A stretch of 64,000 bases of DNA from an uncultured Acidobacteriia bacterium. GTDB lineage: Bacteria > Acidobacteriota > Terriglobia > Bryobacterales > Bryobacteraceae. Location of the stretch: the NCBI GenBank assembly GCA_903923395.1, contig CAIXXM010000166.1, positions 1-64,000 of the forward strand, read 5' to 3'. A program made the position numbers and the translations under genes. Of the stretch, positions 1 to 64,000 are shown piece after piece. The notes beneath the pieces were generated by a model, which was not told the DNA's origin, did no database searches, and saw nothing but the letters and a program-made list of their open reading frames with translations. Every line of letters starts with the position of its first letter. The first letter of the stretch is position 1.

Positions 1-249
1 CTGGAACTCCGGCGAAAACCCCTGCCTGCAAACACCTCCAAACACGGCACTTGCAAAAAACCAGTTTTTCAATCCAACTCTTCTGCTCTCCCGAGCCGCC
101 AAATCACCCCTTGAATTTACTGGTGAGATATCCGGGCTAAAAGCCGGATAGTGGTCGACTTCGGGCCGCCGACAACGTCCCGATTGAACAAAGCCTTATT
201 GCGGCGCGGCACGCGCGCCTGAAAGGCGCACGAACAAAAGAGTACTGGA
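1..249. other. Non-coding stretch at window edge
   Basis: No supportable gene is visible here. It lies downstream of the minus-strand TonB receptor and before the terminator hairpin. Short open frames in it have no recognisable product. Confidence 0.5.
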
Positions 250-290
250 AACGAAAATGGCCGGGTCGCCTCCGAAGAGAGGACCCGGCC
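250..290 (-). terminator. Intrinsic terminator of TonB receptor gene
   Basis: A 9-bp perfect stem (GGCCGGGTC at 259-267 with GACCCGGCC at 282-290) is followed, on the minus strand, by the U-rich stretch ATTTTCGTTT. It sits 26 bases after the stop codon of the receptor gene. Confidence 0.8.
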
Positions 291-315
291 AAATGTACTT
301 GCCTAACTCCGCGAC

Positions 316-3300
316 TTAGAATGCGAAGCGCAGACCGAGCTGGGCGCGGCGGGCGTTGGTGCCGTCCGGGAAGCCAGCCGAAGCCGTACCGAGACCAGGG
401 GTCTGGGCCGTGCAGGAGGTGGCCGTGGCGGACGTGCAAGGCGCGATCACGAAGTTGGGAGCCGTGGCGGTTCCCTTGTTCGCGGCCGTGAAGCCAGCCG
501 AGGTGACGCTGGTGTTGGAGATGGTGTTGGTCAGGTTGAAGACCTCAAACAGCAGCGTGAGGGACATCTTTTCGCGCAGTTCAAAGCGCTTCTGGATGCG
601 GGTATCGAAGCGGGTGGTCGGGTCCAGGCGCAGCGGGTTGTTCTGCAGCCAGGGCACACGGTTGTCGCCACCGAGACCGTTCAGGGTGCCGGTGAAGGCC
701 TGGGGCAGATTCGAAGTGGAGGAGAAGCTCACCGATTCAAACGCGGGGCGGCCGCTGGCGAGAGTCAGCAAACCGGTCCATTCCCAGCCATTCACCACAT
801 ATTTGGCGAACTTGCTGTCGCTCTTGATGAAGGTGGGGCGGGCGACGAAGGTGCCCACGAACCGGTGGCGCTGATCGAGGTTGCCGTTGCCCTTGTCCGC
901 GGAGGGGTTGCCGTTGTAGAGACCCATGGGGCCGCTGCTGAAGAAGATGGCATTGCTGCCGGACTCCTGGTTTTCATCAAGCTCATGCGCCCAGGTGTAG
1001 GCGATGGAGCCCTGGAAGGTCTTGGAGAACTTCTTGTTCAGCTGGACCACCATGGCGTCATACCACTGCTTGCCACCGTTCTCCACCTGATTGATGTGCC
1101 CGTAACGGGTATCAATGCGGTTGGCGAGAGTGTAGATCGGGGTGCTGTAGACCTGACCAGTGGGCTGGTAGTTGGAGTCCAGAATGGTGAAGTTGTAGGT
1201 CTGGGAGCTCAACGGTCCGATATTGATATCGCGGACCGTATAGAGACGCTTGCCGCGGTTCATGATGTAGGACGTGGTGAGGCTGATGCCCTTGCCGAGC
1301 GAACGTTCGAGAGCGACGTTCAGCTGTTCCGAATACGGGTTGCGCATGTTGGGAGCAGCGAAAGTGATGCTGCGGTTGCTGGCGAGAACACCGGCCGGGC
1401 TGGAGAGCACGTTCGGGAAGATGGGAGCACCTGTTGTGGTGGGGCTGCTGATGCTCAGGCTCTGGGTGTAGACGTCATTGGCCGTGAAGAAGGTGCTGAT
1501 CAAACCCGTCTGGTAGCGGGCATAGTACAGACCATAACCGGCGCGGAGGACGGTCTTGTCGTTGATCTGGTAAGCCAGACCGACGCGGGGAGCGAAGTTC
1601 TTCTTATCCGACGGAATGCTGCCGGTCTGTGAGTAGTAGGGGTTGGTGGTGGTGGGTTGCGGCAGCACCTGGTATTCGTAGCGGAGGCCGTAGTTGGCGG
1701 TCAACTTGGAGTTGATCTTCCAGCTATCCTGCGCGAAGAAGCCCATGGAGGTGATGGTGGTGTCGACAATCGGGTTGCCGAAGACCTGGGAGAAGCCGGA
1801 GTAGTTGCTGGGGCCGCCGGCCTTGGGGCTGCTGAAATCGAGCGCGAAGTTGGTCACGTTCGCGTAGGTGTAAGAACCGAAGCGGCTGCTCAGGGAGTTG
1901 GAGAAGTCTTCCGTCTTGGAGATTTCCGCGCCGAACTTAAAGGTATGCGCGCCCTTGACCCAGGAGAGGGTATCGCCCCACTGGAAGCGGTTTTCGCTGG
2001 GCAGGATGCGGGGCAGAATGCTGTATGCACCGAGGTTGCTCACGCCGGCCACGGTGAGCCCGACGGTGCCGATGGGATAGCCCTTCAGCAGGGTCGGGTC
2101 AAAGTCATCAGCCTGGCGGTCTTTGAACCAGCCGAACTTAAATTCGTTCACCACGGAGCTGGCGGGAACAAAAGTCCAGCCGAGCTTGCCGATGCGGTCA
2201 CGCACGGTGTCATCGCCATTGCTGCCGACTGCCGCGCCGTTGGTGAGCGCATTGCCGGTCTGGATGCCGTTCGGGGAGAGCCAGTGCAGATAGTTGAAGC
2301 TGGCTGTCAGGGTGTTGCGTTCATTGAGGTGATAGTCGAGCTTGAGGAAGTAGAGTTCCTGGTCGGCGCGGCGGTCAACGAGACCGAACATGCGGGGGAG
2401 CACCGCGTTGGCGGCAGCGCACTGGGCGGCGGTCGCCGGGGCGGCGCAACCGATCCAACTCTGGGTGCTGCCATTGACGTTGGCGTTCAAAATGCTGCTG
2501 GAAATGGGTTCGTGACGGCGCTGGATTTCGGTGTCAAAGAAGTAGAACAGTTTGTTCTTGATGATCGCGCCGCCGATTGTGCCACCAACCTGATGGCGGA
2601 CGTCCTGCGGGTTGATGATGGCGAAGCGGTCGCGGGCGTCGAGGCTGCGGTTGCGGAAATACCAGAAGAAGCTGCCGTGCAGATTATTGGTACCGCTCTT
2701 GGTGACGGTGTTGACCACGCCGCCAACAGCGCCGCCGAATTCCGCGGCATAGCTGGAGTTCAGCACCTGGAATTCCTGGACAGCGTCCTGGGAGAGCTGG
2801 GAGCCGAGGCGCGTACGTCCGGCGTTTTCGTTGTAGTACTGGTTGGTGGTGTCCACGCCATCGACGACGAAGGCGTTGCCACCGGCCATGCCGCGGAAGG
2901 TCAACAGGCCGAAGTCGGCGTCTTTGGTCACGGCGGGCGTCAGGAGCACGAAGGAATCGACGCGGCGGCCGTTAATGGGAAGGTTTTCGATCTGTTCGCC
3001 GGTGACGACGGTCGAGTTTTCGGTTTTCACGCTATCGACCAGTGGAGAGGCATCGGTCACCTCAATCTTCTGTGTCATGGCACCGACCGCGAGGGCGACC
3101 TTCAGATCCACAATCTGGCCGACCTGCACCGCCAGACCTTCCGCGTTGTAAACCGAGAAGCCCTGCTTTTCCACACTCACCTTGTAACCGGGGCCCGGCA
3201 CCAGAGCGGGAGCGGAGAAGACACCTGCACCCGTGGTGGTCAGATCACGGCTGAAGCCAAGAGCCGGGTTGGAGACCACGACTTTTGCTCCGCCAACAGC

Positions 3301-3417
3301 TGCACCGGACGGATCCGTCACGGTTCCCGAAATGGCACCGCGCCCGGCTGTAGCCTGGCACCATGCCGACAGCGACACCGCTACGGTAAGCGCGAGCGCC
3401 GATAAGACTTTTTTCAT
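316..3417 (-). CDS. TonB-dependent receptor, Oar-like, with carboxypeptidase-regulatory-like domain
   Basis: Outer-membrane beta-barrel of 1033 residues, probably a TonB-driven importer or surface protein of unknown substrate. Residues 1-24 form a signal peptide. About 25-110 are a carboxypeptidase-regulatory-like beta-sandwich beginning AISGTVTDPSGA. A plug domain follows (ENLPINGRR near 144-152, then a GGVVNTVTKSGTN segment). The rest is barrel, ending in the terminal aromatic LRFAF expected for outer-membrane assembly. The ATG start has an AGGAG ribosome site 9 bases upstream. It is the last of three minus-strand genes, after the NHL-repeat gene with a 143-bp gap that could hold its own promoter. 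No SusD-like partner is present, so the substrate cannot be inferred. Confidence 0.9.
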   Translation of the reverse strand: MKKVLSALALTVAVSLSAWCQATAGRGAISGTVTDPSGAAVGGAKVVVSNPALGFSRDLTTTGAGVFSAPALVPGPGYKVSVEKQGFSVYNAEGLAVQVGQIVDLKVALAVGAMTQKIEVTDASPLVDSVKTENSTVVTGEQIENLPINGRRVDSFVLLTPAVTKDADFGLLTFRGMAGGNAFVVDGVDTTNQYYNENAGRTRLGSQLSQDAVQEFQVLNSSYAAEFGGAVGGVVNTVTKSGTNNLHGSFFWYFRNRSLDARDRFAIINPQDVRHQVGGTIGGAIIKNKLFYFFDTEIQRRHEPISSSILNANVNGSTQSWIGCAAPATAAQCAAANAVLPRMFGLVDRRADQELYFLKLDYHLNERNTLTASFNYLHWLSPNGIQTGNALTNGAAVGSNGDDTVRDRIGKLGWTFVPASSVVNEFKFGWFKDRQADDFDPTLLKGYPIGTVGLTVAGVSNLGAYSILPRILPSENRFQWGDTLSWVKGAHTFKFGAEISKTEDFSNSLSSRFGSYTYANVTNFALDFSSPKAGGPSNYSGFSQVFGNPIVDTTITSMGFFAQDSWKINSKLTANYGLRYEYQVLPQPTTTNPYYSQTGSIPSDKKNFAPRVGLAYQINDKTVLRAGYGLYYARYQTGLISTFFTANDVYTQSLSISSPTTTGAPIFPNVLSSPAGVLASNRSITFAAPNMRNPYSEQLNVALERSLGKGISLTTSYIMNRGKRLYTVRDINIGPLSSQTYNFTILDSNYQPTGQVYSTPIYTLANRIDTRYGHINQVENGGKQWYDAMVVQLNKKFSKTFQGSIAYTWAHELDENQESGSNAIFFSSGPMGLYNGNPSADKGNGNLDQRHRFVGTFVARPTFIKSDSKFAKYVVNGWEWTGLLTLASGRPAFESVSFSSTSNLPQAFTGTLNGLGGDNRVPWLQNNPLRLDPTTRFDTRIQKRFELREKMSLTLLFEVFNLTNTISNTSVTSAGFTAANKGTATAPNFVIAPCTSATATSCTAQTPGLGTASAGFPDGTNARRAQLGLRFAF

Positions 3418-3535
3418 TTACGAAGACTCCTGACTTCAAATTGAACTGAACGCACGTGAAGCACTGTTACCAAACTAGCAACTCGAACGTTACAAATCGA
3501 TGACAATCAAGAGACAATACTATCCCACATTGGGC

Positions 3536-3558
3536 CGGGCTGCGTACGAAACAGCCCG
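3536..3558 (-). terminator. Hairpin after NHL-repeat gene
   Basis: A 7-bp stem (CGGGCTG at 3536-3542 with CAGCCCG at 3552-3558) lies 2 bases beyond the NHL gene stop. There is no clear U-tract on the minus strand; the U-rich side faces the plus strand. It may be a weak terminator or an mRNA-stabilising hairpin between the two genes. Confidence 0.4.
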
Positions 3559-3560
3559 TT

Positions 3561-6347
3561 TTATTGCATGGTGACGACTGGCCCAGCCACTGTTTTGACG
3601 CCCGCGACGGTGGCTTGGATGGCTACATCGCCCACGCGGTTGGTGACGGGCACCACGATGTTGAATTGGTAGAGTCCGGCGCCTGTGATTCCGGCGAAAG
3701 CGACCTGTGCGTTCACGCCGCCGATGGTGATGGTGACGGGATTGGTGGTGGGTGCCGCGCCCGCGAAAGCGCTGCCGGCGGGAACGGCGGGCTTGGTGGG
3801 TCCGAAGCCGACGCCGTAGAGCACCAGAACCTCACCGGCTTTTACGGGCCGGGTGTTGTAGACAAAGGCACCCACCGGACCAACGATGTCATAGCCGCCG
3901 CCACCGTAAGCGCCGGAGCCATCCGGCGTGGCGATGATGGCAGCGACGTGTTTGGCATCGAGCAGGCTGAACGAGGGGCTTTCCGCTGCGAGAGTAACCG
4001 TGGCAGTGGTGGTGCCATTGGGGTTGGTCACGGTCACGTTGACGGTGCCTGTGGCGGTGTCATCCGGGGCTTGCAGATTGATCTGCGTGGGGCTGACAAA
4101 CCAGAGATACGCCGGCTTGCCGTTGATGGTGACGGTGACACCGCCGAGGGACTTGGGGAAATCATTGTTCCAGATATAGGTATCGGGGGCCAGATTGATG
4201 CCGTAGATGGAGACCCAGCTACCCGGTTGAATGGTGGTGGCAGAGCTGTAAACGGGGCCGATGCCACCCGCGGTGATGGACGGAGTGAGGGAGTTCGCCA
4301 GCTTGCGGATGCGGAGATTGTTGGTATCGGCGATGTAGACGGCGTTGGAGGCATCGAGACAAATGCCGCCGGGCTGGTTCAGCGTGGCGCTGGTGCCAAG
4401 TCCGCCATCGCCCGAGAAGGCAGCGGTGCCTGTGCCGGCGATGGTATTGATGATGCCCGTGCCAGCGGTGATTTTCCGGATGCGGTTGTTACCCATGTCC
4501 GCGATATATACGTTACCGGCGCTATCGACAGAAACATCACCGGGCTGGGAGAGAGCGGCGGCAGTGGCCGGGCCGCCATCGCCTGAATAGCCTTCGGTGC
4601 CGGTGCCCGCGATGGTGGAGATGATCCCGGTGGAAGCGGTGATTTTGCGGACGCGGCTGCTTGCCACGTCCGTGACGTAGAGATTGCCCGCAGTATCCAC
4701 GGCCACGGCATAGGCCCCCATCTGGGCGGAAGTGGCGGGGCCGCCGTCGCCGCCGAAGCCGCCCGTGCCGCTGCCAGCGACGGTGGAGATGACGCCGGAA
4801 GCTGCGGTGACTTTGCGGACGGTGTTACTGCCGGAATCGGCGATATAGACGTTGCCGGCGGAGTCCACGGCAACGCCGGTGGGCGCGTAGAGGGAGGCTT
4901 TTGTGGCAGCGGAGCCATCGCCGCTGTAGCCTTGGGTGCCATTGCCAGCGATGGTGGTGATGACGCCAGTGGAAGCATTGACCTTGCGGATGGCATTGTT
5001 GCCCATATCCGCGATATAGAGGTTCCCGGCGGTATCGAGCGCGAGGGCTCCGATCTCGTCGATCTGGGCGGCGGTGGCCTGTCCGCCGTCACCGGCGTAA
5101 CCCTGCACACCGCTGCCGGCGTATGTAGTGATCAGGCCGGTCTTGGCGGCGACTTTGCGGACGCGGAAGTTTTCGTTATCGGCGATGTAGATATTGCCGG
5201 AGGCGTCGACCACAACATCGCCCGGGAAGTTGAACTGCGCGGAGGTGGCAGCACCGCCATCGCCGCCGTAGCTGGCCTGGCCATTGCCAATCAGGGAAGC
5301 AATGATGCCGGTGGCAACGGTGATCTTGCGGATGCGGTTGCTGTCCGTGTCCACCACATAGACGTTGCCTGCCGCGTCTGTGGTGATGTCACTGGGGGAA
5401 TTGAGTACCGCCTTGGAGGCTGCGCCGCCATCGCCGGCATAGCCCGCCGCGCCGGTGCCCGCGACGGTGCTGATGATACCGGTGCCAAGAACAAGCTTGC
5501 GAATTCTCAGATTGCCGGAATCGAGGATATAGAGATTGCCCGAGGCATCGAGGGCCACTTGTGTGGGGTAGTTGATTTGGGCCTGCGTCGCGGGGCCGCC
5601 ATCGCCGCCCATGAGAGCGGTGCCGTCTCCGGCGATGGTGGTGATGACGCCCGTGCTGGCGGCTACTTTGCGGATGACATTGTTCGCGGAATCCGCGATG
5701 TAGAGATTGCCTGCACTATCAGCGGCGATGCCCTGGGGTTGCGCCAGTTGTGCACTCCCCGCGGGGCCGTTATCGCCCAAATAGCCGTAAGCAGCGTTCC
5801 CGGCGACGGTGCTGATGGTCCCGCCGGGGGTGACCTTCCGGATGCAGTTGTTGACGGTATCGGCAATGTAGAGATTGCCTGCGGCGTCCATGGCCAGAGC
5901 CGTGGGGGCGTTCAGCTTGGCGGCAACAGCGGGGCCGCCGTCACCTGCGTAACCTTCCGTGCCGCTACCCGCGACTACAGTTGCCTGCCCGGTGGCGAGG
6001 GCAATCCGCCAGACCTTGGAACCACTGATGCCGTCCGCGATGTAGAGACTTCCGGTGGAATCAACCACAGGATGCGGACTGGGGAGCAGAATGGGGGTTT
6101 GCAGATGCCGGGTCACGGCACCGGCGGCATTGTGAATGTAGACATCACTGGAGGGGATGACTTCACTGTGCGAAGGCAATACATAGAGATTGCCCGACGA
6201 ATCTGTAGCCATGCCGATGGGGGCATACAGAGCAACCGCATTGCCAGCCTCGCCCGCGCCTGGACCACCACCGGCGACGGTGCTGATGGCGTAGGGTTGC
6301 GCGGCGGCGAGAGTGGAGAATGCCACAAGGGCAAAGAGAGTTCTCAC
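3561..6347 (-). CDS. Secreted NHL-repeat protein with Solibacter-type C-terminal domain
   Basis: Extracytoplasmic protein of 928 residues. A signal peptide (about 1-17) is followed by roughly twelve NHL-like units, each with a core of the form D-AGN-LYIAD-NN-IRKV, alternating with stretches of the type ISTVAG-GT-GYSGDGGPAT. These should build one or two beta-propellers. From about 695 to the end there is a domain with a PVYS start, a QPG-WVSIYG motif, SPTQINLQAPDD and SFSLLDAKHV, which matches the C-terminal domain of the BACON-like protein at 12981-16694 and is typical of Solibacter relatives. The start is GTG and overlaps the TGA of the upstream gene by four bases, so the two are translationally coupled. 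Ligand and role are unknown; binding of polysaccharide or protein at the surface is a guess. Confidence 0.88.
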   Translation of the reverse strand: MRTLFALVAFSTLAAAQPYAISTVAGGGPGAGEAGNAVALYAPIGMATDSSGNLYVLPSHSEVIPSSDVYIHNAAGAVTRHLQTPILLPSPHPVVDSTGSLYIADGISGSKVWRIALATGQATVVAGSGTEGYAGDGGPAVAAKLNAPTALAMDAAGNLYIADTVNNCIRKVTPGGTISTVAGNAAYGYLGDNGPAGSAQLAQPQGIAADSAGNLYIADSANNVIRKVAASTGVITTIAGDGTALMGGDGGPATQAQINYPTQVALDASGNLYILDSGNLRIRKLVLGTGIISTVAGTGAAGYAGDGGAASKAVLNSPSDITTDAAGNVYVVDTDSNRIRKITVATGIIASLIGNGQASYGGDGGAATSAQFNFPGDVVVDASGNIYIADNENFRVRKVAAKTGLITTYAGSGVQGYAGDGGQATAAQIDEIGALALDTAGNLYIADMGNNAIRKVNASTGVITTIAGNGTQGYSGDGSAATKASLYAPTGVAVDSAGNVYIADSGSNTVRKVTAASGVISTVAGSGTGGFGGDGGPATSAQMGAYAVAVDTAGNLYVTDVASSRVRKITASTGIISTIAGTGTEGYSGDGGPATAAALSQPGDVSVDSAGNVYIADMGNNRIRKITAGTGIINTIAGTGTAAFSGDGGLGTSATLNQPGGICLDASNAVYIADTNNLRIRKLANSLTPSITAGGIGPVYSSATTIQPGSWVSIYGINLAPDTYIWNNDFPKSLGGVTVTINGKPAYLWFVSPTQINLQAPDDTATGTVNVTVTNPNGTTTATVTLAAESPSFSLLDAKHVAAIIATPDGSGAYGGGGYDIVGPVGAFVYNTRPVKAGEVLVLYGVGFGPTKPAVPAGSAFAGAAPTTNPVTITIGGVNAQVAFAGITGAGLYQFNIVVPVTNRVGDVAIQATVAGVKTVAGPVVTMQ

Positions 6348-6751
6348 TTGGCACCTCCAGAGACCATTTTGCGGACCAGGACCGCGAAGCTCTTGACCGG
6401 GGTTCCGGCGCTGTCGAGAGTCTCGATGACGATGGAAGGATTCGCACCGCGCTGCAACAGGCGGTATTCCACGGGTGTGAGGACAACATCCGAGGTGAAA
6501 TTCAAAGAGGTGCCGGCATCGAGATCGACACCGCCGCGGAGCAGTGCATCACCGGCGCGGGTTCGCAGGGAAACTTGCGCGCCATGCAGCGGCGTGGCCT
6601 CGGCATTGCGCAATCTGAGGCGGAGTGTCAGCTGGACGCGGTCCGCGGAAGTGGTGACATTGCTCACCGAATAGTCCCCCGCAATCGACGGCAGGGCACC
6701 CGCGAGGGCGGGTATCAGGGATATGGAAAATATCAGGACGGTTTTCAACAT
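6344..6751 (-). CDS. Small secreted protein of unknown function, coupled to the NHL-repeat gene
   Basis: A 135-residue protein not recognised as a named family. Residues 1-19 (MLKTVLIFSISLIPALAGA) look like a signal peptide. The rest reads like one beta-sandwich, with alternating hydrophobic strands (LTLRLRLRN, VSLRTRAG, SIVIETLD, FAVLVRKM), as in small periplasmic or surface folds. The ATG at 6751 was chosen over an upstream in-frame start because it begins the signal peptide. Its TGA overlaps the GTG of the NHL gene by four bases, which suggests the two products are made together and may interact. It is the first gene of the minus-strand cluster. Confidence 0.7.
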   Translation of the reverse strand: MLKTVLIFSISLIPALAGALPSIAGDYSVSNVTTSADRVQLTLRLRLRNAEATPLHGAQVSLRTRAGDALLRGGVDLDAGTSLNFTSDVVLTPVEYRLLQRGANPSIVIETLDSAGTPVKSFAVLVRKMVSGGAK

Positions 6752-6912
6752 GGTCCGGCAGCTTTCATCGTGGCATAACTCACAACCCTGCAAGCCCGAA
6801 AATGTTACTCTTTGGAGCTATATAGTCGGCAAAGGCCTGGGCGGCCCCGTCGCAAACGAGCATTCGCTGCCGCCCGGTGTCCGTTTTGCCGACGAATACT
6901 GAAGAGTCCGAC

Positions 6913-7920
6913 ATGATTCGATTTCGAGCAATAATTTCCGTCCTGCTGAGCGCTGTTCCGCTCACTGCTGCACAGCACGTGCTGAAGGCGACGCCGCAAA
7001 CGGTGGTCATTGGGAACTATTCGGCCGATGCCAAGCCGGTGTTGCGGGTGAAATCCGGCGACACGGTGGAGATCGAAACGGTTTCGGGCAACCCGGACAA
7101 TCTTCGGCGTCTGGGTGTTCCGGAAGCGGAGATCCCGGAAGCGCTCAAGAGTATTCTGCGCGATGTGAAAGACCGCGGCCCCGGCGGACATATTCTGACC
7201 GGGCCGGTCTATGTTGAGGGCGCGGAGCCGGGGGACACGCTGGAGGTGCATATCGAGAAGATTGTGCTGACGGCACCGTATGCCTACAACCAGTTCCGCA
7301 TGACGGCCGGTTTCCTGCCGGAGGATTTCGCACACTCGAATCTGAAGCTGATCCCGCTCGATAGAAAGAAGATGCTGGGGCAGTTCGCGCCGGGCATTCA
7401 GGTTCCTTTGCGGCCGTTCTTCGGCAGCATGGGCATCGCGCCGCCTGCCGATGCGGGGAAGTTTAATTCCGCACCGCCATGGCTGCACGCTGGCAATATG
7501 GACAACAAGGAACTGGTGGAGGGCAGCACTTTATATATCCCTGTCTGGGCGAAGGGCGGGCTGTTTGAGGTGGGCGACGGCCATGCGGGTCAGGGCAATG
7601 GCGAAGTGGATATCACGGCGATGGAAACCATGCTAACCGGCACGTTCCGGTTTGTGGTCCGGAAAAATTTGCACCTCAAGTGGCCGCGGGCGGAGACGCC
7701 GACTCACTACATTTCGATGGGGATGGATGAAGAGCTGGTCATCGCCACGAAGCAGGCTGTGCGGGAGATGATTGATTTCCTGGTGGCGGAGAAAGGCCTT
7801 TCGCGGGATGACGCGTATGTGCTTTGCAGCATCGCCGCGGATTTCAACATCACGCAACTGGTGGACACGAAAAAAGGTGTTCACGGGATGATCCCGAAAT
7901 CCATCTTTGTGAAAAAATAG
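6913..7920 (+). CDS. Acetamidase/formamidase family protein, exported
   Basis: A 335-residue member of the FmdA/AmdA family, which hydrolyses small amides to ammonia and the acid. The family core is visible: GPVYVEGAEPGDTLEVHI near residues 97-114, and GDGHAGQGNGEVD-TAMET near 218-238. The ATG at 6913 opens a clear signal peptide (MIRFRAIISVLLSAVPLTAAQ), so this copy is probably periplasmic or secreted, unlike the cytoplasmic FmdA enzymes. An upstream in-frame ATG at 6877 would bury the signal peptide and was not used. It is divergent from the NHL cluster and is followed after 6 bases by a DinB-like gene. The actual amide substrate is not determined by sequence. Confidence 0.85.
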   Translation: MIRFRAIISVLLSAVPLTAAQHVLKATPQTVVIGNYSADAKPVLRVKSGDTVEIETVSGNPDNLRRLGVPEAEIPEALKSILRDVKDRGPGGHILTGPVYVEGAEPGDTLEVHIEKIVLTAPYAYNQFRMTAGFLPEDFAHSNLKLIPLDRKKMLGQFAPGIQVPLRPFFGSMGIAPPADAGKFNSAPPWLHAGNMDNKELVEGSTLYIPVWAKGGLFEVGDGHAGQGNGEVDITAMETMLTGTFRFVVRKNLHLKWPRAETPTHYISMGMDEELVIATKQAVREMIDFLVAEKGLSRDDAYVLCSIAADFNITQLVDTKKGVHGMIPKSIFVKK

Positions 7921-7926
7921 CGGCTC

Positions 7927-8442
7927 ATGAACTCTGCAGACCGTCTTTCGCTCACTCTGGCACTGGAACAATCGCGCTCGCTGCTGCGCGCCGCGGTGGA
8001 GGGTATTGAGGAACCGCAATGGCATGAAAAGGTGGACGGGGCGTGGTCCGTCGCGGAGATCATGGAGCATCTTTGGATCACGGAATACGGTGTATCGAAG
8101 GTGATGATCCCGCGGTTGCTGGCCTCACCGGCGGTGGAGGGTCCGGGGCCCACGCCGGATGCGGTTTTGGTGGAACGGACGCTGGACCGGGGGACGAAGG
8201 TCATGTCGCCGGAAAGGGTGGCGCCGAAGGACAACACGTTGGCCAGGGCGAAGGCGCTGGAGCGGTTTCAAGAGACGCGGGAGAATCTGATTGCTTTCGT
8301 GCAGAGTACCGGGGAAGATCTCCGGGTCCATCACGGCCAGCATCCGGTGCTCGGCAGGATGGACTGCTGCCAGTGGATTTTGTTTATCGCGGCGCATACG
8401 GAACGGCATACTGAGCAGATTGCTCAACTCAAAACCCGCTGA
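7927..8442 (+). CDS. DinB-like four-helix-bundle protein
   Basis: A 171-residue protein of the DinB/YfiT superfamily, whose members form a four-helix bundle with a three-histidine metal site and often act as thiol-dependent transferases. Candidate ligands are the His in IMEHLWITE near residue 48 and the two in AAHTERHTEQ near 156-160, the usual spacing for the family. It starts six bases after the amidase stop, so it is probably co-transcribed. No substrate can be inferred. Many acidobacterial genomes carry multiple copies. Confidence 0.8.
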   Translation: MNSADRLSLTLALEQSRSLLRAAVEGIEEPQWHEKVDGAWSVAEIMEHLWITEYGVSKVMIPRLLASPAVEGPGPTPDAVLVERTLDRGTKVMSPERVAPKDNTLARAKALERFQETRENLIAFVQSTGEDLRVHHGQHPVLGRMDCCQWILFIAAHTERHTEQIAQLKTR

Positions 8443-8461
8443 GTTGTGATTTACTAAACTC

Positions 8462-9415
8462 ATGCGCAACAAGCTCGTTTGGTGTGTCCTCGCAGCCACC
8501 CCCCTCTTTGCCCAGGTCAAAATTTCGCAGGGCAAGAACAAGATCGACGTCGAAATCGACGGCAAGCCTTACACGGCTCTCTACTTCGGTGATGATGTTC
8601 CAAAGCCCTACATGTACCCGCTCCGCGCCCCCTCCGGCACGGTGGTGACGCGTGGCTTCCCCATGGAGAAGATTGACGGGGAATCCGTGGATCATCCGCA
8701 CCAGCGGGCAGTCTGGTTCGCGCATGACAACGTCAATGGCGTGGATTACTGGAACAACGAATTCAGCTACACGAAGGGTGTCATGGGCCACATCTTCGTG
8801 ACGAGGGTGACCAAAGCCGAGGGCGGCAAGAAATCCGGCGAGATCGATTTCACGGCGGAATGGAAGAACAACGAGAACAAAGTGGTGCTGGTGGAAGACC
8901 GCAAGACGACGTTCCATGCGGGCGGTCCGAACCGTGTGATCGACTTTGACTTTACCCTGACCGCGAAGGAAGAAGTGAAGTTCGTGGATGGTAAAGATGG
9001 CGTGTTCGGTATCCGCGTTGCCAGCGGTTTAGAAGAACCGGGCCAGAAGAATCAGCCGAAGGAACCGCTGCGGACAGGCATGATGACCTCCGCCGAAGGC
9101 TGCAAGCTGGAAAAGGAATGCTGGGGCAAGCAATCCAACTGGATGGATTATTCCGGCAAGGTGGATGGCGAGAACGTGGGCATCGCGATCTTTGATCACC
9201 CCGCGAATCCGAAGCACCCGACCTACTGGCACTCCCGCGGTTATGGCCTGTTTGCCGCGAACATCTTCGGTGTGAAGCAGTTCACCAAGGCGGGCGATGG
9301 CACGGTGACACTCAAGCCGGGCGAGAAGATGCGCTTCCGGTACCGCGTGGTGATCCACCCCGGCGATGCGGCTGCGGCCAAGCTGGCCGCGCTGTATGCG
9401 GAGTACGCGAAGTAG
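8462..9415 (+). CDS. Secreted DUF6807 (PmoA-like) family protein
   Basis: A 317-residue protein with an N-terminal signal peptide (about 1-18, ending PLFAQ). It then shows the family pattern: an initial IDGKPYTALYFG strand pair, PYMYPLRAPSG, DHPHQRAVWFAH, and a C-terminal RYRVVIHPG. Databases name this family DUF6807 or, misleadingly, methane oxygenase PmoA. It is not a monooxygenase subunit. It is common in Planctomycetes and Acidobacteria, often near sugar-degradation genes, and a carbohydrate-related role is the usual guess. The conserved HPHQR segment suggests an active or metal site. A strong terminator follows 30 bases after the stop. Confidence 0.82.
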   Translation: MRNKLVWCVLAATPLFAQVKISQGKNKIDVEIDGKPYTALYFGDDVPKPYMYPLRAPSGTVVTRGFPMEKIDGESVDHPHQRAVWFAHDNVNGVDYWNNEFSYTKGVMGHIFVTRVTKAEGGKKSGEIDFTAEWKNNENKVVLVEDRKTTFHAGGPNRVIDFDFTLTAKEEVKFVDGKDGVFGIRVASGLEEPGQKNQPKEPLRTGMMTSAEGCKLEKECWGKQSNWMDYSGKVDGENVGIAIFDHPANPKHPTYWHSRGYGLFAANIFGVKQFTKAGDGTVTLKPGEKMRFRYRVVIHPGDAAAAKLAALYAEYAK

Positions 9416-9445
9416 AGAAGGAAATAGAAGTTGCAGGGAATGGGC

Positions 9446-9475
9446 GGGGTCCGGTAAAGGGCCTCGCTTTTTTTT
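9446..9475 (+). terminator. Intrinsic terminator after DUF6807 gene
   Basis: A GC-rich stem with G-U wobbles (GGGGTCC at 9446-9452 with GGGCCTC at 9459-9465) is followed by an eight-T tract at 9468-9475. This is a classical rho-independent terminator separating the amidase-DinB-DUF6807 run from the next receptor gene. Confidence 0.85.
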
Positions 9476-9493
9476 GCGCCAACGCTGCGGGCA

Positions 9494-9499
9494 TATAAT
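9494..9499 (+). promoter_or_regulatory. Sigma70-type -10 element for TonB receptor
   Basis: A perfect TATAAT lies between the preceding terminator and the receptor start, 28 bases before the ATG. The -35 is poor (TTTTGC region, partly within the terminator T-tract). A GGAGG ribosome site is at 9518-9522. Confidence 0.6.
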
Positions 9500-9526
9500 T
9501 CCAGTCACCACTCTTCTGGAGGATGT

Positions 9527-12500
9527 ATGTACCGCTTCGTCTGCGCGCTCCTTCTTGTTTCTGCCGCCCCCTGCTTCGCGCAGGACACGGCCGAAATTAC
9601 CGGACGCATTACTGACCCCGCCGGTGCCGTGACGCCCGGGGCGACGATTGAGATACGCAACAGCGGCACGGAAGAGAAGTGGGATGCTGTCTCGAATGCG
9701 GAAGGTTATTACACGCAGGCGCTGTTGCCGCCGGGCGCTTACCGCATCACGGTGCGGCACCCTGGCTTCAAGCAGGAAGCACGCAACGTCACGCTGGAGG
9801 TCCAACAGACGGCCCGGCTGGATTTTGTGCTGCAGGTGGGCGCCGTGACGGAAACCATTGAGATCACAGCCGCCGCACCGATGCTGGAAAGCAGTACCGC
9901 CTCGCTGGGGCAGGTGATCGAAGCGCAGGCCATTGCCGATCTGCCCCTGAACGGACGGAATTACCTGGATCTGGCGAAACTGACGATTGGTGTTTCCGAC
10001 CCCATCGGCAGTGACCAGGCCGGACAGGCTGGGGACCGTGCCAAGAACGGTGGATCCTTTGTGGCCAATGGCACACGCTCCGATATGAATAACTTCATTC
10101 TGGACGGGATTGATAACAACGCCAAGATCGCGGATATCTCCAATGGCAGCAATGTGGTGATTCAGCCGTCTGTGGATGCGCTGATGGAGTTCAAGGTGGA
10201 GACGAATGTTTATTCCGCCGAATACGGCCATTCCGCTGGTGCGGTTGTGAACGCAACGATACGGTCCGGGACGAATAAGATCCACGGCAGTGTTTTTGAG
10301 TTCCTGCGGAATGACAAAGTGGATGGCCGCAATTACTTCCTGCTGCCGACGCAGGCCACGCCGGAGTTGAGAAGGAACCAGTATGGCTTGACCGGCGGCG
10401 GTGCGATCCGCAAGAACAAGACCTTTCTATTCGCCAGCTGGCAGGGCACGAGGCAGAACTCAGGGGCGGGAACGATTGTGGAAACCTTGGAACCAGTGCC
10501 ATACCGCACCGGAGATTTCTCCAGTGTGAAGACGGCCATTAATGACCCGAGTCTCACGGTGCCAGCCACCTCGACTACTTATACGAAGACGCCATTCCCT
10601 GGTAATATCATTCCACTGAGCCGCATTAGTCAGCCTGCCAGCCTGCTGTTTAAGGATTTACCGTTGCCGGAAACCTCCGCGGCAGCGAATAACTATGTCG
10701 CGAGTCCGATTACTATGCTAAAACGGGATCAATGGGACCAGCGGGGTGACCAGAATGTCTCGAATGCGGACAAGCTGTTTGTCCGGTACAGCTATTACGT
10801 TTATCACAACGTGAATCCAGGGCCGCTGCCCGCGCCGCTGATTGGTTCCACGGGGTTCACGCAGTCGATTAATGACCAGAGCGGCCATGGTGGAGTCCTT
10901 GGCGAAACGCATATCTTATCGGGGTCCATTGTGAATGAGTTCCGCGCGGGTTATAACCGTGTCTCGAATGCGCTCACACCATTTATTACGGATAACCTCT
11001 ACGCGAAGTATGGCTTTGGTTACATTCCGCCCGCGCCGGGGCTCGCAGGGTTGCCGAACATCACGATTTCCGGCTACGCGCAGCTGGGGGAAGCGACTTT
11101 CCTGCCGGATGCGAAGGGTTCTGACACGCTGCAGTTGACCGATGGACTTTCCTGGAGCAAGGGCTCGCACTTCCTGCGGGCTGGTGGAGAATACCGCTGG
11201 GTTCGCAGCCGCTATCACATTTGGGGCAGCGCGCGGGGCTCCTTCTCATTCAACGGGGCATTCAGCGGGAATGCAGTGGCGGACTTTTTGCTGGGTGATC
11301 CGAATTCGGCCTCGCTCTCCAGTGTGCTCGAAGGCGATATACGGTATAAGTACTACGGCGGCTATCTCAATGACGACTGGAAGTTGACTCCCAAACTCAC
11401 ATTGAACCTGGGCTTGCGTTACGAATATTGGACACCGCCCTATGAGCGTCACGATCTGCAGGCGAACTTTGTGGTGGGCCCGAATAAGTTGGTTTACGTT
11501 AACAACAATGTGCCGCCCTCCACGCCGGCCGTACTGGCGATGAATGTGCCGTCGAATTATGACAGCCGCGGGCTGGTGGAGAATCATTACAATAACTGGG
11601 CTCCCCGTCTTGGCCTGGCCTATCAAATGTTCCGGAACACGGTCATCCGGGCAGGCGGAGGGGCATTCTACTCGGAAGCCAGTGCGACCGGGGTTTCCGC
11701 AAGACCGGAGTACAATCCACCGTTCCGCGTGGGCTATACCTATACCTCGGATAACATCCATCCGACACTGACGCTCGCCACAGGCTTTCCTGCCAATGCG
11801 GTGGACCCGACGCAGTTAGTCGCAGCGAACACAGCGTTGAACTCTTTCAATCCAACCATGAAGGTCCCGGTGGTGTATCACTGGAGCTTCAGCTTGCAAC
11901 AGCAACTCGGCAAGTATCTGCTCGACTCCAACTATGTGGGGACCAAGGGCACGCACCTTGGCATCAACTACAACATCAACCAGGACTATGCAGGCGGCAC
12001 CTCAGCGGCGGCGCGCCGCCCGATTCAGGGCTTCAATGACATTACCTTTTTCGATTCCATGGGGAATTCCGAATACAACGCGCTGCAACTGCGCCTGCAG
12101 CGAAGATATTCGAACGGCATCTCCCTTCTGGTGTCTTATACGTGGAGTAAGTTCATGGATCTCGGCAGTGGCCAGTTGACGGGAGATCTTTCGGTCCGCA
12201 ATGTGGATCAAGTGAATTGGGAGCGCGCGGCATCCTCCGGCAATACGCCGCACCGGCTGGTCTTCAGTTACACTTACGCGCTGCCGGTGGGTCGCGGACA
12301 GCGGTTCCAGATCCGGAACCCGGTGCTGGCGGCTGTGGCCGCGGACTGGCAGTTGAACGGCATCACGACGATTCGCGACGGGCACCCGTTCACGCCCGTG
12401 ATGAGCGTCAGTTCGGCGAACACCGGTGCCGCGCGGCCGAACCGGATTGCAGACGGGTCACTGCCGGCAGACCAGCGCAGCATCAATGACTGGTTCAATC

Positions 12501-12787
12501 TGGCGGCTTTCACCACGCCCGCGCAATACAACTACGGCAACAGCGGCCGGAATATCATCTACAGCCCCGGCGCCACGAACTTTGATTTCAGTATTTTCAA
12601 GCGCTATGGATTGCGCCGGCTGGGTGAGGCCGGGCAACTGCAGGTGCGGTTTGAGGGCTTCAACGTGATGAATCATCCGCAGTTCGGACAACCAAACGCC
12701 AATATCTCCACAGCGGGTGCGGGGACGATCACGGTCTTGGCAAATTCCATGCGGCAACTGCAGGCAGGCTTGAAGGTGATCTTCTAG
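9527..12787 (+). CDS. TonB-dependent receptor, Oar-like, with carboxypeptidase-regulatory-like domain
   Basis: Outer-membrane receptor of 1086 residues. A signal peptide covers about 1-19 (ending APCFAQ). The regulatory-like beta-sandwich follows, beginning AEITGRITDPAGA, to about residue 105. The plug contains ADLPLNGRNYLDL and a GAVVNATIRSGTN segment, with a long barrel after it that ends in GLKVIF. The GGAGG site four bases before the ATG fixes the start. The gene stands alone, bounded by a terminator upstream and convergent with the BACON-like gene downstream. Family members transport oligomers or bind matrix; the substrate here is unknown. Confidence 0.9.
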   Translation: MYRFVCALLLVSAAPCFAQDTAEITGRITDPAGAVTPGATIEIRNSGTEEKWDAVSNAEGYYTQALLPPGAYRITVRHPGFKQEARNVTLEVQQTARLDFVLQVGAVTETIEITAAAPMLESSTASLGQVIEAQAIADLPLNGRNYLDLAKLTIGVSDPIGSDQAGQAGDRAKNGGSFVANGTRSDMNNFILDGIDNNAKIADISNGSNVVIQPSVDALMEFKVETNVYSAEYGHSAGAVVNATIRSGTNKIHGSVFEFLRNDKVDGRNYFLLPTQATPELRRNQYGLTGGGAIRKNKTFLFASWQGTRQNSGAGTIVETLEPVPYRTGDFSSVKTAINDPSLTVPATSTTYTKTPFPGNIIPLSRISQPASLLFKDLPLPETSAAANNYVASPITMLKRDQWDQRGDQNVSNADKLFVRYSYYVYHNVNPGPLPAPLIGSTGFTQSINDQSGHGGVLGETHILSGSIVNEFRAGYNRVSNALTPFITDNLYAKYGFGYIPPAPGLAGLPNITISGYAQLGEATFLPDAKGSDTLQLTDGLSWSKGSHFLRAGGEYRWVRSRYHIWGSARGSFSFNGAFSGNAVADFLLGDPNSASLSSVLEGDIRYKYYGGYLNDDWKLTPKLTLNLGLRYEYWTPPYERHDLQANFVVGPNKLVYVNNNVPPSTPAVLAMNVPSNYDSRGLVENHYNNWAPRLGLAYQMFRNTVIRAGGGAFYSEASATGVSARPEYNPPFRVGYTYTSDNIHPTLTLATGFPANAVDPTQLVAANTALNSFNPTMKVPVVYHWSFSLQQQLGKYLLDSNYVGTKGTHLGINYNINQDYAGGTSAAARRPIQGFNDITFFDSMGNSEYNALQLRLQRRYSNGISLLVSYTWSKFMDLGSGQLTGDLSVRNVDQVNWERAASSGNTPHRLVFSYTYALPVGRGQRFQIRNPVLAAVAADWQLNGITTIRDGHPFTPVMSVSSANTGAARPNRIADGSLPADQRSINDWFNLAAFTTPAQYNYGNSGRNIIYSPGATNFDFSIFKRYGLRRLGEAGQLQVRFEGFNVMNHPQFGQPNANISTAGAGTITVLANSMRQLQAGLKVIF

Positions 12788-12821
12788 AAAGATGTTTGCC
12801 AGGCAGCCACGCTCTATCTAT

Positions 12822-12839
12822 GCATCTTCCAAGAGATGC
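12822..12839 (+). terminator. Possible weak terminator hairpin after TonB receptor
   Basis: A 6-bp stem GCATCT/AGATGC with a 6-base loop lies 35 bases after the receptor stop. No U-tract follows, so this is only a candidate. Confidence 0.25.
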
Positions 12840-12924
12840 CTAAAATCAGGATAATCTGGGCAAGTACTACGACCCGGCGGCTGGCTCCTTTTGTAGGGTT
12901 GTTCTGTCAAGCAGATAGAGCAGA

Positions 12925-12952
12925 GCGGCGCCGATCTCGCGATCCGCGCCGC
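12925..12952 (-). terminator. Possible terminator of BACON-like gene
   Basis: A 7-bp GC-rich stem (GCGGCGC at 12925-12931 with GCGCCGC at 12946-12952) lies about 30 bases beyond the minus-strand stop. It is followed by only moderately U-rich sequence (TCTGCTCTATC). Confidence 0.4.
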
Positions 12953-12980
12953 ACACTGCAGGTCTTGTGCCGGAGAAAAA

Positions 12981-15900
12981 TCAACGCACTGTGATCACTA
13001 CGCCCGATGGCGTTTGAGTGCCTCCCACAGTGGCAATCAACGGCAACTCACCACTGCCCAAGTTTGCGGGAAGCGATAGGTTGATTTGATAGAGACCGGC
13101 ACCGGACAGACCTGCAAATTGAGTCGGGACCGATACTCCGTTGATCTTCACGCTTACGGTCCCGGTGGTGTAGGCGGCCCCGGAAAAGGCTTGACCTGCC
13201 GGTACAGAGGGAGCTGTTGGACCCAGGCCAACACAGAAGAGTACTATGTTGTCCCCTGGTGCCGCAGCGACGGTTGGATATCCCAAAGAGCCTCCGGCAG
13301 GGCCGATAATGTCATAGGTCCCGCCACCGTAAGCGCCTGACCCATCGGACCTCAAAATTAATCCGGTCACGTGTTTGTTATCAAGTAAGCTGAACGAAGG
13401 TGCAACGTCGGCTAAATTTACCGTCGCAGTTACCGTTCCGTTCGCGGTGGTAACCGTTACGGGAACCGGGCCGCGCTTGGCGTCGTCGGGAACCTGAAGA
13501 TTCAATTGCCCTGGACTTGCGTACCACATGTAGGCGGGAATTCCATCTACCGTAACGCTCGTTCCCGCGAGTGAGGTCGGGAAGTCACTGTTCCAAAGAG
13601 CCGTAGAAGTCGCGAGGTTTGTGCCGAAGATTGAAATCCATTCGCCGGGCTGTACCGTTCCTGTTGTGCTGTAAACCGGCGCTATTCCTCCAGGTGCGAT
13701 CGTCGGTACCGGAGCTCTCGGGTTCCCCACGGTAAGAATAATCGGTATCTCCACAGAAGTGGATTCATCGGTCACGAATAGCTCGCTTTGATAAATTCCA
13801 GCAGGCAAGGAAGTTGCTGAGATCGTTGCACTATATGCCTGGGGTGACTGACAGTTAGTGCACCCGCTCATTTTCAGCCACCCTCCCCCCGTCTGGTAAT
13901 AAGCCTCTCTAATATTTAGGGCGGCACCTGTTCCTTTAACGGTAACGAATGCGGAAGCAGGGTTTGGTCCGCCGGGTGTCATCGTAAATGTGAGCGGTGT
14001 TGCCTGCTGGAAGACTGATCTCGTCGTATCCAGAACGGTTAGTGTTACGGGAATACTCACCGCGGACTGGCCTGCCTGAAGGAGCACTTGACCGAGATAG
14101 GTGCCGGGTCCGAGTCCTGCAGGTGAGACGCTGACGTTGAATGTGGATAGCGAATCGCCGCTGGTGGCAGACAGGCTCAACCAGTTTCCCGTGCCTGATT
14201 TCAGAGTTCGGGAAATGGATGTGGATGCGGTCCAGTTGAACAACCCATTCACATTCGTGACCTGAACGGTTTGGGCGCTGGGAGTGAAGCCGTTACCGGA
14301 AACAAAATTCAACTGACCGGGCATTCCTCCAAAGGCCGGCTGTCCGCTTGGCAATACAGTTAGCGTGACAGAAACGATTAATGTCCTAATCGGGTTATTA
14401 TTTGTCGTGTAGACGATTTGACCGGTATAGACGCCAGGCCCCAGTTTGGAGCCGTCCACTTGAATCTCAGTCGCAAAAGGAGTGGATGGATAGCCACTGT
14501 TATTAGAAAGGGACAGCCAGTTGCCTCCTGTTGCTGTCTGAATACCGTTCAGGTATGCAGTGAAGCCGCTTCCGGTATCCGAGAGTTGCAGGACTTGTGA
14601 CAGCGGTGATAGGCCGCCGGCGTTCATCGTGAATGCATAGGAAGCAACCTGTTGGAAAGCGGTTGTGACGTTATCCAGGATCACAAGGCGAACGGGTACG
14701 GTTACGGAGCTAGTGGGAGAGGAAAATTGAATCTGGCCCAAATATGTTCCTGGCGGCAGGCCCGCGGGAGTTGCGTTCACCGTGACGGTTGACGGTGCAG
14801 TGCCTGAGGCCGAAGACAGGGTAATCCAGTTCGCCGCGGTTCCAGCAATGCTCTGAAATACGGTGGATGTCGCGGTCCAGTTCAAAGTGCCTGCGCCCGC
14901 ATTCGTCAAAACGATGTTCTGAGGCACTGGCAGAAAGCCATTCCCCGATACGAAGTTTAATCCGCCCGTGATGCCGCCGAACGACGGAACATCAGGAGTT
15001 ACAACTTTGAGCGTGACGGATATTACTTCGGGCATATAGGGTTGGTTGTAAGGGTAGAATACGAGTTGCCCAAGGTAGGTGCCCGCAGGTAGCGTTGCGG
15101 CGTCAATAGTAACGAAACAGGAAAACGGAGTATTCTGATAGCCGCTGCAGCCGCTGGTCTTCAACCATGATCCCCCGCTTCCAGTGAAGACATCGACTGG
15201 AATCGTTTGGAAGTCGATAGCCGTAGTCGCCAGTGAAATGGCCTGCGGCAGGGGATTTGATCCCCCTACATTCATCGTGAAGCTCAGCGCTGGTGATTGT
15301 TGGAAGAAAGCTGAGCTTGTAGAAGTGATCACCAGGCTTACAGGAATTGCGACCGTCCCAGATGCGGTGGTAAGAGTGACTTGGCCACTATAGCTGCCAG
15401 GGGTCAGACCCTGAGGGTTGACGCTGACGGCAAGACTGGCCGGGCCTGTACCGCTGATGCTCGACAGGTTGATCCAGTTAAGATTGCTCGCGGCAGCGGT
15501 GTTATTGACGGAGGCCGTCACACTCCATTTCAGTGTGCCTGCTCCTGCGTTGTCTATGGGGATCGTTTGTGGTTGCAGTTGGGCACCGTTCCCGGCTGTG
15601 AAGGTTAATCCACCTGGAACCGGTGTGAAGATACTCTGGTCGGTGGAAACAATATAAAGTGTGACCGGGACAATCAGGGGAGCGGTGTTGGCGGTGTAGT
15701 TGATAAAGACGAGTTGGCCGGTGTAGGTCCCTGCGGAAAGAGTGGCCGCCTTGATGACAACCTCGCAGGAGGACCTCGTGTTGGCATAACCCGTACACCC
15801 TGGGGCGCTTAACCAGTTCCCTCCCGATGCTGTCGAAATTTGCACCGGGTTGATCTGAAAGTCATTTCCAGTACTGAGCCTGGGCAGTATGGCCGGCAGG

Positions 15901-16694
15901 GGATTGTAGCCCCCTTCCGGCATCATAAAGCTCAGTGCTGGAGATTCCGCAAATGTCGGTACGGTGGTGTCAACAACCGTGAGGGTAACCGGGATTGATA
16001 CGTTGCCGCTGCCCGACTGCAGTAATATCTGACCGGCGTAGATGCCTGGCGCAAGTCCCTGGGCTGCGATGCTGACCGTCATTTGCGAAGGAGCAGTGCC
16101 GCTCACGGCGGAGAGGTTCAGCCATTTTCCCGTTACCGTACCGGCAGCCGCGGTCCAATTGAGTGTTCCAAAGCCTCCGTTGACAATCGGAAAGGTTTGC
16201 GTTGACGCAACATTACCCGCTCCTGTAACAAAGGTTAAGCCACCCGGCGCGCCCGATAGCCATGCTGCGGCACTCGATGCTACGGTGAATGTCACCGGCA
16301 GCAAAAGGGTCACGGCGGAACTGGAAGTACTCGTGAAGGTAACCTGGCCTTTGTAAACTCCTGGCGCAAGTTTCGTTCCGTCGACCGCAATGCTGCAGGT
16401 AGTTGGGGTGTAGTTGTAACCACCGCAGTTGTTCAGAAGCAGCCAGTTACCACCCGATGTGGTTTGTGCCTGCGCCGGCGAATACTGGAAATCCTTCCCC
16501 GTGCTGACGATTGTGAGGACTTGCGGTAACGGATTCTGCCCACCCGTCTGCATCGTGAAATATAGGGGGGCCAGTGATTGAAAGGATGGCGTCTGTGCTG
16601 GTGCTTGCCCGCTTCCCATCAGCAGTAATAGCTGCAACGGCAGTGACATCCCCACAAAGCGTGTAATTGCTTTCGTAAATTTAATTCGAATCAT
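12981..16694 (-). CDS. Large secreted BACON-like repeat protein with Solibacter-type C-terminal domain
   Basis: A 1237-residue extracellular protein. After a signal peptide (about 1-34, ending APAQ) come about nine immunoglobulin-like units of roughly 95-100 residues in two alternating kinds. Type A carries GGNWL followed by a C-GY-TP-C pattern. Type B carries GAGTLNWTA, W-LSS-SGTAP and PG-YLGQ, as in BACON-type domains. The order is A-B-A-B-A-B-A-B-A, then from about residue 1000 the same C-terminal domain as in the NHL protein (PVYST, QPGEWISIFG, SPGQLNLQVPDD, SFSLLDNKHV). BACON-like domains usually bind carbohydrate or protein. The gene is visibly richer in A+T than its neighbours and its codon use looks different. 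Start ATG, with a GGAAAGG ribosome site somewhat far upstream. Confidence 0.82.
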   Translation of the reverse strand: MIRIKFTKAITRFVGMSLPLQLLLLMGSGQAPAQTPSFQSLAPLYFTMQTGGQNPLPQVLTIVSTGKDFQYSPAQAQTTSGGNWLLLNNCGGYNYTPTTCSIAVDGTKLAPGVYKGQVTFTSTSSSAVTLLLPVTFTVASSAAAWLSGAPGGLTFVTGAGNVASTQTFPIVNGGFGTLNWTAAAGTVTGKWLNLSAVSGTAPSQMTVSIAAQGLAPGIYAGQILLQSGSGNVSIPVTLTVVDTTVPTFAESPALSFMMPEGGYNPLPAILPRLSTGNDFQINPVQISTASGGNWLSAPGCTGYANTRSSCEVVIKAATLSAGTYTGQLVFINYTANTAPLIVPVTLYIVSTDQSIFTPVPGGLTFTAGNGAQLQPQTIPIDNAGAGTLKWSVTASVNNTAAASNLNWINLSSISGTGPASLAVSVNPQGLTPGSYSGQVTLTTASGTVAIPVSLVITSTSSAFFQQSPALSFTMNVGGSNPLPQAISLATTAIDFQTIPVDVFTGSGGSWLKTSGCSGYQNTPFSCFVTIDAATLPAGTYLGQLVFYPYNQPYMPEVISVTLKVVTPDVPSFGGITGGLNFVSGNGFLPVPQNIVLTNAGAGTLNWTATSTVFQSIAGTAANWITLSSASGTAPSTVTVNATPAGLPPGTYLGQIQFSSPTSSVTVPVRLVILDNVTTAFQQVASYAFTMNAGGLSPLSQVLQLSDTGSGFTAYLNGIQTATGGNWLSLSNNSGYPSTPFATEIQVDGSKLGPGVYTGQIVYTTNNNPIRTLIVSVTLTVLPSGQPAFGGMPGQLNFVSGNGFTPSAQTVQVTNVNGLFNWTASTSISRTLKSGTGNWLSLSATSGDSLSTFNVSVSPAGLGPGTYLGQVLLQAGQSAVSIPVTLTVLDTTRSVFQQATPLTFTMTPGGPNPASAFVTVKGTGAALNIREAYYQTGGGWLKMSGCTNCQSPQAYSATISATSLPAGIYQSELFVTDESTSVEIPIILTVGNPRAPVPTIAPGGIAPVYSTTGTVQPGEWISIFGTNLATSTALWNSDFPTSLAGTSVTVDGIPAYMWYASPGQLNLQVPDDAKRGPVPVTVTTANGTVTATVNLADVAPSFSLLDNKHVTGLILRSDGSGAYGGGTYDIIGPAGGSLGYPTVAAAPGDNIVLFCVGLGPTAPSVPAGQAFSGAAYTTGTVSVKINGVSVPTQFAGLSGAGLYQINLSLPANLGSGELPLIATVGGTQTPSGVVITVR

Positions 16695-17088
16695 GCAAAA
16701 AGAGGACCTTTCCGGTTGGTGTGTGTATGAGGGTGTAATGGTTTGCCCGCCAAGAAGTTAGTCAACTCCGAAGCGTGAGGCGCCTGCGCCCGCTCTTGAG
16801 AGGATTACATTCTCAAAGTGAGAACCAGTATCCTGAAGGTTCGGAAGATCCGCCAGTCCGTCACATATATTGCAGTAAGTGAGTAACACAGGGGCATTCG
16901 TTATGTTCCTTGGAGCGATTGCAGGAATTACTTTTCGGGCGCGCATATCTCAATCTCCCTGCAGAAACTTGGAGAGTACTTAGCTTTCCCGGTGCAGTGC
17001 AATTGATTGGGGTTAAGTCCCGAATTAACCCTGGTGGGTCCAGACGGTTGTGCGAAGCTGAATCGAACTGGTTCGCTAAACTGAACAC
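16695..17088. other. Intergenic region between divergent BACON-like and xseB genes
   Basis: About 390 bases between two divergent genes, A+T-rich at the BACON side. A 62-codon minus-strand frame (16758-16946) starts with ATG, but its product resembles nothing I recognise and it has no convincing ribosome site, so it is not called. The promoters of both flanking genes should lie here; no convincing -35/-10 pair stands out. Confidence 0.4.
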
Positions 17089-17328
17089 GTGGCCGAATCG
17101 CAGCAGACCGTGCAATCGTTCGAGTTGTCGCTCGAAGAACTCGAAAAGACCGTCCGTGAACTGGAGGGCGGTGACCTTCCGCTGGACCGTTCCCTGGAGC
17201 TCTTCGCCCGCGGCATGGCCCTGAGTGATGCCTGCCGCAAGCAGTTGGAAGAAGCAGAAACGCGGGTGGAAACCCTCATCCGCAAAGACGGTGCCTACCA
17301 AACCGAACCCATGAGGCAAGCAAAATAA
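17089..17328 (+). CDS. xseB: Exodeoxyribonuclease VII small subunit
   Basis: A 79-residue protein of the XseB family, the small subunit that packs on the XseA catalytic subunit of the single-strand-specific exonuclease VII. The family pattern is plain: SFELSLEELEKTVRELEGG, then LPLDRSLELFARGM, then a second helix with C-KQLEEAETRVE. The length is normal. The GTG start is the only one that keeps the helix pair complete. The stop TAA is directly followed by the ATG of ispA, a common bacterial pairing. The partner xseA is not in this window. Confidence 0.93.
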   Translation: MAESQQTVQSFELSLEELEKTVRELEGGDLPLDRSLELFARGMALSDACRKQLEEAETRVETLIRKDGAYQTEPMRQAK

Positions 17329-18225
17329 ATGGTGACGGAACAAACCCTCTCCGAATTTCTCACTGAACAGATCCAACTGGTGGAAGCCGCGATGCACCGC
17401 CTCGCGCCGCCGGAAACCGCGCACCCGGAAACCATCCACAAGGCCATGCGTTACAGCCTGTTCGCGGGCGGCAAGCGCATCCGTCCCATCCTTTGCCTGC
17501 AGGCTGCGGAAGCGATCCGCGAAGATGTGCCGGGGGCGATGGATGCGGCAGCTTCGCTGGAGATGATCCACACGTATTCGCTCATCCACGATGATCTTCC
17601 CGCCCTGGATAATGACGACTACCGCCGCGGCAAGCTGACGAATCACAAAGTCTTCGGCGAAGCGATGGCCATTCTGGCAGGGGACGCACTCTTCACCCTC
17701 GCCATTCAAACGCTGGTCAACATCAAAGGTCTCTCCGCGGAAGCCCGCCTGGCTCTGGTGGAAGAACTCTCCATTGCATCCGGCACGCTGGACGGCATGA
17801 TTGGCGGGCAGGTGACGGATTTGGAAGGCGAAGGCAAACCCGCCACCGCGGAACTGCTGGAACTGATCCACCGCGCGAAGACTGGTGCGTTGCTGCGGGC
17901 CAGCGTCCGGATGGGTGCCATCTGCGCGGGTGCCAGTGCGGAACAACTCGCGGCGCTCTCAGCGTACGGCGAACACACGGGGCTCGCGTTCCAGATCATT
18001 GACGACATTCTGGATATTGAGGAATCGTCAGAGGCGCTGGGCAAGACAGCGGGCAAAGATGTGGCGCAGGGCAAAATCACCTTCCCGGCGGTTTATGGCC
18101 TGGAAACCTCACGGCGCATGGCGCAGGAAGAATGCGCCAAAGCCCATGCGGCACTCGCGATGTTTGGTGACCGCGCGAAACGGCTGCACGAAATCGCGGA
18201 TCTGATCGTCTACCGGAAGTCGTGA
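17329..18225 (+). CDS. ispA: Polyprenyl (farnesyl) diphosphate synthase
   Basis: Cytoplasmic trans-prenyltransferase of 298 residues that condenses isopentenyl diphosphate with allylic diphosphates to farnesyl (possibly geranylgeranyl) diphosphate, for quinone and undecaprenol synthesis. Visible features are GGKRIRP (allylic phosphate binding), the first aspartate motif DDLPALDND, and the second motif IIDDILDIE. The spacing DD-x4-D of the first motif is the bacterial type. It directly abuts xseB and overlaps tlyA by four bases, so the three are one transcriptional unit. Product chain length is not certain from sequence. Confidence 0.93.
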   Translation: MVTEQTLSEFLTEQIQLVEAAMHRLAPPETAHPETIHKAMRYSLFAGGKRIRPILCLQAAEAIREDVPGAMDAAASLEMIHTYSLIHDDLPALDNDDYRRGKLTNHKVFGEAMAILAGDALFTLAIQTLVNIKGLSAEARLALVEELSIASGTLDGMIGGQVTDLEGEGKPATAELLELIHRAKTGALLRASVRMGAICAGASAEQLAALSAYGEHTGLAFQIIDDILDIEESSEALGKTAGKDVAQGKITFPAVYGLETSRRMAQEECAKAHAALAMFGDRAKRLHEIADLIVYRKS

Positions 18226-18962
18226 CCCGCTCCCGTCTGGACCGCTATCTCGTGGAACATGCTCTCGTCGAATCGGGCGGGAAGGCGCAGGCCCTGATCA
18301 TGGCCGGCGAAGTGATGGTCAACGGACAAAAGGCTCTGAAACCCGGGCAACTGGTGCCGTCGGGTGCGCGTGTGGAATTGCTCGCAAAGAGCCGGTATGT
18401 TTCACGGGGCGGCTTCAAACTGGAACACGGGCTGACAGTATTCGGCATCTCACCGCAAGGGCTGGTGTGCGCGGATTTCGGCACCTCCACGGGCGGTTTT
18501 ACCGATTGCCTGCTGCAGCATGGCGCGCTGCGTGTGCATGCGATCGACACGGGGTCCGGCCAGATCGACTGGCGTTTGCGCACTGACCCGAGAGTAGTGC
18601 TGCATGAGAACACCAACGCACGCTTCGTGGAACCGGGAACTCTTGGTGAAACGGTGGATCTCGCCGTGTGCGACGTCAGTTTCATCTCCAGCACCCTGGT
18701 GGTACCGGCGATGGCGCGCGTGCTGACGGCATCCGGGAGAATCCTGGTGCTTGTGAAACCGCAGTTTGAGGTGCCGAAGGGGCAGGTCGGGCCAGGCGGC
18801 ATTGTGCGGGACCCGGTGCAACACGCGGAATCCTGCGCTAAGGTGGAACGTACTCTCGAAGAACTGGGCTTCCGTACGAAACTGGCAGAGAGTCCCATCA
18901 CAGGCACCGAAGGCAATAAGGAATTCCTGATGTTCGGCGAAAAGGACGTGAAGGCAGCATGA
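18222..18962 (+). CDS. tlyA: TlyA-family rRNA 2'-O-methyltransferase
   Basis: A 246-residue protein with an N-terminal S4 RNA-binding domain (about 3-62, starting SRLDRYLVE) and a C-terminal FtsJ-like Rossmann methyltransferase domain (SRGGFKLE, then ADFGTSTGGFTDCLL as the SAM site). Homologues methylate 16S and/or 23S rRNA ribose (capreomycin-sensitivity locus). The GTG start overlaps the ispA TGA by four bases, and its own stop overlaps nadK. The position between ispA and nadK is a frequent conserved arrangement. Confidence 0.92.
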   Translation: MTRSRLDRYLVEHALVESGGKAQALIMAGEVMVNGQKALKPGQLVPSGARVELLAKSRYVSRGGFKLEHGLTVFGISPQGLVCADFGTSTGGFTDCLLQHGALRVHAIDTGSGQIDWRLRTDPRVVLHENTNARFVEPGTLGETVDLAVCDVSFISSTLVVPAMARVLTASGRILVLVKPQFEVPKGQVGPGGIVRDPVQHAESCAKVERTLEELGFRTKLAESPITGTEGNKEFLMFGEKDVKAA

Positions 18963-19828
18963 GCACACTCTTTTTAAAAAGCGTTGGCGTCTTTGCCAAA
19001 CCACACTCCCCGCAGGCGGCGAAACTGGTGCCGCAGTTGATCCAGTGGCTGACGCAACGGAATCTGGAAGTCCGTTTGGATAACGAAGCCGCGCGCTATG
19101 CGGGGATGTTCGTGGGGCTGGACCGGACACATGTCGCGGAAGGCTGCGATCTGGCCGTTGTGCTGGGCGGGGATGGTACGGTGCTTTCGGCCGCGCGCGC
19201 CATCGGGAACCGGCAGATCCCGATTCTGGCGGTGAATCTGGGCGGGCTCGGCTTTCTGACGGCCATCAAAATTGAAGATTTCTTTCCTGAATTGGAACGG
19301 GCACTGGGTGGCGGTCACCGCCTCAGCCGCCGCAAGATGATGGAGGTCACGCTGCTGCGCGATCACACCACGGTGGCGACTTATCAAGCTTTGAACGATG
19401 CTGTCATCGCGAAATCCAACATCGCCCGCATGATTGATGTGGATGCCTATTATGGGGACGCGTTTGTCTGTTCTTACAAGGCGGACGGCCTGATTATTGC
19501 CACACCCACGGGTTCCACCGCATATTCGTTGTCAGCGGGCGGCCCGATTATATATCCTACGGTGAAGGCATTTTGTCTCGCGCCAATCTGCCCGCATACA
19601 GTTACCAACCGGCCCATCATTGTCCCCGCCGACAAACCGGTCCGTGCAGTGAATCATGCAGCGGATGAATCGGCATTTCTGACAATTGACGGGCAGGTGG
19701 GCAGCCCTCTTGAAAACGGAGATACCGTGGAGTGCCGCGCGTCGGATTTCGACGTGCTGCTCATCCGTCCGCCGCAGAAGAGCTTTTTCGATGTTTTGCG
19801 CCAAAAATTGAAATGGGGTGAACGGTAA
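18959..19828 (+). CDS. nadK: NAD kinase
   Basis: ATP-dependent (or polyphosphate-dependent) NAD kinase of 289 residues, making NADP+. Diagnostic motifs are GGDGTVLSAAR, the NDAVIAKSN region that binds NAD, and KADGLIIATPTGSTAYSLSAGG. The ATG overlaps the tlyA TGA in ATGA, so translation is coupled. Confidence 0.95.
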   Translation: MSTLFLKSVGVFAKPHSPQAAKLVPQLIQWLTQRNLEVRLDNEAARYAGMFVGLDRTHVAEGCDLAVVLGGDGTVLSAARAIGNRQIPILAVNLGGLGFLTAIKIEDFFPELERALGGGHRLSRRKMMEVTLLRDHTTVATYQALNDAVIAKSNIARMIDVDAYYGDAFVCSYKADGLIIATPTGSTAYSLSAGGPIIYPTVKAFCLAPICPHTVTNRPIIVPADKPVRAVNHAADESAFLTIDGQVGSPLENGDTVECRASDFDVLLIRPPQKSFFDVLRQKLKWGER

Positions 19829-19832
19829 ACCA

Positions 19833-21092
19833 ATGAAGAAACTCAATGTGACGTTCTGGATCTTTTTCGGCCTGGCGGCGGGCATACTCGTCGGAGGCTA
19901 TTTTCCGGACTTCGCGAAGAAGCTGGCCCCCATCAGCAATATTTTTCTTCACCTGATCAAATCCATCATCGCGCCGCTGCTGTTCGGCACGCTGGTTTAT
20001 GGCATCGCGGGCGTGGGCGATACCAAATCGATGGGCCGCATTGGCCTGAAGTCGATTATCTATTTCGAGGTGGTGACCACCGCGGCTTTGTTCCTCGGTT
20101 TGGGGATGGTGAATTTGGTGAAGCCTGGCGTAGGGTTGGTGATTGCGACCGCGAAGGCACCCTCCGGCGCGGTTCCCAAACAGGATTTCGCGCAGATTCT
20201 GGAACACGTTTTCCCCACCAGCATTATTGATTCCATGGCACGCGGTGACGTGCTTCAGATTGTGGTGTTCTCCTTCCTCTTCGGTGCGGCCTGCGCGGCG
20301 ATCGGCACCAAGGCAACTCCGGTGGTGAAGTTCTGTGAGTCGCTTGCGGAGGTGATGTTCCACTACACGGGCTACGTGATGTACCTGGCTCCCTTTGGCG
20401 TATTCGCGGCTGTTTGCGTGACGGTGGGCACGAACGGATTCGGTGTTCTGGTGCAGTTGAGCAAGCTTGTTGGAACGGTCTTCGCCTCTCTGGTGATCTT
20501 CATTGTGCTGGTGCTGGGGATTGTGGTCGCGATCTTCCGTATCCCTCTGGGGCGGTTCTTCCAGGCGGTCAAGCAGCCGTTCATCATCGCGTTCTCCACG
20601 GCATCGAGCGAAGCGGCTCTCCCGCTGGCACTGGAAAACATGGAGAAGTTCGGCGTTCCCAAGCACATTGTGGCATTCGTACTGCCCACCGGCTACAGCT
20701 TCAACCTGGATGGCACAACGCTTTATCTCTCTGTCGCGGCGCTCTTTGTGGCACAGGCGGCGGGAAGCCACATGCCGTTCGGCGAGCAGTTGATCATGAT
20801 GCTGACCCTGATGCTGACCAGCAAGGGTGTTGCCGGTGTGCCGCGCGCCTCCATGGTGATTCTGATGGGGACACTGGCCACCTTCAACCTGCCGCTCGAG
20901 GGCATTACAGTGATTCTCGGGGTGGATGCGATTCTCGATATGGCCCGCACCAGCGTAAATGTTCTGGGCAACTGCCTGGCCTCCGCCGTGGTGGCCAAGT
21001 GGGAAGGCTACCAGTTCCCGCAGGGCAGCGTGGACCTTTCTTTACCTCCAGCACCGCCGGTTCTGGCGAGAAGCCTCGAACACACAGCGTGA
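19833..21092 (+). CDS. Dicarboxylate/amino acid:cation symporter (DAACS family)
   Basis: A 419-residue secondary transporter of the glutamate/C4-dicarboxylate (GltP/DctA) family, with the expected eight transmembrane helices and two re-entrant loops. Signature stretches are ASSEAALP (first hairpin), GYSFNLDGTTLY (unwound helix 7) and DMARTSVNVLGN (helix 8, substrate-binding Asp/Arg region). The ATG at 19833 was preferred to a GTG at 19818 inside nadK. It lies only four bases after the nadK stop. The exact substrate (glutamate/aspartate or C4-dicarboxylate) cannot be told from the motifs. Confidence 0.9.
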   Translation: MKKLNVTFWIFFGLAAGILVGGYFPDFAKKLAPISNIFLHLIKSIIAPLLFGTLVYGIAGVGDTKSMGRIGLKSIIYFEVVTTAALFLGLGMVNLVKPGVGLVIATAKAPSGAVPKQDFAQILEHVFPTSIIDSMARGDVLQIVVFSFLFGAACAAIGTKATPVVKFCESLAEVMFHYTGYVMYLAPFGVFAAVCVTVGTNGFGVLVQLSKLVGTVFASLVIFIVLVLGIVVAIFRIPLGRFFQAVKQPFIIAFSTASSEAALPLALENMEKFGVPKHIVAFVLPTGYSFNLDGTTLYLSVAALFVAQAAGSHMPFGEQLIMMLTLMLTSKGVAGVPRASMVILMGTLATFNLPLEGITVILGVDAILDMARTSVNVLGNCLASAVVAKWEGYQFPQGSVDLSLPPAPPVLARSLEHTA

Positions 21093-21113
21093 TACCCTCG
21101 TAATAACGACTTC

Positions 21114-21539
21114 ATGGCTGCTCAAACTACTACGGCAACGGCTCAGAAACCCGCGCCCGCGCTCAGCGCCTGGCTGCTCCCGGTTGCTCTTACGTGGATC
21201 ATTCCGGGTGCGGGGCACTTCATGCTGAAGAAGACCGGCCGGGGTGCACTCCTGTTCGTGAGCGTGGTCTGCATGTTTGCGCTGGGTCTGATGATGCGGG
21301 GCTATATGTTCACCCCGGAATCCGGCGACCCGCTCACCACACTGATCAATTACGGCGGATTTTTCTGCAATCTGGCGTCGGGCGCACTTTACTTTGGCGC
21401 CATGATGTTCGGCTATGTGCAGCCTGACCTTGCGGGACACGTGCATGACTATGGCACGAAGTTCCTGGTGACCGCCGGTCTGCTCAACATCCTCTCCATG
21501 GTGGATGTCTACGAAATCATCGCGGGAGAAAAAGAGTAA
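21114..21539 (+). CDS. Small membrane protein, DUF6677-like
   Basis: A 141-residue protein with about four predicted membrane helices. An Ala/Thr/Pro-rich cytoplasmic start is followed by LPVALTWIIPGAGHFMLKK, the family-like motif shared with TM2-type proteins in which a helix ends at PG-GH and continues into GRGALLF. It resembles acidobacterial DUF6677 proteins of unknown role. Its TAA overlaps the next ATG by one base. Confidence 0.7.
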   Translation: MAAQTTTATAQKPAPALSAWLLPVALTWIIPGAGHFMLKKTGRGALLFVSVVCMFALGLMMRGYMFTPESGDPLTTLINYGGFFCNLASGALYFGAMMFGYVQPDLAGHVHDYGTKFLVTAGLLNILSMVDVYEIIAGEKE

Positions 21540-21721
21540 TGAAAATGAACCTCTCTCACTTCGAGATGGCGTTCCTGTTCGCCTTTTTTGTCTCGATCGT
21601 GCTGGGCATCACCAGCAAGAAGACACAGCAGGAGCAGATCCGTTATGGACTCTACTGCTTCGGCTACTTCATTCTGGCCCTGTTTGGCGTGGGCTGGATC
21701 ATGAAGCTCGGCCACGGCTAA
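21539..21721 (+). CDS. Small two-helix membrane protein of unknown function
   Basis: A 60-residue protein with two hydrophobic segments (about 8-25 and 38-56) separated by a short polar loop with TSKKTQQEQ. It starts at an ATG that overlaps the preceding TAA by one base and is followed by the glycosyltransferase gene 7 bases later, so it is part of the same transcript. The position and overlap make it likely to be real. Function unknown; it may be a partner of the DUF6677-like protein. Confidence 0.65.
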   Translation: MKMNLSHFEMAFLFAFFVSIVLGITSKKTQQEQIRYGLYCFGYFILALFGVGWIMKLGHG

Positions 21722-21728
21722 ACAGGCT

Positions 21729-22811
21729 GTGACACGCGCGCGCCTGCTTCTGGCCTGCCTTGCCGGCATTGCCTTCCAGGCCTTCTGGTACGGGCCGGCG
21801 CTGGCATCCTCCACCGGGCGCGGCGTGAATGACTTTCTCAACTTCTACACGGCGGGAAAGCTGGCGTTTTCCGGCCATTTGTACGACCCGCAGACCTTCA
21901 TTGCGACCGAGGCATCGGTAACCGGCTATTCCACAGCCAACCTGATTTTTGTCCGGCTGCCCTGGCAGGCTGCGTTGTTCTGGCTACTGGCCCGGCTGCC
22001 TTACTTCCCTGCTTACGCCGTATGGCAGTTGCTGTGTGTGTCGGCCCTGTTCGCGGCTTTCTACCTCTGGCCTTATGGTTCCAGGCAGTCGAAGCTGCTG
22101 GCTGCGGCGTGGTCCTTCCCGTTGTTCACCAGCCTCGCGGTCGGCCAGGATGTTCCATTTGTACTGCTGGCGATCAGTGCGGCGGTGCGCTTCCGGGAAA
22201 GATACCCTGTGCTCTGCGGCATCTGCCAGGCACTGTGCGTGGCAAAGGTGCACTTGCTGTGGATATTCGTACTGGTGTGGCTGGGGTGGGATTCCAAGCC
22301 AAGGCTCGCTGCGTTCCTGAGTACTGGCGGCGTTCTTGCCGGATTGTGTTTTGCCGCGGGAACGTGGAATTGGATTCCGCAGTTTCTGGGGGCACTGCGG
22401 TTCTGTGAACAGCATGAAGACCTGAGCGTGATGCCGAATCTGCATCGGATCTTCGCGGCAGCGCCAACCCTCGAAGGGATCGCGGCGCTCGTCTGCGCAG
22501 CCGCCGTATTCCTTGCCGCCCGGAAGGACAGATCCCTGGCTGCGGCGGCCGCCCTCGCCGCTGGAATTCTGACTGGACGCCACGGTTTTATTGCGGATTG
22601 TTCCATCCTGCTTCCCGCAGCGGGCCTGGTTGCGGTGAGAGTACCGGAAGCACGGAAAGCACTGTTGCTTATCCTGGTGCCGCTGACTTATCTGCCTTCG
22701 TTCTTCGCTCAGCCTCTGGCAACAACGCTGGTGATCGCCTCACTCTGCTTTGGCTCCGCATACGCCGCACTCACTTTCCGCGGACCCGAAAAGAACGAGG
22801 CGATGAGATAG
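21729..22811 (+). CDS. GT87-family (DUF2029) membrane glycosyltransferase
   Basis: A 360-residue integral membrane protein resembling GT87 polyprenol-phosphate-mannose-dependent transferases (DUF2029). It has about nine hydrophobic helices and the early loop motif NDFLNFYTAGKLAFSG, in which the first acidic residue is the proposed catalytic base. Also visible are VGQDVPFVLLAIS and KVHLLWIF, typical positions for the family (the usual GQ and KP motifs). The start is GTG. The last 34 codons overlap the convergent GT39-like gene by 103 bp. Acceptor unknown; an envelope polysaccharide or glycoprotein is likely. Confidence 0.8.
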   Translation: MTRARLLLACLAGIAFQAFWYGPALASSTGRGVNDFLNFYTAGKLAFSGHLYDPQTFIATEASVTGYSTANLIFVRLPWQAALFWLLARLPYFPAYAVWQLLCVSALFAAFYLWPYGSRQSKLLAAAWSFPLFTSLAVGQDVPFVLLAISAAVRFRERYPVLCGICQALCVAKVHLLWIFVLVWLGWDSKPRLAAFLSTGGVLAGLCFAAGTWNWIPQFLGALRFCEQHEDLSVMPNLHRIFAAAPTLEGIAALVCAAAVFLAARKDRSLAAAAALAAGILTGRHGFIADCSILLPAAGLVAVRVPEARKALLLILVPLTYLPSFFAQPLATTLVIASLCFGSAYAALTFRGPEKNEAMR

Positions 22812-23965
22812 CCGGCCGGCAACGCCAAAAATGGAAGCAGCGGCGTGGCATCGGACTCGCGCGACAAGCTCAAATAGCAGCCCAGGGGATATACCAGCAG
22901 AGAGGCCAGAATTGGTGCCGCCATCGCACGCCGTTGACTGAGCAACAGCGCAAGCCCGCCCCAGCCCAGCAGCACGATGAACCAGGAACCGGGCGACCTG
23001 GAAGGGAACCAGAATTCCTGGATCCGTCCTGCAATCAGGAGCGCCGCCTTTTCGCGGTTCGTCAACACCCACCGCAGGCCTTCGGCAAGCCGCGCCTGCC
23101 CGTAAACGGCTTCCCCGGCAGCCATTTTCGTTTCCTCCTCGGGACTGAACTGAGGATGGCTCTTTTCGAGGCACCCCGCGCGTTGCGTATTGGCCCAGGA
23201 GACCTTCGCGCAATCGTTGAATGCGGAGCCGAACTCAATCGCAAAACCATCCTGGACCGGAACCCAGGCATGTAGGCGGGTCACATTCCGCAGCGTCCAA
23301 GGCAGCACCAGCAGGAATGCCGCGGCAGCGATCTTAACAGCGCATTTCGGGCCTTGTCTCTGCTCCAGCAAGATCCAGGCCAGGAAACTGACACAGATGG
23401 CACCACAGCCGGCATGAGTGAGAAGTACCGCCACGGAGGCGAAGGCGGGAAGCCAAAGGCTGCGGTTTTGCCGGATGGCCCATGCAGTGATGAGAACAGC
23501 GGCGAGAGTCAGGTTTGCGGCAAATACTGGCCCGGACCACAACCAAACCTGGTTGCCACAGACGAGAGCGGTGGCAATTGCGGCTGCCCACCCGACCTTT
23601 GCATTCCCCCACAACCATTCACCGGCCATGACAAGCAAGACACCTTGCAGTCCGATGCCTGTGAGCGCCAGCCAGAACAAGATCACTTCGGAATCTTGAC
23701 CGGCAACCCGGCTCACCAGGGCGAGCGCGGCAGGAAAGACAGGAGGCTCCAGGGCACTGGGTCCGGTGGTACCTGTGCTGGGGTACGGGTTGGAAAAGTC
23801 CCCCTGTTGCAGCAAGCTTTTCGCGAGCGCAAGGGACACACTTCGTTCTGGAACATCGGACAGTGGCCTGCCTGGACCGAAATGCCAATAAGCAAGGGCA
23901 AGGGATCCAAGAACAGCGGCTAAGGGCAACATTTTCAGGCACTTAGCTCGCCAATAGAACATCAC
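22709..23965 (-). CDS. GT39/ArnT-like membrane glycosyltransferase
   Basis: A 418-residue multi-spanning protein of the GT-C fold. The first periplasmic loop contains DVPERSVSLA, where the acidic residue would be the catalytic base, followed by a PPVFPAALALVSRVAG stretch as in dolichol- or undecaprenyl-phosphate-sugar transferases. About ten hydrophobic helices follow, then a soluble region with several cysteines near 240-275 and a final pair of helices. It converges on the GT87-like gene with a 103-bp overlap of coding ends. Sugar donor and acceptor are not deducible. Confidence 0.75.
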   Translation of the reverse strand: MMFYWRAKCLKMLPLAAVLGSLALAYWHFGPGRPLSDVPERSVSLALAKSLLQQGDFSNPYPSTGTTGPSALEPPVFPAALALVSRVAGQDSEVILFWLALTGIGLQGVLLVMAGEWLWGNAKVGWAAAIATALVCGNQVWLWSGPVFAANLTLAAVLITAWAIRQNRSLWLPAFASVAVLLTHAGCGAICVSFLAWILLEQRQGPKCAVKIAAAAFLLVLPWTLRNVTRLHAWVPVQDGFAIEFGSAFNDCAKVSWANTQRAGCLEKSHPQFSPEEETKMAAGEAVYGQARLAEGLRWVLTNREKAALLIAGRIQEFWFPSRSPGSWFIVLLGWGGLALLLSQRRAMAAPILASLLVYPLGCYLSLSRESDATPLLPFLALPAGYLIASFFSGPRKVSAAYAEPKQSEAITSVVARG

Positions 23966-24086
23966 GTTAAGAGTTTACCCACCTCTCAGCCGCCTGAACA
24001 GGTAAGAAAAGCACCGAACGGTACTAGCAAGCCAACTGGTCCCAGCGACCATTCCGCCAGGTACCCGGATGGTACGGGACGTCAAT

Positions 24087-24443
24087 TTATAGTGCGGCTG
24101 CCGCGATCGGAATCAGGCCGAACACATATAAACACAGGCCAGCCATGGCAGCCCGTGGCAGTTTCACCCGAAGGCAGAACCAAATCGTCATCAGGCCCAG
24201 AGCGGTGACCAATGCAAAGCCCCAGAGCGCCGGGCTCTGCAGAAAGATGGTTTCGAGCCGGGACTGTGCCTGCACGGCAACTGCGGCGAGCGCCGCCACT
24301 GTCGCGAAAACCAGCCAGCGGACTCCTGTTGCCGTACGGAGCGCGAGATTGCCTCTCCGCACCGACAACCATAGTGCACCAAAGAGTGACAGAGAGAGGA
24401 CAACCGCCAACGCCGAGGGGATCGTATGCCAGATCATTTCCAT
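24087..24443 (-). CDS. Small four-helix membrane protein of unknown function
   Basis: A 118-residue protein starting MEMIWHTIPSALAVVLS with about four hydrophobic segments. The frame stays open upstream to 24590, but the extra 49 residues are basic and poorly conserved-looking and overlap the neighbouring promoter region, so the ATG at 24443 was preferred. No good ribosome site is seen, so the start is uncertain. No named family recognised. It is divergent from the pseudo-receiver gene. Confidence 0.5.
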   Translation of the reverse strand: MEMIWHTIPSALAVVLSLSLFGALWLSVRRGNLALRTATGVRWLVFATVAALAAVAVQAQSRLETIFLQSPALWGFALVTALGLMTIWFCLRVKLPRAAMAGLCLYVFGLIPIAAAAL

Positions 24444-24631
24444 GCCGCAGGAACGTGCACGGACCGTGCCAACCCGATTGCGGCGAAAAATCAACAAGTT
24501 AGGGAAATCAGCCCTGCGAGGTGACGCAGCCCAGGCAGGAAAACCTGCGTCTTTTGGCGCATACCTTTGCAAGAAAGTCCGCTTTTTCATTGAGTTGCAC
24601 TTTGGCTACTCACCTGCGCCATGAGGGGTGT

Positions 24632-25048
24632 ATGAAGACCAGGTACAGAACAGAGAGCCTGGGATGTCCGCTCCCGAACGACGGCGCACTCGCCTTGGCC
24701 GTGGTTCCGGTTCCCATGGCAAAAACCCTGCGGAAGTTGCTTGCAAAGTTGCACTGGCAGTTGGAACTCTGCAGTTCGCCGGGAGAAGCAGCCTCGCGCT
24801 TTGCCGATGGAAGCGCAGCCGTACTGTTTTGCATGGATACCAACTGGCGGGAAGCCGTGGCAGGCGTGAGCGCCATAACCCATCCGCCGGTAGTTCTGGT
24901 GATCGCACAGGACAACACGGGGACACACTGGATGGACATTCTCACCGCCGGTGCGTTCTCACTCAACGCGAATCCGGTTCGCATGACCGAACTGTTGCCT
25001 CTCTTGAATCATGCCTGGAATCACTGGCACCAGCCCAACGCCAGTTAG
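24632..25048 (+). CDS. Degenerate response-regulator receiver (pseudo-receiver) protein
   Basis: A 138-residue protein that fits a lone receiver (CheY-like) fold. There is an N-terminal strand with helix LALAVVPVPMAKTLRKLLAK, a middle strand AAVLFCMDTNW with an Asp near the phospho-acceptor position, PPVVLVIAQDN, and a C-terminal AGAFSLNANPVRMTELLPLL. In true receivers the last segment carries a conserved Lys-Pro. Here it is Asn-Pro, and the N-terminal acidic pair is missing, so ordinary phosphorylation is unlikely. Start ATG with a GAGGGG ribosome site. It is followed by a universal-stress-protein gene after 12 bases. Confidence 0.6.
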   Translation: MKTRYRTESLGCPLPNDGALALAVVPVPMAKTLRKLLAKLHWQLELCSSPGEAASRFADGSAAVLFCMDTNWREAVAGVSAITHPPVVLVIAQDNTGTHWMDILTAGAFSLNANPVRMTELLPLLNHAWNHWHQPNAS

Positions 25049-25060
25049 AAGGAAATCGAT

Positions 25061-25921
25061 ATGAGCCAATTTCAACGCATTCTCTTCCCCGTGGATTTCT
25101 CAGAACGAAGCACCGCGGCAGCGCCCTTCGTCCACTCCCTGGCCGCACGCAATCTTGCGGAATTGACGCTGCTCCACGTGATTCAGCCGCCAACGCCGAT
25201 GTACATGGGCATGGACGGCATTTATGCCACGGACTGCGATATTCCGGGACTCAAGGAGAACCTGCAAAGCCGGCTTGAAACCTTTGCCGCTGAGCAGTTC
25301 CCGCGCATGGCGGTCACTTCTGTTGTGGAATATGGCGACCCGGCCAAGACCATCGCCGACTATGCCGGTGAACATGGCTTTGGGGTCATCATGATGCCTA
25401 CCCACGGCTACGGCTCCTTCCGCAGGCTGCTGCTGGGTTCCATCACGGCCAAGGTTTTGCACGACACGCAAGTTCCCGTGTGGACCGACGCCCATGCGCC
25501 GGAGCCCAGCCACCGCGCGCATCCGCAACCGCGCCGCATCGTCTGCGGCATTGACCTGAAGGCTGACAGCGCACGCATTCTCGATTTCGCCCTGCAGACA
25601 GCCGCTGCAACGGGAGCCGCCGTGGAGGTTGTGCACTGCGTGCCGGAGCAGCATTCCAAGGCGGAAGCCGTGGAGCAGTACAACCAGATCCAGGAAATGC
25701 TCTGCGAAGCAGCGGATAAGCAGCAGGTGGAAGCTGAGGCGGATGTCAACACAGTCCTGGCGGGGGGCGATATCGCCAAGCTGCTGCGCGAAGTGGCACT
25801 CCGGAAGAGGGCTGACCTGGTGGTGATCGGGCGTGGCCGCATCCAGGAAGCGCTGGGCGGGCTGCACTCTCATGTGTATTCCATCGTGCGCGAATCCCCG
25901 TGCCCGGTCATCAGCATTTGA
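25061..25921 (+). CDS. Universal stress protein with two tandem Usp domains
   Basis: A 286-residue cytoplasmic protein with two Usp folds. Domain 1 (about 1-145) begins FQRILFPVDFSE and ends in a MPTHGYGSFRRLLLGS segment. Domain 2 (about 160-286) begins RRIVCGIDLK and ends in IGRGRIQEALGGLHSHVYS. Both ends follow the G-x2-G-x9-G-S/T nucleotide-binding pattern approximately (GYGSFRRLLLGS in the first; less perfect in the second). Such proteins act in stress tolerance, often through ATP binding. It is preceded by the pseudo-receiver gene and followed 21 bases later by folD. Confidence 0.9.
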   Translation: MSQFQRILFPVDFSERSTAAAPFVHSLAARNLAELTLLHVIQPPTPMYMGMDGIYATDCDIPGLKENLQSRLETFAAEQFPRMAVTSVVEYGDPAKTIADYAGEHGFGVIMMPTHGYGSFRRLLLGSITAKVLHDTQVPVWTDAHAPEPSHRAHPQPRRIVCGIDLKADSARILDFALQTAAATGAAVEVVHCVPEQHSKAEAVEQYNQIQEMLCEAADKQQVEAEADVNTVLAGGDIAKLLREVALRKRADLVVIGRGRIQEALGGLHSHVYSIVRESPCPVISI

Positions 25922-25942
25922 GCCTTCGATACCATAAAGAGC

Positions 25943-26860
25943 GTGCCCCGCATCCTCGACGGCAAGACCGTCCGCGATCAAATTAAAGCCGAACTGAAGC
26001 CCCGTGTTGCCGCTTTCCGCGAAAGCACGGGGCGCGCTCCCGGACTGGTGGTTGTCCTCGTAGGCAATGACCCGGCCTCTGAAGTCTATGTCGCATCCAA
26101 GACCGCCACGGCGGACGAACTCGGCATCTACAACGAGACTCTGACCTATCCCGCCACAACCACCACGGATGAGCTTCTTGCCGTGATTGCCAGGCTGAAT
26201 GAACGACCGGAGGTGGATGGCATTCTAGTGCAGTTGCCGTTGCCCGCACATGTGGATTCGCAGAGAGTTTTGCTCGCGGTCCTGCCGGAAAAGGACGTCG
26301 ACGGTTTCCATCCCTGCAACATCGGCGCGATGGTGACCGGCCGCCCGGCCCCGAAGCCCTGCACGCCAGCCGGGATCATCGAACTGCTGAAGTACTACCA
26401 GATTCCGGTGGAAGGGAAACATGCGGTCGTTGTGGGGCGCAGCGACATTGTTGGCAAGCCCATGGCGGCACTGCTGCTGCAGCAGAACGCCACGGTCACC
26501 ATCTGCCACAGCAAAACGCGGAATCTCGCCGAAATCTGCCGCACGGCCGATATCCTCGTCGGTGCCATTGGCCGCCCTGCCTTTCTGAAAGCGGAGCATA
26601 TCCAGCCAGGAGCCGTGGTGATTGATGTTGGCGTGAACCGCGTGGATGATTATGGACTCGCGGAAACCATCTTCCCGCCGGAACGGCTCGCGAACTTCGC
26701 GAAGAAGGGCTATCTGCTCACCGGCGATGTGAACCCAGCGGACATAGAAAAGCTGGCCTCGGCATATACGCCCGTGCCGGGTGGCGTGGGTCCCCTGACG
26801 ATCGCCATGCTGATGTTCAACACGGTTGGCGCGGCGGAACGGCGGATTGCGCAGGCATGA
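25943..26860 (+). CDS. folD: Bifunctional methylenetetrahydrofolate dehydrogenase/cyclohydrolase
   Basis: A 305-residue cytosolic enzyme of one-carbon metabolism, interconverting 5,10-methylene-, methenyl- and 10-formyl-tetrahydrofolate. Recognised by VGNDPASEVYVASK with the catalytic Lys, VDGILVQLPLP, EKDVDGFHP, and the NADP-binding GRSDIVGKP. The C-terminal PVPGGVGPLTIAML is intact. The length is normal. The GTG start is fixed by the family N-terminus (RILDGK). The stop overlaps coaE by four bases. Confidence 0.96.
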   Translation: MPRILDGKTVRDQIKAELKPRVAAFRESTGRAPGLVVVLVGNDPASEVYVASKTATADELGIYNETLTYPATTTTDELLAVIARLNERPEVDGILVQLPLPAHVDSQRVLLAVLPEKDVDGFHPCNIGAMVTGRPAPKPCTPAGIIELLKYYQIPVEGKHAVVVGRSDIVGKPMAALLLQQNATVTICHSKTRNLAEICRTADILVGAIGRPAFLKAEHIQPGAVVIDVGVNRVDDYGLAETIFPPERLANFAKKGYLLTGDVNPADIEKLASAYTPVPGGVGPLTIAMLMFNTVGAAERRIAQA

Positions 26861-27453
26861 TCTTTGCCGGACTCACGGGCGGCATGGCCTGCGGCAAGTC
26901 CTTCGCGGGGCAGGAATTCAGCCGCCTCGGCGCATATCTGATCGAGGCGGATCAACTCGGGCACCAGGTGCTGCTGCCCGGTGGCGAGGCGTATGAGGAA
27001 ACGGTGCGCGAGTTCGGGCCCGGGATTCTGGCTGCGGACGGCACCATCGACCGGTCAGCACTCGCGGCCCTGGTCTTCCCTGCCCCGGCGGCTCTCGAAC
27101 GGCTGAACGCGATTGTTCATCCCGCAGTGCGCTCCCGTGCCGCAGCGCTGGCGAAGGCCTCCACGGCGGCGGTGGTGATCTATGCAGCCGCAGTGCTGAT
27201 TGAATCCGGCGGCTACAAGGACTGCGACAAGATCATTGTTGTCACCTGTTCGCAGGAACAGCAGTTCGAGCGGGCGCTGGAGCGCGGCGGCGTACCGGCA
27301 GAGCAGATCCGCGCCAGACTGGCACGGCAGCTTCCGCTCAACGAGAAGCTGCATTTCGCCGACTACCTCATCGACACATCCGGGACAAAATCGGAGACGC
27401 TCCGTCAGACTAAAATGGTGTACAACGAACTCGTCGAGCTGTCGAAACTATGA
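26857..27453 (+). CDS. coaE: Dephospho-CoA kinase
   Basis: The last enzyme of coenzyme A biosynthesis, phosphorylating the 3'-hydroxyl of dephospho-CoA. The 198-residue chain begins with a P-loop GGMACGKS (residues 8-15), followed by EADQLGHQVL (the acceptor site) and the HPAVRSRA segment. The ATG overlaps the folD TGA, and its stop overlaps the protease gene, so folD-coaE-protease are coupled. Confidence 0.94.
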   Translation: MIFAGLTGGMACGKSFAGQEFSRLGAYLIEADQLGHQVLLPGGEAYEETVREFGPGILAADGTIDRSALAALVFPAPAALERLNAIVHPAVRSRAAALAKASTAAVVIYAAAVLIESGGYKDCDKIIVVTCSQEQQFERALERGGVPAEQIRARLARQLPLNEKLHFADYLIDTSGTKSETLRQTKMVYNELVELSKL

Positions 27454-28601
27454 GACCCCGCGCGCTGCTGCTAACCATGTTCCTTGTCTTCGGCTTCTGG
27501 CTGATTACCCAGAAAGCGGATATCAACTTCCAGAGTGTCTTCCGCCCGGCACATGCGTTGTGGAGCGGTCCGATCACAGCGCAGGGCGCCGGTTTCTCCA
27601 CTGACGAACAGAACAACATTGACGTCTACAAGGCGAACCGCGCCGCGACGGTGAACATCACCAGCCGCGTCTACCAGCAGGATTTCTTCTTCCGCGTTTA
27701 CCCGGCAGACGGCACCGGCTCCGGCTTCATCATCAATGAAGAGGGCCAGATCCTCACCAATAACCACGTTATCAACGGCTCGCGGGAAATCACGGTCACG
27801 CTGTCTGACAAGAAGAAGTATCCGGCGCGGGTGCTCGGGACGGATTCGCGCAACGATATCGCCCTGCTGCAGATCAAGGCAGACAAGAAGCTGCCCTTTG
27901 TCCGTTTGGGGGAATCCGACAACATCCAAGTTGGGCAGAAGGTGCTGGCGATCGGGAATCCGTTCGGTTTGGAAGGGACGCTGACCACGGGCATTGTCAG
28001 CTCCGTTGGCCGTTCGCTGCAGGGGGATAACGGGAGGCTCGAAGGTTTGATTCAGACCGATGCCGCCATTAATCCCGGCAATTCCGGCGGGCCGCTGCTC
28101 GATTCGCACGGCAACGTGATTGGGATCAACACCGCCATCTACGGGTCGCAGACCGCAAGCGGGCAGGCGGGCAGTATCGGGATTGGTTTCGCGATGCCCA
28201 TCAGCCGCGCGAAGGCGATCCTCGATGAATACCGCAAGACCGGCAAGATTTCACGTCCCTATGTGGGTGCCAGAACCATCTTTGTCGAAGGTGACCTGGC
28301 CGAAGCCCTGAAGCTCCCTGCGTCGGGCGGCTTGCTGATTGAAGCGATTGAGCGGGGTTCGCCGGCAGATCAGGCCGGGCTCAAAGGACCAACGGAAACC
28401 GTGATCGTGGGCGGTTACCAGCTTGGCATCGGCGGCGATTTGATTGTGGCGATTGAGGGGCAACCCGCGGACAGCCAGGATGCGCTGCAACGGGCGATGT
28501 TGACCAAACGTGCGGGGGAGACTTTGGAGATGACTGTCTTCCGGAAGAACCGCAATCAGCGGGTCACGCTGACCCTGGGTGCCGCACCGGAACGGTTCTA
28601 A
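27450..28601 (+). CDS. HtrA/DegP-like membrane-anchored serine protease with PDZ domain
   Basis: A 383-residue S1C-family protease. An N-terminal membrane segment (about 6-20) anchors it. The protease domain (about 60-245) shows a full catalytic triad: His106 in TNNHV, Asp136 in RNDIALL, and Ser212 in NPGNSGGPLL. A single PDZ domain covers about 255-375 (GLLIEAIERGSPADQAGL). Such proteins degrade or refold misfolded envelope proteins. It is the third gene of a coupled folD-coaE-protease run and ends at an intrinsic terminator. Confidence 0.92.
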   Translation: MRPRALLLTMFLVFGFWLITQKADINFQSVFRPAHALWSGPITAQGAGFSTDEQNNIDVYKANRAATVNITSRVYQQDFFFRVYPADGTGSGFIINEEGQILTNNHVINGSREITVTLSDKKKYPARVLGTDSRNDIALLQIKADKKLPFVRLGESDNIQVGQKVLAIGNPFGLEGTLTTGIVSSVGRSLQGDNGRLEGLIQTDAAINPGNSGGPLLDSHGNVIGINTAIYGSQTASGQAGSIGIGFAMPISRAKAILDEYRKTGKISRPYVGARTIFVEGDLAEALKLPASGGLLIEAIERGSPADQAGLKGPTETVIVGGYQLGIGGDLIVAIEGQPADSQDALQRAMLTKRAGETLEMTVFRKNRNQRVTLTLGAAPERF

Positions 28602-28684
28602 GCGAGTGGAAAGGGTGAGGCGCGCACCCTCCACAAGGAGGGGAACAGTCCGCGCCGCACTCTGTTTGCGCGGTGTTTCTGGAG

Positions 28685-28708
28685 AGGGCCTTAGTAACGG
28701 GCCCTTTT
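28685..28708 (+). terminator. Intrinsic terminator after HtrA-like protease
   Basis: The stem AGGGCC (28685-28690) with GGCCCT (28700-28705) is followed by four T residues. It overlaps the last codon of the convergent pilin gene. Confidence 0.6.
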
Positions 28709-28889
28709 AGCTGGCGGCAGTGGCTGCGTTGGCGAGATAGCTGTTGGCCGACTTCCAAACCGTCTTCGCGCTGCCGCCTGCACTGGCAAAAAGCGTGACA
28801 GACGCCACCGCGATAAATGCCATCAGCAGCGTGTATTCGATAAGATCCTGGCCGCTCTCATCCCTCAAAAATTCCCGAATGCGTTCCAT
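28707..28889 (-). CDS. Flp-family type IVb pilin
   Basis: A 60-residue pilin precursor. After a short basic leader comes GQDLIEYTLLMAFIAVA, the Flp signature with a Gly-type prepilin cleavage point, the glutamate at mature position 5 and the following tyrosine, then a hydrophobic helix. Flp pilins form adhesive Tad pili and need the Tad ATPase, platform and prepilin peptidase. None of these is in the window, so this is an orphan copy served by genes elsewhere, or it is unused. Start ATG. Confidence 0.85.
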   Translation of the reverse strand: MERIREFLRDESGQDLIEYTLLMAFIAVASVTLFASAGGSAKTVWKSANSYLANAATAAS

Positions 28890-28991
28890 GCTGTAAACAC
28901 TAGCAAAACATCAAGAAACCCCGGAGTCAACGCTGACAAGAGTTAGTTATCACTTGACTGTAGCCAGCGCCGTTAACGGACGGCAGTGACA

Positions 28992-29022
28992 TCCGGCGCG
29001 GATTTGTTTCACCCGCGCCGGA
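28992..29022 (-). terminator. Hairpin after Spy-like gene
   Basis: A perfect 10-bp stem (TCCGGCGCGG at 28992-29001 with CCGCGCCGGA at 29013-29022) lies 28 bases beyond the minus-strand stop. There is no clear U-tract, so termination is likely but not certain. Confidence 0.5.
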
Positions 29023-29049
29023 CTATCTTCCGGCTATTCCACCTCTTGC

Positions 29050-29517
29050 CTATTCCGCGGGCGGACCGCCGGGACCGCGCATCGGACGCGCGGGGGGCTG
29101 CAGCAGGTTCAACATGGCGGATTCATGGATGGCGGGGCTCAACTCCGCCGCGGCCACCAGGGCAGCCAGTTTCGTTTTCTGCTCCGGCGTCAGCACCGCC
29201 ACTGCCTGTTGACGAAAGGGCTGCCGCTTCGCTTCCAGTTGCATCCGCAATTGCTCCGTCTCCGGCGTTTCTGGCTCTGCCTGGCGGACCTTGTTCATGA
29301 GCGGTTCCAGCGCCTCGCGTTCACTCTGGTGAATCTGCTCCAGCTTTTGCAGTTGGTCCTCAGTCAGAGCGAAATAGTCCGCGGCCTTTTCAAAAGAAGG
29401 CCCGTAACCCTCCACCTGCTTTTCGGGCGGTGCGGGGCGGCGGCCAGGGCCACCTCCCGGTGCCTGCGCACTGACCGCGACCACTGCCACCATCATCAGT
29501 AACAACGTGTTCTTCAT
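29050..29517 (-). CDS. Spy/CpxP-like periplasmic protein (LTxxQ motif)
   Basis: A 155-residue periplasmic protein. A signal peptide (about 1-18) is followed by a Gly/Pro/Arg-rich stretch (GGGPGRRPAPP), then a long helical region carrying two LTxxQ motifs, LTEDQ at 51-55 and LTPEQ at 109-113. This is the hallmark of Spy/CpxP chaperones that bind unfolded proteins or sense envelope stress. The tail is again Pro/Gly-rich (RGPGGPP). A strong AAGGAG ribosome site precedes the ATG. The gene is divergent from the sensor kinase at 29700, 182 bp away. Confidence 0.8.
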   Translation of the reverse strand: MKNTLLLMMVAVVAVSAQAPGGGPGRRPAPPEKQVEGYGPSFEKAADYFALTEDQLQKLEQIHQSEREALEPLMNKVRQAEPETPETEQLRMQLEAKRQPFRQQAVAVLTPEQKTKLAALVAAAELSPAIHESAMLNLLQPPARPMRGPGGPPAE

Positions 29518-29699
29518 TTCGGATCTCCTTGGCTTGCTCTGTCTTCGGCGGAATCATTGTTCCGTCTGATGATGGAACCCGCCGGGTGTGGCGCGTCGCG
29601 TAAAGCTGCGGGAAAGCGTTTTCTTTACACTCATTACAATTCCTTTCCAGCGCTTTTACTCGCGGTGGCACGCCGGGAGCATAAGATAAGACTGGATTC

Positions 29700-31583
29700 A
29701 TGACTCTTGTGCCCAGAAAGCCCGCCGCACTGCTGCTGACAGCGGTATTTACAGCCGTGCTTTTGCCCGTGATGGCGGCCTTGCAATACCGCTGGATTGG
29801 AGAAGTTAGTCAGGCGGCGAAAGAGCGCATGTCGAATGACGTAAAGCGGAATACCAGCGCCCTGGCGCGCGACTTTGATGACCAGTTCCGCCAACTGGGC
29901 TTCCGGCAGGCGGTGAACCGAAACAAGAACACAGACAGGCAGACGCCGGAAGAACTGGTGAAGACCTGGGCCGGGGGCGTGCCAAACCTCTCGCTGGTCA
30001 GCCGGGTGTACCTGGTGGAACAACCGGACGCCGCCAAAACGGTTTTCCGGGTCAAGCAACTGGATCTGAAGAGTTCCACACTTCACAGTGTGGAAATGCC
30101 GGAGGAATTGCGGCCAATGGTTCTTCGGCTGCAGAATGGCAAGAGCGCCACGGACCCCGATCTTGCGGCCCATGCGATGCCCCTGCCGCGTCTGGGTGCA
30201 TCGCGGGATCCACCCCGCAGAAGGCTCCCACCCGAACGCCGGGAGCCCCGACAATTCGGCGGGCCGCCGGAAGACATGGAAGGACCGCGCGGGCCGGGCC
30301 GCAGGCACCCAGGGGAAGAGGGTCCGCCGCCTGAGTTTCGGAATGGCCGCCGCCCGCCAAGACCGGAAGACGGTGATACCCCTGACTTCGGTCCCCCGCC
30401 CCGCCGGGAGCCAAACAGGGCGGAACCCGAACAACCGCGTCCAGACGCAGCCAGGCAGCAACTGCCCGGCGTACGCCCGAATCACTATCAGGCCTGGATG
30501 ATTCTGTTTTGCGACCAGAGTTACGTGGCCAAAACCCTGTTGCCCGAATTGATGCTTCGTCATTTCGGCAGCACGTCAGACTTTCTGATCCACCTGAAAC
30601 GCAATCTGCCATCGGCGGTTCCTCTTTTTTCGACTGGCGATTTCCAAACTGCCGATGCCAGCGTCGCTGTCCTCCAGATGCCGGAGGGGGACCCGGAAGG
30701 GCAGCCTGTGACGGACAACTCCGGCCTATGGCGCATTGAAGTTCGCCACAAGGCTGGGTCTCTCGAATCGATAGTGGCGGAGACGCAGCGGCGGGATCTC
30801 GGGGTAAGCGCGGTGATATTCTGCGTTCTCGCCATGAGTATCGCCGGGATGTTTGTGGTTTCGCGGCGTATGGCGCACCTCGCCCAGATGCAGATGGAGT
30901 TCGTGGCAGGAGTCTCTCATGAACTGCGGACGCCGCTGGCTGTGGTGAATGCCGCGGCGGATAACCTCTCCGCGGGGATCGTGCAACCTGAATCCGTGAA
31001 GAAGTACGGAGCTTTGATCCGCAAAGAGACCCGGCGGTTGGGCAAGATGGTGGAGGATGTACTGGCCTTCTCTGGCGTGGAACATTCCCGGCGGCCCAGG
31101 AATCTGCAACAGATCGAAATCGCGTCCATGGTGGAAGCGGCGCTGGCAGGCTGTGCCGCAGAGCTCAGCGAATCCGGTTTCACCGTCGAGAAGACCGTCG
31201 CTCCGGATCTTCCCCCACTGCAAGGCGACCCGGCGTGGCTCGAACAATGCCTGCGGAATTTGATTGGCAACGCGGTGAAATATGCGAAGGCAGGCCGCTG
31301 GCTTAGCATCCGGGCTTCGAGGGAAGATGGCATGGCGGTGCTGCGTGTGGAAGATCATGGCCCCGGCATTGAACCGGGCGACGCGAGGAAGATCTTCACA
31401 CCCTTCTACCGTTCCCGCAGCGCGGCACAAGCCCAGATTGAAGGCAGCGGCATTGGGTTGAGCGTGGTGAAGCGGATCGTGGAAGCCCACGGCGGCACGG
31501 TCAGCGTGGAAAGTGAACCCGGCAATGGAAGCAGGTTCACCGTACGCCTGCCGTTCGCTCCCGCCGGGGAAGCCCAGGCGTAA
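29700..31583 (+). CDS. Membrane sensor histidine kinase
   Basis: A 627-residue two-component kinase. It has a first membrane helix (about 9-28), a periplasmic sensor region to about 375 and a second helix near 363-385. The HisKA domain has His407 in SHELRTPLAVVNA, and the HATPase domain shows GNAVKYA (N box), DHGPGIEPGD and GSGIGLSVVKR (G boxes). The sensor region contains a ~90-residue stretch (about 165-255) extremely rich in Pro, Arg, Gly and Glu, which is unlikely to fold. No response regulator gene is adjacent, so the partner is elsewhere. It is divergently paired with a Spy-like gene and followed by a terminator. Confidence 0.88.
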   Translation: MTLVPRKPAALLLTAVFTAVLLPVMAALQYRWIGEVSQAAKERMSNDVKRNTSALARDFDDQFRQLGFRQAVNRNKNTDRQTPEELVKTWAGGVPNLSLVSRVYLVEQPDAAKTVFRVKQLDLKSSTLHSVEMPEELRPMVLRLQNGKSATDPDLAAHAMPLPRLGASRDPPRRRLPPERREPRQFGGPPEDMEGPRGPGRRHPGEEGPPPEFRNGRRPPRPEDGDTPDFGPPPRREPNRAEPEQPRPDAARQQLPGVRPNHYQAWMILFCDQSYVAKTLLPELMLRHFGSTSDFLIHLKRNLPSAVPLFSTGDFQTADASVAVLQMPEGDPEGQPVTDNSGLWRIEVRHKAGSLESIVAETQRRDLGVSAVIFCVLAMSIAGMFVVSRRMAHLAQMQMEFVAGVSHELRTPLAVVNAAADNLSAGIVQPESVKKYGALIRKETRRLGKMVEDVLAFSGVEHSRRPRNLQQIEIASMVEAALAGCAAELSESGFTVEKTVAPDLPPLQGDPAWLEQCLRNLIGNAVKYAKAGRWLSIRASREDGMAVLRVEDHGPGIEPGDARKIFTPFYRSRSAAQAQIEGSGIGLSVVKRIVEAHGGTVSVESEPGNGSRFTVRLPFAPAGEAQA

Positions 31584-31602
31584 AGCAGCTCTTGAAACGC
31601 AG

Positions 31603-31643
31603 AAAGGGGGACAGCCCGCCGGCATGGCGAACTGTCCCCCTTT
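31603..31643. terminator. Bidirectional terminator between kinase and TonB receptor genes
   Basis: A 12-bp perfect stem (AAAGGGGGACAG at 31603-31614 with CTGTCCCCCTTT at 31632-31643) lies between the convergent gene ends. It has short T-tracts on both strands and probably serves both genes. Confidence 0.8.
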
Positions 31644-31664
31644 GGGTTGAGCGGTGGAAGCGGA

Positions 31665-34600
31665 TCAGAAGCGGAACTTCAGTCCGATTTCCACGATGCG
31701 CATGGGCTGCACGTTGGTCAGGTTGTAATAACCAACGCCCGTCCGGTACTGGTTGAAGGCCGCCAGCGAGTTGGTGTTGGAGGCGAGCCGGGAGACGATC
31801 TGGTCCGGTGTGTTGTAGACCTGGAAACCATCGGAGAAATTCACGCCCTGCGCCTTGTACTGGATCGATGAGTTGATCGTGGTACGGCGCACCTGGTTGA
31901 AGGCATTGTAGGCACTCACGCGGAGTTCCAGGTTGTAGCCTTCCTTGATGGTGAACTTCTTGGACATCGTCATGTCATTGCCGAAGGTGCCGGGCTGCGT
32001 GATGTAGTTCCGGGGTCCGGTGCCGTTGCCCGCGGGGTAGAACTGCGGCACGTTGAGCGCACTCGGATTGAAGTACATGGAACTGTTCGGCGAAGCGAGG
32101 CTGGCGTTCCCGTTGATGTTCAGCCGGGGCGTCACATCAGGCGTACCCATGAACACGGTGGGCAGGCTGATGCTGGTGCCGGTGCTGGCTTCCACAACGC
32201 TGAACGAGGGCGACACAGGCAGACCGCCGAAGAAGGTCAGATGGTGGGCAAACTGCCATCCGTCCATGGCGGAACGGGCGACAATGTTGTGCCAGCCGAG
32301 CTTCTGCGACGCGAAGTTGGGCAACTGGTAGATGTAATTGATTGCCGTGTTGTTGGTACGCATGGCCGAGGACGGATAGCCGGAGAAAGACTTCCACATG
32401 TAGGTGTAGATACCGGCGTTTTCCACTCCGCTCAACAGCCGGTTATGGCTGTAAGAGAGCTGGAAGGAGAGTCCGTGACCGAAGCGCTTTTGCAACCCGA
32501 GCTGGAAGGAATCGAAGCGGTTGTTGCCCACGTTGGCCGTGTCATTGATGGTGTTGAAGCCCTGGTAGGGACGCATCACCAGCGCATTCATCGCATTGCT
32601 GCCGGGCAGCGGATTGGGATTGGAAGCGCTGACCGGACCATAGAGGTTGTAACCTGCGTTGGTCGAGTCAACATACTTCGGATCGAAAGCTGTACCGGGC
32701 TGAATGGCATTGAGGTTGAATTCAATGGCCTGGTGGCGCTGCAGATTGCCGACGTACGCCAGGTCGATCACGGTCTTGAAGGGAAGTTCACGCTGCACCG
32801 AGAGGCTGTAATCGTAAACAGTCTGCGGATGACGGGTAGATGGATCACGCGCCGTCACAGTGGCCGGGGGAGAGATACGGGACACGCCGGTACCGCTCGA
32901 CAAAGTGGAAAGGCTGGTCTGAAGATAATCCACCTGCTGCGCAGTGCCGTTTTCAAAGTTCACCACGGCATCACCAATCGTGTTGCGGTTGTAGGCCCAG
33001 CCGAAACCGCCGCGGATCACCATCTTCGAATCAAAGGAAGGCGACCAGGCGAATCCGCCGCGGGGGGCGAACATGAGGGTGGGCGGGCTGAAGAGTCCGG
33101 CGTTGCCCTGGCCATTCGTGCCGAGCGGTACCAGTCCATTGGTCAGGTTGCCGGAACCGGGCACCAGCGAGTAGAGAAGGATGGAAGCAACGGCAGCCGG
33201 AACAGGATTGTTGGGGTTGGCCGGATCGATGACCTGGCTCTTGTTGGCCGGGTTCGGAATGTAGTAGCGGGGTGCCTGCGCCGGGTTATACGTCCAGGGC
33301 AGGAACACAGCGTCTTTGCTGCCGACCGGATTCACATCCGCTTCCGCTGGCATGTGGTACACACGGAAGCCGTAGTTCAAGGTCAGGCTGCGGTTCACGC
33401 GCCAGGAATCCTGTGCGAACAGCTGGAAATCCTTGAAGCCGGAGTTCTCATACGCGGTGGAGGAGACCTGCGTGTATTCGTTCAGTGCACCTACAAGAGC
33501 GTTGGTGGGTCCGTAATTGGTATCGAAGGCGCTGTGGCTGGCGCTGAAATCGTAAATGCCTTTGTCGTTGGCGGAGTTGATCTGCTGCTTGGTGTCAATC
33601 AGATACTGGCCGCCGAACTTGAAGGTATGCGTGCCCTTGGTCCAGCTCAGGGTGCTCGAGGCCTGCCATTCATTGGCATCCGCGAACGCCGGGAGGCGGT
33701 TGAAGTTGAACGTGGGATAGGTGCCGCCCACATTGATGCCGGGCAGGATATTGCTGGTGGACTTGTAGACACTGGGCAGACCGGAGAGCCCCAGCTTGCT
33801 GGCATCCACGGCATTGGGATCAGTGGGGTACACGCTCACGTAGTCATAGCTCCAGGAGAAGAAGCTCTCCAGCACCATCGACGAACCGAAGGTGTGCGTG
33901 ATGTTTCCCGCCGCCGCACGGTCCGGACGGTACTGATTCATGAGGTTGAAGGGCAGCGCGGCTGAGGTGTTGTACGTACCCAGCTGCGTATTGGTGCTGC
34001 CGTCATTCGAGTACCGCAGATACATGCGGGTGGAGTTGCTGATGTTGTAATCCACCTTGCCCACCTGTGAGAGGCGGGGAAGAATGGTTTGGTAGACCAG
34101 GTTATAGTTGCCCGTCGGACTGTTGGGATTGTTCGGCTGCGGGTAGAGGTTCAGGATCGCCTGGCCCAGAGGATTGATCTGCGAGGGCGGAATCGTCAGG
34201 TTGGGCAGCGGTACAGCGGTGCCGCTGTATTGCGAACCGGGCGTGTAAATGGTGGGATGCTGACCAAGCGAATTGACCGTCTGCGAGAAATTCCCCTGCC
34301 GTTCCAGGGTGGTGGGAACCTGTGTCTGCACAACGGAACCGGGAATATTCTGCTTGAAATCTTCGAAGTTATAGAAGAAGAATACGCGATTCTTCTTTAC
34401 CGGACCGCCAATATTGGCACCAAAATAGTTGTAGCGGTACGTCGGCTTGGCCAGTCCGCTGTAGCTGTTTGACCAGGGCGTGGCATTCAGATCTTCATTG
34501 CGGAGGTTATCGAAAGCCACCCCGTGAAAAGAATTGGTGCCGGACTTGGTCACGATATTCACCACCGCGCCGCTGCGGTTGCCGTATTCTGCGGTGAAGT

Positions 34601-35279
34601 TGTTGGTGAGAACTGAAATTTCCTGAATGGATTCAAGACTGGGAGAAACCGTGACCTTCTGGTCACTGCCGTGGTCCACGATGCTGCCGCCGTCGAGGTT
34701 GATCTGCATGGTGGCAGAGGCCTTGCCGTTGATGGTGTAGTCCTGATAGCCGTAATAACCGTATTCACGGCCGGCGATGGAGGTGTCATTGTTGCCGATG
34801 GCGCCGGGGATCATCCCCAGAAGATTCGCCCAGTTGCGGCCGTTGTTCGGAATGTCAGCGACTTGTTCCGCCTGCAGTGTGCCGAGGCGCTCGCCGGAAT
34901 CCTTGACCAGCTGCTGGTCAGACGTAACCGTCACCGTCGTTGCGGGACCCGCACCAACCTGCAGAGTAATTTGGCCAAGATCGAGCTTCTGGAAACCATT
35001 GATCACAATGTTTTCGAGCAGTTCTTCCTTAAAACCGGAAGCCTTAATCGTCAAAGTATATTGACCGGGCACCAGAGAGGGCAAGTCAAAGAGACCTTGC
35101 GCATTCGAAGTTACTTCACGTGTCGATTTTGTCGACAACTGCACCACTTTCACCTGCGCACCGACAATCACAGCATTGCTGTGATCCACGACGGTACCAG
35201 AAATTGTACCCAGACCTGCCTGCCCGAATACGGACGCAGGGAGAGCGCACATCAGCAACAGAGCTAACCGAGTTCGCAC
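31665..35279 (-). CDS. TonB-dependent receptor, Oar-like, with carboxypeptidase-regulatory-like domain
   Basis: Outer-membrane receptor of about 1204 residues, the largest of three in the window. It has a signal peptide (ending ASVFGQ), the regulatory-like domain (LGTISGTVVDHSNA), a plug with ADIPNNGRNWANLLG and a GAVVNIVTKSGTN segment, and a barrel ending in GLKFRF. The frame stays open up to a GTG at 35321, but the GTG at 35279 was chosen. It directly starts the signal peptide (RTRLALLLM) and has a GGAAAGAGG ribosome site six bases upstream. A possible promoter lies at 35320-35349. The substrate is not inferable. Confidence 0.9.
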   Translation of the reverse strand: MRTRLALLLMCALPASVFGQAGLGTISGTVVDHSNAVIVGAQVKVVQLSTKSTREVTSNAQGLFDLPSLVPGQYTLTIKASGFKEELLENIVINGFQKLDLGQITLQVGAGPATTVTVTSDQQLVKDSGERLGTLQAEQVADIPNNGRNWANLLGMIPGAIGNNDTSIAGREYGYYGYQDYTINGKASATMQINLDGGSIVDHGSDQKVTVSPSLESIQEISVLTNNFTAEYGNRSGAVVNIVTKSGTNSFHGVAFDNLRNEDLNATPWSNSYSGLAKPTYRYNYFGANIGGPVKKNRVFFFYNFEDFKQNIPGSVVQTQVPTTLERQGNFSQTVNSLGQHPTIYTPGSQYSGTAVPLPNLTIPPSQINPLGQAILNLYPQPNNPNSPTGNYNLVYQTILPRLSQVGKVDYNISNSTRMYLRYSNDGSTNTQLGTYNTSAALPFNLMNQYRPDRAAAGNITHTFGSSMVLESFFSWSYDYVSVYPTDPNAVDASKLGLSGLPSVYKSTSNILPGINVGGTYPTFNFNRLPAFADANEWQASSTLSWTKGTHTFKFGGQYLIDTKQQINSANDKGIYDFSASHSAFDTNYGPTNALVGALNEYTQVSSTAYENSGFKDFQLFAQDSWRVNRSLTLNYGFRVYHMPAEADVNPVGSKDAVFLPWTYNPAQAPRYYIPNPANKSQVIDPANPNNPVPAAVASILLYSLVPGSGNLTNGLVPLGTNGQGNAGLFSPPTLMFAPRGGFAWSPSFDSKMVIRGGFGWAYNRNTIGDAVVNFENGTAQQVDYLQTSLSTLSSGTGVSRISPPATVTARDPSTRHPQTVYDYSLSVQRELPFKTVIDLAYVGNLQRHQAIEFNLNAIQPGTAFDPKYVDSTNAGYNLYGPVSASNPNPLPGSNAMNALVMRPYQGFNTINDTANVGNNRFDSFQLGLQKRFGHGLSFQLSYSHNRLLSGVENAGIYTYMWKSFSGYPSSAMRTNNTAINYIYQLPNFASQKLGWHNIVARSAMDGWQFAHHLTFFGGLPVSPSFSVVEASTGTSISLPTVFMGTPDVTPRLNINGNASLASPNSSMYFNPSALNVPQFYPAGNGTGPRNYITQPGTFGNDMTMSKKFTIKEGYNLELRVSAYNAFNQVRRTTINSSIQYKAQGVNFSDGFQVYNTPDQIVSRLASNTNSLAAFNQYRTGVGYYNLTNVQPMRIVEIGLKFRF

Positions 35280-35319
35280 AAATAACCTCTTTCCACCAGA
35301 CGCTAGAATTGTGACTATC

Positions 35320-35349
35320 ACTCTATTGCGGTGTCTGGCATCAGGTCAA
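35320..35349 (-). promoter_or_regulatory. Candidate sigma70 promoter of TonB receptor
   Basis: On the minus strand TTGACC (35349-35344) is separated by 18 bases from TAGAGT (35325-35320), about 40 bases before the chosen GTG start at 35279. The -10 matches the consensus at four of six positions. Confidence 0.45.
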
Positions 35350-35483
35350 GTGACGCTTGAAGAAAACTGAATCGTTGTAGTTGGGGCGGATTTGACATGG
35401 CAACGATTTTCGCCACGCTGAACGGCATACAACGAGGCGGGGAGCTCGATGACTTTCGGCTGGATTCAGAGCAAGAAAGGAAG

Positions 35484-35538
35484 AACGCAAAATATTGCGC
35501 GTCTTGACATTCCAGGGCAAGAAAACGCAAAATATTGC
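35484..35538 (+). repeat. Two identical 15-bp direct repeats, candidate HipB operators
   Basis: AACGCAAAATATTGC occurs at 35484-35498 and again at 35524-35538, exactly 40 bp apart. Each copy contains the dyad GCAA-N4-TTGC. The second copy covers the putative -10 region of the hipB promoter and ends two bases before the ATG. Spacing near four helical turns would allow two repressor dimers on one face. HipB-type antitoxins typically repress their own operon this way. Confidence 0.65.
35504..35533 (+). promoter_or_regulatory. Candidate promoter of the hipBST-like operon
   Basis: A perfect -35 TTGACA (35504-35509), then an 18-base spacer, then CAAAAT (35528-35533, four of six). Transcription would start near 35540, almost at the ATG, so the hipB message may be leaderless. 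The site lies between and over the two 15-bp repeats, which suits autoregulation. Confidence 0.5.
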
Positions 35539-35540
35539 TT

Positions 35541-35798
35541 ATGGAGGTCATTCCTCACCTCTCCGAAAACCTTATTGATCGAAGGAAAGCCCGCGGCCTC
35601 TCGCAGGCGCAACTCGCCCAGGCGGCAGGCGTCAGCCTCCGGACCATCAGTTCCCTCGAAAACCGTGGCAGCCACGACCTTGGGTTCCGCAAACTCACCC
35701 GCATCCTCTCCGCGCTTGGTCTCGAACTGCGGCTCCACGAGGCCAACACACAGCGCCCCACGCTGGACGATCTTTTGAACGAGTCCGCAGATGATTAA
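35541..35798 (+). CDS. hipB: HipB-like helix-turn-helix antitoxin/repressor
   Basis: An 85-residue DNA-binding protein of the HipB type. It has an HTH_3 fold over about residues 8-62 (NLIDRRKARGLSQAQLAQ, then GVSLRTISSLENRG as the recognition helix) and a short acidic C-terminal tail (DDLLNESADD). In HipBA and HipBST systems this protein represses the operon and forms a complex with the kinase. The ATG at 35541 was taken rather than the TTG two codons before. No ribosome site precedes it, which fits a leaderless start. The end overlaps the next gene by eight bases. Confidence 0.85.
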   Translation: MEVIPHLSENLIDRRKARGLSQAQLAQAAGVSLRTISSLENRGSHDLGFRKLTRILSALGLELRLHEANTQRPTLDDLLNESADD

Positions 35799-36114
35799 GA
35801 TATGGACCGATAACGCCGAAGCTGGATTCCTGGACCGCCTGGGAACCCGCGGCACCGCGTTTGTCTATCCGCCTGGAACCGACCCGCAACGCGGCGTCTC
35901 CGTCACCATGCCGGTGCGGCTCCCCAGCTATGACACTCCCTACGGCTTGGCGCCGATCTTCGAAATGGGTCTGCCGGAGGGTGCCTTACGGGAACATCTG
36001 CGTCTTGCCTTCGCCAAAGCCGCGGGGGCCTTCGATGATTTCAGCCTGCTCACCCTGATTGGCCGCTCGCACATTTCCCAGCTCCGGTATACGGGCGGGG
36101 AACAAACGCTCTGA
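35791..36114 (+). CDS. HipS-like protein (HipA N-terminal subdomain as separate chain)
   Basis: A 107-residue protein that corresponds to the N-terminal subdomain of HipA kinases. It opens with a small beta sheet (MIKIWTDNAEAGFLDRL) and ends with the typical LPEGALREHL and LLTLIGRSHISQLRY segment. In tripartite HipBST systems this part is a separate protein, HipS, which acts as the antitoxin of HipT. It overlaps hipB by eight bases. The stop TGA (36112-36114) is in the same reading frame as the following kinase gene, with only two codons (GAC GAG) before that gene's GTG. So it could also be the front part of a hipA broken by one nonsense codon. Confidence 0.75.
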   Translation: MIKIWTDNAEAGFLDRLGTRGTAFVYPPGTDPQRGVSVTMPVRLPSYDTPYGLAPIFEMGLPEGALREHLRLAFAKAAGAFDDFSLLTLIGRSHISQLRYTGGEQTL

Positions 36115-36120
36115 GACGAG

Positions 36121-37002
36121 GTGCCCTTCCAATCAGTCGATGAGATTCTCTCGGCGCGGCGCTCCGAAGGCCTTTACCGCTACCTGCTGGAACGCTTCGC
36201 CGCTTACTCCGGTGTGAGTGGTGTGCAGCCGAAAGTTCTCATCCGGGACGAAACGGCGACGCTGCAGCGTGTCTCCCCCAGCCACAAAGGCGCAACCCAC
36301 ATTGTGAAGTTTTGGGATGATCCCGCCGATTTTCCCCAACTCGCAGCGAACGAATACTTCTGCCTGAAAGCAGCGGAGCGTGCCGGTTTCGAAGTGCCCC
36401 GTTTTCGCCTTTCTGACGACGCCTCCGCGCTGGTAATTGATCGCTTTGATCTTCGTGCCGATGGCACTTACCGGGGCTTTGAAGACTTCTGTGTGCTGAA
36501 CGCGCGGTCCACCGCGGAGAAGTACCGGGGCAGTTGTGAGACCGCCCTGTTGAAGCGCTTCCAGCAGTTCGCCAACTCCAGGAAAGTGATGAATGACCTG
36601 GAAACGCTCTATTCACTGATTGTTTTCAACTGCGCCATTCGGAATGGCGACGCGCACCTCAAAAACTTCGGCATTCTCTATGACGATGTGCAGGGCGAAG
36701 CGCGCCTCGCCCCGGCATACGATCTGGTCACCACAACGGCCTACATTCCCGTGGACGCGATGGCGCTCACTCTGAACGGGAGCACCAACTGGCCATCCCG
36801 GAAGGAGTTGCAGCGCCTGGGAGAAACCCGGATTGGACTCGCGCCGTCACAGGTCCGGCGGATTTTCGAACGGATTGGGGATGCTCTGGCCGATACCGCG
36901 AAGGACCTGGAAGCCTATAGGAGAGAGCACCCCGCTTTCCATGAAATTGGCAACCGGATGTTAGAGGTCTGGCGAAACCATGACAAATCGAAAAATGATT
37001 GA
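36121..37002 (+). CDS. HipT/HipA-like serine-threonine kinase toxin
   Basis: A 293-residue kinase with the HipA fold. Gly-rich autophosphorylation loop GVSGVQPK (about residues 31-38), ATP-binding Lys63 in HIVKFW, catalytic loop NGDAHLKNF with Asp177, and metal-binding Asp201 in APAYDLV. All key residues are present, so the kinase should be active. Known relatives phosphorylate aminoacyl-tRNA synthetases (GltX by HipA, TrpS by HipT), which stops translation. Of the two serines of the SxS loop known in HipT, the second (Ser33) is kept and the first position is Gly; another Ser lies at 30. The GTG start is the first start codon after the in-frame TGA; GAGACGAG just before it is a poorly spaced ribosome site, so coupling to hipS is likely. 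Confidence 0.8.
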   Translation: MPFQSVDEILSARRSEGLYRYLLERFAAYSGVSGVQPKVLIRDETATLQRVSPSHKGATHIVKFWDDPADFPQLAANEYFCLKAAERAGFEVPRFRLSDDASALVIDRFDLRADGTYRGFEDFCVLNARSTAEKYRGSCETALLKRFQQFANSRKVMNDLETLYSLIVFNCAIRNGDAHLKNFGILYDDVQGEARLAPAYDLVTTTAYIPVDAMALTLNGSTNWPSRKELQRLGETRIGLAPSQVRRIFERIGDALADTAKDLEAYRREHPAFHEIGNRMLEVWRNHDKSKND

Positions 37003-37027
37003 AGGTCGCCCGCCCGGCCGCGCTGCC

Positions 37028-37606
37028 CTACAACTGCGCCGGAACCCCGAACGTATCCGCGAACACGATCTCGTCCAACCCTTTCCGGGTCCGCACTGCC
37101 AGTTCGCGTTCCTTCAGAGGGTCAGGCAGTGTGTTGGGGTCACCGGGGTAGCCGATAACGAAGACGGCACCGGCTTCGAAATCGTCCGGCACCGCGAAGG
37201 CCTCACGGACGGCGTTGCGGTCGAAGCCGCCCATCGCGTGGACCTGCAGCCCGAGTGCCGTGGCCTGCAAGGCGAGATTCGCCAGCGCGGCACCGGTGTC
37301 ATGCAGTGCATAGGGGTTGGCCATGTCGCGGCCGGTGAAAGTCTTCTTCCCGAAAGACACGGCCATAACCGGAGCCTTGGGGGCCCACATCTGGTTGAAG
37401 CCGACGAGGGCAGCGGTGAGTTTCGCGAAGGCTTCCGTGCCGTTTTGGGCCACCAGGAAGCGCCAGGGCTGCTCATTATTGGAAGATGCCGCCCAGCGCG
37501 CCGCTTCGAACAAGGTCTTCAGTTTCTCCGGCTCCAGCGCCTTCTCAGAGAACGCCCGCGGGCTCCAGCGCTGCTGCATCAGTTCATGTATCTGCAAAGT
37601 TTCCAC
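37028..37606 (-). CDS. Nitroreductase-family oxidoreductase
   Basis: A flavin (FMN) enzyme of about 192 residues. Family features are the N-terminal QRWSPRAFSEK segment (phosphate-binding Arg-Ser pattern), FEAARWAASSNNEQPWRF (FMN-binding, typical SSNNQPW), and the helix HDTGAALANLALQATALGLQ followed by GGFD. Substrates in the family are nitroaromatics, quinones or dehydropeptides. The frame is open to 37684, but the extra N-terminus overlaps the ribonuclease J start. GTG at 37606, ATG at 37645 and TTG at 37597 (best ribosome site) are all possible starts; the choice is uncertain. Confidence 0.85.
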   Translation of the reverse strand: METLQIHELMQQRWSPRAFSEKALEPEKLKTLFEAARWAASSNNEQPWRFLVAQNGTEAFAKLTAALVGFNQMWAPKAPVMAVSFGKKTFTGRDMANPYALHDTGAALANLALQATALGLQVHAMGGFDRNAVREAFAVPDDFEAGAVFVIGYPGDPNTLPDPLKERELAVRTRKGLDEIVFADTFGVPAQL

Positions 37607-37683
37607 CCTCTCAATGATGCTCTTTTCGCCGAAAAGTCGCCCCATCGTTGTGACAACGTTAAAATGGCCATTGCGACTCCTCA

Positions 37684-39351
37684 ATGAGTGATAGAAAACT
37701 GCAGGTGGTCCCGCTCGGCGGACTAGGCGAATTCGGCATGCACATGATGGCCTTCCGTTACGGTGATGACATCATCGTGATCGACGCCGGCATGATGTTC
37801 CCGGAAGACGAGCTCTTGGGGGTCGACATTGTCACCCCGGATCTGACCTGGCTCAAGGAGAACCGCGAACACGTCCGCGCGCTTCTATTGACCCACGGCC
37901 ATGAAGACCACATCGGCGCGGTCGCCTTCTTCCTGGAGGAGTTTAACGTTCCGGTTTACGGGACGCCCTTCACTCTTTCCCTCGTGGAACGGAGGCTTGA
38001 GGAATACTCACTCGATTTCGAACCGGAGCTCAAGCCTGTTCACCCGAAGGTGATGATCACGGTGGGGCCCTTCCGCGTGGAGTTCATCCACGTGACGCAC
38101 TCGATCGTGGCCTGCGTGGCCATGGCGATCACCACCCCGGTCGGCGTCATCATCCACACAGGCGACTTCAAAGTGGACCCGACTCCCACCGACAATGTGC
38201 TCTTCGATCTGCACACTTTGGCGGAATACGGCAAGCGCGGCGTGCTGCTGCTGCTCTCTGATTCCACCAACGCAGACCGGCCCGGCTACTCGGATTCCGA
38301 ACGCGCGGTGCGTCCGCGGCTCGAAGACATTTTCAACCGCAGCGATTCGCGCCTCTTCGTTTCCTGCTTCAGTTCTTCGATTCACCGGATGCAGCAGATT
38401 CTGGATCTCTCGAACGAATTCGGCCGCAAGGTCGCGCTCGTGGGCCGCAGCATGATTTCGGTCACGGAAATTGCGCACCGCCACGGCCTGCTCGATATTC
38501 CCGATGGCATTCTGATGCGCCCGCAGGACATCATGAACACGAAGCCGAACAAGGTGACGGTTCTGATCTCCGGCACGCAGGGCGAACCGATGTCAGCGCT
38601 TTCCCGCGCGGCCGTCGATAACCACAAACAGGTTTCCATCAACAAGGGCGATACGGTCGTCCTCAGTTCCCGCATCATCCCCGGCAATGAGAAGACCATC
38701 TTCCGCATGATCGACCACCTGTCGAAGCGCGGTGCCGATGTGATGTACGGCAACATGAATCCGCCGCTGCACGTTTCCGGACACGGTTCCATGGAGGAAC
38801 TGCGGCTGGTGCTGAACCTTGTGCGGCCCCGTTACTTTATTCCTGTGCATGGCGAATACAGGCAGATGGCGAAGCATGCGCGGCTCGCCGAGCACCTGCG
38901 TCATGTGGGCCTGGAAGAAACGTTCATTCTCGAAACCGGCGACGTGCTGGAGATCGACAAACTGGGAGCACGGCGTGCTGGACGCGTCACCGTGGGCCGC
39001 GTTTGTATCGATTCCGGCGGGTCCGCGGATGTGGTCGGCGACATGGTGATCCGTGACCGCCGCGTGCTTTCCGAAGACGGCATTGTGCTGCCGGTGATCG
39101 CGATCAACAAACATTCAGGACGCGTGGAAGCGACTCCGGAACTCGTGAGCCGGGGCTTTGCCCTGGAAGACGACCCGGACTTCATGCGGGCTGCTAAGGA
39201 ATCCGTGCAGCGCACACTGGAAAATTCATCGGATGAAGAGAAGATGGATTACGGCGTGATGAAAGAAAAGATCCGCGGGGATCTGAAGCGGTATATCAAC
39301 AAGCATGCCGACCGGCGGCCATTGATTATGCCGGTGATTCTGGAAATCTAA
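37684..39351 (+). CDS. rnj: Ribonuclease J
   Basis: A 555-residue metallo-beta-lactamase/beta-CASP nuclease with 5'-exonuclease and endonuclease activity on RNA, central to mRNA decay and rRNA maturation in bacteria lacking or supplementing RNase E. The zinc-binding THGHEDHIG (His71, His73, Asp75, His76) is intact. LGGLGEFG opens the chain, SGTQGEPMSAL lies in the beta-CASP part, and HVSGHGSMEELR follows. The C-terminal domain (about 450-555) is complete. It is divergent from the nitroreductase gene and ends at a strong terminator. Confidence 0.94.
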   Translation: MSDRKLQVVPLGGLGEFGMHMMAFRYGDDIIVIDAGMMFPEDELLGVDIVTPDLTWLKENREHVRALLLTHGHEDHIGAVAFFLEEFNVPVYGTPFTLSLVERRLEEYSLDFEPELKPVHPKVMITVGPFRVEFIHVTHSIVACVAMAITTPVGVIIHTGDFKVDPTPTDNVLFDLHTLAEYGKRGVLLLLSDSTNADRPGYSDSERAVRPRLEDIFNRSDSRLFVSCFSSSIHRMQQILDLSNEFGRKVALVGRSMISVTEIAHRHGLLDIPDGILMRPQDIMNTKPNKVTVLISGTQGEPMSALSRAAVDNHKQVSINKGDTVVLSSRIIPGNEKTIFRMIDHLSKRGADVMYGNMNPPLHVSGHGSMEELRLVLNLVRPRYFIPVHGEYRQMAKHARLAEHLRHVGLEETFILETGDVLEIDKLGARRAGRVTVGRVCIDSGGSADVVGDMVIRDRRVLSEDGIVLPVIAINKHSGRVEATPELVSRGFALEDDPDFMRAAKESVQRTLENSSDEEKMDYGVMKEKIRGDLKRYINKHADRRPLIMPVILEI

Positions 39352-39353
39352 AC

Positions 39354-39388
39354 AAAAGGGGCGGATCTGATCCGCCCCTTTTCGTTTT
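39354..39388. terminator. Bidirectional terminator between rnj and the flavin oxidoreductase gene
   Basis: A 14-bp inverted repeat (AAAAGGGGCGGATC at 39354-39367 with its complement at 39369-39382), flanked by A and T tracts on both sides, starts 3 bases after the rnj stop and lies just before the convergent gene's stop. Confidence 0.9.
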
Positions 39389-39393
39389 GTAAC

Positions 39394-40830
39394 TTACTTC
39401 ATCTGCACTAACTGCCGCGCGGAAGCTCTGGCCTGCTTCATCAGGTCGCCATAACCCTCCTTATCGAAGGGCGGGCAACCGGCGGGGAACTGCCCCAGCG
39501 GATGATTCTTCTGGCGCATGAGATAAGTGCAGTAAGTCAGCGTCTTGCAGACGCGAAGTTCATCGAGTTCGCCCTTCTCCAGCAGATCTTTCGCGAAATC
39601 AGGGTAAGACAGCGACCCGCGGCCCAGACCGAAGATACGAATGTCGCCCGTGGCTACATTGTGCGCCGCAGCATTCACCGCATACTTCTGCAGCCAGCTG
39701 TAACCGGTGCCGACCATGGGCAGGTCCGGGAAGGTCCGCTGCAGTTCGCCTGCAATGCGGAAGTGACGGTCCACGCCGGTGAGCGGATGCTCCGGCATTT
39801 CGTAATTGCCTTCATCGGGCTTTTCGAACGGACGGCCGAAGTGCGGATTGTAGTACGGGCAGGCAATGGAAACGTTAAGCAGGGCGAGTCCGGCCGCCTT
39901 GAGCAGACCGATGGCCTGCTTCACTTCCGTGAGATCTTCTTCGAGCGGGTTATCGGGATTGACGCCATACCCATGCGGATAGGGCAGTTCATACTTGCCC
40001 GGCACGCCGATCCTGGTCGCTTCATCTTTGAAGTAAGGCACGGCATCAAAGCAGCCCATGCGGGAGCCGATGAGCAGCTTGTTCCCGAACTTCGCCTTGA
40101 TCTTGCCGATGACGTTCAACGGGAAGCGCATGCGGTTTTCGAGCGAACCGCCGTACATGCCCCCGCGGACCTTTGCGCCAGCCAGTTCACTCAGCAGATA
40201 GCCATGGGTAATCTTGATATCGATGGCATCGAAGCCGGCTTCCAGGGCCAATCCTGCGGCCACCACGAAGTCATCTTCCAGACGCTGCAGTTCATCGTCT
40301 GTGATGGGCTCCTGTGAGGCAGGAGTGTTGGTCTTCTGATCGATCAGCGGGTTGTGATAGGCGATGATCCGGTTCGGATAACTATAGCGGCCCGAATGCG
40401 TGAGCTGCATGGGGACGAGCAGGTCATCGGCGGTGCCATAGATGGCCGCGTGGTCTTCACGGATCATCTGGATCATGCGCGCGTAATCACTCTGGGTGTC
40501 TTTGTTGATCCAGAGCTGCCGCGAATTCGCACGGCCGTCTTCCCGGACTGCTGTAGCCTCAAACCAAATCAGCTTGGCGCCACCTTCGGCGAAGCGCTTG
40601 TACCTGCGCCAGGTGAGTTCGTCGGGCCGGCCGTCCAGTGTGCCGTCACAGCCTTCCATGGGGTGGATGGCCATAGAGTTGCCGATGACACGGTCGCCCG
40701 CGGTCACCTTGCGGCCGAGAGCTTCCTTGAGTTTCGCCGGATCAGATTCAAACCGGACATACTGCGTCATTTGCTCCGCTGCGGCAGCCAGTTCGCCGAG
40801 CGATTTATAAGTGAAGAATTTCGTAGCCAA
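39394..40830 (-). CDS. Old yellow enzyme-type NADH:flavin oxidoreductase
   Basis: A 478-residue FMN-dependent TIM-barrel enzyme of the OYE family. Landmarks are the FMN-binding AIHPMEGCDG segment, the QLTHSGRYS strand, DIKITHGYLLSEL (substrate-binding His region) and the YGGSLENRMRFPL signature. There is no C-terminal FAD/NAD domain, so it is the short form. A cysteine-containing segment near the end (VCKTLTYC, then CPPFD) sits where dienoyl-CoA-reductase relatives carry an iron-sulfur motif, but the spacing differs. The start is TTG with a CAGGGA ribosome site, 27 bases after the MFS gene. The two probably handle the same compound. Confidence 0.85.
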   Translation of the reverse strand: MATKFFTYKSLGELAAAAEQMTQYVRFESDPAKLKEALGRKVTAGDRVIGNSMAIHPMEGCDGTLDGRPDELTWRRYKRFAEGGAKLIWFEATAVREDGRANSRQLWINKDTQSDYARMIQMIREDHAAIYGTADDLLVPMQLTHSGRYSYPNRIIAYHNPLIDQKTNTPASQEPITDDELQRLEDDFVVAAGLALEAGFDAIDIKITHGYLLSELAGAKVRGGMYGGSLENRMRFPLNVIGKIKAKFGNKLLIGSRMGCFDAVPYFKDEATRIGVPGKYELPYPHGYGVNPDNPLEEDLTEVKQAIGLLKAAGLALLNVSIACPYYNPHFGRPFEKPDEGNYEMPEHPLTGVDRHFRIAGELQRTFPDLPMVGTGYSWLQKYAVNAAAHNVATGDIRIFGLGRGSLSYPDFAKDLLEKGELDELRVCKTLTYCTYLMRQKNHPLGQFPAGCPPFDKEGYGDLMKQARASARQLVQMK

Positions 40831-40857
40831 AAGGGATCCCTGTTCTTAACGGTACAA

Positions 40858-42117
40858 CTAACCGCGTGCGGCAGCAGGCTCAGCAACAATGGCCGGGGGA
40901 GCGTCTTCCTTTTTGTCCTTAGGCAGCAGCAGGATGGCAACCGCGCCGATCATGGAGATTCCCAGGATGTACATCATGGGGGTCTCATAGCTCGGATACT
41001 GCTTGCGGAGCCAGCTCAGTCCGTAAGGCACCCAGGTCTGGCCAATAGTGTTCACGGGCAGGATGATCGCCATGGAGCGGGAGAGCGAGTTCACGCCGAA
41101 CTGCTTGGCGGCCATCAGCGGGATGAGCATGTAGTCAGCACCCATGGCGAAACCGAAGACAATGGCGAAGACATAGGGATTGCCGCCAGGCTTCACGCTC
41201 AGCAGCAGCGGGATGCTGGCCGCGACGATGAAGTAAGTCACCGTCATCACGTTCTTCATGGAGAACATATCGGCGAAACGGCCAATCAACAGGCGGCCGG
41301 CGATGCTCGACCAGAGAATCCAGCGGGTCGCTTCGAACCAGACACCATTGACGTCGGCCTGGGTCTTGAAACCGGCATCTTTGAAGACGAGCTTCATGTG
41401 CTGATTGATGGCACCTATGGAGCCGATGGAGCAGAGGCTGCCGATGAGCAACAGCCAGAACGGCCACTGCTTCAGCAGGAACCCGAAACTATGCGCAGCC
41501 ACCGTGCTGTCTTTGTGGGCTTCGAGAGCGCCATCCGGGAACTGGCCCAGATCAGACGGCTTGTCCTTCAGCATGAAGAGCGCAAAAGGCCAGGCGAGGA
41601 ACATCACGCAGCCCACGGCGAGCATGGCACCGCGGAAGGTGTACGCCTCGGTCATCGGCTTCAGCAGCCAGGGCCCCGCCGCACCCACCAGACCCACGCC
41701 GACGTAGACGATACCCATCGCCATGCCGCGGCTCTTCTTGAACCACTGCGACACGATGATCTGGTGCGGAATGGGGCCGCTGAGAATGTAGCCGAAGGTG
41801 TAGATGAACCACAACAGGTAATAGATGTTGAGGTCGCCGGTCATCTTGCTGAAGCCAAAGCATGCAGCGAAGGTGAGGCCGGTACCAATAACGATGAGCT
41901 TCCGGGGACTGATCTTCGGAACGAGAATCGGACCAACCCAGAGGGTCAGCAGGGCAGCCAGCGGGAAGCCGAGCGTGATGTCCGGGCGGCTCCAATTGAA
42001 GGCCTTCTCGTAATAGTCATAGAAGAACGGCATGTTGTAGTAGGGCAGGCCCACTGAGATGCCGAACGTGATGAAGGCGGCTGCGATGATCCAGCGCCCG
42101 TAGAAGCTCTTTTGCAT
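40858..42117 (-). CDS. MFS transporter, OFA-like
   Basis: A 419-residue major facilitator with about twelve membrane helices. The N-terminal half shows GRWIIAAAFITFG and the helix 2-3 loop, and helix 4-5 has SQWFKKSRGMAMGI. The overall pattern recalls the oxalate/formate antiporter-like and monocarboxylate group of MFS proteins. The substrate is unknown. It begins 45 bases after the second RND gene on the same strand and precedes the OYE gene, so it may share the efflux operon transcript or have its own promoter in the short gap. Confidence 0.85.
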   Translation of the reverse strand: MQKSFYGRWIIAAAFITFGISVGLPYYNMPFFYDYYEKAFNWSRPDITLGFPLAALLTLWVGPILVPKISPRKLIVIGTGLTFAACFGFSKMTGDLNIYYLLWFIYTFGYILSGPIPHQIIVSQWFKKSRGMAMGIVYVGVGLVGAAGPWLLKPMTEAYTFRGAMLAVGCVMFLAWPFALFMLKDKPSDLGQFPDGALEAHKDSTVAAHSFGFLLKQWPFWLLLIGSLCSIGSIGAINQHMKLVFKDAGFKTQADVNGVWFEATRWILWSSIAGRLLIGRFADMFSMKNVMTVTYFIVAASIPLLLSVKPGGNPYVFAIVFGFAMGADYMLIPLMAAKQFGVNSLSRSMAIILPVNTIGQTWVPYGLSWLRKQYPSYETPMMYILGISMIGAVAILLLPKDKKEDAPPAIVAEPAAARG

Positions 42118-42161
42118 GGTCGGTATTTCAATTTATCACTGCCTTGCGGCAGAGATGGAAA

Positions 42162-45100
42162 TTAATCGCCGTGAGCAGGCTGCGCGGCAGGCAGCACGTT
42201 CTTGGGTGCCTTCCAGCGGTTATACGCTTCCAGGAACGAAGACATATAGGTGTAGACCACAGGGGTGAGATAGAGCGTCACCAACTGGGAGAACATCAGA
42301 CCGCCGACGACCACCAATCCGAGAGGCTGCCGGGCTTCGCCACCGGCACCGTAGCCGAGCGCAATGGGAACAGCACCCAGCAGCGCGGCCATCGTGGTCA
42401 TCATGATGGGGCGGAAGCGGATGAGGCAACCCTGATAAATCGCGTCATGCGGCGAGAGACCCTGGGTACGCTCGGCATCCAGCGCGAAATCGATCTGCAT
42501 GATGGCATTCTTCTTCACGATGCCGATGAGCATGATCAGACCGACGAACGCGTAAATGTTCAGGTCCATGTGGAAGATATACAGGGTAACCAGGGCGCCG
42601 AAACCGGCGGACGGGAGACCGGAAAGAATCGTGATGGGGTGAATGTAGCTCTCATAGAGAATACCCAGCACGATGTAAACCACGGCGATGGCAACCACAA
42701 GCAGCGCCAGCAAGTTACCCAGTGAGTTTTCGAACGACGCCGCGGCACCCTGGAAGGTTGTCGTGATCGAAGAAGGCAGCGTATCGGTCGCCACCTTGCG
42801 AATGGCAGACACTGCATCGCCCAGCGCCGCGCCAGGCTTCAGGTTGAAGCTGACGGTGACCGCGGAGAGCTGGCCATAGTGGCTGATGGTCTGCGGGCCG
42901 GTATCGGAATTGATGTCCGCGAGCGTATCCAGCGGAATCAGCTTGCCGCCGCTGCTCTTGAAGTAGAGCAGAGACAGTGCCTTGGGATCCTGCTGGTATT
43001 CAGGCTTGAGTTCAAGCAGCACCTTGTATTCATTGATCGCCGCATAGATCGTGGAGACCCAGCGCGGCCCGAAGGCGTCGTAGAGCGAGTTCTCAATCGA
43101 GTTGGCGTTGACGGAAAGCGCAGCCGCTTTGTCGCGGTTGATTTTGATATCGACCTGCGGTGCGGAGATCGCCAGATCGCTCGTCACATCCTGCAGGCCG
43201 GGAATCTTGGAGGCTTCCGCTTCCATCTTCTTGGCCGCGGCGTAGAGTTCCGGCTTATCCGGCGAAGCCAGCGTGAACTGATACAGGCTCTTGGTCACCT
43301 GGCCACCGATTTGGATGACCGGCGGGTTCTGCAGATAGACCTTCATGCCCGGCAGGTTCGCAAAACGCGGACGCATCTCTTCCACAATCTGATCCGCCAG
43401 GCGCTTCCGTTCCGCGCGCGGCTTGAGATGGACCACGATTTCGCCGTAGTTTGGTCCGCCCAAAGTGGTCGCCGCAGTACCGCCGACCGTGGACATCAGA
43501 CCGGCCACATCGGGATCTTCGCGGATAATATCCTGCACGATCTGCTGGTATTCCGCAATCTGGCGGAACGAAGTACCCTGCGCGGATTCCGTGATCGCCA
43601 ACAATTGATCGGTGTCCTGGTTGGGGATAAAGCCTTTGGGGATCTTGATGAACAGGTAGCCCGTCGCCACCAGCACCACAACGAAGGAAATCATCATCAG
43701 CGGGCGGAACTTCAGCACCCACTGCAGGCTGAGGTCATAGAGATGCAGCCAGGCCTCAAAGAAGCGTTCCGTGATGCGGTAGAAAGCGGATTGCTGGGAT
43801 TCATGCGGCGGCTTCAGGAAGCGGCTGCAGAGCATCGGCGTCAGGGTGACCGACACCACACCGGAGATGAGAATCGCGACGCAAATGGTCACCGCGAATT
43901 CTTTGAACAAACGGCCCAGAATGCCGCCCATGAACAGCACGGGGATAAACACGGCTGCCAGGGACAAGGTCATCGAGACGATAGTGAAACCGATTTCCTC
44001 TGAACCCACCATCGCCGCTTCCATGGGCTTCATGCCATGTTCCATGTGGCGGACGATGTTTTCCAGCATGACGATGGCGTCATCGACGACGAAGCCGATC
44101 GACAGAATCAAGGCCATCATCGAGAGGTTGTCGAGCGAGTAATGCAGCAGGTACATCACCGCGAATGTACCGATGATGGAGAACGGCAGAGCAAGACTCG
44201 GGATCACGGTGGCGGAGATGTTGCGCAGGAAGATAAAGATCACCGCGACAATCAAGGCCAGCGTCAGGCCCATGGTGAACTTGATGTCATCAAAGGATTC
44301 CTTGATCGTGTCCGAACGGTCATAGAGGATATCCATGTTGACCGAGGGAGGCAGTTCGGACTTGAAGACCGGCAACAGCCGCTTCACACCTTCCGTCACG
44401 TCAATGGTGTTGGTGCCAGGCTGGCGCTGGATGGCGAGCACGACCGAGCGCTGGGAGAATTTCGGGGTGGCGAACCAACTCGCGGTCTTGTCATCTTCCA
44501 CGCTGTCAATCACTTTGCCCAGTTCTTCCAGGCGGACGGGCGCACCCGCACGGTAAGCCACAATCAGCGGACGGTACTGCGCAGCCGAGGTCAACTGACC
44601 GGTGGCCTGCAGGGTGAATGCGCGCTGCGGACCATTAATGGTGCCAGTGGGCAAATTCACGTTCCAGCCGCTGAGTGCGGTTTCAACCTCATTCATGCCG
44701 ACCTGGCGCGAAGCCATCGCATGGGGGTCCAACTGTACGTGAACGGCATACTTCTGAGCACCCAGAACACCGACCTGCGCGACGCCGGAAACCATGGAGA
44801 TGCGCTGGGCGACGCGCGTTTCGGCATATTCATCGAGTGTCCAAAGCGGCATGGACTTCGAGGTCAGCGCGATATAGAGCACGGGCTGATCTGCCGGGTT
44901 GACCTTGGTGAAGGTCGGCGGCGTGGGCATACCCTGCGGCAGCAGGCGGGTCGCCTGCGTGATGGCGGATTGCGTATCGACGGCCGCACCGTCCAACTGG
45001 CGGCTGAGATCGAATTCGAGCGTTACCTGCGTGGTGCCCAGCGAGTTCCGCGAGGTCATCTGGTTCAAGCCGGCGATGGTCGAGAACTGGTTTTCGAGCG

Positions 45101-45296
45101 GCGTGGCGACGGAGGACGCCATCGTGTCCGGGCTGGCACCGGGCAAACTGGCCGTGACCAGCAGCGTGGGGAAATCGACGTTGGGAAGATCGCTGACCGG
45201 CAGAGAACCGTAGGCCACCAAGCCGAACATGGCGATCGCGGCCATCATGAGGCTGGTCGCGATGGGGCGTTTAATAAATGTTTCCGATACGTTCAT
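42162..45296 (-). CDS. RND multidrug efflux permease (MdtC-like)
   Basis: A 1044-residue inner-membrane permease of the HAE-1 RND family with the twelve-helix plan and two large periplasmic loops. Proton-relay residues are visible in helix 4 (GFVVDDAIVMLENIV, the Asp pair) and helix 10 (GIVKKNAIMQIDFAL, the Lys). The N-terminal IKRPIATSLMM and DLPNVDFPTLLV are typical of the MdtB/MdtC pair. It follows the first permease after four bases, and the two likely form a heterotrimer. Start ATG. Confidence 0.92.
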   Translation of the reverse strand: MNVSETFIKRPIATSLMMAAIAMFGLVAYGSLPVSDLPNVDFPTLLVTASLPGASPDTMASSVATPLENQFSTIAGLNQMTSRNSLGTTQVTLEFDLSRQLDGAAVDTQSAITQATRLLPQGMPTPPTFTKVNPADQPVLYIALTSKSMPLWTLDEYAETRVAQRISMVSGVAQVGVLGAQKYAVHVQLDPHAMASRQVGMNEVETALSGWNVNLPTGTINGPQRAFTLQATGQLTSAAQYRPLIVAYRAGAPVRLEELGKVIDSVEDDKTASWFATPKFSQRSVVLAIQRQPGTNTIDVTEGVKRLLPVFKSELPPSVNMDILYDRSDTIKESFDDIKFTMGLTLALIVAVIFIFLRNISATVIPSLALPFSIIGTFAVMYLLHYSLDNLSMMALILSIGFVVDDAIVMLENIVRHMEHGMKPMEAAMVGSEEIGFTIVSMTLSLAAVFIPVLFMGGILGRLFKEFAVTICVAILISGVVSVTLTPMLCSRFLKPPHESQQSAFYRITERFFEAWLHLYDLSLQWVLKFRPLMMISFVVVLVATGYLFIKIPKGFIPNQDTDQLLAITESAQGTSFRQIAEYQQIVQDIIREDPDVAGLMSTVGGTAATTLGGPNYGEIVVHLKPRAERKRLADQIVEEMRPRFANLPGMKVYLQNPPVIQIGGQVTKSLYQFTLASPDKPELYAAAKKMEAEASKIPGLQDVTSDLAISAPQVDIKINRDKAAALSVNANSIENSLYDAFGPRWVSTIYAAINEYKVLLELKPEYQQDPKALSLLYFKSSGGKLIPLDTLADINSDTGPQTISHYGQLSAVTVSFNLKPGAALGDAVSAIRKVATDTLPSSITTTFQGAAASFENSLGNLLALLVVAIAVVYIVLGILYESYIHPITILSGLPSAGFGALVTLYIFHMDLNIYAFVGLIMLIGIVKKNAIMQIDFALDAERTQGLSPHDAIYQGCLIRFRPIMMTTMAALLGAVPIALGYGAGGEARQPLGLVVVGGLMFSQLVTLYLTPVVYTYMSSFLEAYNRWKAPKNVLPAAQPAHGD

Positions 45297-45300
45297 TGAG

Positions 45301-48300
45301 TTAGTCCGCCCCTGCCTGTGCCGGAGTCAGGCCCTGCTCTCCGCCTTGCACCGCATCAGCGGTGCGGCGCTTCCTGCCCTGAATCCGCTGCAGAATTCCA
45401 TCCATGTAGGTGTAGACCACTGGGGTCAGATAAAGAGTCAACAACTGGGAGAAAATCAAGCCGCCGACAACGGTCAAGCCCAGCGGGCGGCGTGCTTCCC
45501 CGCCCGCGCCGTAACCGAGTGCGATGGGCAGAGTGCCGAACAAGGCCGCGGCCGTGGTCATCATGATGGGCCGGAAACGCGCGATACAGCCTTCGTAAAT
45601 CGCGTCCCGCGCCGAAAGATTGTGGGTTCGTTCCGCTTCCAGCGCGAAATCGATCTGCATGATCGCGTTCTTCTTCACAATGCCGATCAACATCATCAAA
45701 CCGACGAAGGCGTAGATGTTGAGATCCACGTGGAAGATGAGCAGGGTCAGCAGCGCGCCGAAGCCGGCGGAGGGGAGACCGGAAAGGATGGTGAGCGGGT
45801 GTATGTAGCTCTCATACAGTACGCCGAGAACGATATAAACCACGCCAATCGCCACCGCCAGCAGCAGACCAAGGTTCTTCAGCGAATCCTGGAAGGCCTT
45901 CGCAGTGCCAGTGAAGCTCGTCACCATGTTGGCCGGCAATGTATGGAGGGCAAGATCCTGCACCGCCTCCACGGCCTGGCTCAACGCCACGCCGGGCTTC
46001 AGGTTGAAGGAAATCGTGACGGAGGGCAACTGGCCGGAGTGGGCGATGGACTGCGGCCCGGCATAGGGCGTCAGCTTCACCACGGCATCCAGCGGGATGA
46101 GATGCCCGTTGCTTGCCTTGAATTGGATGTCCTTCAGGTTGTCCTGCCACTGCTGATACTTGGGCTCCATTTCGAGCAGCACTTTGTTCTGGCTCAGAGG
46201 AGAGTAGATGGTGGAGACCCAGCTGGGACCGAAACCGTCATAGAGCGCCTGTTCGATGTTGATCACATTCAGCCCAAGCGTGGCGGCCTTGTCCCGGTCG
46301 AATTCGATATTCAAACGGGGATTGCGAATCTGCAGGTCGCTGGTCACGTCCTGGATCATCGGCAGTTTGGCCACCTGCTTTTCGAGGCCCTGTGCCTGCC
46401 GGTAAAGGTCATTCACATCGGGCGATTGCAGCGTGAATTCATAACCGCTCTTGGATTGCCGCCCGCCAATGCGGATGGCCGCGGGCACGGTCACGAAGGC
46501 GCGCATCCCGGGAATCGCGCCCAGCTTGCGGCGCAGATCTTCCGCCATCTGTTGTGCAGATTTCGGGCGCTGGCTGCGCGGCACGAGATTCACCCAGCCG
46601 CGGCCCTGGTTGGCCGAGGTGCCGAAATTGCCGCCTGTGCTGGACATCACGTTGTCAATGCCGGGCTCATTGCGCATGATTTCATTCACGCGCTGCTGCA
46701 ACTGCACCATACGGAGATAGCTGGTTCCCTGCGCGGCTTCCGTCGTGATCTGCAGACGGTCAGAATCCATTTCCGGAACGAAGCCTTTGGGGACGATCTG
46801 GAACAAATACACCGTAGCGCCGAGGACGCAAACGAAAACACCCAGCATCACCGGGCGGTGACGCAGCACCCATTGCAGGGTCACTTCGTAAACCCACAGC
46901 ATGCCACCGAGGCCGCTCTCCATGATCCGGTAGAACCAGTTCTTCTTCGCGCCGTGATCAATCTTGAGGAAGCGGCTGCAAAGCATCGGCGTCAAGGTGA
47001 CTGACACCACGCCCGAAATAAGCACCGCGACGGTGATGGTGACTGCGAACTCGCGGAACAGCCGGCCCAGAATGCCACCCATGAACAGCACGGGGATGAA
47101 GACCGCCGCCAGAGAGATCGTCATGGAGACGATGGTGAAACTAATCTCCTTGGAGCCGATGAACGAAGCTTCCAGCGCGGATTTGCCCTTTTCAATATGG
47201 CGGACGATGTTTTCGAGCATGACGATCGCGTCGTCAACCACGAAACCGACCGAGAGGATCAGCGCCATCATGGACAAGTTGTTGAGGCTGAAGTTCAGCA
47301 GGTACATCACGCTGAACGTGCCGACGATGGAGAACGGCAGCGCCATGGAAGGGATCAGCGTCGCCGAGAAATTCCGCAGGAAGACGAAGATCACCAGGAT
47401 GACCAGCACGAGCGTCAGGCCCATGGTGAACTGAATATCTTTGAAGGCTTCGCGAATGTTCCGGGAACTGTCGCCGCGGATACCGAGAGAGACGCTGGGG
47501 GGAAGCTGGGCCTGGAAAGTCGGCAGCAACTTCTTGATGGCATCGGCAACATCAATGGTGTTCGCGCCCGGCTGCTTCATGATGATCAGGCTGACGGAGC
47601 GCATCACGTTTTCCTTGGTCACGAACCAGGACGCCTGATACGCATCTTCCACGCCGTCAATCACATTGGCCACCTGCGACAGGCGCACCGGCGCGCCGTT
47701 CTTCCAGGCGACGATCAGCGGACGGTACTGCTCGGCATTCATCAACTGCCCGTTGGCCTGCACGTTGGTGTTCTGGTGCTCACCGTACAAAGTTCCGGTG
47801 GGAAGATTCACGTTCCAGTTGGTCACCGCGTTGGCGACTTCATTGATGCCGATCTGCTTCGCGGCGAGCTTGTTGGGGTCCACCTGCACGTGCACAGCGT
47901 ACTTGGCAGCGCCGAAAACGTTCACCTGCGCGACGCCGGGCACCATGGAAATCCGCTGGCCGATGATGTTCTCGGCGTATTCGTCCACTTTCCACAACGG
48001 CAGAATATTGCTGGCCACGCCGAGCATCATCGTCGGCACGTCCGCGGGGTTCTGCTTGCGGAACGAGGGCGGCGAGGACATGCCCGGTGGAAGCAGCGGC
48101 ATGACTTCCGCGATGGCGGTCTGGAGATCGACCGCCGCGCCGTCAATGGAACGGGACAAATCGAACTGCAGAGTGACGTTCGTGGAGCCGGTCGACGAAC
48201 TGGAGACCATGGAGTCGAGACCGGAAATGGTCGTGAACTGGCGCTCCATGGGGGTCGCAACGGCCGAAGACATGGTGTCAGGGTCGCCGCCGGGAAGGCT

Positions 48301-48447
48301 GGCAGACACCTGTAGCGTCGGAAAGTCGACGTTGGGCATGTCCGCGACGGGAAGCGCCCTGTAGGAGACGACTCCAAACAGGGCGATACCCAACATAATC
48401 AAACTGGTGGCAATCGGACGTCGGATGAACGTGCTCGATACGTTCAT
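45301..48447 (-). CDS. RND multidrug efflux permease (MdtB-like)
   Basis: A 1048-residue RND permease, paralogous to its downstream neighbour. It has IRRPIATSLIMLGIALFG at the start, DMPNVDFPTLQVSASLPG in the first periplasmic loop, the helix 4 Asp pair (GFVVDDAIVMLENIV) and the helix 10 Lys (GIVKKNAIMQIDFAL). Together with the fusion protein upstream it gives the MdtA-MdtB-MdtC gene order. A 27-bp gap separates it from the fusion-protein gene. Natural substrates of such pumps include bile salts, novobiocin-like drugs and metals; none can be assigned here. Confidence 0.92.
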   Translation of the reverse strand: MNVSSTFIRRPIATSLIMLGIALFGVVSYRALPVADMPNVDFPTLQVSASLPGGDPDTMSSAVATPMERQFTTISGLDSMVSSSSTGSTNVTLQFDLSRSIDGAAVDLQTAIAEVMPLLPPGMSSPPSFRKQNPADVPTMMLGVASNILPLWKVDEYAENIIGQRISMVPGVAQVNVFGAAKYAVHVQVDPNKLAAKQIGINEVANAVTNWNVNLPTGTLYGEHQNTNVQANGQLMNAEQYRPLIVAWKNGAPVRLSQVANVIDGVEDAYQASWFVTKENVMRSVSLIIMKQPGANTIDVADAIKKLLPTFQAQLPPSVSLGIRGDSSRNIREAFKDIQFTMGLTLVLVILVIFVFLRNFSATLIPSMALPFSIVGTFSVMYLLNFSLNNLSMMALILSVGFVVDDAIVMLENIVRHIEKGKSALEASFIGSKEISFTIVSMTISLAAVFIPVLFMGGILGRLFREFAVTITVAVLISGVVSVTLTPMLCSRFLKIDHGAKKNWFYRIMESGLGGMLWVYEVTLQWVLRHRPVMLGVFVCVLGATVYLFQIVPKGFVPEMDSDRLQITTEAAQGTSYLRMVQLQQRVNEIMRNEPGIDNVMSSTGGNFGTSANQGRGWVNLVPRSQRPKSAQQMAEDLRRKLGAIPGMRAFVTVPAAIRIGGRQSKSGYEFTLQSPDVNDLYRQAQGLEKQVAKLPMIQDVTSDLQIRNPRLNIEFDRDKAATLGLNVINIEQALYDGFGPSWVSTIYSPLSQNKVLLEMEPKYQQWQDNLKDIQFKASNGHLIPLDAVVKLTPYAGPQSIAHSGQLPSVTISFNLKPGVALSQAVEAVQDLALHTLPANMVTSFTGTAKAFQDSLKNLGLLLAVAIGVVYIVLGVLYESYIHPLTILSGLPSAGFGALLTLLIFHVDLNIYAFVGLMMLIGIVKKNAIMQIDFALEAERTHNLSARDAIYEGCIARFRPIMMTTAAALFGTLPIALGYGAGGEARRPLGLTVVGGLIFSQLLTLYLTPVVYTYMDGILQRIQGRKRRTADAVQGGEQGLTPAQAGAD

Positions 48448-48474
48448 GGAAATACCTTCTTTCTGATATCCGCC

Positions 48475-49764
48475 CTAGAGCCCGGTCGGACTCGCCTGAC
48501 CGCCGGGGCGTTGCCCGCCCGCGCCCGGTCCCGCACCTGCAGGCCGGCCGCCGCCTTTACCACCCGGACGGCCTTCCCTGACCACAACCCGCGAACCTGG
48601 TGCGAGCCGCAGTTGCCCCTCGGTCACCACGGTGTCGTTCGGCTGCAGGGCACCGGTGATCGCAATATCCTGATCCATACGGATGCCGGAAACCACGGGC
48701 ACGGTGACAACTTTCTTATCCTCGTTCACCTTGAACACGAACTGGCCGTCCTGACCGGTCTGGATCGCCTGGTTCGGAACCACCAGTGCATCTTTCATTG
48801 TGGTCAGGCGGAGGGTAACGCGGACGAACTCGCCCGGCCAGAGGCGGCGCTGCGTGTTGGGGAATGTGCCCTTCAGCTTGATCGTACCGGTGGAAGCGTC
48901 CACGGAGTTGTCAAGGAAGGTCAGGAAGCCCGATTCCACACCATTCGGATCATCCTGCGGCACGGCGGTGACCGCAAGCTTGCCGTTCGCCATGTACTTC
49001 TTGATGGAGGCGAGCTGTGCTTCCGGCACGTTGAAGGTGACGTAAATCGGCTGCACCTGATTGATGGTGACCAGATCCTGCGAATTCGCCTGGATGATAG
49101 TGCCCTGCTTCGTGGCGAGGTTGCCGGTCCGCCCATCGAGCGGCGACTTGATGATGCAGTAGCTGAGATTGACCTTCGCCGTCTCAATCATCGCCTGCGT
49201 CGCCTTGATCTGTGCTTCCATGCTGGCGATGGCCGCGCGGTCGGCTTCCACGGCGTGGACGGAGATGTCAGCCGTGGTTCCCGTCTGTTCGGTTTGGTCC
49301 TTTGAGATCACGCCTTCCTTAAAGAGCTGGGCGTAACGGGCTGCCTGTGCCTTGTTGTAGACCTGCTGGCTTTGATCGCGCTGCAGATTGGAACGGGCCT
49401 GCAGGAGATTGGCATTGTTCATCTGCAGCGACGCCTGCGCCTGTTGCAAAGCAGCTTCGTAGGGACGGGAATCGATCTGGAAGAGGACATCGTCCTTCTT
49501 CACGTAGTCGCCTTCGTTGAAGCCGACCTTGATCAGCTGGCCGCCAACCTGCGCGCGAACCGTGATCGAAGTGTAAGCTTCCACGTTGCCGATGACCTGC
49601 ACTTCCACAGGGACATCGCGCTGCGACACCTTCGCCACAGTGACCGGCACATCGCCGCCGCCTTTTTTGCCGGACTTGGCATTGTCAGCAGGCGGGGGGG
49701 CGCATGCGGACAGGAAAAGGCACACAATTGCTGGAATGCTCCAGAAGAACCCTCGTTTAGGCAT
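48475..49764 (-). CDS. RND efflux periplasmic adaptor (membrane fusion protein), lipoprotein
   Basis: A 429-residue HlyD/MdtA-type adaptor. The N-terminus carries a lipobox LSAC with Cys21, so it is probably lipid-anchored. Next come a barrel-sandwich half (VTVRAQVGGQLIKVGFNEGD), an alpha-helical hairpin (about 95-190, Gln/Ala-rich), the second lipoyl half (IIKSPLDGRTGNLATKQG) and the beta-barrel. The C-terminal tail is Gly/Pro/Arg-rich and probably disordered. It heads the minus-strand operon with the two RND permeases; no outer-membrane channel gene follows. Confidence 0.92.
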   Translation of the reverse strand: MPKRGFFWSIPAIVCLFLSACAPPPADNAKSGKKGGGDVPVTVAKVSQRDVPVEVQVIGNVEAYTSITVRAQVGGQLIKVGFNEGDYVKKDDVLFQIDSRPYEAALQQAQASLQMNNANLLQARSNLQRDQSQQVYNKAQAARYAQLFKEGVISKDQTEQTGTTADISVHAVEADRAAIASMEAQIKATQAMIETAKVNLSYCIIKSPLDGRTGNLATKQGTIIQANSQDLVTINQVQPIYVTFNVPEAQLASIKKYMANGKLAVTAVPQDDPNGVESGFLTFLDNSVDASTGTIKLKGTFPNTQRRLWPGEFVRVTLRLTTMKDALVVPNQAIQTGQDGQFVFKVNEDKKVVTVPVVSGIRMDQDIAITGALQPNDTVVTEGQLRLAPGSRVVVREGRPGGKGGGRPAGAGPGAGGQRPGGQASPTGL

Positions 49765-49896
49765 GAATATAGAGATGGTACTGAAAAAGTAGACGGCGCG
49801 GAAGTACCGTTTGTTACTTTAGCGCGCCAGCGGGCAGTGAAGCTTTCGTATGGTGCCTCACTTCGCCTTCTTCCCGTGGCTTGGTACCCTAAAGCG

Positions 49897-50460
49897 TTGA
49901 AACTTCTCGACGTTGGCTGCGGCATCAAGAAATTCGCGGGTTCCCCGGACACCACCGTCGTCGGCGTGGATCTCAATCCCGCCAGCGACGCCGATGTTTT
50001 GGTCAACCTCGACACCTTCCCCTACCCCTTCGCGGATCGAACTTTTGACCACCTGCGGGCGATCCACGTCATTGAACATCTCACCGATGTCATACGGGCC
50101 ATGGAGGAATTCCACCGTTTGGTCCGGCCCGGCGGTACGGTTCGAATCGAAACCCCGCACTACACGGACTTCAGTTCCTTCTGCGACCCGACGCACAAGC
50201 ACCACCTCAACAGCTTCTCCTTCCGTTACTTTGGACTGAACCACGGCGGATTCGGCTATTACACGGAAGCAAAATTCCGTGAGATTTCTGTCTACGTAAA
50301 GCTACTTAAGTTTTGGAAGTGGCTTGGCTTCGAGTTTCTGGTGAACCGCTTCCCGAGATTCCGGAAGTTTTGGGAGTTCTACCTTTGCTATCTCATCCGC
50401 GGCAAGGCCATGGAGTTCGTCTTTGAACCCGTTGGCCCCCCTGTACCGCCTCGCCGATAA
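49897..50460 (+). CDS. Class I SAM-dependent methyltransferase
   Basis: A protein of about 187 residues starting with the SAM-binding strand and loop (MKLLDVGCGIKKF), then VVGVDLNP, the FPYPFADRTFD segment and HVIEHL at the catalytic region, and a late RPGGTVRIETPH. This matches Methyltransf_11-type enzymes, often linked to lipid or polysaccharide pathways; the acceptor is unknown. The frame is open far upstream through antisense of the adaptor gene, so the start was set by the family pattern. TTG at 49897 gives a normal N-terminus; GTG at 49837 is the alternative. The end overlaps the YraN gene by 38 bp. Confidence 0.75.
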   Translation: MKLLDVGCGIKKFAGSPDTTVVGVDLNPASDADVLVNLDTFPYPFADRTFDHLRAIHVIEHLTDVIRAMEEFHRLVRPGGTVRIETPHYTDFSSFCDPTHKHHLNSFSFRYFGLNHGGFGYYTEAKFREISVYVKLLKFWKWLGFEFLVNRFPRFRKFWEFYLCYLIRGKAMEFVFEPVGPPVPPRR

Positions 50461-50842
50461 GCTCCGCTTCCGCAAGCACCGGGATATTGGGAAATTCGGC
50501 GAGGACATCGCGCACCGCTATCTGCGCCGCCATGGTTTTACGGTTATCGCGCGAAACTGGCGGCCCCCGCAGGGAGGCGGAGAGATCGATCTCATTGCCT
50601 GGGAAGACGAAACGCTGGTGTTTGTCGAAGTGAAAACCAGAACCTCCAACCAGTGGAGCGCGCCGGAACGGGAGATTGACCGGGATAAAATCTTCGCCGT
50701 GAGCCGCGCGGCGAGGGATTACGTGCGCCGTTCGGGCTGCGATCCAGACCACGTCCGGGCCGATGTGCTGGCCATTGATACAGAGCGGACTTTGGAATTT
50801 CAGGTCCGCCATTACCGGAATGCGTTCCATGTCTCGCTATAG
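50423..50842 (+). CDS. YraN/UPF0102 family endonuclease-like protein
   Basis: A 139-residue UPF0102 protein with the Holliday-junction-resolvase-like fold. Motifs are FGEDIAHRYLRRHGFTVIARN, GGGEIDLIAWEDETLVFVEVKTR (acidic and Lys residues of the nuclease-like centre) and the later ADVLAID. The biochemical role is unresolved, probably in DNA processing. The TTG start has a GGAG site at 50412-50415 and lies inside the end of the methyltransferase gene. Confidence 0.9.
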   Translation: MNPLAPLYRLADKLRFRKHRDIGKFGEDIAHRYLRRHGFTVIARNWRPPQGGGEIDLIAWEDETLVFVEVKTRTSNQWSAPEREIDRDKIFAVSRAARDYVRRSGCDPDHVRADVLAIDTERTLEFQVRHYRNAFHVSL

Positions 50843-50853
50843 TGGTGAAGCCG

Positions 50854-51858
50854 ATGCCTGAACTCCGCAAAGATCCCGTTACTGACCGCTGGGTCATCAT
50901 CGCGAGCGAGCGTTCCCGCCGCCCGACAGACTTTGTCCGCGAGCCGCTGCCCACAACTGCGTCTGGCAGGATCTGCCCCTTCTGCCCGGGCAACGAATCG
51001 AAAACGCCGCCCGAAGTCTTGGCTTACCGCACTGGAACCGCCCCCAATCAGAAGGGCTGGAGCCTGCGCGTCATCCCCAACAAGTTCCCTGTTTTGGGAA
51101 TCGAGGGCGAACTGAACCGGGAAGGCGAGGGCATCTTCGACAAAATGCAGGGCATTGGTGCCCACGAGGTCATCATCGAGAGCCCGGACCATGCACTCAG
51201 CACGGCTGAGCTATCGGAAAAAGCTATCGAGCAGTTGATTTGGGCATTCCGCGACCGCGTCCGGGACCTTCGCAATGACAAACGGCTGAAATACATCCTG
51301 CTGTTCAAGAACCATGGCGAACCGGCCGGTGCGACTTTGGAGCATACGCATTCTCAATTGATCGCGCTGCCCGTTGTGCCGAAGCGGGTGCAGGAAGAGC
51401 TGGAAGTCTCCGAGCACTATTACAAATTCAAAGAACGCTGTGTCTTTTGCGACATGATCCGCCAGGAAGTGAAGGATGGCTCGCGTGTAGTCACCGAAAC
51501 GGACAAGTTTTTGGTGATTGAACCGTATGCCGCACGCTTCCCGTTCGAGACCTGGATTCTGCCGAAGAAGCATGCCTCACATTTTGAGGATCTCGATCAG
51601 GCGCATGCGCAGAATCTGGCCTGGGTGATGAAGTCGACGCTGCGGAAGATTGAGTCAGTACTGGAGAATCCGCCGTATAACTTCCTCATCCACACGTCGC
51701 CACTGCAGGAGAGCGCCAATTGTTATTACCACTGGCACATTGAGATCATCCCGAAATTGACGAGGGTGGCCGGATTTGAGTGGGGCACCGGGTTTTATAT
51801 CAACCCGACGCCCCCGGAAGAATCAGCGCAGTTCTTGAGAGAAGCCGGCTTGGCTTAG
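50854..51858 (+). CDS. galT: Galactose-1-phosphate uridylyltransferase-like enzyme
   Basis: A 334-residue nucleotidyltransferase of the HIT superfamily GalT branch. Zinc-binding Cys pairs are CPFC (residues 41-44) and CVFC. The active site is in EHTHSQLIALP (HxHxQ), and a second HWHIEIIPK occurs near residue 293. The start MPELRKDPVTDRWVIIA is the usual family start, so the ATG at 50854 was used rather than the GTG at 50842. Members move UMP (or AMP) onto galactose-1-phosphate or glucose-1-phosphate; the exact sugar is not fixed by these motifs. It starts 11 bases after the YraN stop. Confidence 0.88.
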   Translation: MPELRKDPVTDRWVIIASERSRRPTDFVREPLPTTASGRICPFCPGNESKTPPEVLAYRTGTAPNQKGWSLRVIPNKFPVLGIEGELNREGEGIFDKMQGIGAHEVIIESPDHALSTAELSEKAIEQLIWAFRDRVRDLRNDKRLKYILLFKNHGEPAGATLEHTHSQLIALPVVPKRVQEELEVSEHYYKFKERCVFCDMIRQEVKDGSRVVTETDKFLVIEPYAARFPFETWILPKKHASHFEDLDQAHAQNLAWVMKSTLRKIESVLENPPYNFLIHTSPLQESANCYYHWHIEIIPKLTRVAGFEWGTGFYINPTPPEESAQFLREAGLA

Positions 51859-51964
51859 ATTGCCGCACAGTCCGCCGTCCGCGGCACGAACCGGGTCAAG
51901 GAACCCGTCGGCTTCAACGCGGATGGCGAGTCCGTTGTGCGGCTTGTTTCTCAGTAGCGGGCGC

Positions 51965-53248
51965 TTAGTGAGCCGCCAGTTCGGCTACACCGCGCCAGCT
52001 GGCGATGAGGTTGCCATGGTCATCGAAGGGCAGTTCGTGCACTTCTTCAATGATTTCGAGCAGTGGGTTGGCTTCGATCTCCGGGCGCATGTTGGCACTG
52101 AGCGCGATGGGTGAGAGTTCGAGCGTGTTGTGAATCCAGCCTAGGCGGATGTCTTCGAAGTTGTGCTTGCCCACGGTGGGGAAGAGCTTTTCAAGGCATT
52201 CCCGGTCCGTATCGAAGTGCATCGGAAGACGAACCGCAGCAGGGGTGGAGGCCGTCAGGGAGTTGATCCACGTCGGCTTGTTGTCAATCTTGTGGGCCAA
52301 ACGCGTGGTCACCATGTCCGCCATGCCAACGCCGGCGGCATTGCCATACGTCACCGGGCTGAGATCGCGCACGAAGACGCGCTTGATGATGGGCAGACCC
52401 GGCCACGGATTGTACTGCCCGTAAACACCGCGGTTCACCACCTTGGTATCCATGCCGGCACCACTGATATTCTTGCCGATTTCGTTCAGGATGAGCACGT
52501 CGAGATCCGTCGGCAGGCCCGGCGCGGTGGCTTTGACCAGTTCGAGAAGTTCCTCTTCCCGCTTTTCCATTTGATCGACCGGCACGGCAGATAACTGGCA
52601 GGTATTGTGATACGCATCTTCAAGGATCGCGAGACCACCGAGGATCTTCGCCGAACCGAGCATCTTCCGGCCCACGCTGTAGATCACCTGCTCCAGACCG
52701 ATATTGAACGCGTGCATGTGGTAGTTTTTCGCACCAGCCCACTTGCCGAGCCCGATGGCCATCATCTTGTAGAGGCCACTTTCGATCTTGCCAGCGAAAT
52801 CAGTATGCTGCTTCACGCGGCCGACCAGCATGATGCCATCGGCCTCACTGGCATATTTGTCGAGGAAGACCTGAATGCCTTCCGGCGTGTGTCCCACCGA
52901 GATCACTTCGAGAGAACTCTTGATGGGGCAACCCATGGTCTCTTCGATGATGCCGTAGTGCGCGAGAACATCCGCCTGGCCCTGTGCCGTGGCCGCACCA
53001 TGACTTCCCATGGCGGGGAAGACAAACGGATTCATTCCGCGCGACTTCCAGTAATCCACCACAGCTTTTACAATCGTCGCGATATTGCTGATGCCGCGGC
53101 TGCCACAGCCGATGGCGATCGATGACCCCGGTGCCAGACCGTTGCCGAATCCGGCTTCACCCAGCTCCTTTTGCACAGTTCCCGGGATATCCGACAGGGC
53201 CCGGTTGGGGAAATTCTGCTTCACAAGAAGCATCTTGGGGAAGGTCAT
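51965..53248 (-). CDS. LarA-like (DUF2088, lactate racemase domain) protein
   Basis: A 427-residue protein of the LarA/DUF2088 group. Recognised by IAIGCGSRGISNI, PAMGSHGAATAQGQADVL, VGRVKQHTDF and LNEIGKNISGAGMDT. LarA is a nickel-pincer lactate racemase, but this branch (seen in Acidobacteria and Planctomycetes) is more divergent and its reaction is unknown. Possible ligand histidines are those in GSHG and KQHTDF. The ATG at 53248 was preferred to an upstream in-frame start, which adds a basic, unconserved tail. It lies 22 bases after the unknown gene upstream. Confidence 0.8.
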   Translation of the reverse strand: MTFPKMLLVKQNFPNRALSDIPGTVQKELGEAGFGNGLAPGSSIAIGCGSRGISNIATIVKAVVDYWKSRGMNPFVFPAMGSHGAATAQGQADVLAHYGIIEETMGCPIKSSLEVISVGHTPEGIQVFLDKYASEADGIMLVGRVKQHTDFAGKIESGLYKMMAIGLGKWAGAKNYHMHAFNIGLEQVIYSVGRKMLGSAKILGGLAILEDAYHNTCQLSAVPVDQMEKREEELLELVKATAPGLPTDLDVLILNEIGKNISGAGMDTKVVNRGVYGQYNPWPGLPIIKRVFVRDLSPVTYGNAAGVGMADMVTTRLAHKIDNKPTWINSLTASTPAAVRLPMHFDTDRECLEKLFPTVGKHNFEDIRLGWIHNTLELSPIALSANMRPEIEANPLLEIIEEVHELPFDDHGNLIASWRGVAELAAH

Positions 53249-53270
53249 GACGAAATTATAACAGCGGCTT

Positions 53271-53861
53271 TTAGACCTGCTGCCACTCTTCTGCGAGCTT
53301 CCGGGCATACTCTTCGGAAGCGAATATCTCGAAGGGATACTGCTCCGGCTTCAGAGACAGGAAGGGCTTCAGATGCTGGTGGCAAATGAAGGCGTAATCC
53401 GCATAGCGATGATAGTTCTCAAGGAACGATAGAGAAAAGCACTCCGCGGGCGGCGGATCTTCCAAAATGCTGTGCAGGCCAATCGCACGGGCAAAGATCG
53501 CTTTGCGGTCAGTGACACCCCAGCGCTTCAGCTTTTCCTTCACCGCTTCCGGCGGAGATTCCACCACCAGTTCAGAAAAGCTCTGCACATTGATCCGCAT
53601 GTCATCGTGTTCCGAGCGGCGGATATGCTCCACACATTGCTGCGTCCAGCGGCGAAGATCCTTGCCGAGGAAGATCAGCATCCGCAGTTCCTGGTACCTG
53701 CCGGTCACCATTCTGCGGACGAGTTCCAAATTATCGATCTCAGAATCCACCAAGCCCTGCAGAGCCAGGGCGGCTTGTGAACCATCCACCAGATCAGACG
53801 TGTTCGTCCCACCGCTGAACGGATGCAGGATCAAGGGCGGCAATAGCGGCGTTTCACTCAT
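53271..53861 (-). CDS. Protein of unknown function
   Basis: A 196-residue soluble protein with no family I recognise and no signal peptide or membrane helix. The sequence is mainly helical, with several acidic and aromatic stretches (FSLSFLENYHRYADYAF) and a C-terminal YARKLAEEWQQV. It starts with ATG in the same orientation as the flanking LarA-like and peptidase genes and fits the gene spacing of the strand. It is probably expressed; the role is unknown. Confidence 0.65.
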   Translation of the reverse strand: MSETPLLPPLILHPFSGGTNTSDLVDGSQAALALQGLVDSEIDNLELVRRMVTGRYQELRMLIFLGKDLRRWTQQCVEHIRRSEHDDMRINVQSFSELVVESPPEAVKEKLKRWGVTDRKAIFARAIGLHSILEDPPPAECFSLSFLENYHRYADYAFICHQHLKPFLSLKPEQYPFEIFASEEYARKLAEEWQQV

Positions 53862-53913
53862 TCATCAGCACCACAATGGTTAGATCGGCAGATCGCTCGC
53901 TAAACTGTAGGGC

Positions 53914-55725
53914 TCACTTTCGTGCAGTGAGTAGTACTTTCACTTTCAAGCTCTTATTGTCGCGCAAAACTTCGACTTCCACCTCATCGCCCGGCTTATG
54001 TGCACGTAAAGCGTAGGTAAAATCGTACAGATTCTGGATATCTTTGCCGCCAAAGTTCACCAGAATATCGCCCGCCTTCAGGCCAGCCTTCGCCGCGGGG
54101 GACCCGGCGCGGACATCGGAGAAGCGCACGCCCTTCGGCGGTTCCGCGAAATCCGGAATACTCCCGAAGTCCGGCCCATAGCCGCTGCCCGCACCGGAAG
54201 AAACACCCGATACGGTTCCGCTGTGCGGGTTTGGTTCCACACGCAGGAATTTCGGTTTCTCCTGCGCCGCGTCGATCCGCCCGGCAACATCCGCCACAAG
54301 CCGCATCACCTCAACGGCGCTGGCCGCTTCAATCTTGTCCCAGGTATCGCTGGGCTTGTGATAGTCACCATGCAAACCACTGAAGAAAAAGAGCACAGGC
54401 ACCTGGCGGACCGTAAACGAAGTGTGGTCGCTCGACCCATAGCCGCCGGTTTCAGAGGAATCCACTTTGAGCGGATGCTTCGCCACGGCCTCCGTCAGCA
54501 CGGACTGCAAAGTGGTTCCAGTGCCTGCCCCACTCACAAACAAACGCCCGTTCTGGACCCGACCCACCATATCGAGATTGATCATCGCAGCGGCCTTGTC
54601 GAGCGGCAAAAGCGGATGCGCCCCGTAGTAACTCGAACCCAGAAGACCTAATTCCTCTCCCGCGAAGTTCAGAAAAAGATAACCGCGTTTCGGTTTCGGC
54701 TGTTTCGAGAAGTAACGCGCCAGTTCCAGCACCGCGGCCGTGCCGGACGCATTATCGTCCGCCCCCGGATGAACGGTACCCGCCAGCGAAGGCGCCATGG
54801 AAAATTGCTCACCGAGGCCCAGATGGTCATAATGGGCGCCGATCACCACATACTCATCCGTCTGCCCGGGCATATAAGCCGCCACATTGTGGACGGTCTT
54901 CACTTCGCGCTCCAGATCCAGATTCTCTTCCACAGAAATTCCGGTCATCACAAATGATCGGGGCTTCAAATCTTCGTCAATCTGCTTCTCGATATCCGCC
55001 AGGTCGCGGCGGGAAGCACGGAACCACGGACCCACCACGCTTTCCCGGACCTGAATCAAAAGAATCCCGGCATCCGCAGGGCCTTCCACCTTGCCGAAGG
55101 GATCCAGAACATCGCTGTCCGCTGCATGGTGGCCGCGGTCATTGACCAGAATTACGCCGGCCGCACCATGACTCTTCGCGTTCGAAGCCTTGCTGGGGAT
55201 TTGCGAATGCTGCGTGTAGACGTCGCCGTCAAACACGCTCTTCTTGTCGAACTCCTGAGGCTCGTGGCGCAGAACGACCACGAACTTACCCTTGACGTCG
55301 AGTCCGGCGTAGTCATCATAGTTGTATTCGGGTGCCGTGATGCCGTAACCGGCGAAGACCACGCCGCCGGAAGCTTTACCCTTCGCCGAGAAGCTGAGGG
55401 GTTCGAATTCCTGGCCCTCCGGCACGGTCTGGCGGTCACCGGAGATGACCACCGCCATGCTGTTCTTCTTGCCCAGGCGTGCAGAAGTGGTGATGGGGAA
55501 TGCCTGCAGAAAGGTTTTGCCAGCCACCGGCTGGAGTCCGAGCGCCTTGTATTGCGCTGCGATGTACTCTGCCGCCTTTTCGAGTTCCGGCGAACCGCTG
55601 GCACGACCCTTCAAGCCAGGGGATGCAAGGAACTTGATGTGGTCCAAATAGCGGGCGGCGTCGAAATCATCCGCGGCAGACAGCAGGATGCACAGCCCCG
55701 CGAATACCGGCAGGAACCGCTTCAC
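53914..55725 (-). CDS. Secreted M28 aminopeptidase with PA and PDZ domains
   Basis: A 603-residue exported metallopeptidase. A signal peptide (about 1-18) is followed by an M28 domain interrupted by a PA domain (about 110-270) and a C-terminal PDZ domain (GVRFSDVRAGSPAAKAGL). The two-zinc site is visible: His in GAHYDHLGLG, Asp in HPGADDNASG, Glu pair in FAGEELGLLG, Asp in NLDMVGRV and His in GSSDHTSF. It probably releases N-terminal residues from extracellular peptides. The GTG at 55725 overlaps the TGA of the DsbA-like gene by four bases and has a GGGAGCGG site; the longer frame was rejected. Confidence 0.9.
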   Translation of the reverse strand: MKRFLPVFAGLCILLSAADDFDAARYLDHIKFLASPGLKGRASGSPELEKAAEYIAAQYKALGLQPVAGKTFLQAFPITTSARLGKKNSMAVVISGDRQTVPEGQEFEPLSFSAKGKASGGVVFAGYGITAPEYNYDDYAGLDVKGKFVVVLRHEPQEFDKKSVFDGDVYTQHSQIPSKASNAKSHGAAGVILVNDRGHHAADSDVLDPFGKVEGPADAGILLIQVRESVVGPWFRASRRDLADIEKQIDEDLKPRSFVMTGISVEENLDLEREVKTVHNVAAYMPGQTDEYVVIGAHYDHLGLGEQFSMAPSLAGTVHPGADDNASGTAAVLELARYFSKQPKPKRGYLFLNFAGEELGLLGSSYYGAHPLLPLDKAAAMINLDMVGRVQNGRLFVSGAGTGTTLQSVLTEAVAKHPLKVDSSETGGYGSSDHTSFTVRQVPVLFFFSGLHGDYHKPSDTWDKIEAASAVEVMRLVADVAGRIDAAQEKPKFLRVEPNPHSGTVSGVSSGAGSGYGPDFGSIPDFAEPPKGVRFSDVRAGSPAAKAGLKAGDILVNFGGKDIQNLYDFTYALRAHKPGDEVEVEVLRDNKSLKVKVLLTARK

Positions 55726-56723
55726 TTTTTCACCGCTCCCGGGGTTGTGGGTGCCGCTCCGGCAGGGGTGAAGCCAATCGTCGGCAAGCGCAGGTCGCAA
55801 CCGCAGTTCTCACCTGCGTTCTTGGCGGTCTTCTGGTAGTCGATCTCGTAGTCAATCACACGTTTCAGTTCCGGCCAGCTCAAAGCCCCCGCCACGCGCC
55901 GCCCGTTGATAAAGATGGTCGGCGTGGATTGCACTTCCAGATCCTTGCCCAGATTCACGTTCTTTGTGACTTCCTCTTCAGTCAGCTTCGAATCAAAGCA
56001 CTTGGCCAGTTGCTCCACATCCAGGCCCTTCGTCTTTGCAAATTCCAGCGACTTCGCCCGCAGGTTCTCCGGGGTGATCTCCGCCTGATGCTCGAAAGCC
56101 CAATCGTGGTAATCCCAAAACGCGGACGCTTCCTGGTGGAAGATACAACGGCTCATCATGGCGGCAGCCTTTGCCCACGGATGAATCTGTTCCAGCGGGA
56201 ACGTGACGAAGTAGAGACGCACGTCCTTCGGATAATCCTTCAGCAGATTGTCCCGCAGAACTTTGGCTTCTTCCTTGCAGTATTGACACTCGAAGTCACT
56301 GAACTCCACCAGCACCACGGAAGCGCCGGGAGTACCGATCGAAGGCTGGAAGTCGGTCTTGAGCTTGTCGAGATCCGGCTTGAAGGGATTCTGCGCGGTG
56401 TCGAAGACCTGGCCGCGGATCAGCTTCTTCTGGTCCTGCGACATATAGAAGGTCTCGGTCAACTGGTTCGCGCCCTGCCGTCCGGTGACCTTCAGTTCCC
56501 AATAGCCGGGCATGGGTCCGGGAACAGGGTCCGCGATCAGAACTTCGATGGGCGGGGACCAGACGAAAAGATGCCGGAAATACGCTTCGAGCTTGACCTT
56601 GTCGAGCTTCGGGGCGAGTTTTGGGTCAAGCTTGGGTGCAGCAGCCTTGGCGACTGGTTTCCTGGGAGCCGTTTGGGCTCCCAGAAGAAAGCTGAACAGA
56701 ACAATGAGACCGAGTGTCCGCAT
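55722..56723 (-). CDS. DsbA-like thioredoxin-fold protein, exported
   Basis: A 333-residue protein with a signal peptide (about 1-17) and a thioredoxin fold. The active site is CQYC, preceded by FSDFE. A long helical insertion (FHQEASAFWDYHDWAFEH) is of the DsbA type, and a TPTIFINGRRVAGAL strand gives the cis-proline (TPT). An extra N-terminal ~110 residues contain VWSPPIEVLIADPVPG and a beta-rich part. It probably oxidises or isomerises cysteines in the periplasm. It is coupled to the M28 gene and starts 9 bases after the altronate dehydratase stop. Confidence 0.88.
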   Translation of the reverse strand: MRTLGLIVLFSFLLGAQTAPRKPVAKAAAPKLDPKLAPKLDKVKLEAYFRHLFVWSPPIEVLIADPVPGPMPGYWELKVTGRQGANQLTETFYMSQDQKKLIRGQVFDTAQNPFKPDLDKLKTDFQPSIGTPGASVVLVEFSDFECQYCKEEAKVLRDNLLKDYPKDVRLYFVTFPLEQIHPWAKAAAMMSRCIFHQEASAFWDYHDWAFEHQAEITPENLRAKSLEFAKTKGLDVEQLAKCFDSKLTEEEVTKNVNLGKDLEVQSTPTIFINGRRVAGALSWPELKRVIDYEIDYQKTAKNAGENCGCDLRLPTIGFTPAGAAPTTPGAVKK

Positions 56724-56732
56724 GGTGATTCC

Positions 56733-58271
56733 TTACATTACCGGGCCGATGCGCCACGGCACAAATTCCTTGTGCCCCAGTTTTTCGGCTTTGGTCTTCT
56801 CACCCGATGCCACGCGCAGGATCATGTTGAAGATCTCGCGGCCCACTTCGACCACGGTCTTGTCACCATCGGCAATCAGGCCGGCATTGATATCCATGTT
56901 GTCCGTCATACGCTTGTACATCGGGGTGTTGCTGGCAATCTTGATGACGGGAATCGTCGGGAACCCGATGGCGCTTCCCCGCCCGGTGGTGAACGTAATG
57001 ATGTTGCAACCGCCAGCGGCCAGGCCGGTGAGGGAAACCGGGTCATACCCGGGGGTATTCATGAAGTTGAAGCCGGGAACTGTGATGCGTTCCGCGTAAT
57101 CGACGGCATCTGTCAGCGGAGAAACCCCAGCCTTTGCCACGGCACCGAGGCTCTTTTCGAGGATGTTGGTGAGTCCCCCCTCTTTGTTGCCGGGAGACGG
57201 ATTGTCATTGAAGCTGCCGCCGAACTGGCGGAGGTACTTCTTATACTTCTCCACGAAGCCCAGCAGCTTTTCGGCGACCTCACGGTTGCGGGAACGCTCC
57301 ACCAGCAGGTGTTCGGCACCGAAGATTTCGGTGGTTTCCGCAAGCACCGTCGCCGCGCCGAGTTCCGCCAGCATATCGGAGGCAATACCCAGCGCCGGGT
57401 TGGCCGTGATGCCGGAGAAGGAATCCGAACCGCCGCAGTTCAGTCCGAGCGTGATTTTGGATGCAGGAACTTCCGTGCGTTTTTCGCCTGCGACCTGATC
57501 GAGAAGCTTCCGGATTTCGCGCCGGGCGATATCTTTGGCCGCCATGGTGCCGCCGCTGCCCTGCACCGTCATACCCACCAGACGGCTCGTCCGCGGGGCA
57601 TTCGGGCCCAGGTAATGTTCAATCTGGTTCACTTCGCAGCCCAAGCCCATCACGACTGCCGCCGCGACATTGGGGTGCGCCAGAACACCGGCGAGAGTGC
57701 GCTGCAGTTGGTCGCTGTCCGGCCCGATCGACATGCCGCAGCCTTCGCCATGCGGGAAGGCCATCACGCCGTCAATACAATCCGGCAGGGTTTCTTCGAG
57801 GAAGCTTTCGGCTATGAGGTTGGAAGTGTGCGCCGCACAGTTGCTGGCAGCCACCACCGCGATGTAGTTCCGTGTACCCACGCGCCCGTCTTCACGCTCA
57901 TAGCCCATGAAAGTCGGCATGTTGGCGGGCGGCGGGGGGAACGGGACTTCAACAACCGGGTACTTGTAATCGAACTCGGTCTCTTCGTACTTCAGGTTCT
58001 GGGTGTGGATGTGCTCACCGGCATAGATCTGGCGGCTGCCCTTCCCAATCTTCTGGCCGTAGCGGTAGACCTGCTCGCCGGGGCCAATGTCACGCAGTGC
58101 AACCTTGTGGCCGGCGGGAATCGCGTTGCGGGTGATCAGCGAAACGCCGCCGACATTCAGCGGCGTGCCTTCCGGCACGGGAACGCGGGCAATCGCAACG
58201 TTGTCGTTGGGATGCAGGTGGATGGCTGAGTTTTCCGCCGTCGGCAACTTCTGAATTTCGAGTAATTCCAT
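56733..58271 (-). CDS. Altronate dehydratase family protein (UxaA/GarD)
   Basis: A 512-residue enzyme of the UxaA/GarD family, which dehydrates D-altronate or D-galactarate with a metal cofactor. The N-terminal SAF-type domain (about 15-100) holds HLHPNDNVAIA. The main domain begins MGYEREDGRVGTRNY and contains SNCAAHTSN, HGEGCGMSIG, LGCEVNQIEHYLG and LGLNCGGSDSFSG; these Cys/His residues are the expected metal ligands. The substrate is not resolved between altronate and galactarate-type sugars. No other uronate genes are in the window. Confidence 0.9.
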   Translation of the reverse strand: MELLEIQKLPTAENSAIHLHPNDNVAIARVPVPEGTPLNVGGVSLITRNAIPAGHKVALRDIGPGEQVYRYGQKIGKGSRQIYAGEHIHTQNLKYEETEFDYKYPVVEVPFPPPPANMPTFMGYEREDGRVGTRNYIAVVAASNCAAHTSNLIAESFLEETLPDCIDGVMAFPHGEGCGMSIGPDSDQLQRTLAGVLAHPNVAAAVVMGLGCEVNQIEHYLGPNAPRTSRLVGMTVQGSGGTMAAKDIARREIRKLLDQVAGEKRTEVPASKITLGLNCGGSDSFSGITANPALGIASDMLAELGAATVLAETTEIFGAEHLLVERSRNREVAEKLLGFVEKYKKYLRQFGGSFNDNPSPGNKEGGLTNILEKSLGAVAKAGVSPLTDAVDYAERITVPGFNFMNTPGYDPVSLTGLAAGGCNIITFTTGRGSAIGFPTIPVIKIASNTPMYKRMTDNMDINAGLIADGDKTVVEVGREIFNMILRVASGEKTKAEKLGHKEFVPWRIGPVM

Positions 58272-58274
58272 GCC

Positions 58275-58838
58275 TTACCTCATGAGGACTGTTTCTGTAA
58301 TGTTTTCGCCCGTATGGACATGCAGGCGGTTGCCGAGGGGGTGAATCCAGATCCCGGTACCGTCCGGCGGCACAGGGATTTGGGCGGGGGAATCGACGGT
58401 CACCCCGCCCGAATATTCAATGTCTTCCAGCATTTTGCCGACGTGGACGTGGCCATGGCACTGGGTGCGGGACACATCACCGTTCATGGCAGCACCCCAA
58501 TCGTTACCCCAGAGCGACTTGCCCTTTTCGATGGCGGCGGTCCAGAGCGCGGTGCGGTCTTCAAGAGGCATAGCCGCCAGCGGATGTCCGGCAGAATAGT
58601 GCTTGCGGGGCAGAATCAGCCAGCGGTTGGGTTTGCGGGGATTAATGTCCTTGACCATGACGACCGGCAGGTCAGCCGGGGATTTCTCCACTTCAGCGCA
58701 GAGACTGCATTCGCGCGAAGCCATTGTTTCGGGCTTCGCCAAATCACAGGTGCAGCCCCGGACGTCAGCTTCCAGTTCCGGGAAGCCCGGCAGAAGCAGA
58801 AGAGAAAAAACAATGGCGGAAAGGATGCGGAAATTCAC
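58275..58838 (-). CDS. HIT-like exported protein (CDP-diacylglycerol pyrophosphatase-like)
   Basis: A protein of about 187 residues with a hydrophobic start (signal peptide to about 25). Two cysteine-rich stretches (GCTCDL, ECSLC) are followed by a HIT-type fold with RKHYSAGHPL and the triad CHGHVHVGK (His-x-His-x-His). It most resembles Cdh-like or other exported HIT hydrolases. The metal or phosphate substrate is unknown. GTG at 58838 is preferred; a TTG three bases upstream is possible. Confidence 0.72.
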   Translation of the reverse strand: MNFRILSAIVFSLLLLPGFPELEADVRGCTCDLAKPETMASRECSLCAEVEKSPADLPVVMVKDINPRKPNRWLILPRKHYSAGHPLAAMPLEDRTALWTAAIEKGKSLWGNDWGAAMNGDVSRTQCHGHVHVGKMLEDIEYSGGVTVDSPAQIPVPPDGTGIWIHPLGNRLHVHTGENITETVLMR

Positions 58839-58871
58839 CAATCGTCATTGTAATGCGGGCAAGGTTACCGC

Positions 58872-59087
58872 TTACTGGTTGTCCTGATACTCCTCATGCC
58901 AGGCCATTTGGATTGCTTCCAGTAACCCCTCATTCGATTTCGATGGATTCCCCGTGAAACCGTCGAGTTCGGTGACCCACCGGTGCAAGTCAGTGAACCG
59001 GACAGTCAACGGGTCCGTTTCGGGGTGCTCCTCATAGAGAGCAATGGCAATGTCTTCTGTGTTATCCCAATCCATGGAGTGCGGCAT
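58872..59087 (-). CDS. iscX: IscX-like Fe-S assembly protein
   Basis: A protein of about 71 residues matching IscX (YfhJ). It has the pattern DWDNTEDIAIALYEE, DPLTVRFTDLHRW, then SNEGLLEAIQMAW. IscX is a small acidic winged-helix protein that binds iron and the cysteine desulfurase IscS and tunes Fe-S cluster assembly. The ATG at 59087 is chosen because it overlaps the TGA of the upstream HAF gene by one base (TGATG). A later ATG at 59075 would give a more typical length. No isc operon is nearby. Confidence 0.85.
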   Translation of the reverse strand: MPHSMDWDNTEDIAIALYEEHPETDPLTVRFTDLHRWVTELDGFTGNPSKSNEGLLEAIQMAWHEEYQDNQ

Positions 59088-59856
59088 CAGCACCCAGTAT
59101 CTCTCCGAAGGGCGTATATCTTGCGAAGCAGACAAAAAATTCCTGCCCCGGCCAGCAAGGCCATGGTGGATGGCTCCGGTGTAGAATTGGTGGAATCAAG
59201 GCCAGGGTCAAACAGGTAGGCTTCTACGGTGCCGTTCAAGTAACCTTCGCCGACGATTTGCCCTGCCCGGTTGATCGCATTCGCCTCGCTATCAAGCCCG
59301 CCGAGAGTTCCCAAGTCCTGCATCTGGCCACCCGAGTAGAGAAAAGCATGAGCGAGAGAATCCCGACCGTCAACGGCGATGTAAGATACTCCGACAACTT
59401 CGCCGGCATCATTGAGCCCAAGACCCTCACTGACGAAATCGCCATTTCGCCGACGATCTGACCGGACGCGTGAATTGCTGATCCCGAACTGGCATATGCG
59501 CTACCGCCGGAATCGACATAGTGCATCTCTCCCCCTGACCAAAACACCGCCTGTACCCAGCCGGCGCCGACTATCCAGTTCGAGCGAACTGTTCCCACAA
59601 CGGTACCGGCATCGTTGATACCGGCGACGTTAATAGTTCCGTCCGAAGGCGATGACAACACAGTAAGACTTTCCTGCTGATAGATGGCCGCCTCGTAGCG
59701 GGTGCCATCATTGGGCGCATAGTATCCGGTCACCTGGCCCGAACTATTCAGCCCTACCGGGCTGAATCCGTCCGGGAGCGCCACAATGGTGGATGCCACG
59801 GCAGGAATTGCGAAGGAACAGATGACCAATAGGTAACTAAGGGATTTAACTTTCAA
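59087..59856 (-). pseudogene. HAF-repeat PEP-CTERM protein, frameshifted
   Basis: The gene begins at a TTG (59856) with a GAGGCG site and a signal peptide (LKVKSLSYLLVICSFAIPAVAS). It continues through HAF-type repeats such as GINDAGTVVGTV and IHASGQIVGEM. Around 59424-59436 the frame is lost. In the other frame the protein resumes with LGLNDAGEVVGVSYIA and DLGTLGGL and ends with a PEP-CTERM sorting signal (TPEPSTMALLAG, hydrophobic helix, basic end). A single missing base, or two extra, explains this. It may be a real disruption or a sequence error. The upstream neighbour is an intact paralogue, 10 bases away. Confidence 0.75.
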
Positions 59857-59866
59857 AACTGACGCC

Positions 59867-60919
59867 TCAAATAAGAGCTTTTCTTGTAAGCAGAAACAGG
59901 AGAATGCCGCAACACATGGCCCAGGTGGATGGTTCTGGCGTTGCTGAATCGCTGCCCGGGTCAAACAGGAAATATGACGGACCGGAACTGCCACCGTAGT
60001 AACCCTCGCCGATGATCTGACCGGAATCATTGATGCCAACAGCATTGGTCACAATCCAGCCCGAGTTGGCCGGAAGCAGCGAGTTCAAGTCGTACATTAT
60101 GCCGCCGTAGTACACGAATGCCACGTCAGCCTCCCCCGTGTTCGTGGTTCCTACGATCTGTCCCATGCGGTTGACGGCGTAGGCCGCGCTGCTGTTGCCT
60201 CCCAACGTGCCGAGATCCGTCATCACACCATTTGAGTAAGAGAAAGCGTGTTCGTAGTAGGGGTCGCCACCGGTATCCGAGACACCTACAACCTGCCCGG
60301 CATCATTGATCGCGTACCCTGTGCTCGATTGTCCGCCGAGCGTCCCTAAGTCAGTAAGTGAACCTGATGAATAGAGGAAAGCCGGACCGGCGAAGCCGCT
60401 CGCCAGTGCGCTGCTCCCGGTGATTTGACCCGAACTATTAATTCCGTGCGCCTGGATATAGCCTTCGGAATCGATATCAGTTCCAGTGCCACCGGAATAA
60501 AGGAATGCATGGAAGTAGGGGTCGCCGGGAACTAAGTGAGATCCGGTAATTTGGCCTGATGCATTGATGGCAGTGGCGAATGCCAATCCAGTCACAGAGT
60601 CCAGTATGGTGATCTGTCCGCCACTCCAACTCGCAGCATAGAAACCTGTGGAATCCGTCACTTCTCCAACCACCGTGCCTGCATCATTGATTGCCACGGC
60701 CTCTGCCGGGCCGCCGAGTGACGGCAGCGCTGTTAGGCTACCCTGCTGGTAGATATATGCTTGCCCATCGCTGCCAGCACCTGCGATCTGCCCCGAACCA
60801 TTTATCGCCGTCGCATAGAAACCGGCTGGAAGGGCAACAATAGTGGAGCCAAGGCTAACCCGCTCCATTACCAACCCAAGACCAATTAAGAGCACTGTCC
60901 GAACAAAAGCACTTCCCAT
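59867..60919 (-). CDS. HAF-repeat PEP-CTERM secreted protein
   Basis: A 350-residue exported protein. A signal peptide (about 1-25) is followed by about seven HAF-type repeats, with cores such as AINDAGTVVGEV, AINASGQITGSH and DLGTLGGQSS-YAINDAGQVVGVS. The C-terminal TPEPSTWAM segment, hydrophobic helix and basic tail form a PEP-CTERM signal recognised by exosortase. Such proteins are cell-surface or exopolysaccharide associated. No exosortase is in the window. The start is ATG and the gene is divergent from the dipeptidase gene. Confidence 0.85.
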   Translation of the reverse strand: MGSAFVRTVLLIGLGLVMERVSLGSTIVALPAGFYATAINGSGQIAGAGSDGQAYIYQQGSLTALPSLGGPAEAVAINDAGTVVGEVTDSTGFYAASWSGGQITILDSVTGLAFATAINASGQITGSHLVPGDPYFHAFLYSGGTGTDIDSEGYIQAHGINSSGQITGSSALASGFAGPAFLYSSGSLTDLGTLGGQSSTGYAINDAGQVVGVSDTGGDPYYEHAFSYSNGVMTDLGTLGGNSSAAYAVNRMGQIVGTTNTGEADVAFVYYGGIMYDLNSLLPANSGWIVTNAVGINDSGQIIGEGYYGGSSGPSYFLFDPGSDSATPEPSTWAMCCGILLFLLTRKALI

Positions 60920-61036
60920 CTTTCCTCCAAACCTGTGTGGTCTCTTCTCTCCGCCACACTCACACCGGAAGACGAAAATCGGCAGGAACTTTGATCAACT
61001 CCCGAAATTTTCCCCGCGCGATACTCTGAGGTGAAT

Positions 61037-62239
61037 ATGCGCCTGCTGCTTTCCTCCCTCCTTGCCCTTTCTCTGGCCTCCGAGCAGACGAAGAAGCCGG
61101 TGACCGATGCCATGGTGAATGAGATCACCAAATCGGCCATCCTGATCGACACACACAACGACGTCACCAGCCTCACGGTGGACGGCATGGACATCGGCAA
61201 GCCCTCTACCACCTCGCACACCGACGTGCCGCGCCTCAAACAGGGCGGCGTCGGTGCCGTCTTCTTCGCGGCTTACGTTTCCGCCATCTATGCGAAGGAC
61301 AACTCCTCAGCCCACCGCGCACTCGATATGATCGACACCGTCCGCAAAGACATCGTCGCGGGACACCCGAATGACTTTGTCTTCGCCGGCACCGCACAGG
61401 AGATTGAAGAAGCCCACAAGAAAGGCAAAATCGCCGCACTCATCGGCATCGAAGGTGGCCATGCGATTGAAGACAGCCCCCGTCTGATTCGCGATTTCTA
61501 TGCGCTCGGCGTGCGTTACATGACCCTGACCCACACCAATACCAACAGCTGGGCAGACTCCTCCGGCGACATCAATGACGCCAACGTCAAGCACCACAAC
61601 GGACTCACTGACCTGGGCCGCCAGATTGTGCTCGAAATGAACCGGGTCGGCATGATGGTGGATATTTCCCACGTGGCCGACAAGACTTTCTGGGATGCTC
61701 TGGCGGTCAGCAAAGCCCCTCTCATCGCCTCGCACTCCTCCTGCCGCGCGCTGGCGAATGTTCCCCGCGATATGACGGACGACATGATCGTGGCGCTTGC
61801 AAAGAAAGGCGGCGTGATCCAGATCAATTTCAACTGCGGATTTCTCTCACAGGCCAGTGCGGATGCGGCATCCAAAGGTCCCAGCTTCGCCGCCCTGCTG
61901 GATATGGAGGCCAAGTATAAGAACGACCCTGTGAAGCTCAAGGAAGAGACCGAAAAGATGCGCGCCGAGATCGCGAAACACGTTGTGCGAGCCACGTTGG
62001 CGGATGTCGTCGCGCACATCGACCATGTGGTGAAGCTAGCCGGGATTGACGCGGTCGGCATTGGTAGTGACTTCGACGGCATCACCTGCACTCCAACCGG
62101 ACTGGATGATGTTTCGAAATTCCCCAACCTCACGCGCGCATTGCTTGAAAAGGGTTATACTGCGGCCCAGATCAAAAAGATTTACGGTGGCAATACGCTG
62201 CGGCTGATGCGCGCGGTGGAAAAAGTCCGCGGCCAGTAA
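61037..62239 (+). CDS. Membrane dipeptidase (M19, renal-dipeptidase-like)
   Basis: A 400-residue exported zinc dipeptidase. It has a signal peptide (about 1-16). The metal and active-site residues of M19 are visible: DTHNDV (His-x-Asp), EGGHAIED (bridging Glu), ISHVAD and ASHSSCRAL (His ligands), and GIGSDFDGI (Asp). It cleaves dipeptides, including some with D-residues. The ATG at 61037 was taken over the GTG six bases before, with AGG five bases upstream. It is followed by a Tricorn-like gene after 27 bases. Confidence 0.92.
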   Translation: MRLLLSSLLALSLASEQTKKPVTDAMVNEITKSAILIDTHNDVTSLTVDGMDIGKPSTTSHTDVPRLKQGGVGAVFFAAYVSAIYAKDNSSAHRALDMIDTVRKDIVAGHPNDFVFAGTAQEIEEAHKKGKIAALIGIEGGHAIEDSPRLIRDFYALGVRYMTLTHTNTNSWADSSGDINDANVKHHNGLTDLGRQIVLEMNRVGMMVDISHVADKTFWDALAVSKAPLIASHSSCRALANVPRDMTDDMIVALAKKGGVIQINFNCGFLSQASADAASKGPSFAALLDMEAKYKNDPVKLKEETEKMRAEIAKHVVRATLADVVAHIDHVVKLAGIDAVGIGSDFDGITCTPTGLDDVSKFPNLTRALLEKGYTAAQIKKIYGGNTLRLMRAVEKVRGQ

Positions 62240-62266
62240 TCGCGGCATCAAAAGGACCTGAATTCT

Positions 62267-64000
62267 ATGCTCGGAAAATTTCTTGCTTTGACTTGTCTGG
62301 CGGGAGCCGCGCTCCACGCCGCAGAACCCAGCCTCACGCGCATGCTGCGGATGCCCACGGTTTCCGCCACACAGATCGCTTTCGTTTACGCGGGCAATAT
62401 CTGGACGGTGGAACGTACAGGCGGCGCTGCCCGGCGCATCACCTCCTTCGCCGCGGCTGCATCGAACCCGCACTTCTCGCCGGATGGCAAGCTGATCGCC
62501 TTCACCGGGGATTACGCAGGGAACGCGGATGTGTATGTCGTCCCGGCCGAAGGTGGCGAACCCAAGCGTTTGACCTGGCATCCCGGCGCGGATACGGCGC
62601 AGGGCTGGACTCCCGATGGCAAGCGCGTCCTTTTCACCTCTGCCCGGGCAACATCTGCCCCCAGCGCAGCCCCGAAGTTCTGGACCGTCCCGGTGGAGGG
62701 CGGCGTGGAAGAGCCCATGTCCATTCCGCGCGGCTACCAGGGCAAGATTTCCCCCAACGGCAGCCACATCGCCTACCGCATGAACAACAGCTGGGACGAA
62801 GAACGCCGCAATTACCGGGGCGGCCAGAACCGGCCCATCTGGATTGTGGACCTCAAGACCTTTGACCTCGTTTCCCCGCCCTGGAAAGATTCCAAAGACA
62901 TGGACCCGGCCTGGGTCGGCGACACCGTGTACTTCATCTCAGACCGCGATGGCGTGGCGAATGTCTGGTCCTTTGACACCAAGGCGAAGAAGCTGACACA
63001 GGTGACCAAGTTCACTGATTTTGACGTGAAGTCGCTCGACTCTGCCGCAGGCGCGGTGGTCTTTGAACAGGCCGGTTACATACATGAGCTGGATGCGAAA
63101 ACCGGCAAGGAACATGTAGTCAAGATTTCCGCCAAGGGCGATTTCCCGTGGATGATGCCCCGCTGGGAAGATGTTACCTCCCGTATCTCCAGCTTGGTGC
63201 TTTCCCCTACAGGCAAACGCGTCGCCGTGGAAGCCCGCGGCGAAATCTTCACCATCCCCGCGGAAAAGGGCGATGTACGCAACCTCACCAACTCCAGCGG
63301 CTCTGCCGAGCGCGACCCGGCTTGGTCGCCCGATGGCAAGTATCTCTCTTACTTCAGCGACAAGAGCGGCGAATACAAAGTTGTGATTGAAGCGCAGGAT
63401 GGCCTGACAGCGCCGCGCGAAATTGCACTGCCGAAACCGACGCATTACTACACGCCCAGCTGGTCACCGGATTCCAAGAAGCTGCTCTATACGGATACGA
63501 ACTTGAATGTCTGGGTCCTGGATATCGCCAGCGGACAGGCGAAGGTTCTCGGCAATGATCCCTGGATGGTACCCACGCGGACCGTCAATCCTGTATGGAG
63601 TCCGGATTCGAAGTATGTAGCGTACGCAAGTCATCTGAAGTCGCTCTATCATGCGATCTTCGTGGCGAATGTAGAGACCGGAGAGTCCAAGCAAGTGACT
63701 GATGGTCTCGCGGATGCCGTCTGGCCTGCCTGGGATGCGAGTGGCAAGTATCTTTGGTTCCTTGCCTCCACTGATTTTGGCTTGAAATCGCAGTGGCTGG
63801 ATATGACTTCGTATGACCACGAGGAAACGTTCGGGTTGTATCTTGCCGTGCTGAAGAAAGGTGAGCCAAGTCCGCTGCTGCCGGAAAGCGATGAAGATAC
63901 GGGCGTGGGTACAGCAGCTCCGGCGGAGGGTGGTCCGCGCGCGGGCCGTGGCGCTACTGCCGCCGCTGCAGCGCCAGTAAGTGTGCAGATTGATTTCGAT
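62267..64000 (+). CDS. Tricorn-like S41 protease, N-terminal part (runs off window)
   Basis: The first 578 codons of a large exported protein. A signal peptide (about 1-18) is followed by TolB/PD40-type beta-propeller units, with repeated cores like FSPDGKLIAFTGD, WTPDGKRVLFTSA, WSPDGKYLSYFSD and WSPDSKKLLYT. The tail of the visible part is a Pro/Ala/Gly-rich linker (GGPRAGRGATAAAA). Tricorn homologues place an S41 (PDZ and serine hydrolase) domain after two propellers; that part would lie beyond the window. Start ATG, with an AAGGA site 10 bases upstream. Confidence 0.85.
   Translation, partial: MLGKFLALTCLAGAALHAAEPSLTRMLRMPTVSATQIAFVYAGNIWTVERTGGAARRITSFAAAASNPHFSPDGKLIAFTGDYAGNADVYVVPAEGGEPKRLTWHPGADTAQGWTPDGKRVLFTSARATSAPSAAPKFWTVPVEGGVEEPMSIPRGYQGKISPNGSHIAYRMNNSWDEERRNYRGGQNRPIWIVDLKTFDLVSPPWKDSKDMDPAWVGDTVYFISDRDGVANVWSFDTKAKKLTQVTKFTDFDVKSLDSAAGAVVFEQAGYIHELDAKTGKEHVVKISAKGDFPWMMPRWEDVTSRISSLVLSPTGKRVAVEARGEIFTIPAEKGDVRNLTNSSGSAERDPAWSPDGKYLSYFSDKSGEYKVVIEAQDGLTAPREIALPKPTHYYTPSWSPDSKKLLYTDTNLNVWVLDIASGQAKVLGNDPWMVPTRTVNPVWSPDSKYVAYASHLKSLYHAIFVANVETGESKQVTDGLADAVWPAWDASGKYLWFLASTDFGLKSQWLDMTSYDHEETFGLYLAVLKKGEPSPLLPESDEDTGVGTAAPAEGGPRAGRGATAAAAAPVSVQIDFD

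What the first reader, a model, noticed from the sequence alone, without database searches (positions are those of the whole stretch)
35541..37002. HipBST-like operon whose kinase frame is divided by one in-frame TGA
hipS (35791-36114) and hipT (36121-37002) are in the same reading frame, separated only by TGA GAC GAG before the GTG. Read through, they give one HipA-like chain of about 403 residues. The kinase keeps its ATP Lys, catalytic Asp and metal Asp. Three readings are possible: a true tripartite HipBST system; a hipA broken by a nonsense mutation and now working as two chains; or programmed TGA readthrough giving both forms. It could be an early stage in the origin of HipBST from HipBA.
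Basis: partly seen in the sequence, partly recalled or inferred. Interest (0 to 1): 0.8.

Follow-up and report, generated by a model that had tools for sequence, protein, structure and literature searches.

The report
Toxin kinase gene with private stop
A soil bacterium's toxin-antitoxin gene for a HipA-type kinase carries one stop codon that none of the compared relatives have, so it is most likely an ordinary two-gene module with a recently damaged toxin gene, although the cut falls between two protein domains and might still give two working chains.

Summary
In detail: hipB (35541-35798), hipS (35791-36114) and hipT (GTG 36121-37002) lie as described, and one in-frame TGA (36112-36114) divides a 403-codon HipA frame.

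Relatives settle the origin. Of 81 distinct loci holding both halves, 80 relatives read straight through the junction; only the window has a stop. Spacing is unchanged, so a private substitution is the simplest account. hipT's GTG is the family's conserved Val codon (Val in 67 of 71 relatives) with no ribosome site.

HipBST hallmarks are missing: Ala instead of HipS Trp65, and Gly where HipT has Ser57. Two HipBST-type loci of the same phylum have the Trp and overlapping genes in different frames. Programmed readthrough lacks support, although the genome has tRNA-Sec.

Best reading: a hipBA module whose hipA took a recent nonsense change, probably silencing the toxin. Not excluded: two working chains. 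The stop lies in the interdomain loop, 6 nt before the GTG, and the kinase half looks constrained while the N-terminal half has lost otherwise invariant residues (Fisher p 0.01-0.06). A sequencing error cannot be ruled out here.

The parts
35484..35498 (.). operator-like box 1, AACGCAAAATATTGC, near-palindromic
   Evidence: identical to box 2, 40 nt apart; same two-box, 40-nt layout upstream of hipB in 49 of 71 relatives with enough upstream DNA, with a different box sequence
35504..35533 (+). sigma-70-like promoter TTGACA-18-CAAAAT between and overlapping the boxes
   Evidence: consensus scan; not proof of function
35524..35538 (.). operator-like box 2, AACGCAAAATATTGC
35541..35798 (+). hipB, HTH antitoxin/autorepressor (85 aa; overlaps hipS by 8 nt)
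   Evidence: HTH_3 2.7e-11; TIGR03070 1.4e-16, below its curated cut-off; a hipB was found upstream in 73 of 73 full loci, window included
35791..36114 (+). 'hipS' = N-subdomain 1 of HipA (107 aa), ends at the private TGA
   Evidence: Couple_hipA 2.1e-12
36112..36114 (+). in-frame TGA; no stop at this column in 71 of 71 aligned relatives (69 sense codons, 2 gaps)
36121..37002 (+). 'hipT' = HipA core kinase (293 aa from GTG); the GTG is the conserved Val of the VPFQS motif
   Evidence: HipA_C 2.7e-49; Val in 67 of 71 relatives

Best explanation
This is a hipBA toxin-antitoxin module of an Acidobacteriota (Bryobacteraceae-type) chromosome in which hipA has recently been interrupted by one nonsense substitution in the loop between its N-terminal subdomain and its kinase core. 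Shown: HipB gene, two-box operator layout, intact kinase motifs, single private stop at unchanged spacing. Inferred: before the stop it worked as other HipBA modules do (HipB represses through the boxes and holds the kinase HipA); now ribosomes mostly end after 107 residues, little kinase is made because the downstream GTG has no ribosome site, and the locus is mainly a silenced toxin with a still-present antitoxin/repressor.
For: 80 of 80 distinct relatives with both halves are open through the junction, the window alone has a stop. In 71 relatives aligned the stop column holds varied residues (D, Q, H, N and others; 2 gaps) and no stop. Spacing from Met to the VPFQ Val is 330 nt in the window and in most relatives (71 of 81 loci). 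In 399 genomes of the class, 35 hold the gene and only the window's open frame is short (295 aa against 342-443). The GTG is a conserved Val codon (Val in 67, GTG in 25 of 71 relatives) and the anti-SD pairing before it (-2.7 kcal/mol) is weaker than at the same internal place in most relatives (65 of 71 are as strong or stronger). Other truncated copies of this family exist: L016/L073, L017/L084, L018/L098 and L096 lack N-terminal parts, L110 lacks the C-terminal part.
Against: A random stop would fall in the 14-residue interdomain loop only about 3-4% of the time (14 of 403, inference). The kinase half keeps 75 of 76 columns that are invariant in 59 close relatives, and there is no further stop or frameshift, so a long-dead gene is excluded; only a young break fits. 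A whole-gene pseudogene should relax both halves alike, but the N-terminal half departs more (5 of 36 against 1 of 76).
Confidence: 0.6

Rival explanations
1. A young functional split: ribosomes that end at the TGA restart at the GTG 6 nt on, giving HipS-like and HipT-like chains that reassemble, so the module works like HipBST by parallel origin.
For: Stop in the loop (residues 102-115) between N-subdomain 1 and the kinase; hipB-hipS overlap by 8 nt, so coupling already exists upstream; 6-nt gap is within the range where coupling is reported, with about 20 nt nearly abolishing it (PMC10666635, abstract); kinase half constrained and N-terminal half most divergent of 60, with residues 60, 94 and 96 changed that are invariant in 71 relatives.
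Against: No ribosome site, no shift of start codon beyond the old Val codon. Gly96, changed here, is kept in the family and, by eye, in the HipS of L112/L114 and in K-12 HipA. The separate-branch test does not single out the N-terminal half (S/T branch ratio rank 55 of 67). hipB is also among the two most divergent of 60, so the N-terminal changes may be older co-divergence with HipB and operator. Fisher p runs from 0.013 to 0.056 by threshold and taxon set.
Confidence: 0.22
2. Sequencing or assembly error: the TGA is not in the organism.
For: Single base-level difference from a sense codon would suffice; private to this one assembly of 169 contigs; no second assembly of the species was found in the searches made.
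Against: Frame otherwise clean; no indel at the site; the other same-frame neighbour pairs checked in the window are not broken genes. No reads were available.
Confidence: 0.13
3. Programmed readthrough of the TGA (as selenocysteine or by near-cognate tRNA) gives both short and full-length HipA.
For: The genome has a tRNA-Sec with anticodon TCA.
Against: The RNA after the TGA folds no better than shuffles (z +0.9 and +1.4); none of 69 relatives with a residue at the column has Cys; relatives encode one chain without a stop.
Confidence: 0.04
4. A long-standing member of the HipBST family (HipT clade III).
For: Gene order B-S-T and sizes match (for O127: 107, 103 and 335 aa).
Against: Nearest 80 relatives are all fused; no HipS Trp65; Gly at the HipT Ser57 place.
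Confidence: 0.01

Closest known systems
hipBA modules of Acidobacteriota, with relatives in Nitrospira and Alphaproteobacteria (e.g. L004/L019, L005/L023, L022)
   Same: 68-67% amino-acid identity over the read-through chain to the two nearest in the family, hipB upstream, same domain layout, same two-box operator spacing, same Gly-rich loop S-G-(I/V/L)-S/A-G
   Different: Window has an in-frame stop; HipB, operator boxes and N-subdomain 1 are unusually divergent
HipBST of E. coli O127 (PMC6581861, PMC10627512, passages seen)
   Same: Gene order HTH - N-subdomain - kinase; division at the same domain boundary
   Different: In O127 hipS and hipT overlap by 1 nt; HipS uses Trp65 and HipT Ser57/Ser59; window has Ala65 and Gly141, a gap of 6 nt, one shared frame, and fused relatives
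HipBST-type loci of the same phylum, L112 and L114
   Same: HTH, HipS-like and HipT-like genes in order
   Different: hipS overlaps hipT by 14 and 4 nt in a different frame, PEGW in HipS, S-I-S or T-L-S before G-V-Q; kinases only 35-37% identical to the window's
E. coli K-12 HipA (PDB 3dnv and others)
   Same: Best Foldseek matches of the read-through model (3.0e-16); domain order
   Different: About 20% identity; phosphoserine Ser150 place is Gly in this family

Membership tests
HipBST (HipT clade III) | hipS and hipT are separate genes, conserved as such among relatives | tested here: not met
   80 of 80 distinct relatives with both halves are one open frame
HipBST (HipT clade III) | HipS bulky residue at position 65 (Trp in many, Pro in some; PMC10627512 passages) | tested here: not met
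   Ala65 in window; V, A, F, M, Y, E, S or R in 71 relatives
HipBST (HipT clade III) | S-aliphatic-S motif in the Gly-rich loop (a large fraction of HipT) | tested here: not met
   G141-V142-S143; Gly141 in 71 of 71 relatives; 141 aligns with HipT residue 57
HipBST (HipT clade III) | placement in clade III of the Hip tree | not tested
   no clade III sequences were put in a tree; phmmer scores to HipT(Lp), HipA(K-12) and HipT(O127) are 55, 51 and 41 bits
HipBST (HipT clade III) | HipS alone neutralises HipT | not testable with these tools
   needs expression in E. coli K-12
HipBA | HTH antitoxin gene upstream and overlapping, operator boxes | tested here: met
HipBA | HipA core kinase motifs (Lys, catalytic Asp, metal Asp) | tested here: met
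   K173, D287, D311 present, 71 of 71 relatives
HipBA | one-chain HipA with N-subdomain 1 fused to the kinase | tested here: not met
   both domains present but divided by TGA; it descends from hipBA rather than being an intact member
Selenoprotein gene | SECIS-like hairpin after the TGA and Cys in homologues | tested here: not met
   fold z +0.9 and +1.4; no Cys in 69 relatives with a residue

The most novel reading that the evidence does not exclude
A natural, recent and independent splitting of hipA into HipS-like and HipT-like chains by a single stop at the interdomain loop, with the kinase still under selection and the N-terminal piece already released from some of its old constraints: HipBST organisation arising in parallel, caught early.
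Probability: 0.22. Interest if true: 0.65.

Novelty: new member of a known kind. Interest (0 to 1): 0.28.

Why it matters
If it is a dead allele it is routine decay of a toxin gene. If the two pieces still work, it is a one-step natural example of how HipBST could arise from HipBA: Gerdes et al. leave open whether the gene was split or merged (PMC8262856 section 7). Either way it gives a simple, testable pair: this locus beside its fused relatives.

Tried and rejected
Conserved split: rejected, 80 of 80 distinct relatives with both halves are fused. Frameshift or indel as cause: spacing unchanged in 71 of 81 loci including the window; partial matches at contig ends and small differences account for the other ten. 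Selenocysteine: tRNA-Sec is present, which was against my expectation, but no hairpin and no Cys. Own ribosome site for hipT: none. Prophage or plasmid origin: viral contigs gave no match to P0003 (close relatives only), plasmids gave matches below 60% identity. Neutral-decay bound: in a simulation, P(no further stop) is 0.70, 0.34, 0.17 and 0.04 at 1, 3, 5 and 10% neutral divergence, so the break is young or still selected. Empty-site test by the neighbouring nitroreductase: 15 of 18 other genomes of the genus had only 40-57% identical hits, too distant to call orthologues, not followed. L002, a second HipA_C hit of the genome, gave no match to the hipT query. The papers seen: PMC8262856 abstract, part 1 of section 3, sections 7 and 17; PMC10627512, PMC6581861 and PMC11487325 passages; PMC10666635 abstract; the rest only as listings. 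An earlier count gave the Val count as 68 of 71; the recount without the window is 67 of 71.

Full report
Observation. hipB runs 35541-35798, hipS 35791-36114 and hipT from GTG 36121 to 37002, and hipS and hipT share one frame with a single TGA between. Pfam gives HTH_3, Couple_hipA and HipA_C. The genome is 6.15 Mb in 169 contigs. Members of the same family of genomes are, by identical hip sequences, records named Bryobacterales, Bryobacteraceae and Sulfopaludibacter, so the window is Acidobacteriota of that group (inference).

Origin of the division. All 17 matches in 237 genomes of the family were listed; genome contigs gave 80 kept of 88 confirmed relatives. After identical copies were dropped, 81 of the 116 loci then held contain both halves: 80 are open between the halves and one, the window, has a stop. 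The loci left out were duplicates, lacked a hit to one half, or were distant homologues (listed). The distance between halves is 330 nt in 71 of 81. In the alignment of the window with 71 relatives (one of 73 full loci was dropped for Ns) the stop column holds D, Q, H, N, E and others, 2 gaps and no stop. In 399 genomes of the class, 35 have the gene and only the window's frame is short. The plain conclusion is one private nonsense substitution in a hipA.

Is hipT set up as a gene? Its GTG is the conserved Val of VPFQS: Val in 67 of 71 relatives, GTG in 25. Pairing with the anti-SD is weak (-2.7 kcal/mol), and 65 of 71 relatives are as strong or stronger at the same internal place without needing it. 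hipS itself is also weak (-2.5), and overlaps hipB by 8 nt, so the operon may rely on coupling. A 6-nt gap could allow restart: PMC10666635 (abstract) reports that about 20 nt nearly abolishes it.

Regulation. Two identical 15-nt near-palindromes 40 nt apart flank a TTGACA promoter. The best box pair has 40-nt spacing in 50 of 72 upstream regions examined, the window included; the observed mean score is 20.3 against 15.8 (maximum 19) in 29 shuffles. The window's boxes (CGCAAAATATTGC) differ from the family's CCTAATATATTAGG yet match each other, and its HipB is among the two most divergent of 60 (one relative's HipB came out empty there by a fault of my extraction). This suggests that operator and repressor changed together and stayed functional until recently (inference).

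Selection. Among columns invariant in 59 close relatives, the window departs in 5 of 36 in the N-terminal half (N60G, R69H, D85S, Q94H, G96S) and 1 of 76 in the kinase half (Fisher p 0.013); with all 71 relatives 3 of 15 against 1 of 45 (p 0.045), and at a 97% threshold p is 0.056 and 0.019. No other close relative has more than 3 such changes in the N-terminal half. Mean identity to the others ranks the window most divergent of 60 for the N-terminal half and fourth for the kinase half. Against a special effect on the N-terminal half: its tip branch ratio is rank 55 of 67. So the kinase half shows no sign of decay, while the N-terminal half is unusual, either because it was released after the split or because it had co-diverged with HipB before. 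A simulation shows that a clean frame stays likely only for a young break.

Structure. The read-through model (mean pLDDT 76, but about 50-60 around the loop) puts the stop in the coil between strand 99-101 and helix 116-121, between N-subdomain 1 and the kinase. Foldseek's best matches are K-12 HipA, then HipT.

Comparison with HipBST. Position 65 is Ala (Trp in many HipS). The residue aligned with HipT Ser57 is Gly, as in 71 of 71 relatives. L112 and L114, HipBST-type loci of the same phylum, have PEGW and genes overlapping in different frames; L113 and L115 were not resolved. The window is therefore not a HipBST member; whether it works like one is open.

Readthrough. A tRNA-Sec is present (76.6 bits, TCA anticodon), but there is no hairpin after the TGA better than shuffles, and no relative with a residue there has Cys.

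Verdict. Recent nonsense allele of hipA in a hipBA module (0.60), two working chains (0.22), sequencing error (0.13), readthrough (0.04). In the searches made I saw no report of a hipA split by a single stop.

Noticed in passing
window 35484-35538 and upstream of hipB in relatives such as L049, L011, L013: HipB operator layout of two palindromic boxes 40 nt apart is kept across the family while the window's box sequence has changed in both copies at once.
   Followed up: partly
window 36208-36234 (residues 140-148) and 71 relatives: Gly-rich loop is S-G-(I/V/L)-S/A-G-V-Q-P-K: the HipA Ser150 / HipT Ser57 place is Gly in 71 of 71 relatives, with an invariant Ser one residue earlier, so autophosphorylation may use another serine.
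   Followed up: partly
L112 and L114: HipBST-type loci in other families of Acidobacteriota, with HipS PEGW and S-I-S or T-L-S loops.
   Followed up: partly
L117:1501-1595: The window's genome has a tRNA-Sec (anticodon TCA), so it may make selenoproteins.
   Followed up: no
L110, L016/L073, L017/L084, L018/L098, L096: Truncated copies of the same hipA family in other genomes (C-terminal or N-terminal parts missing), showing repeated decay.
   Followed up: partly
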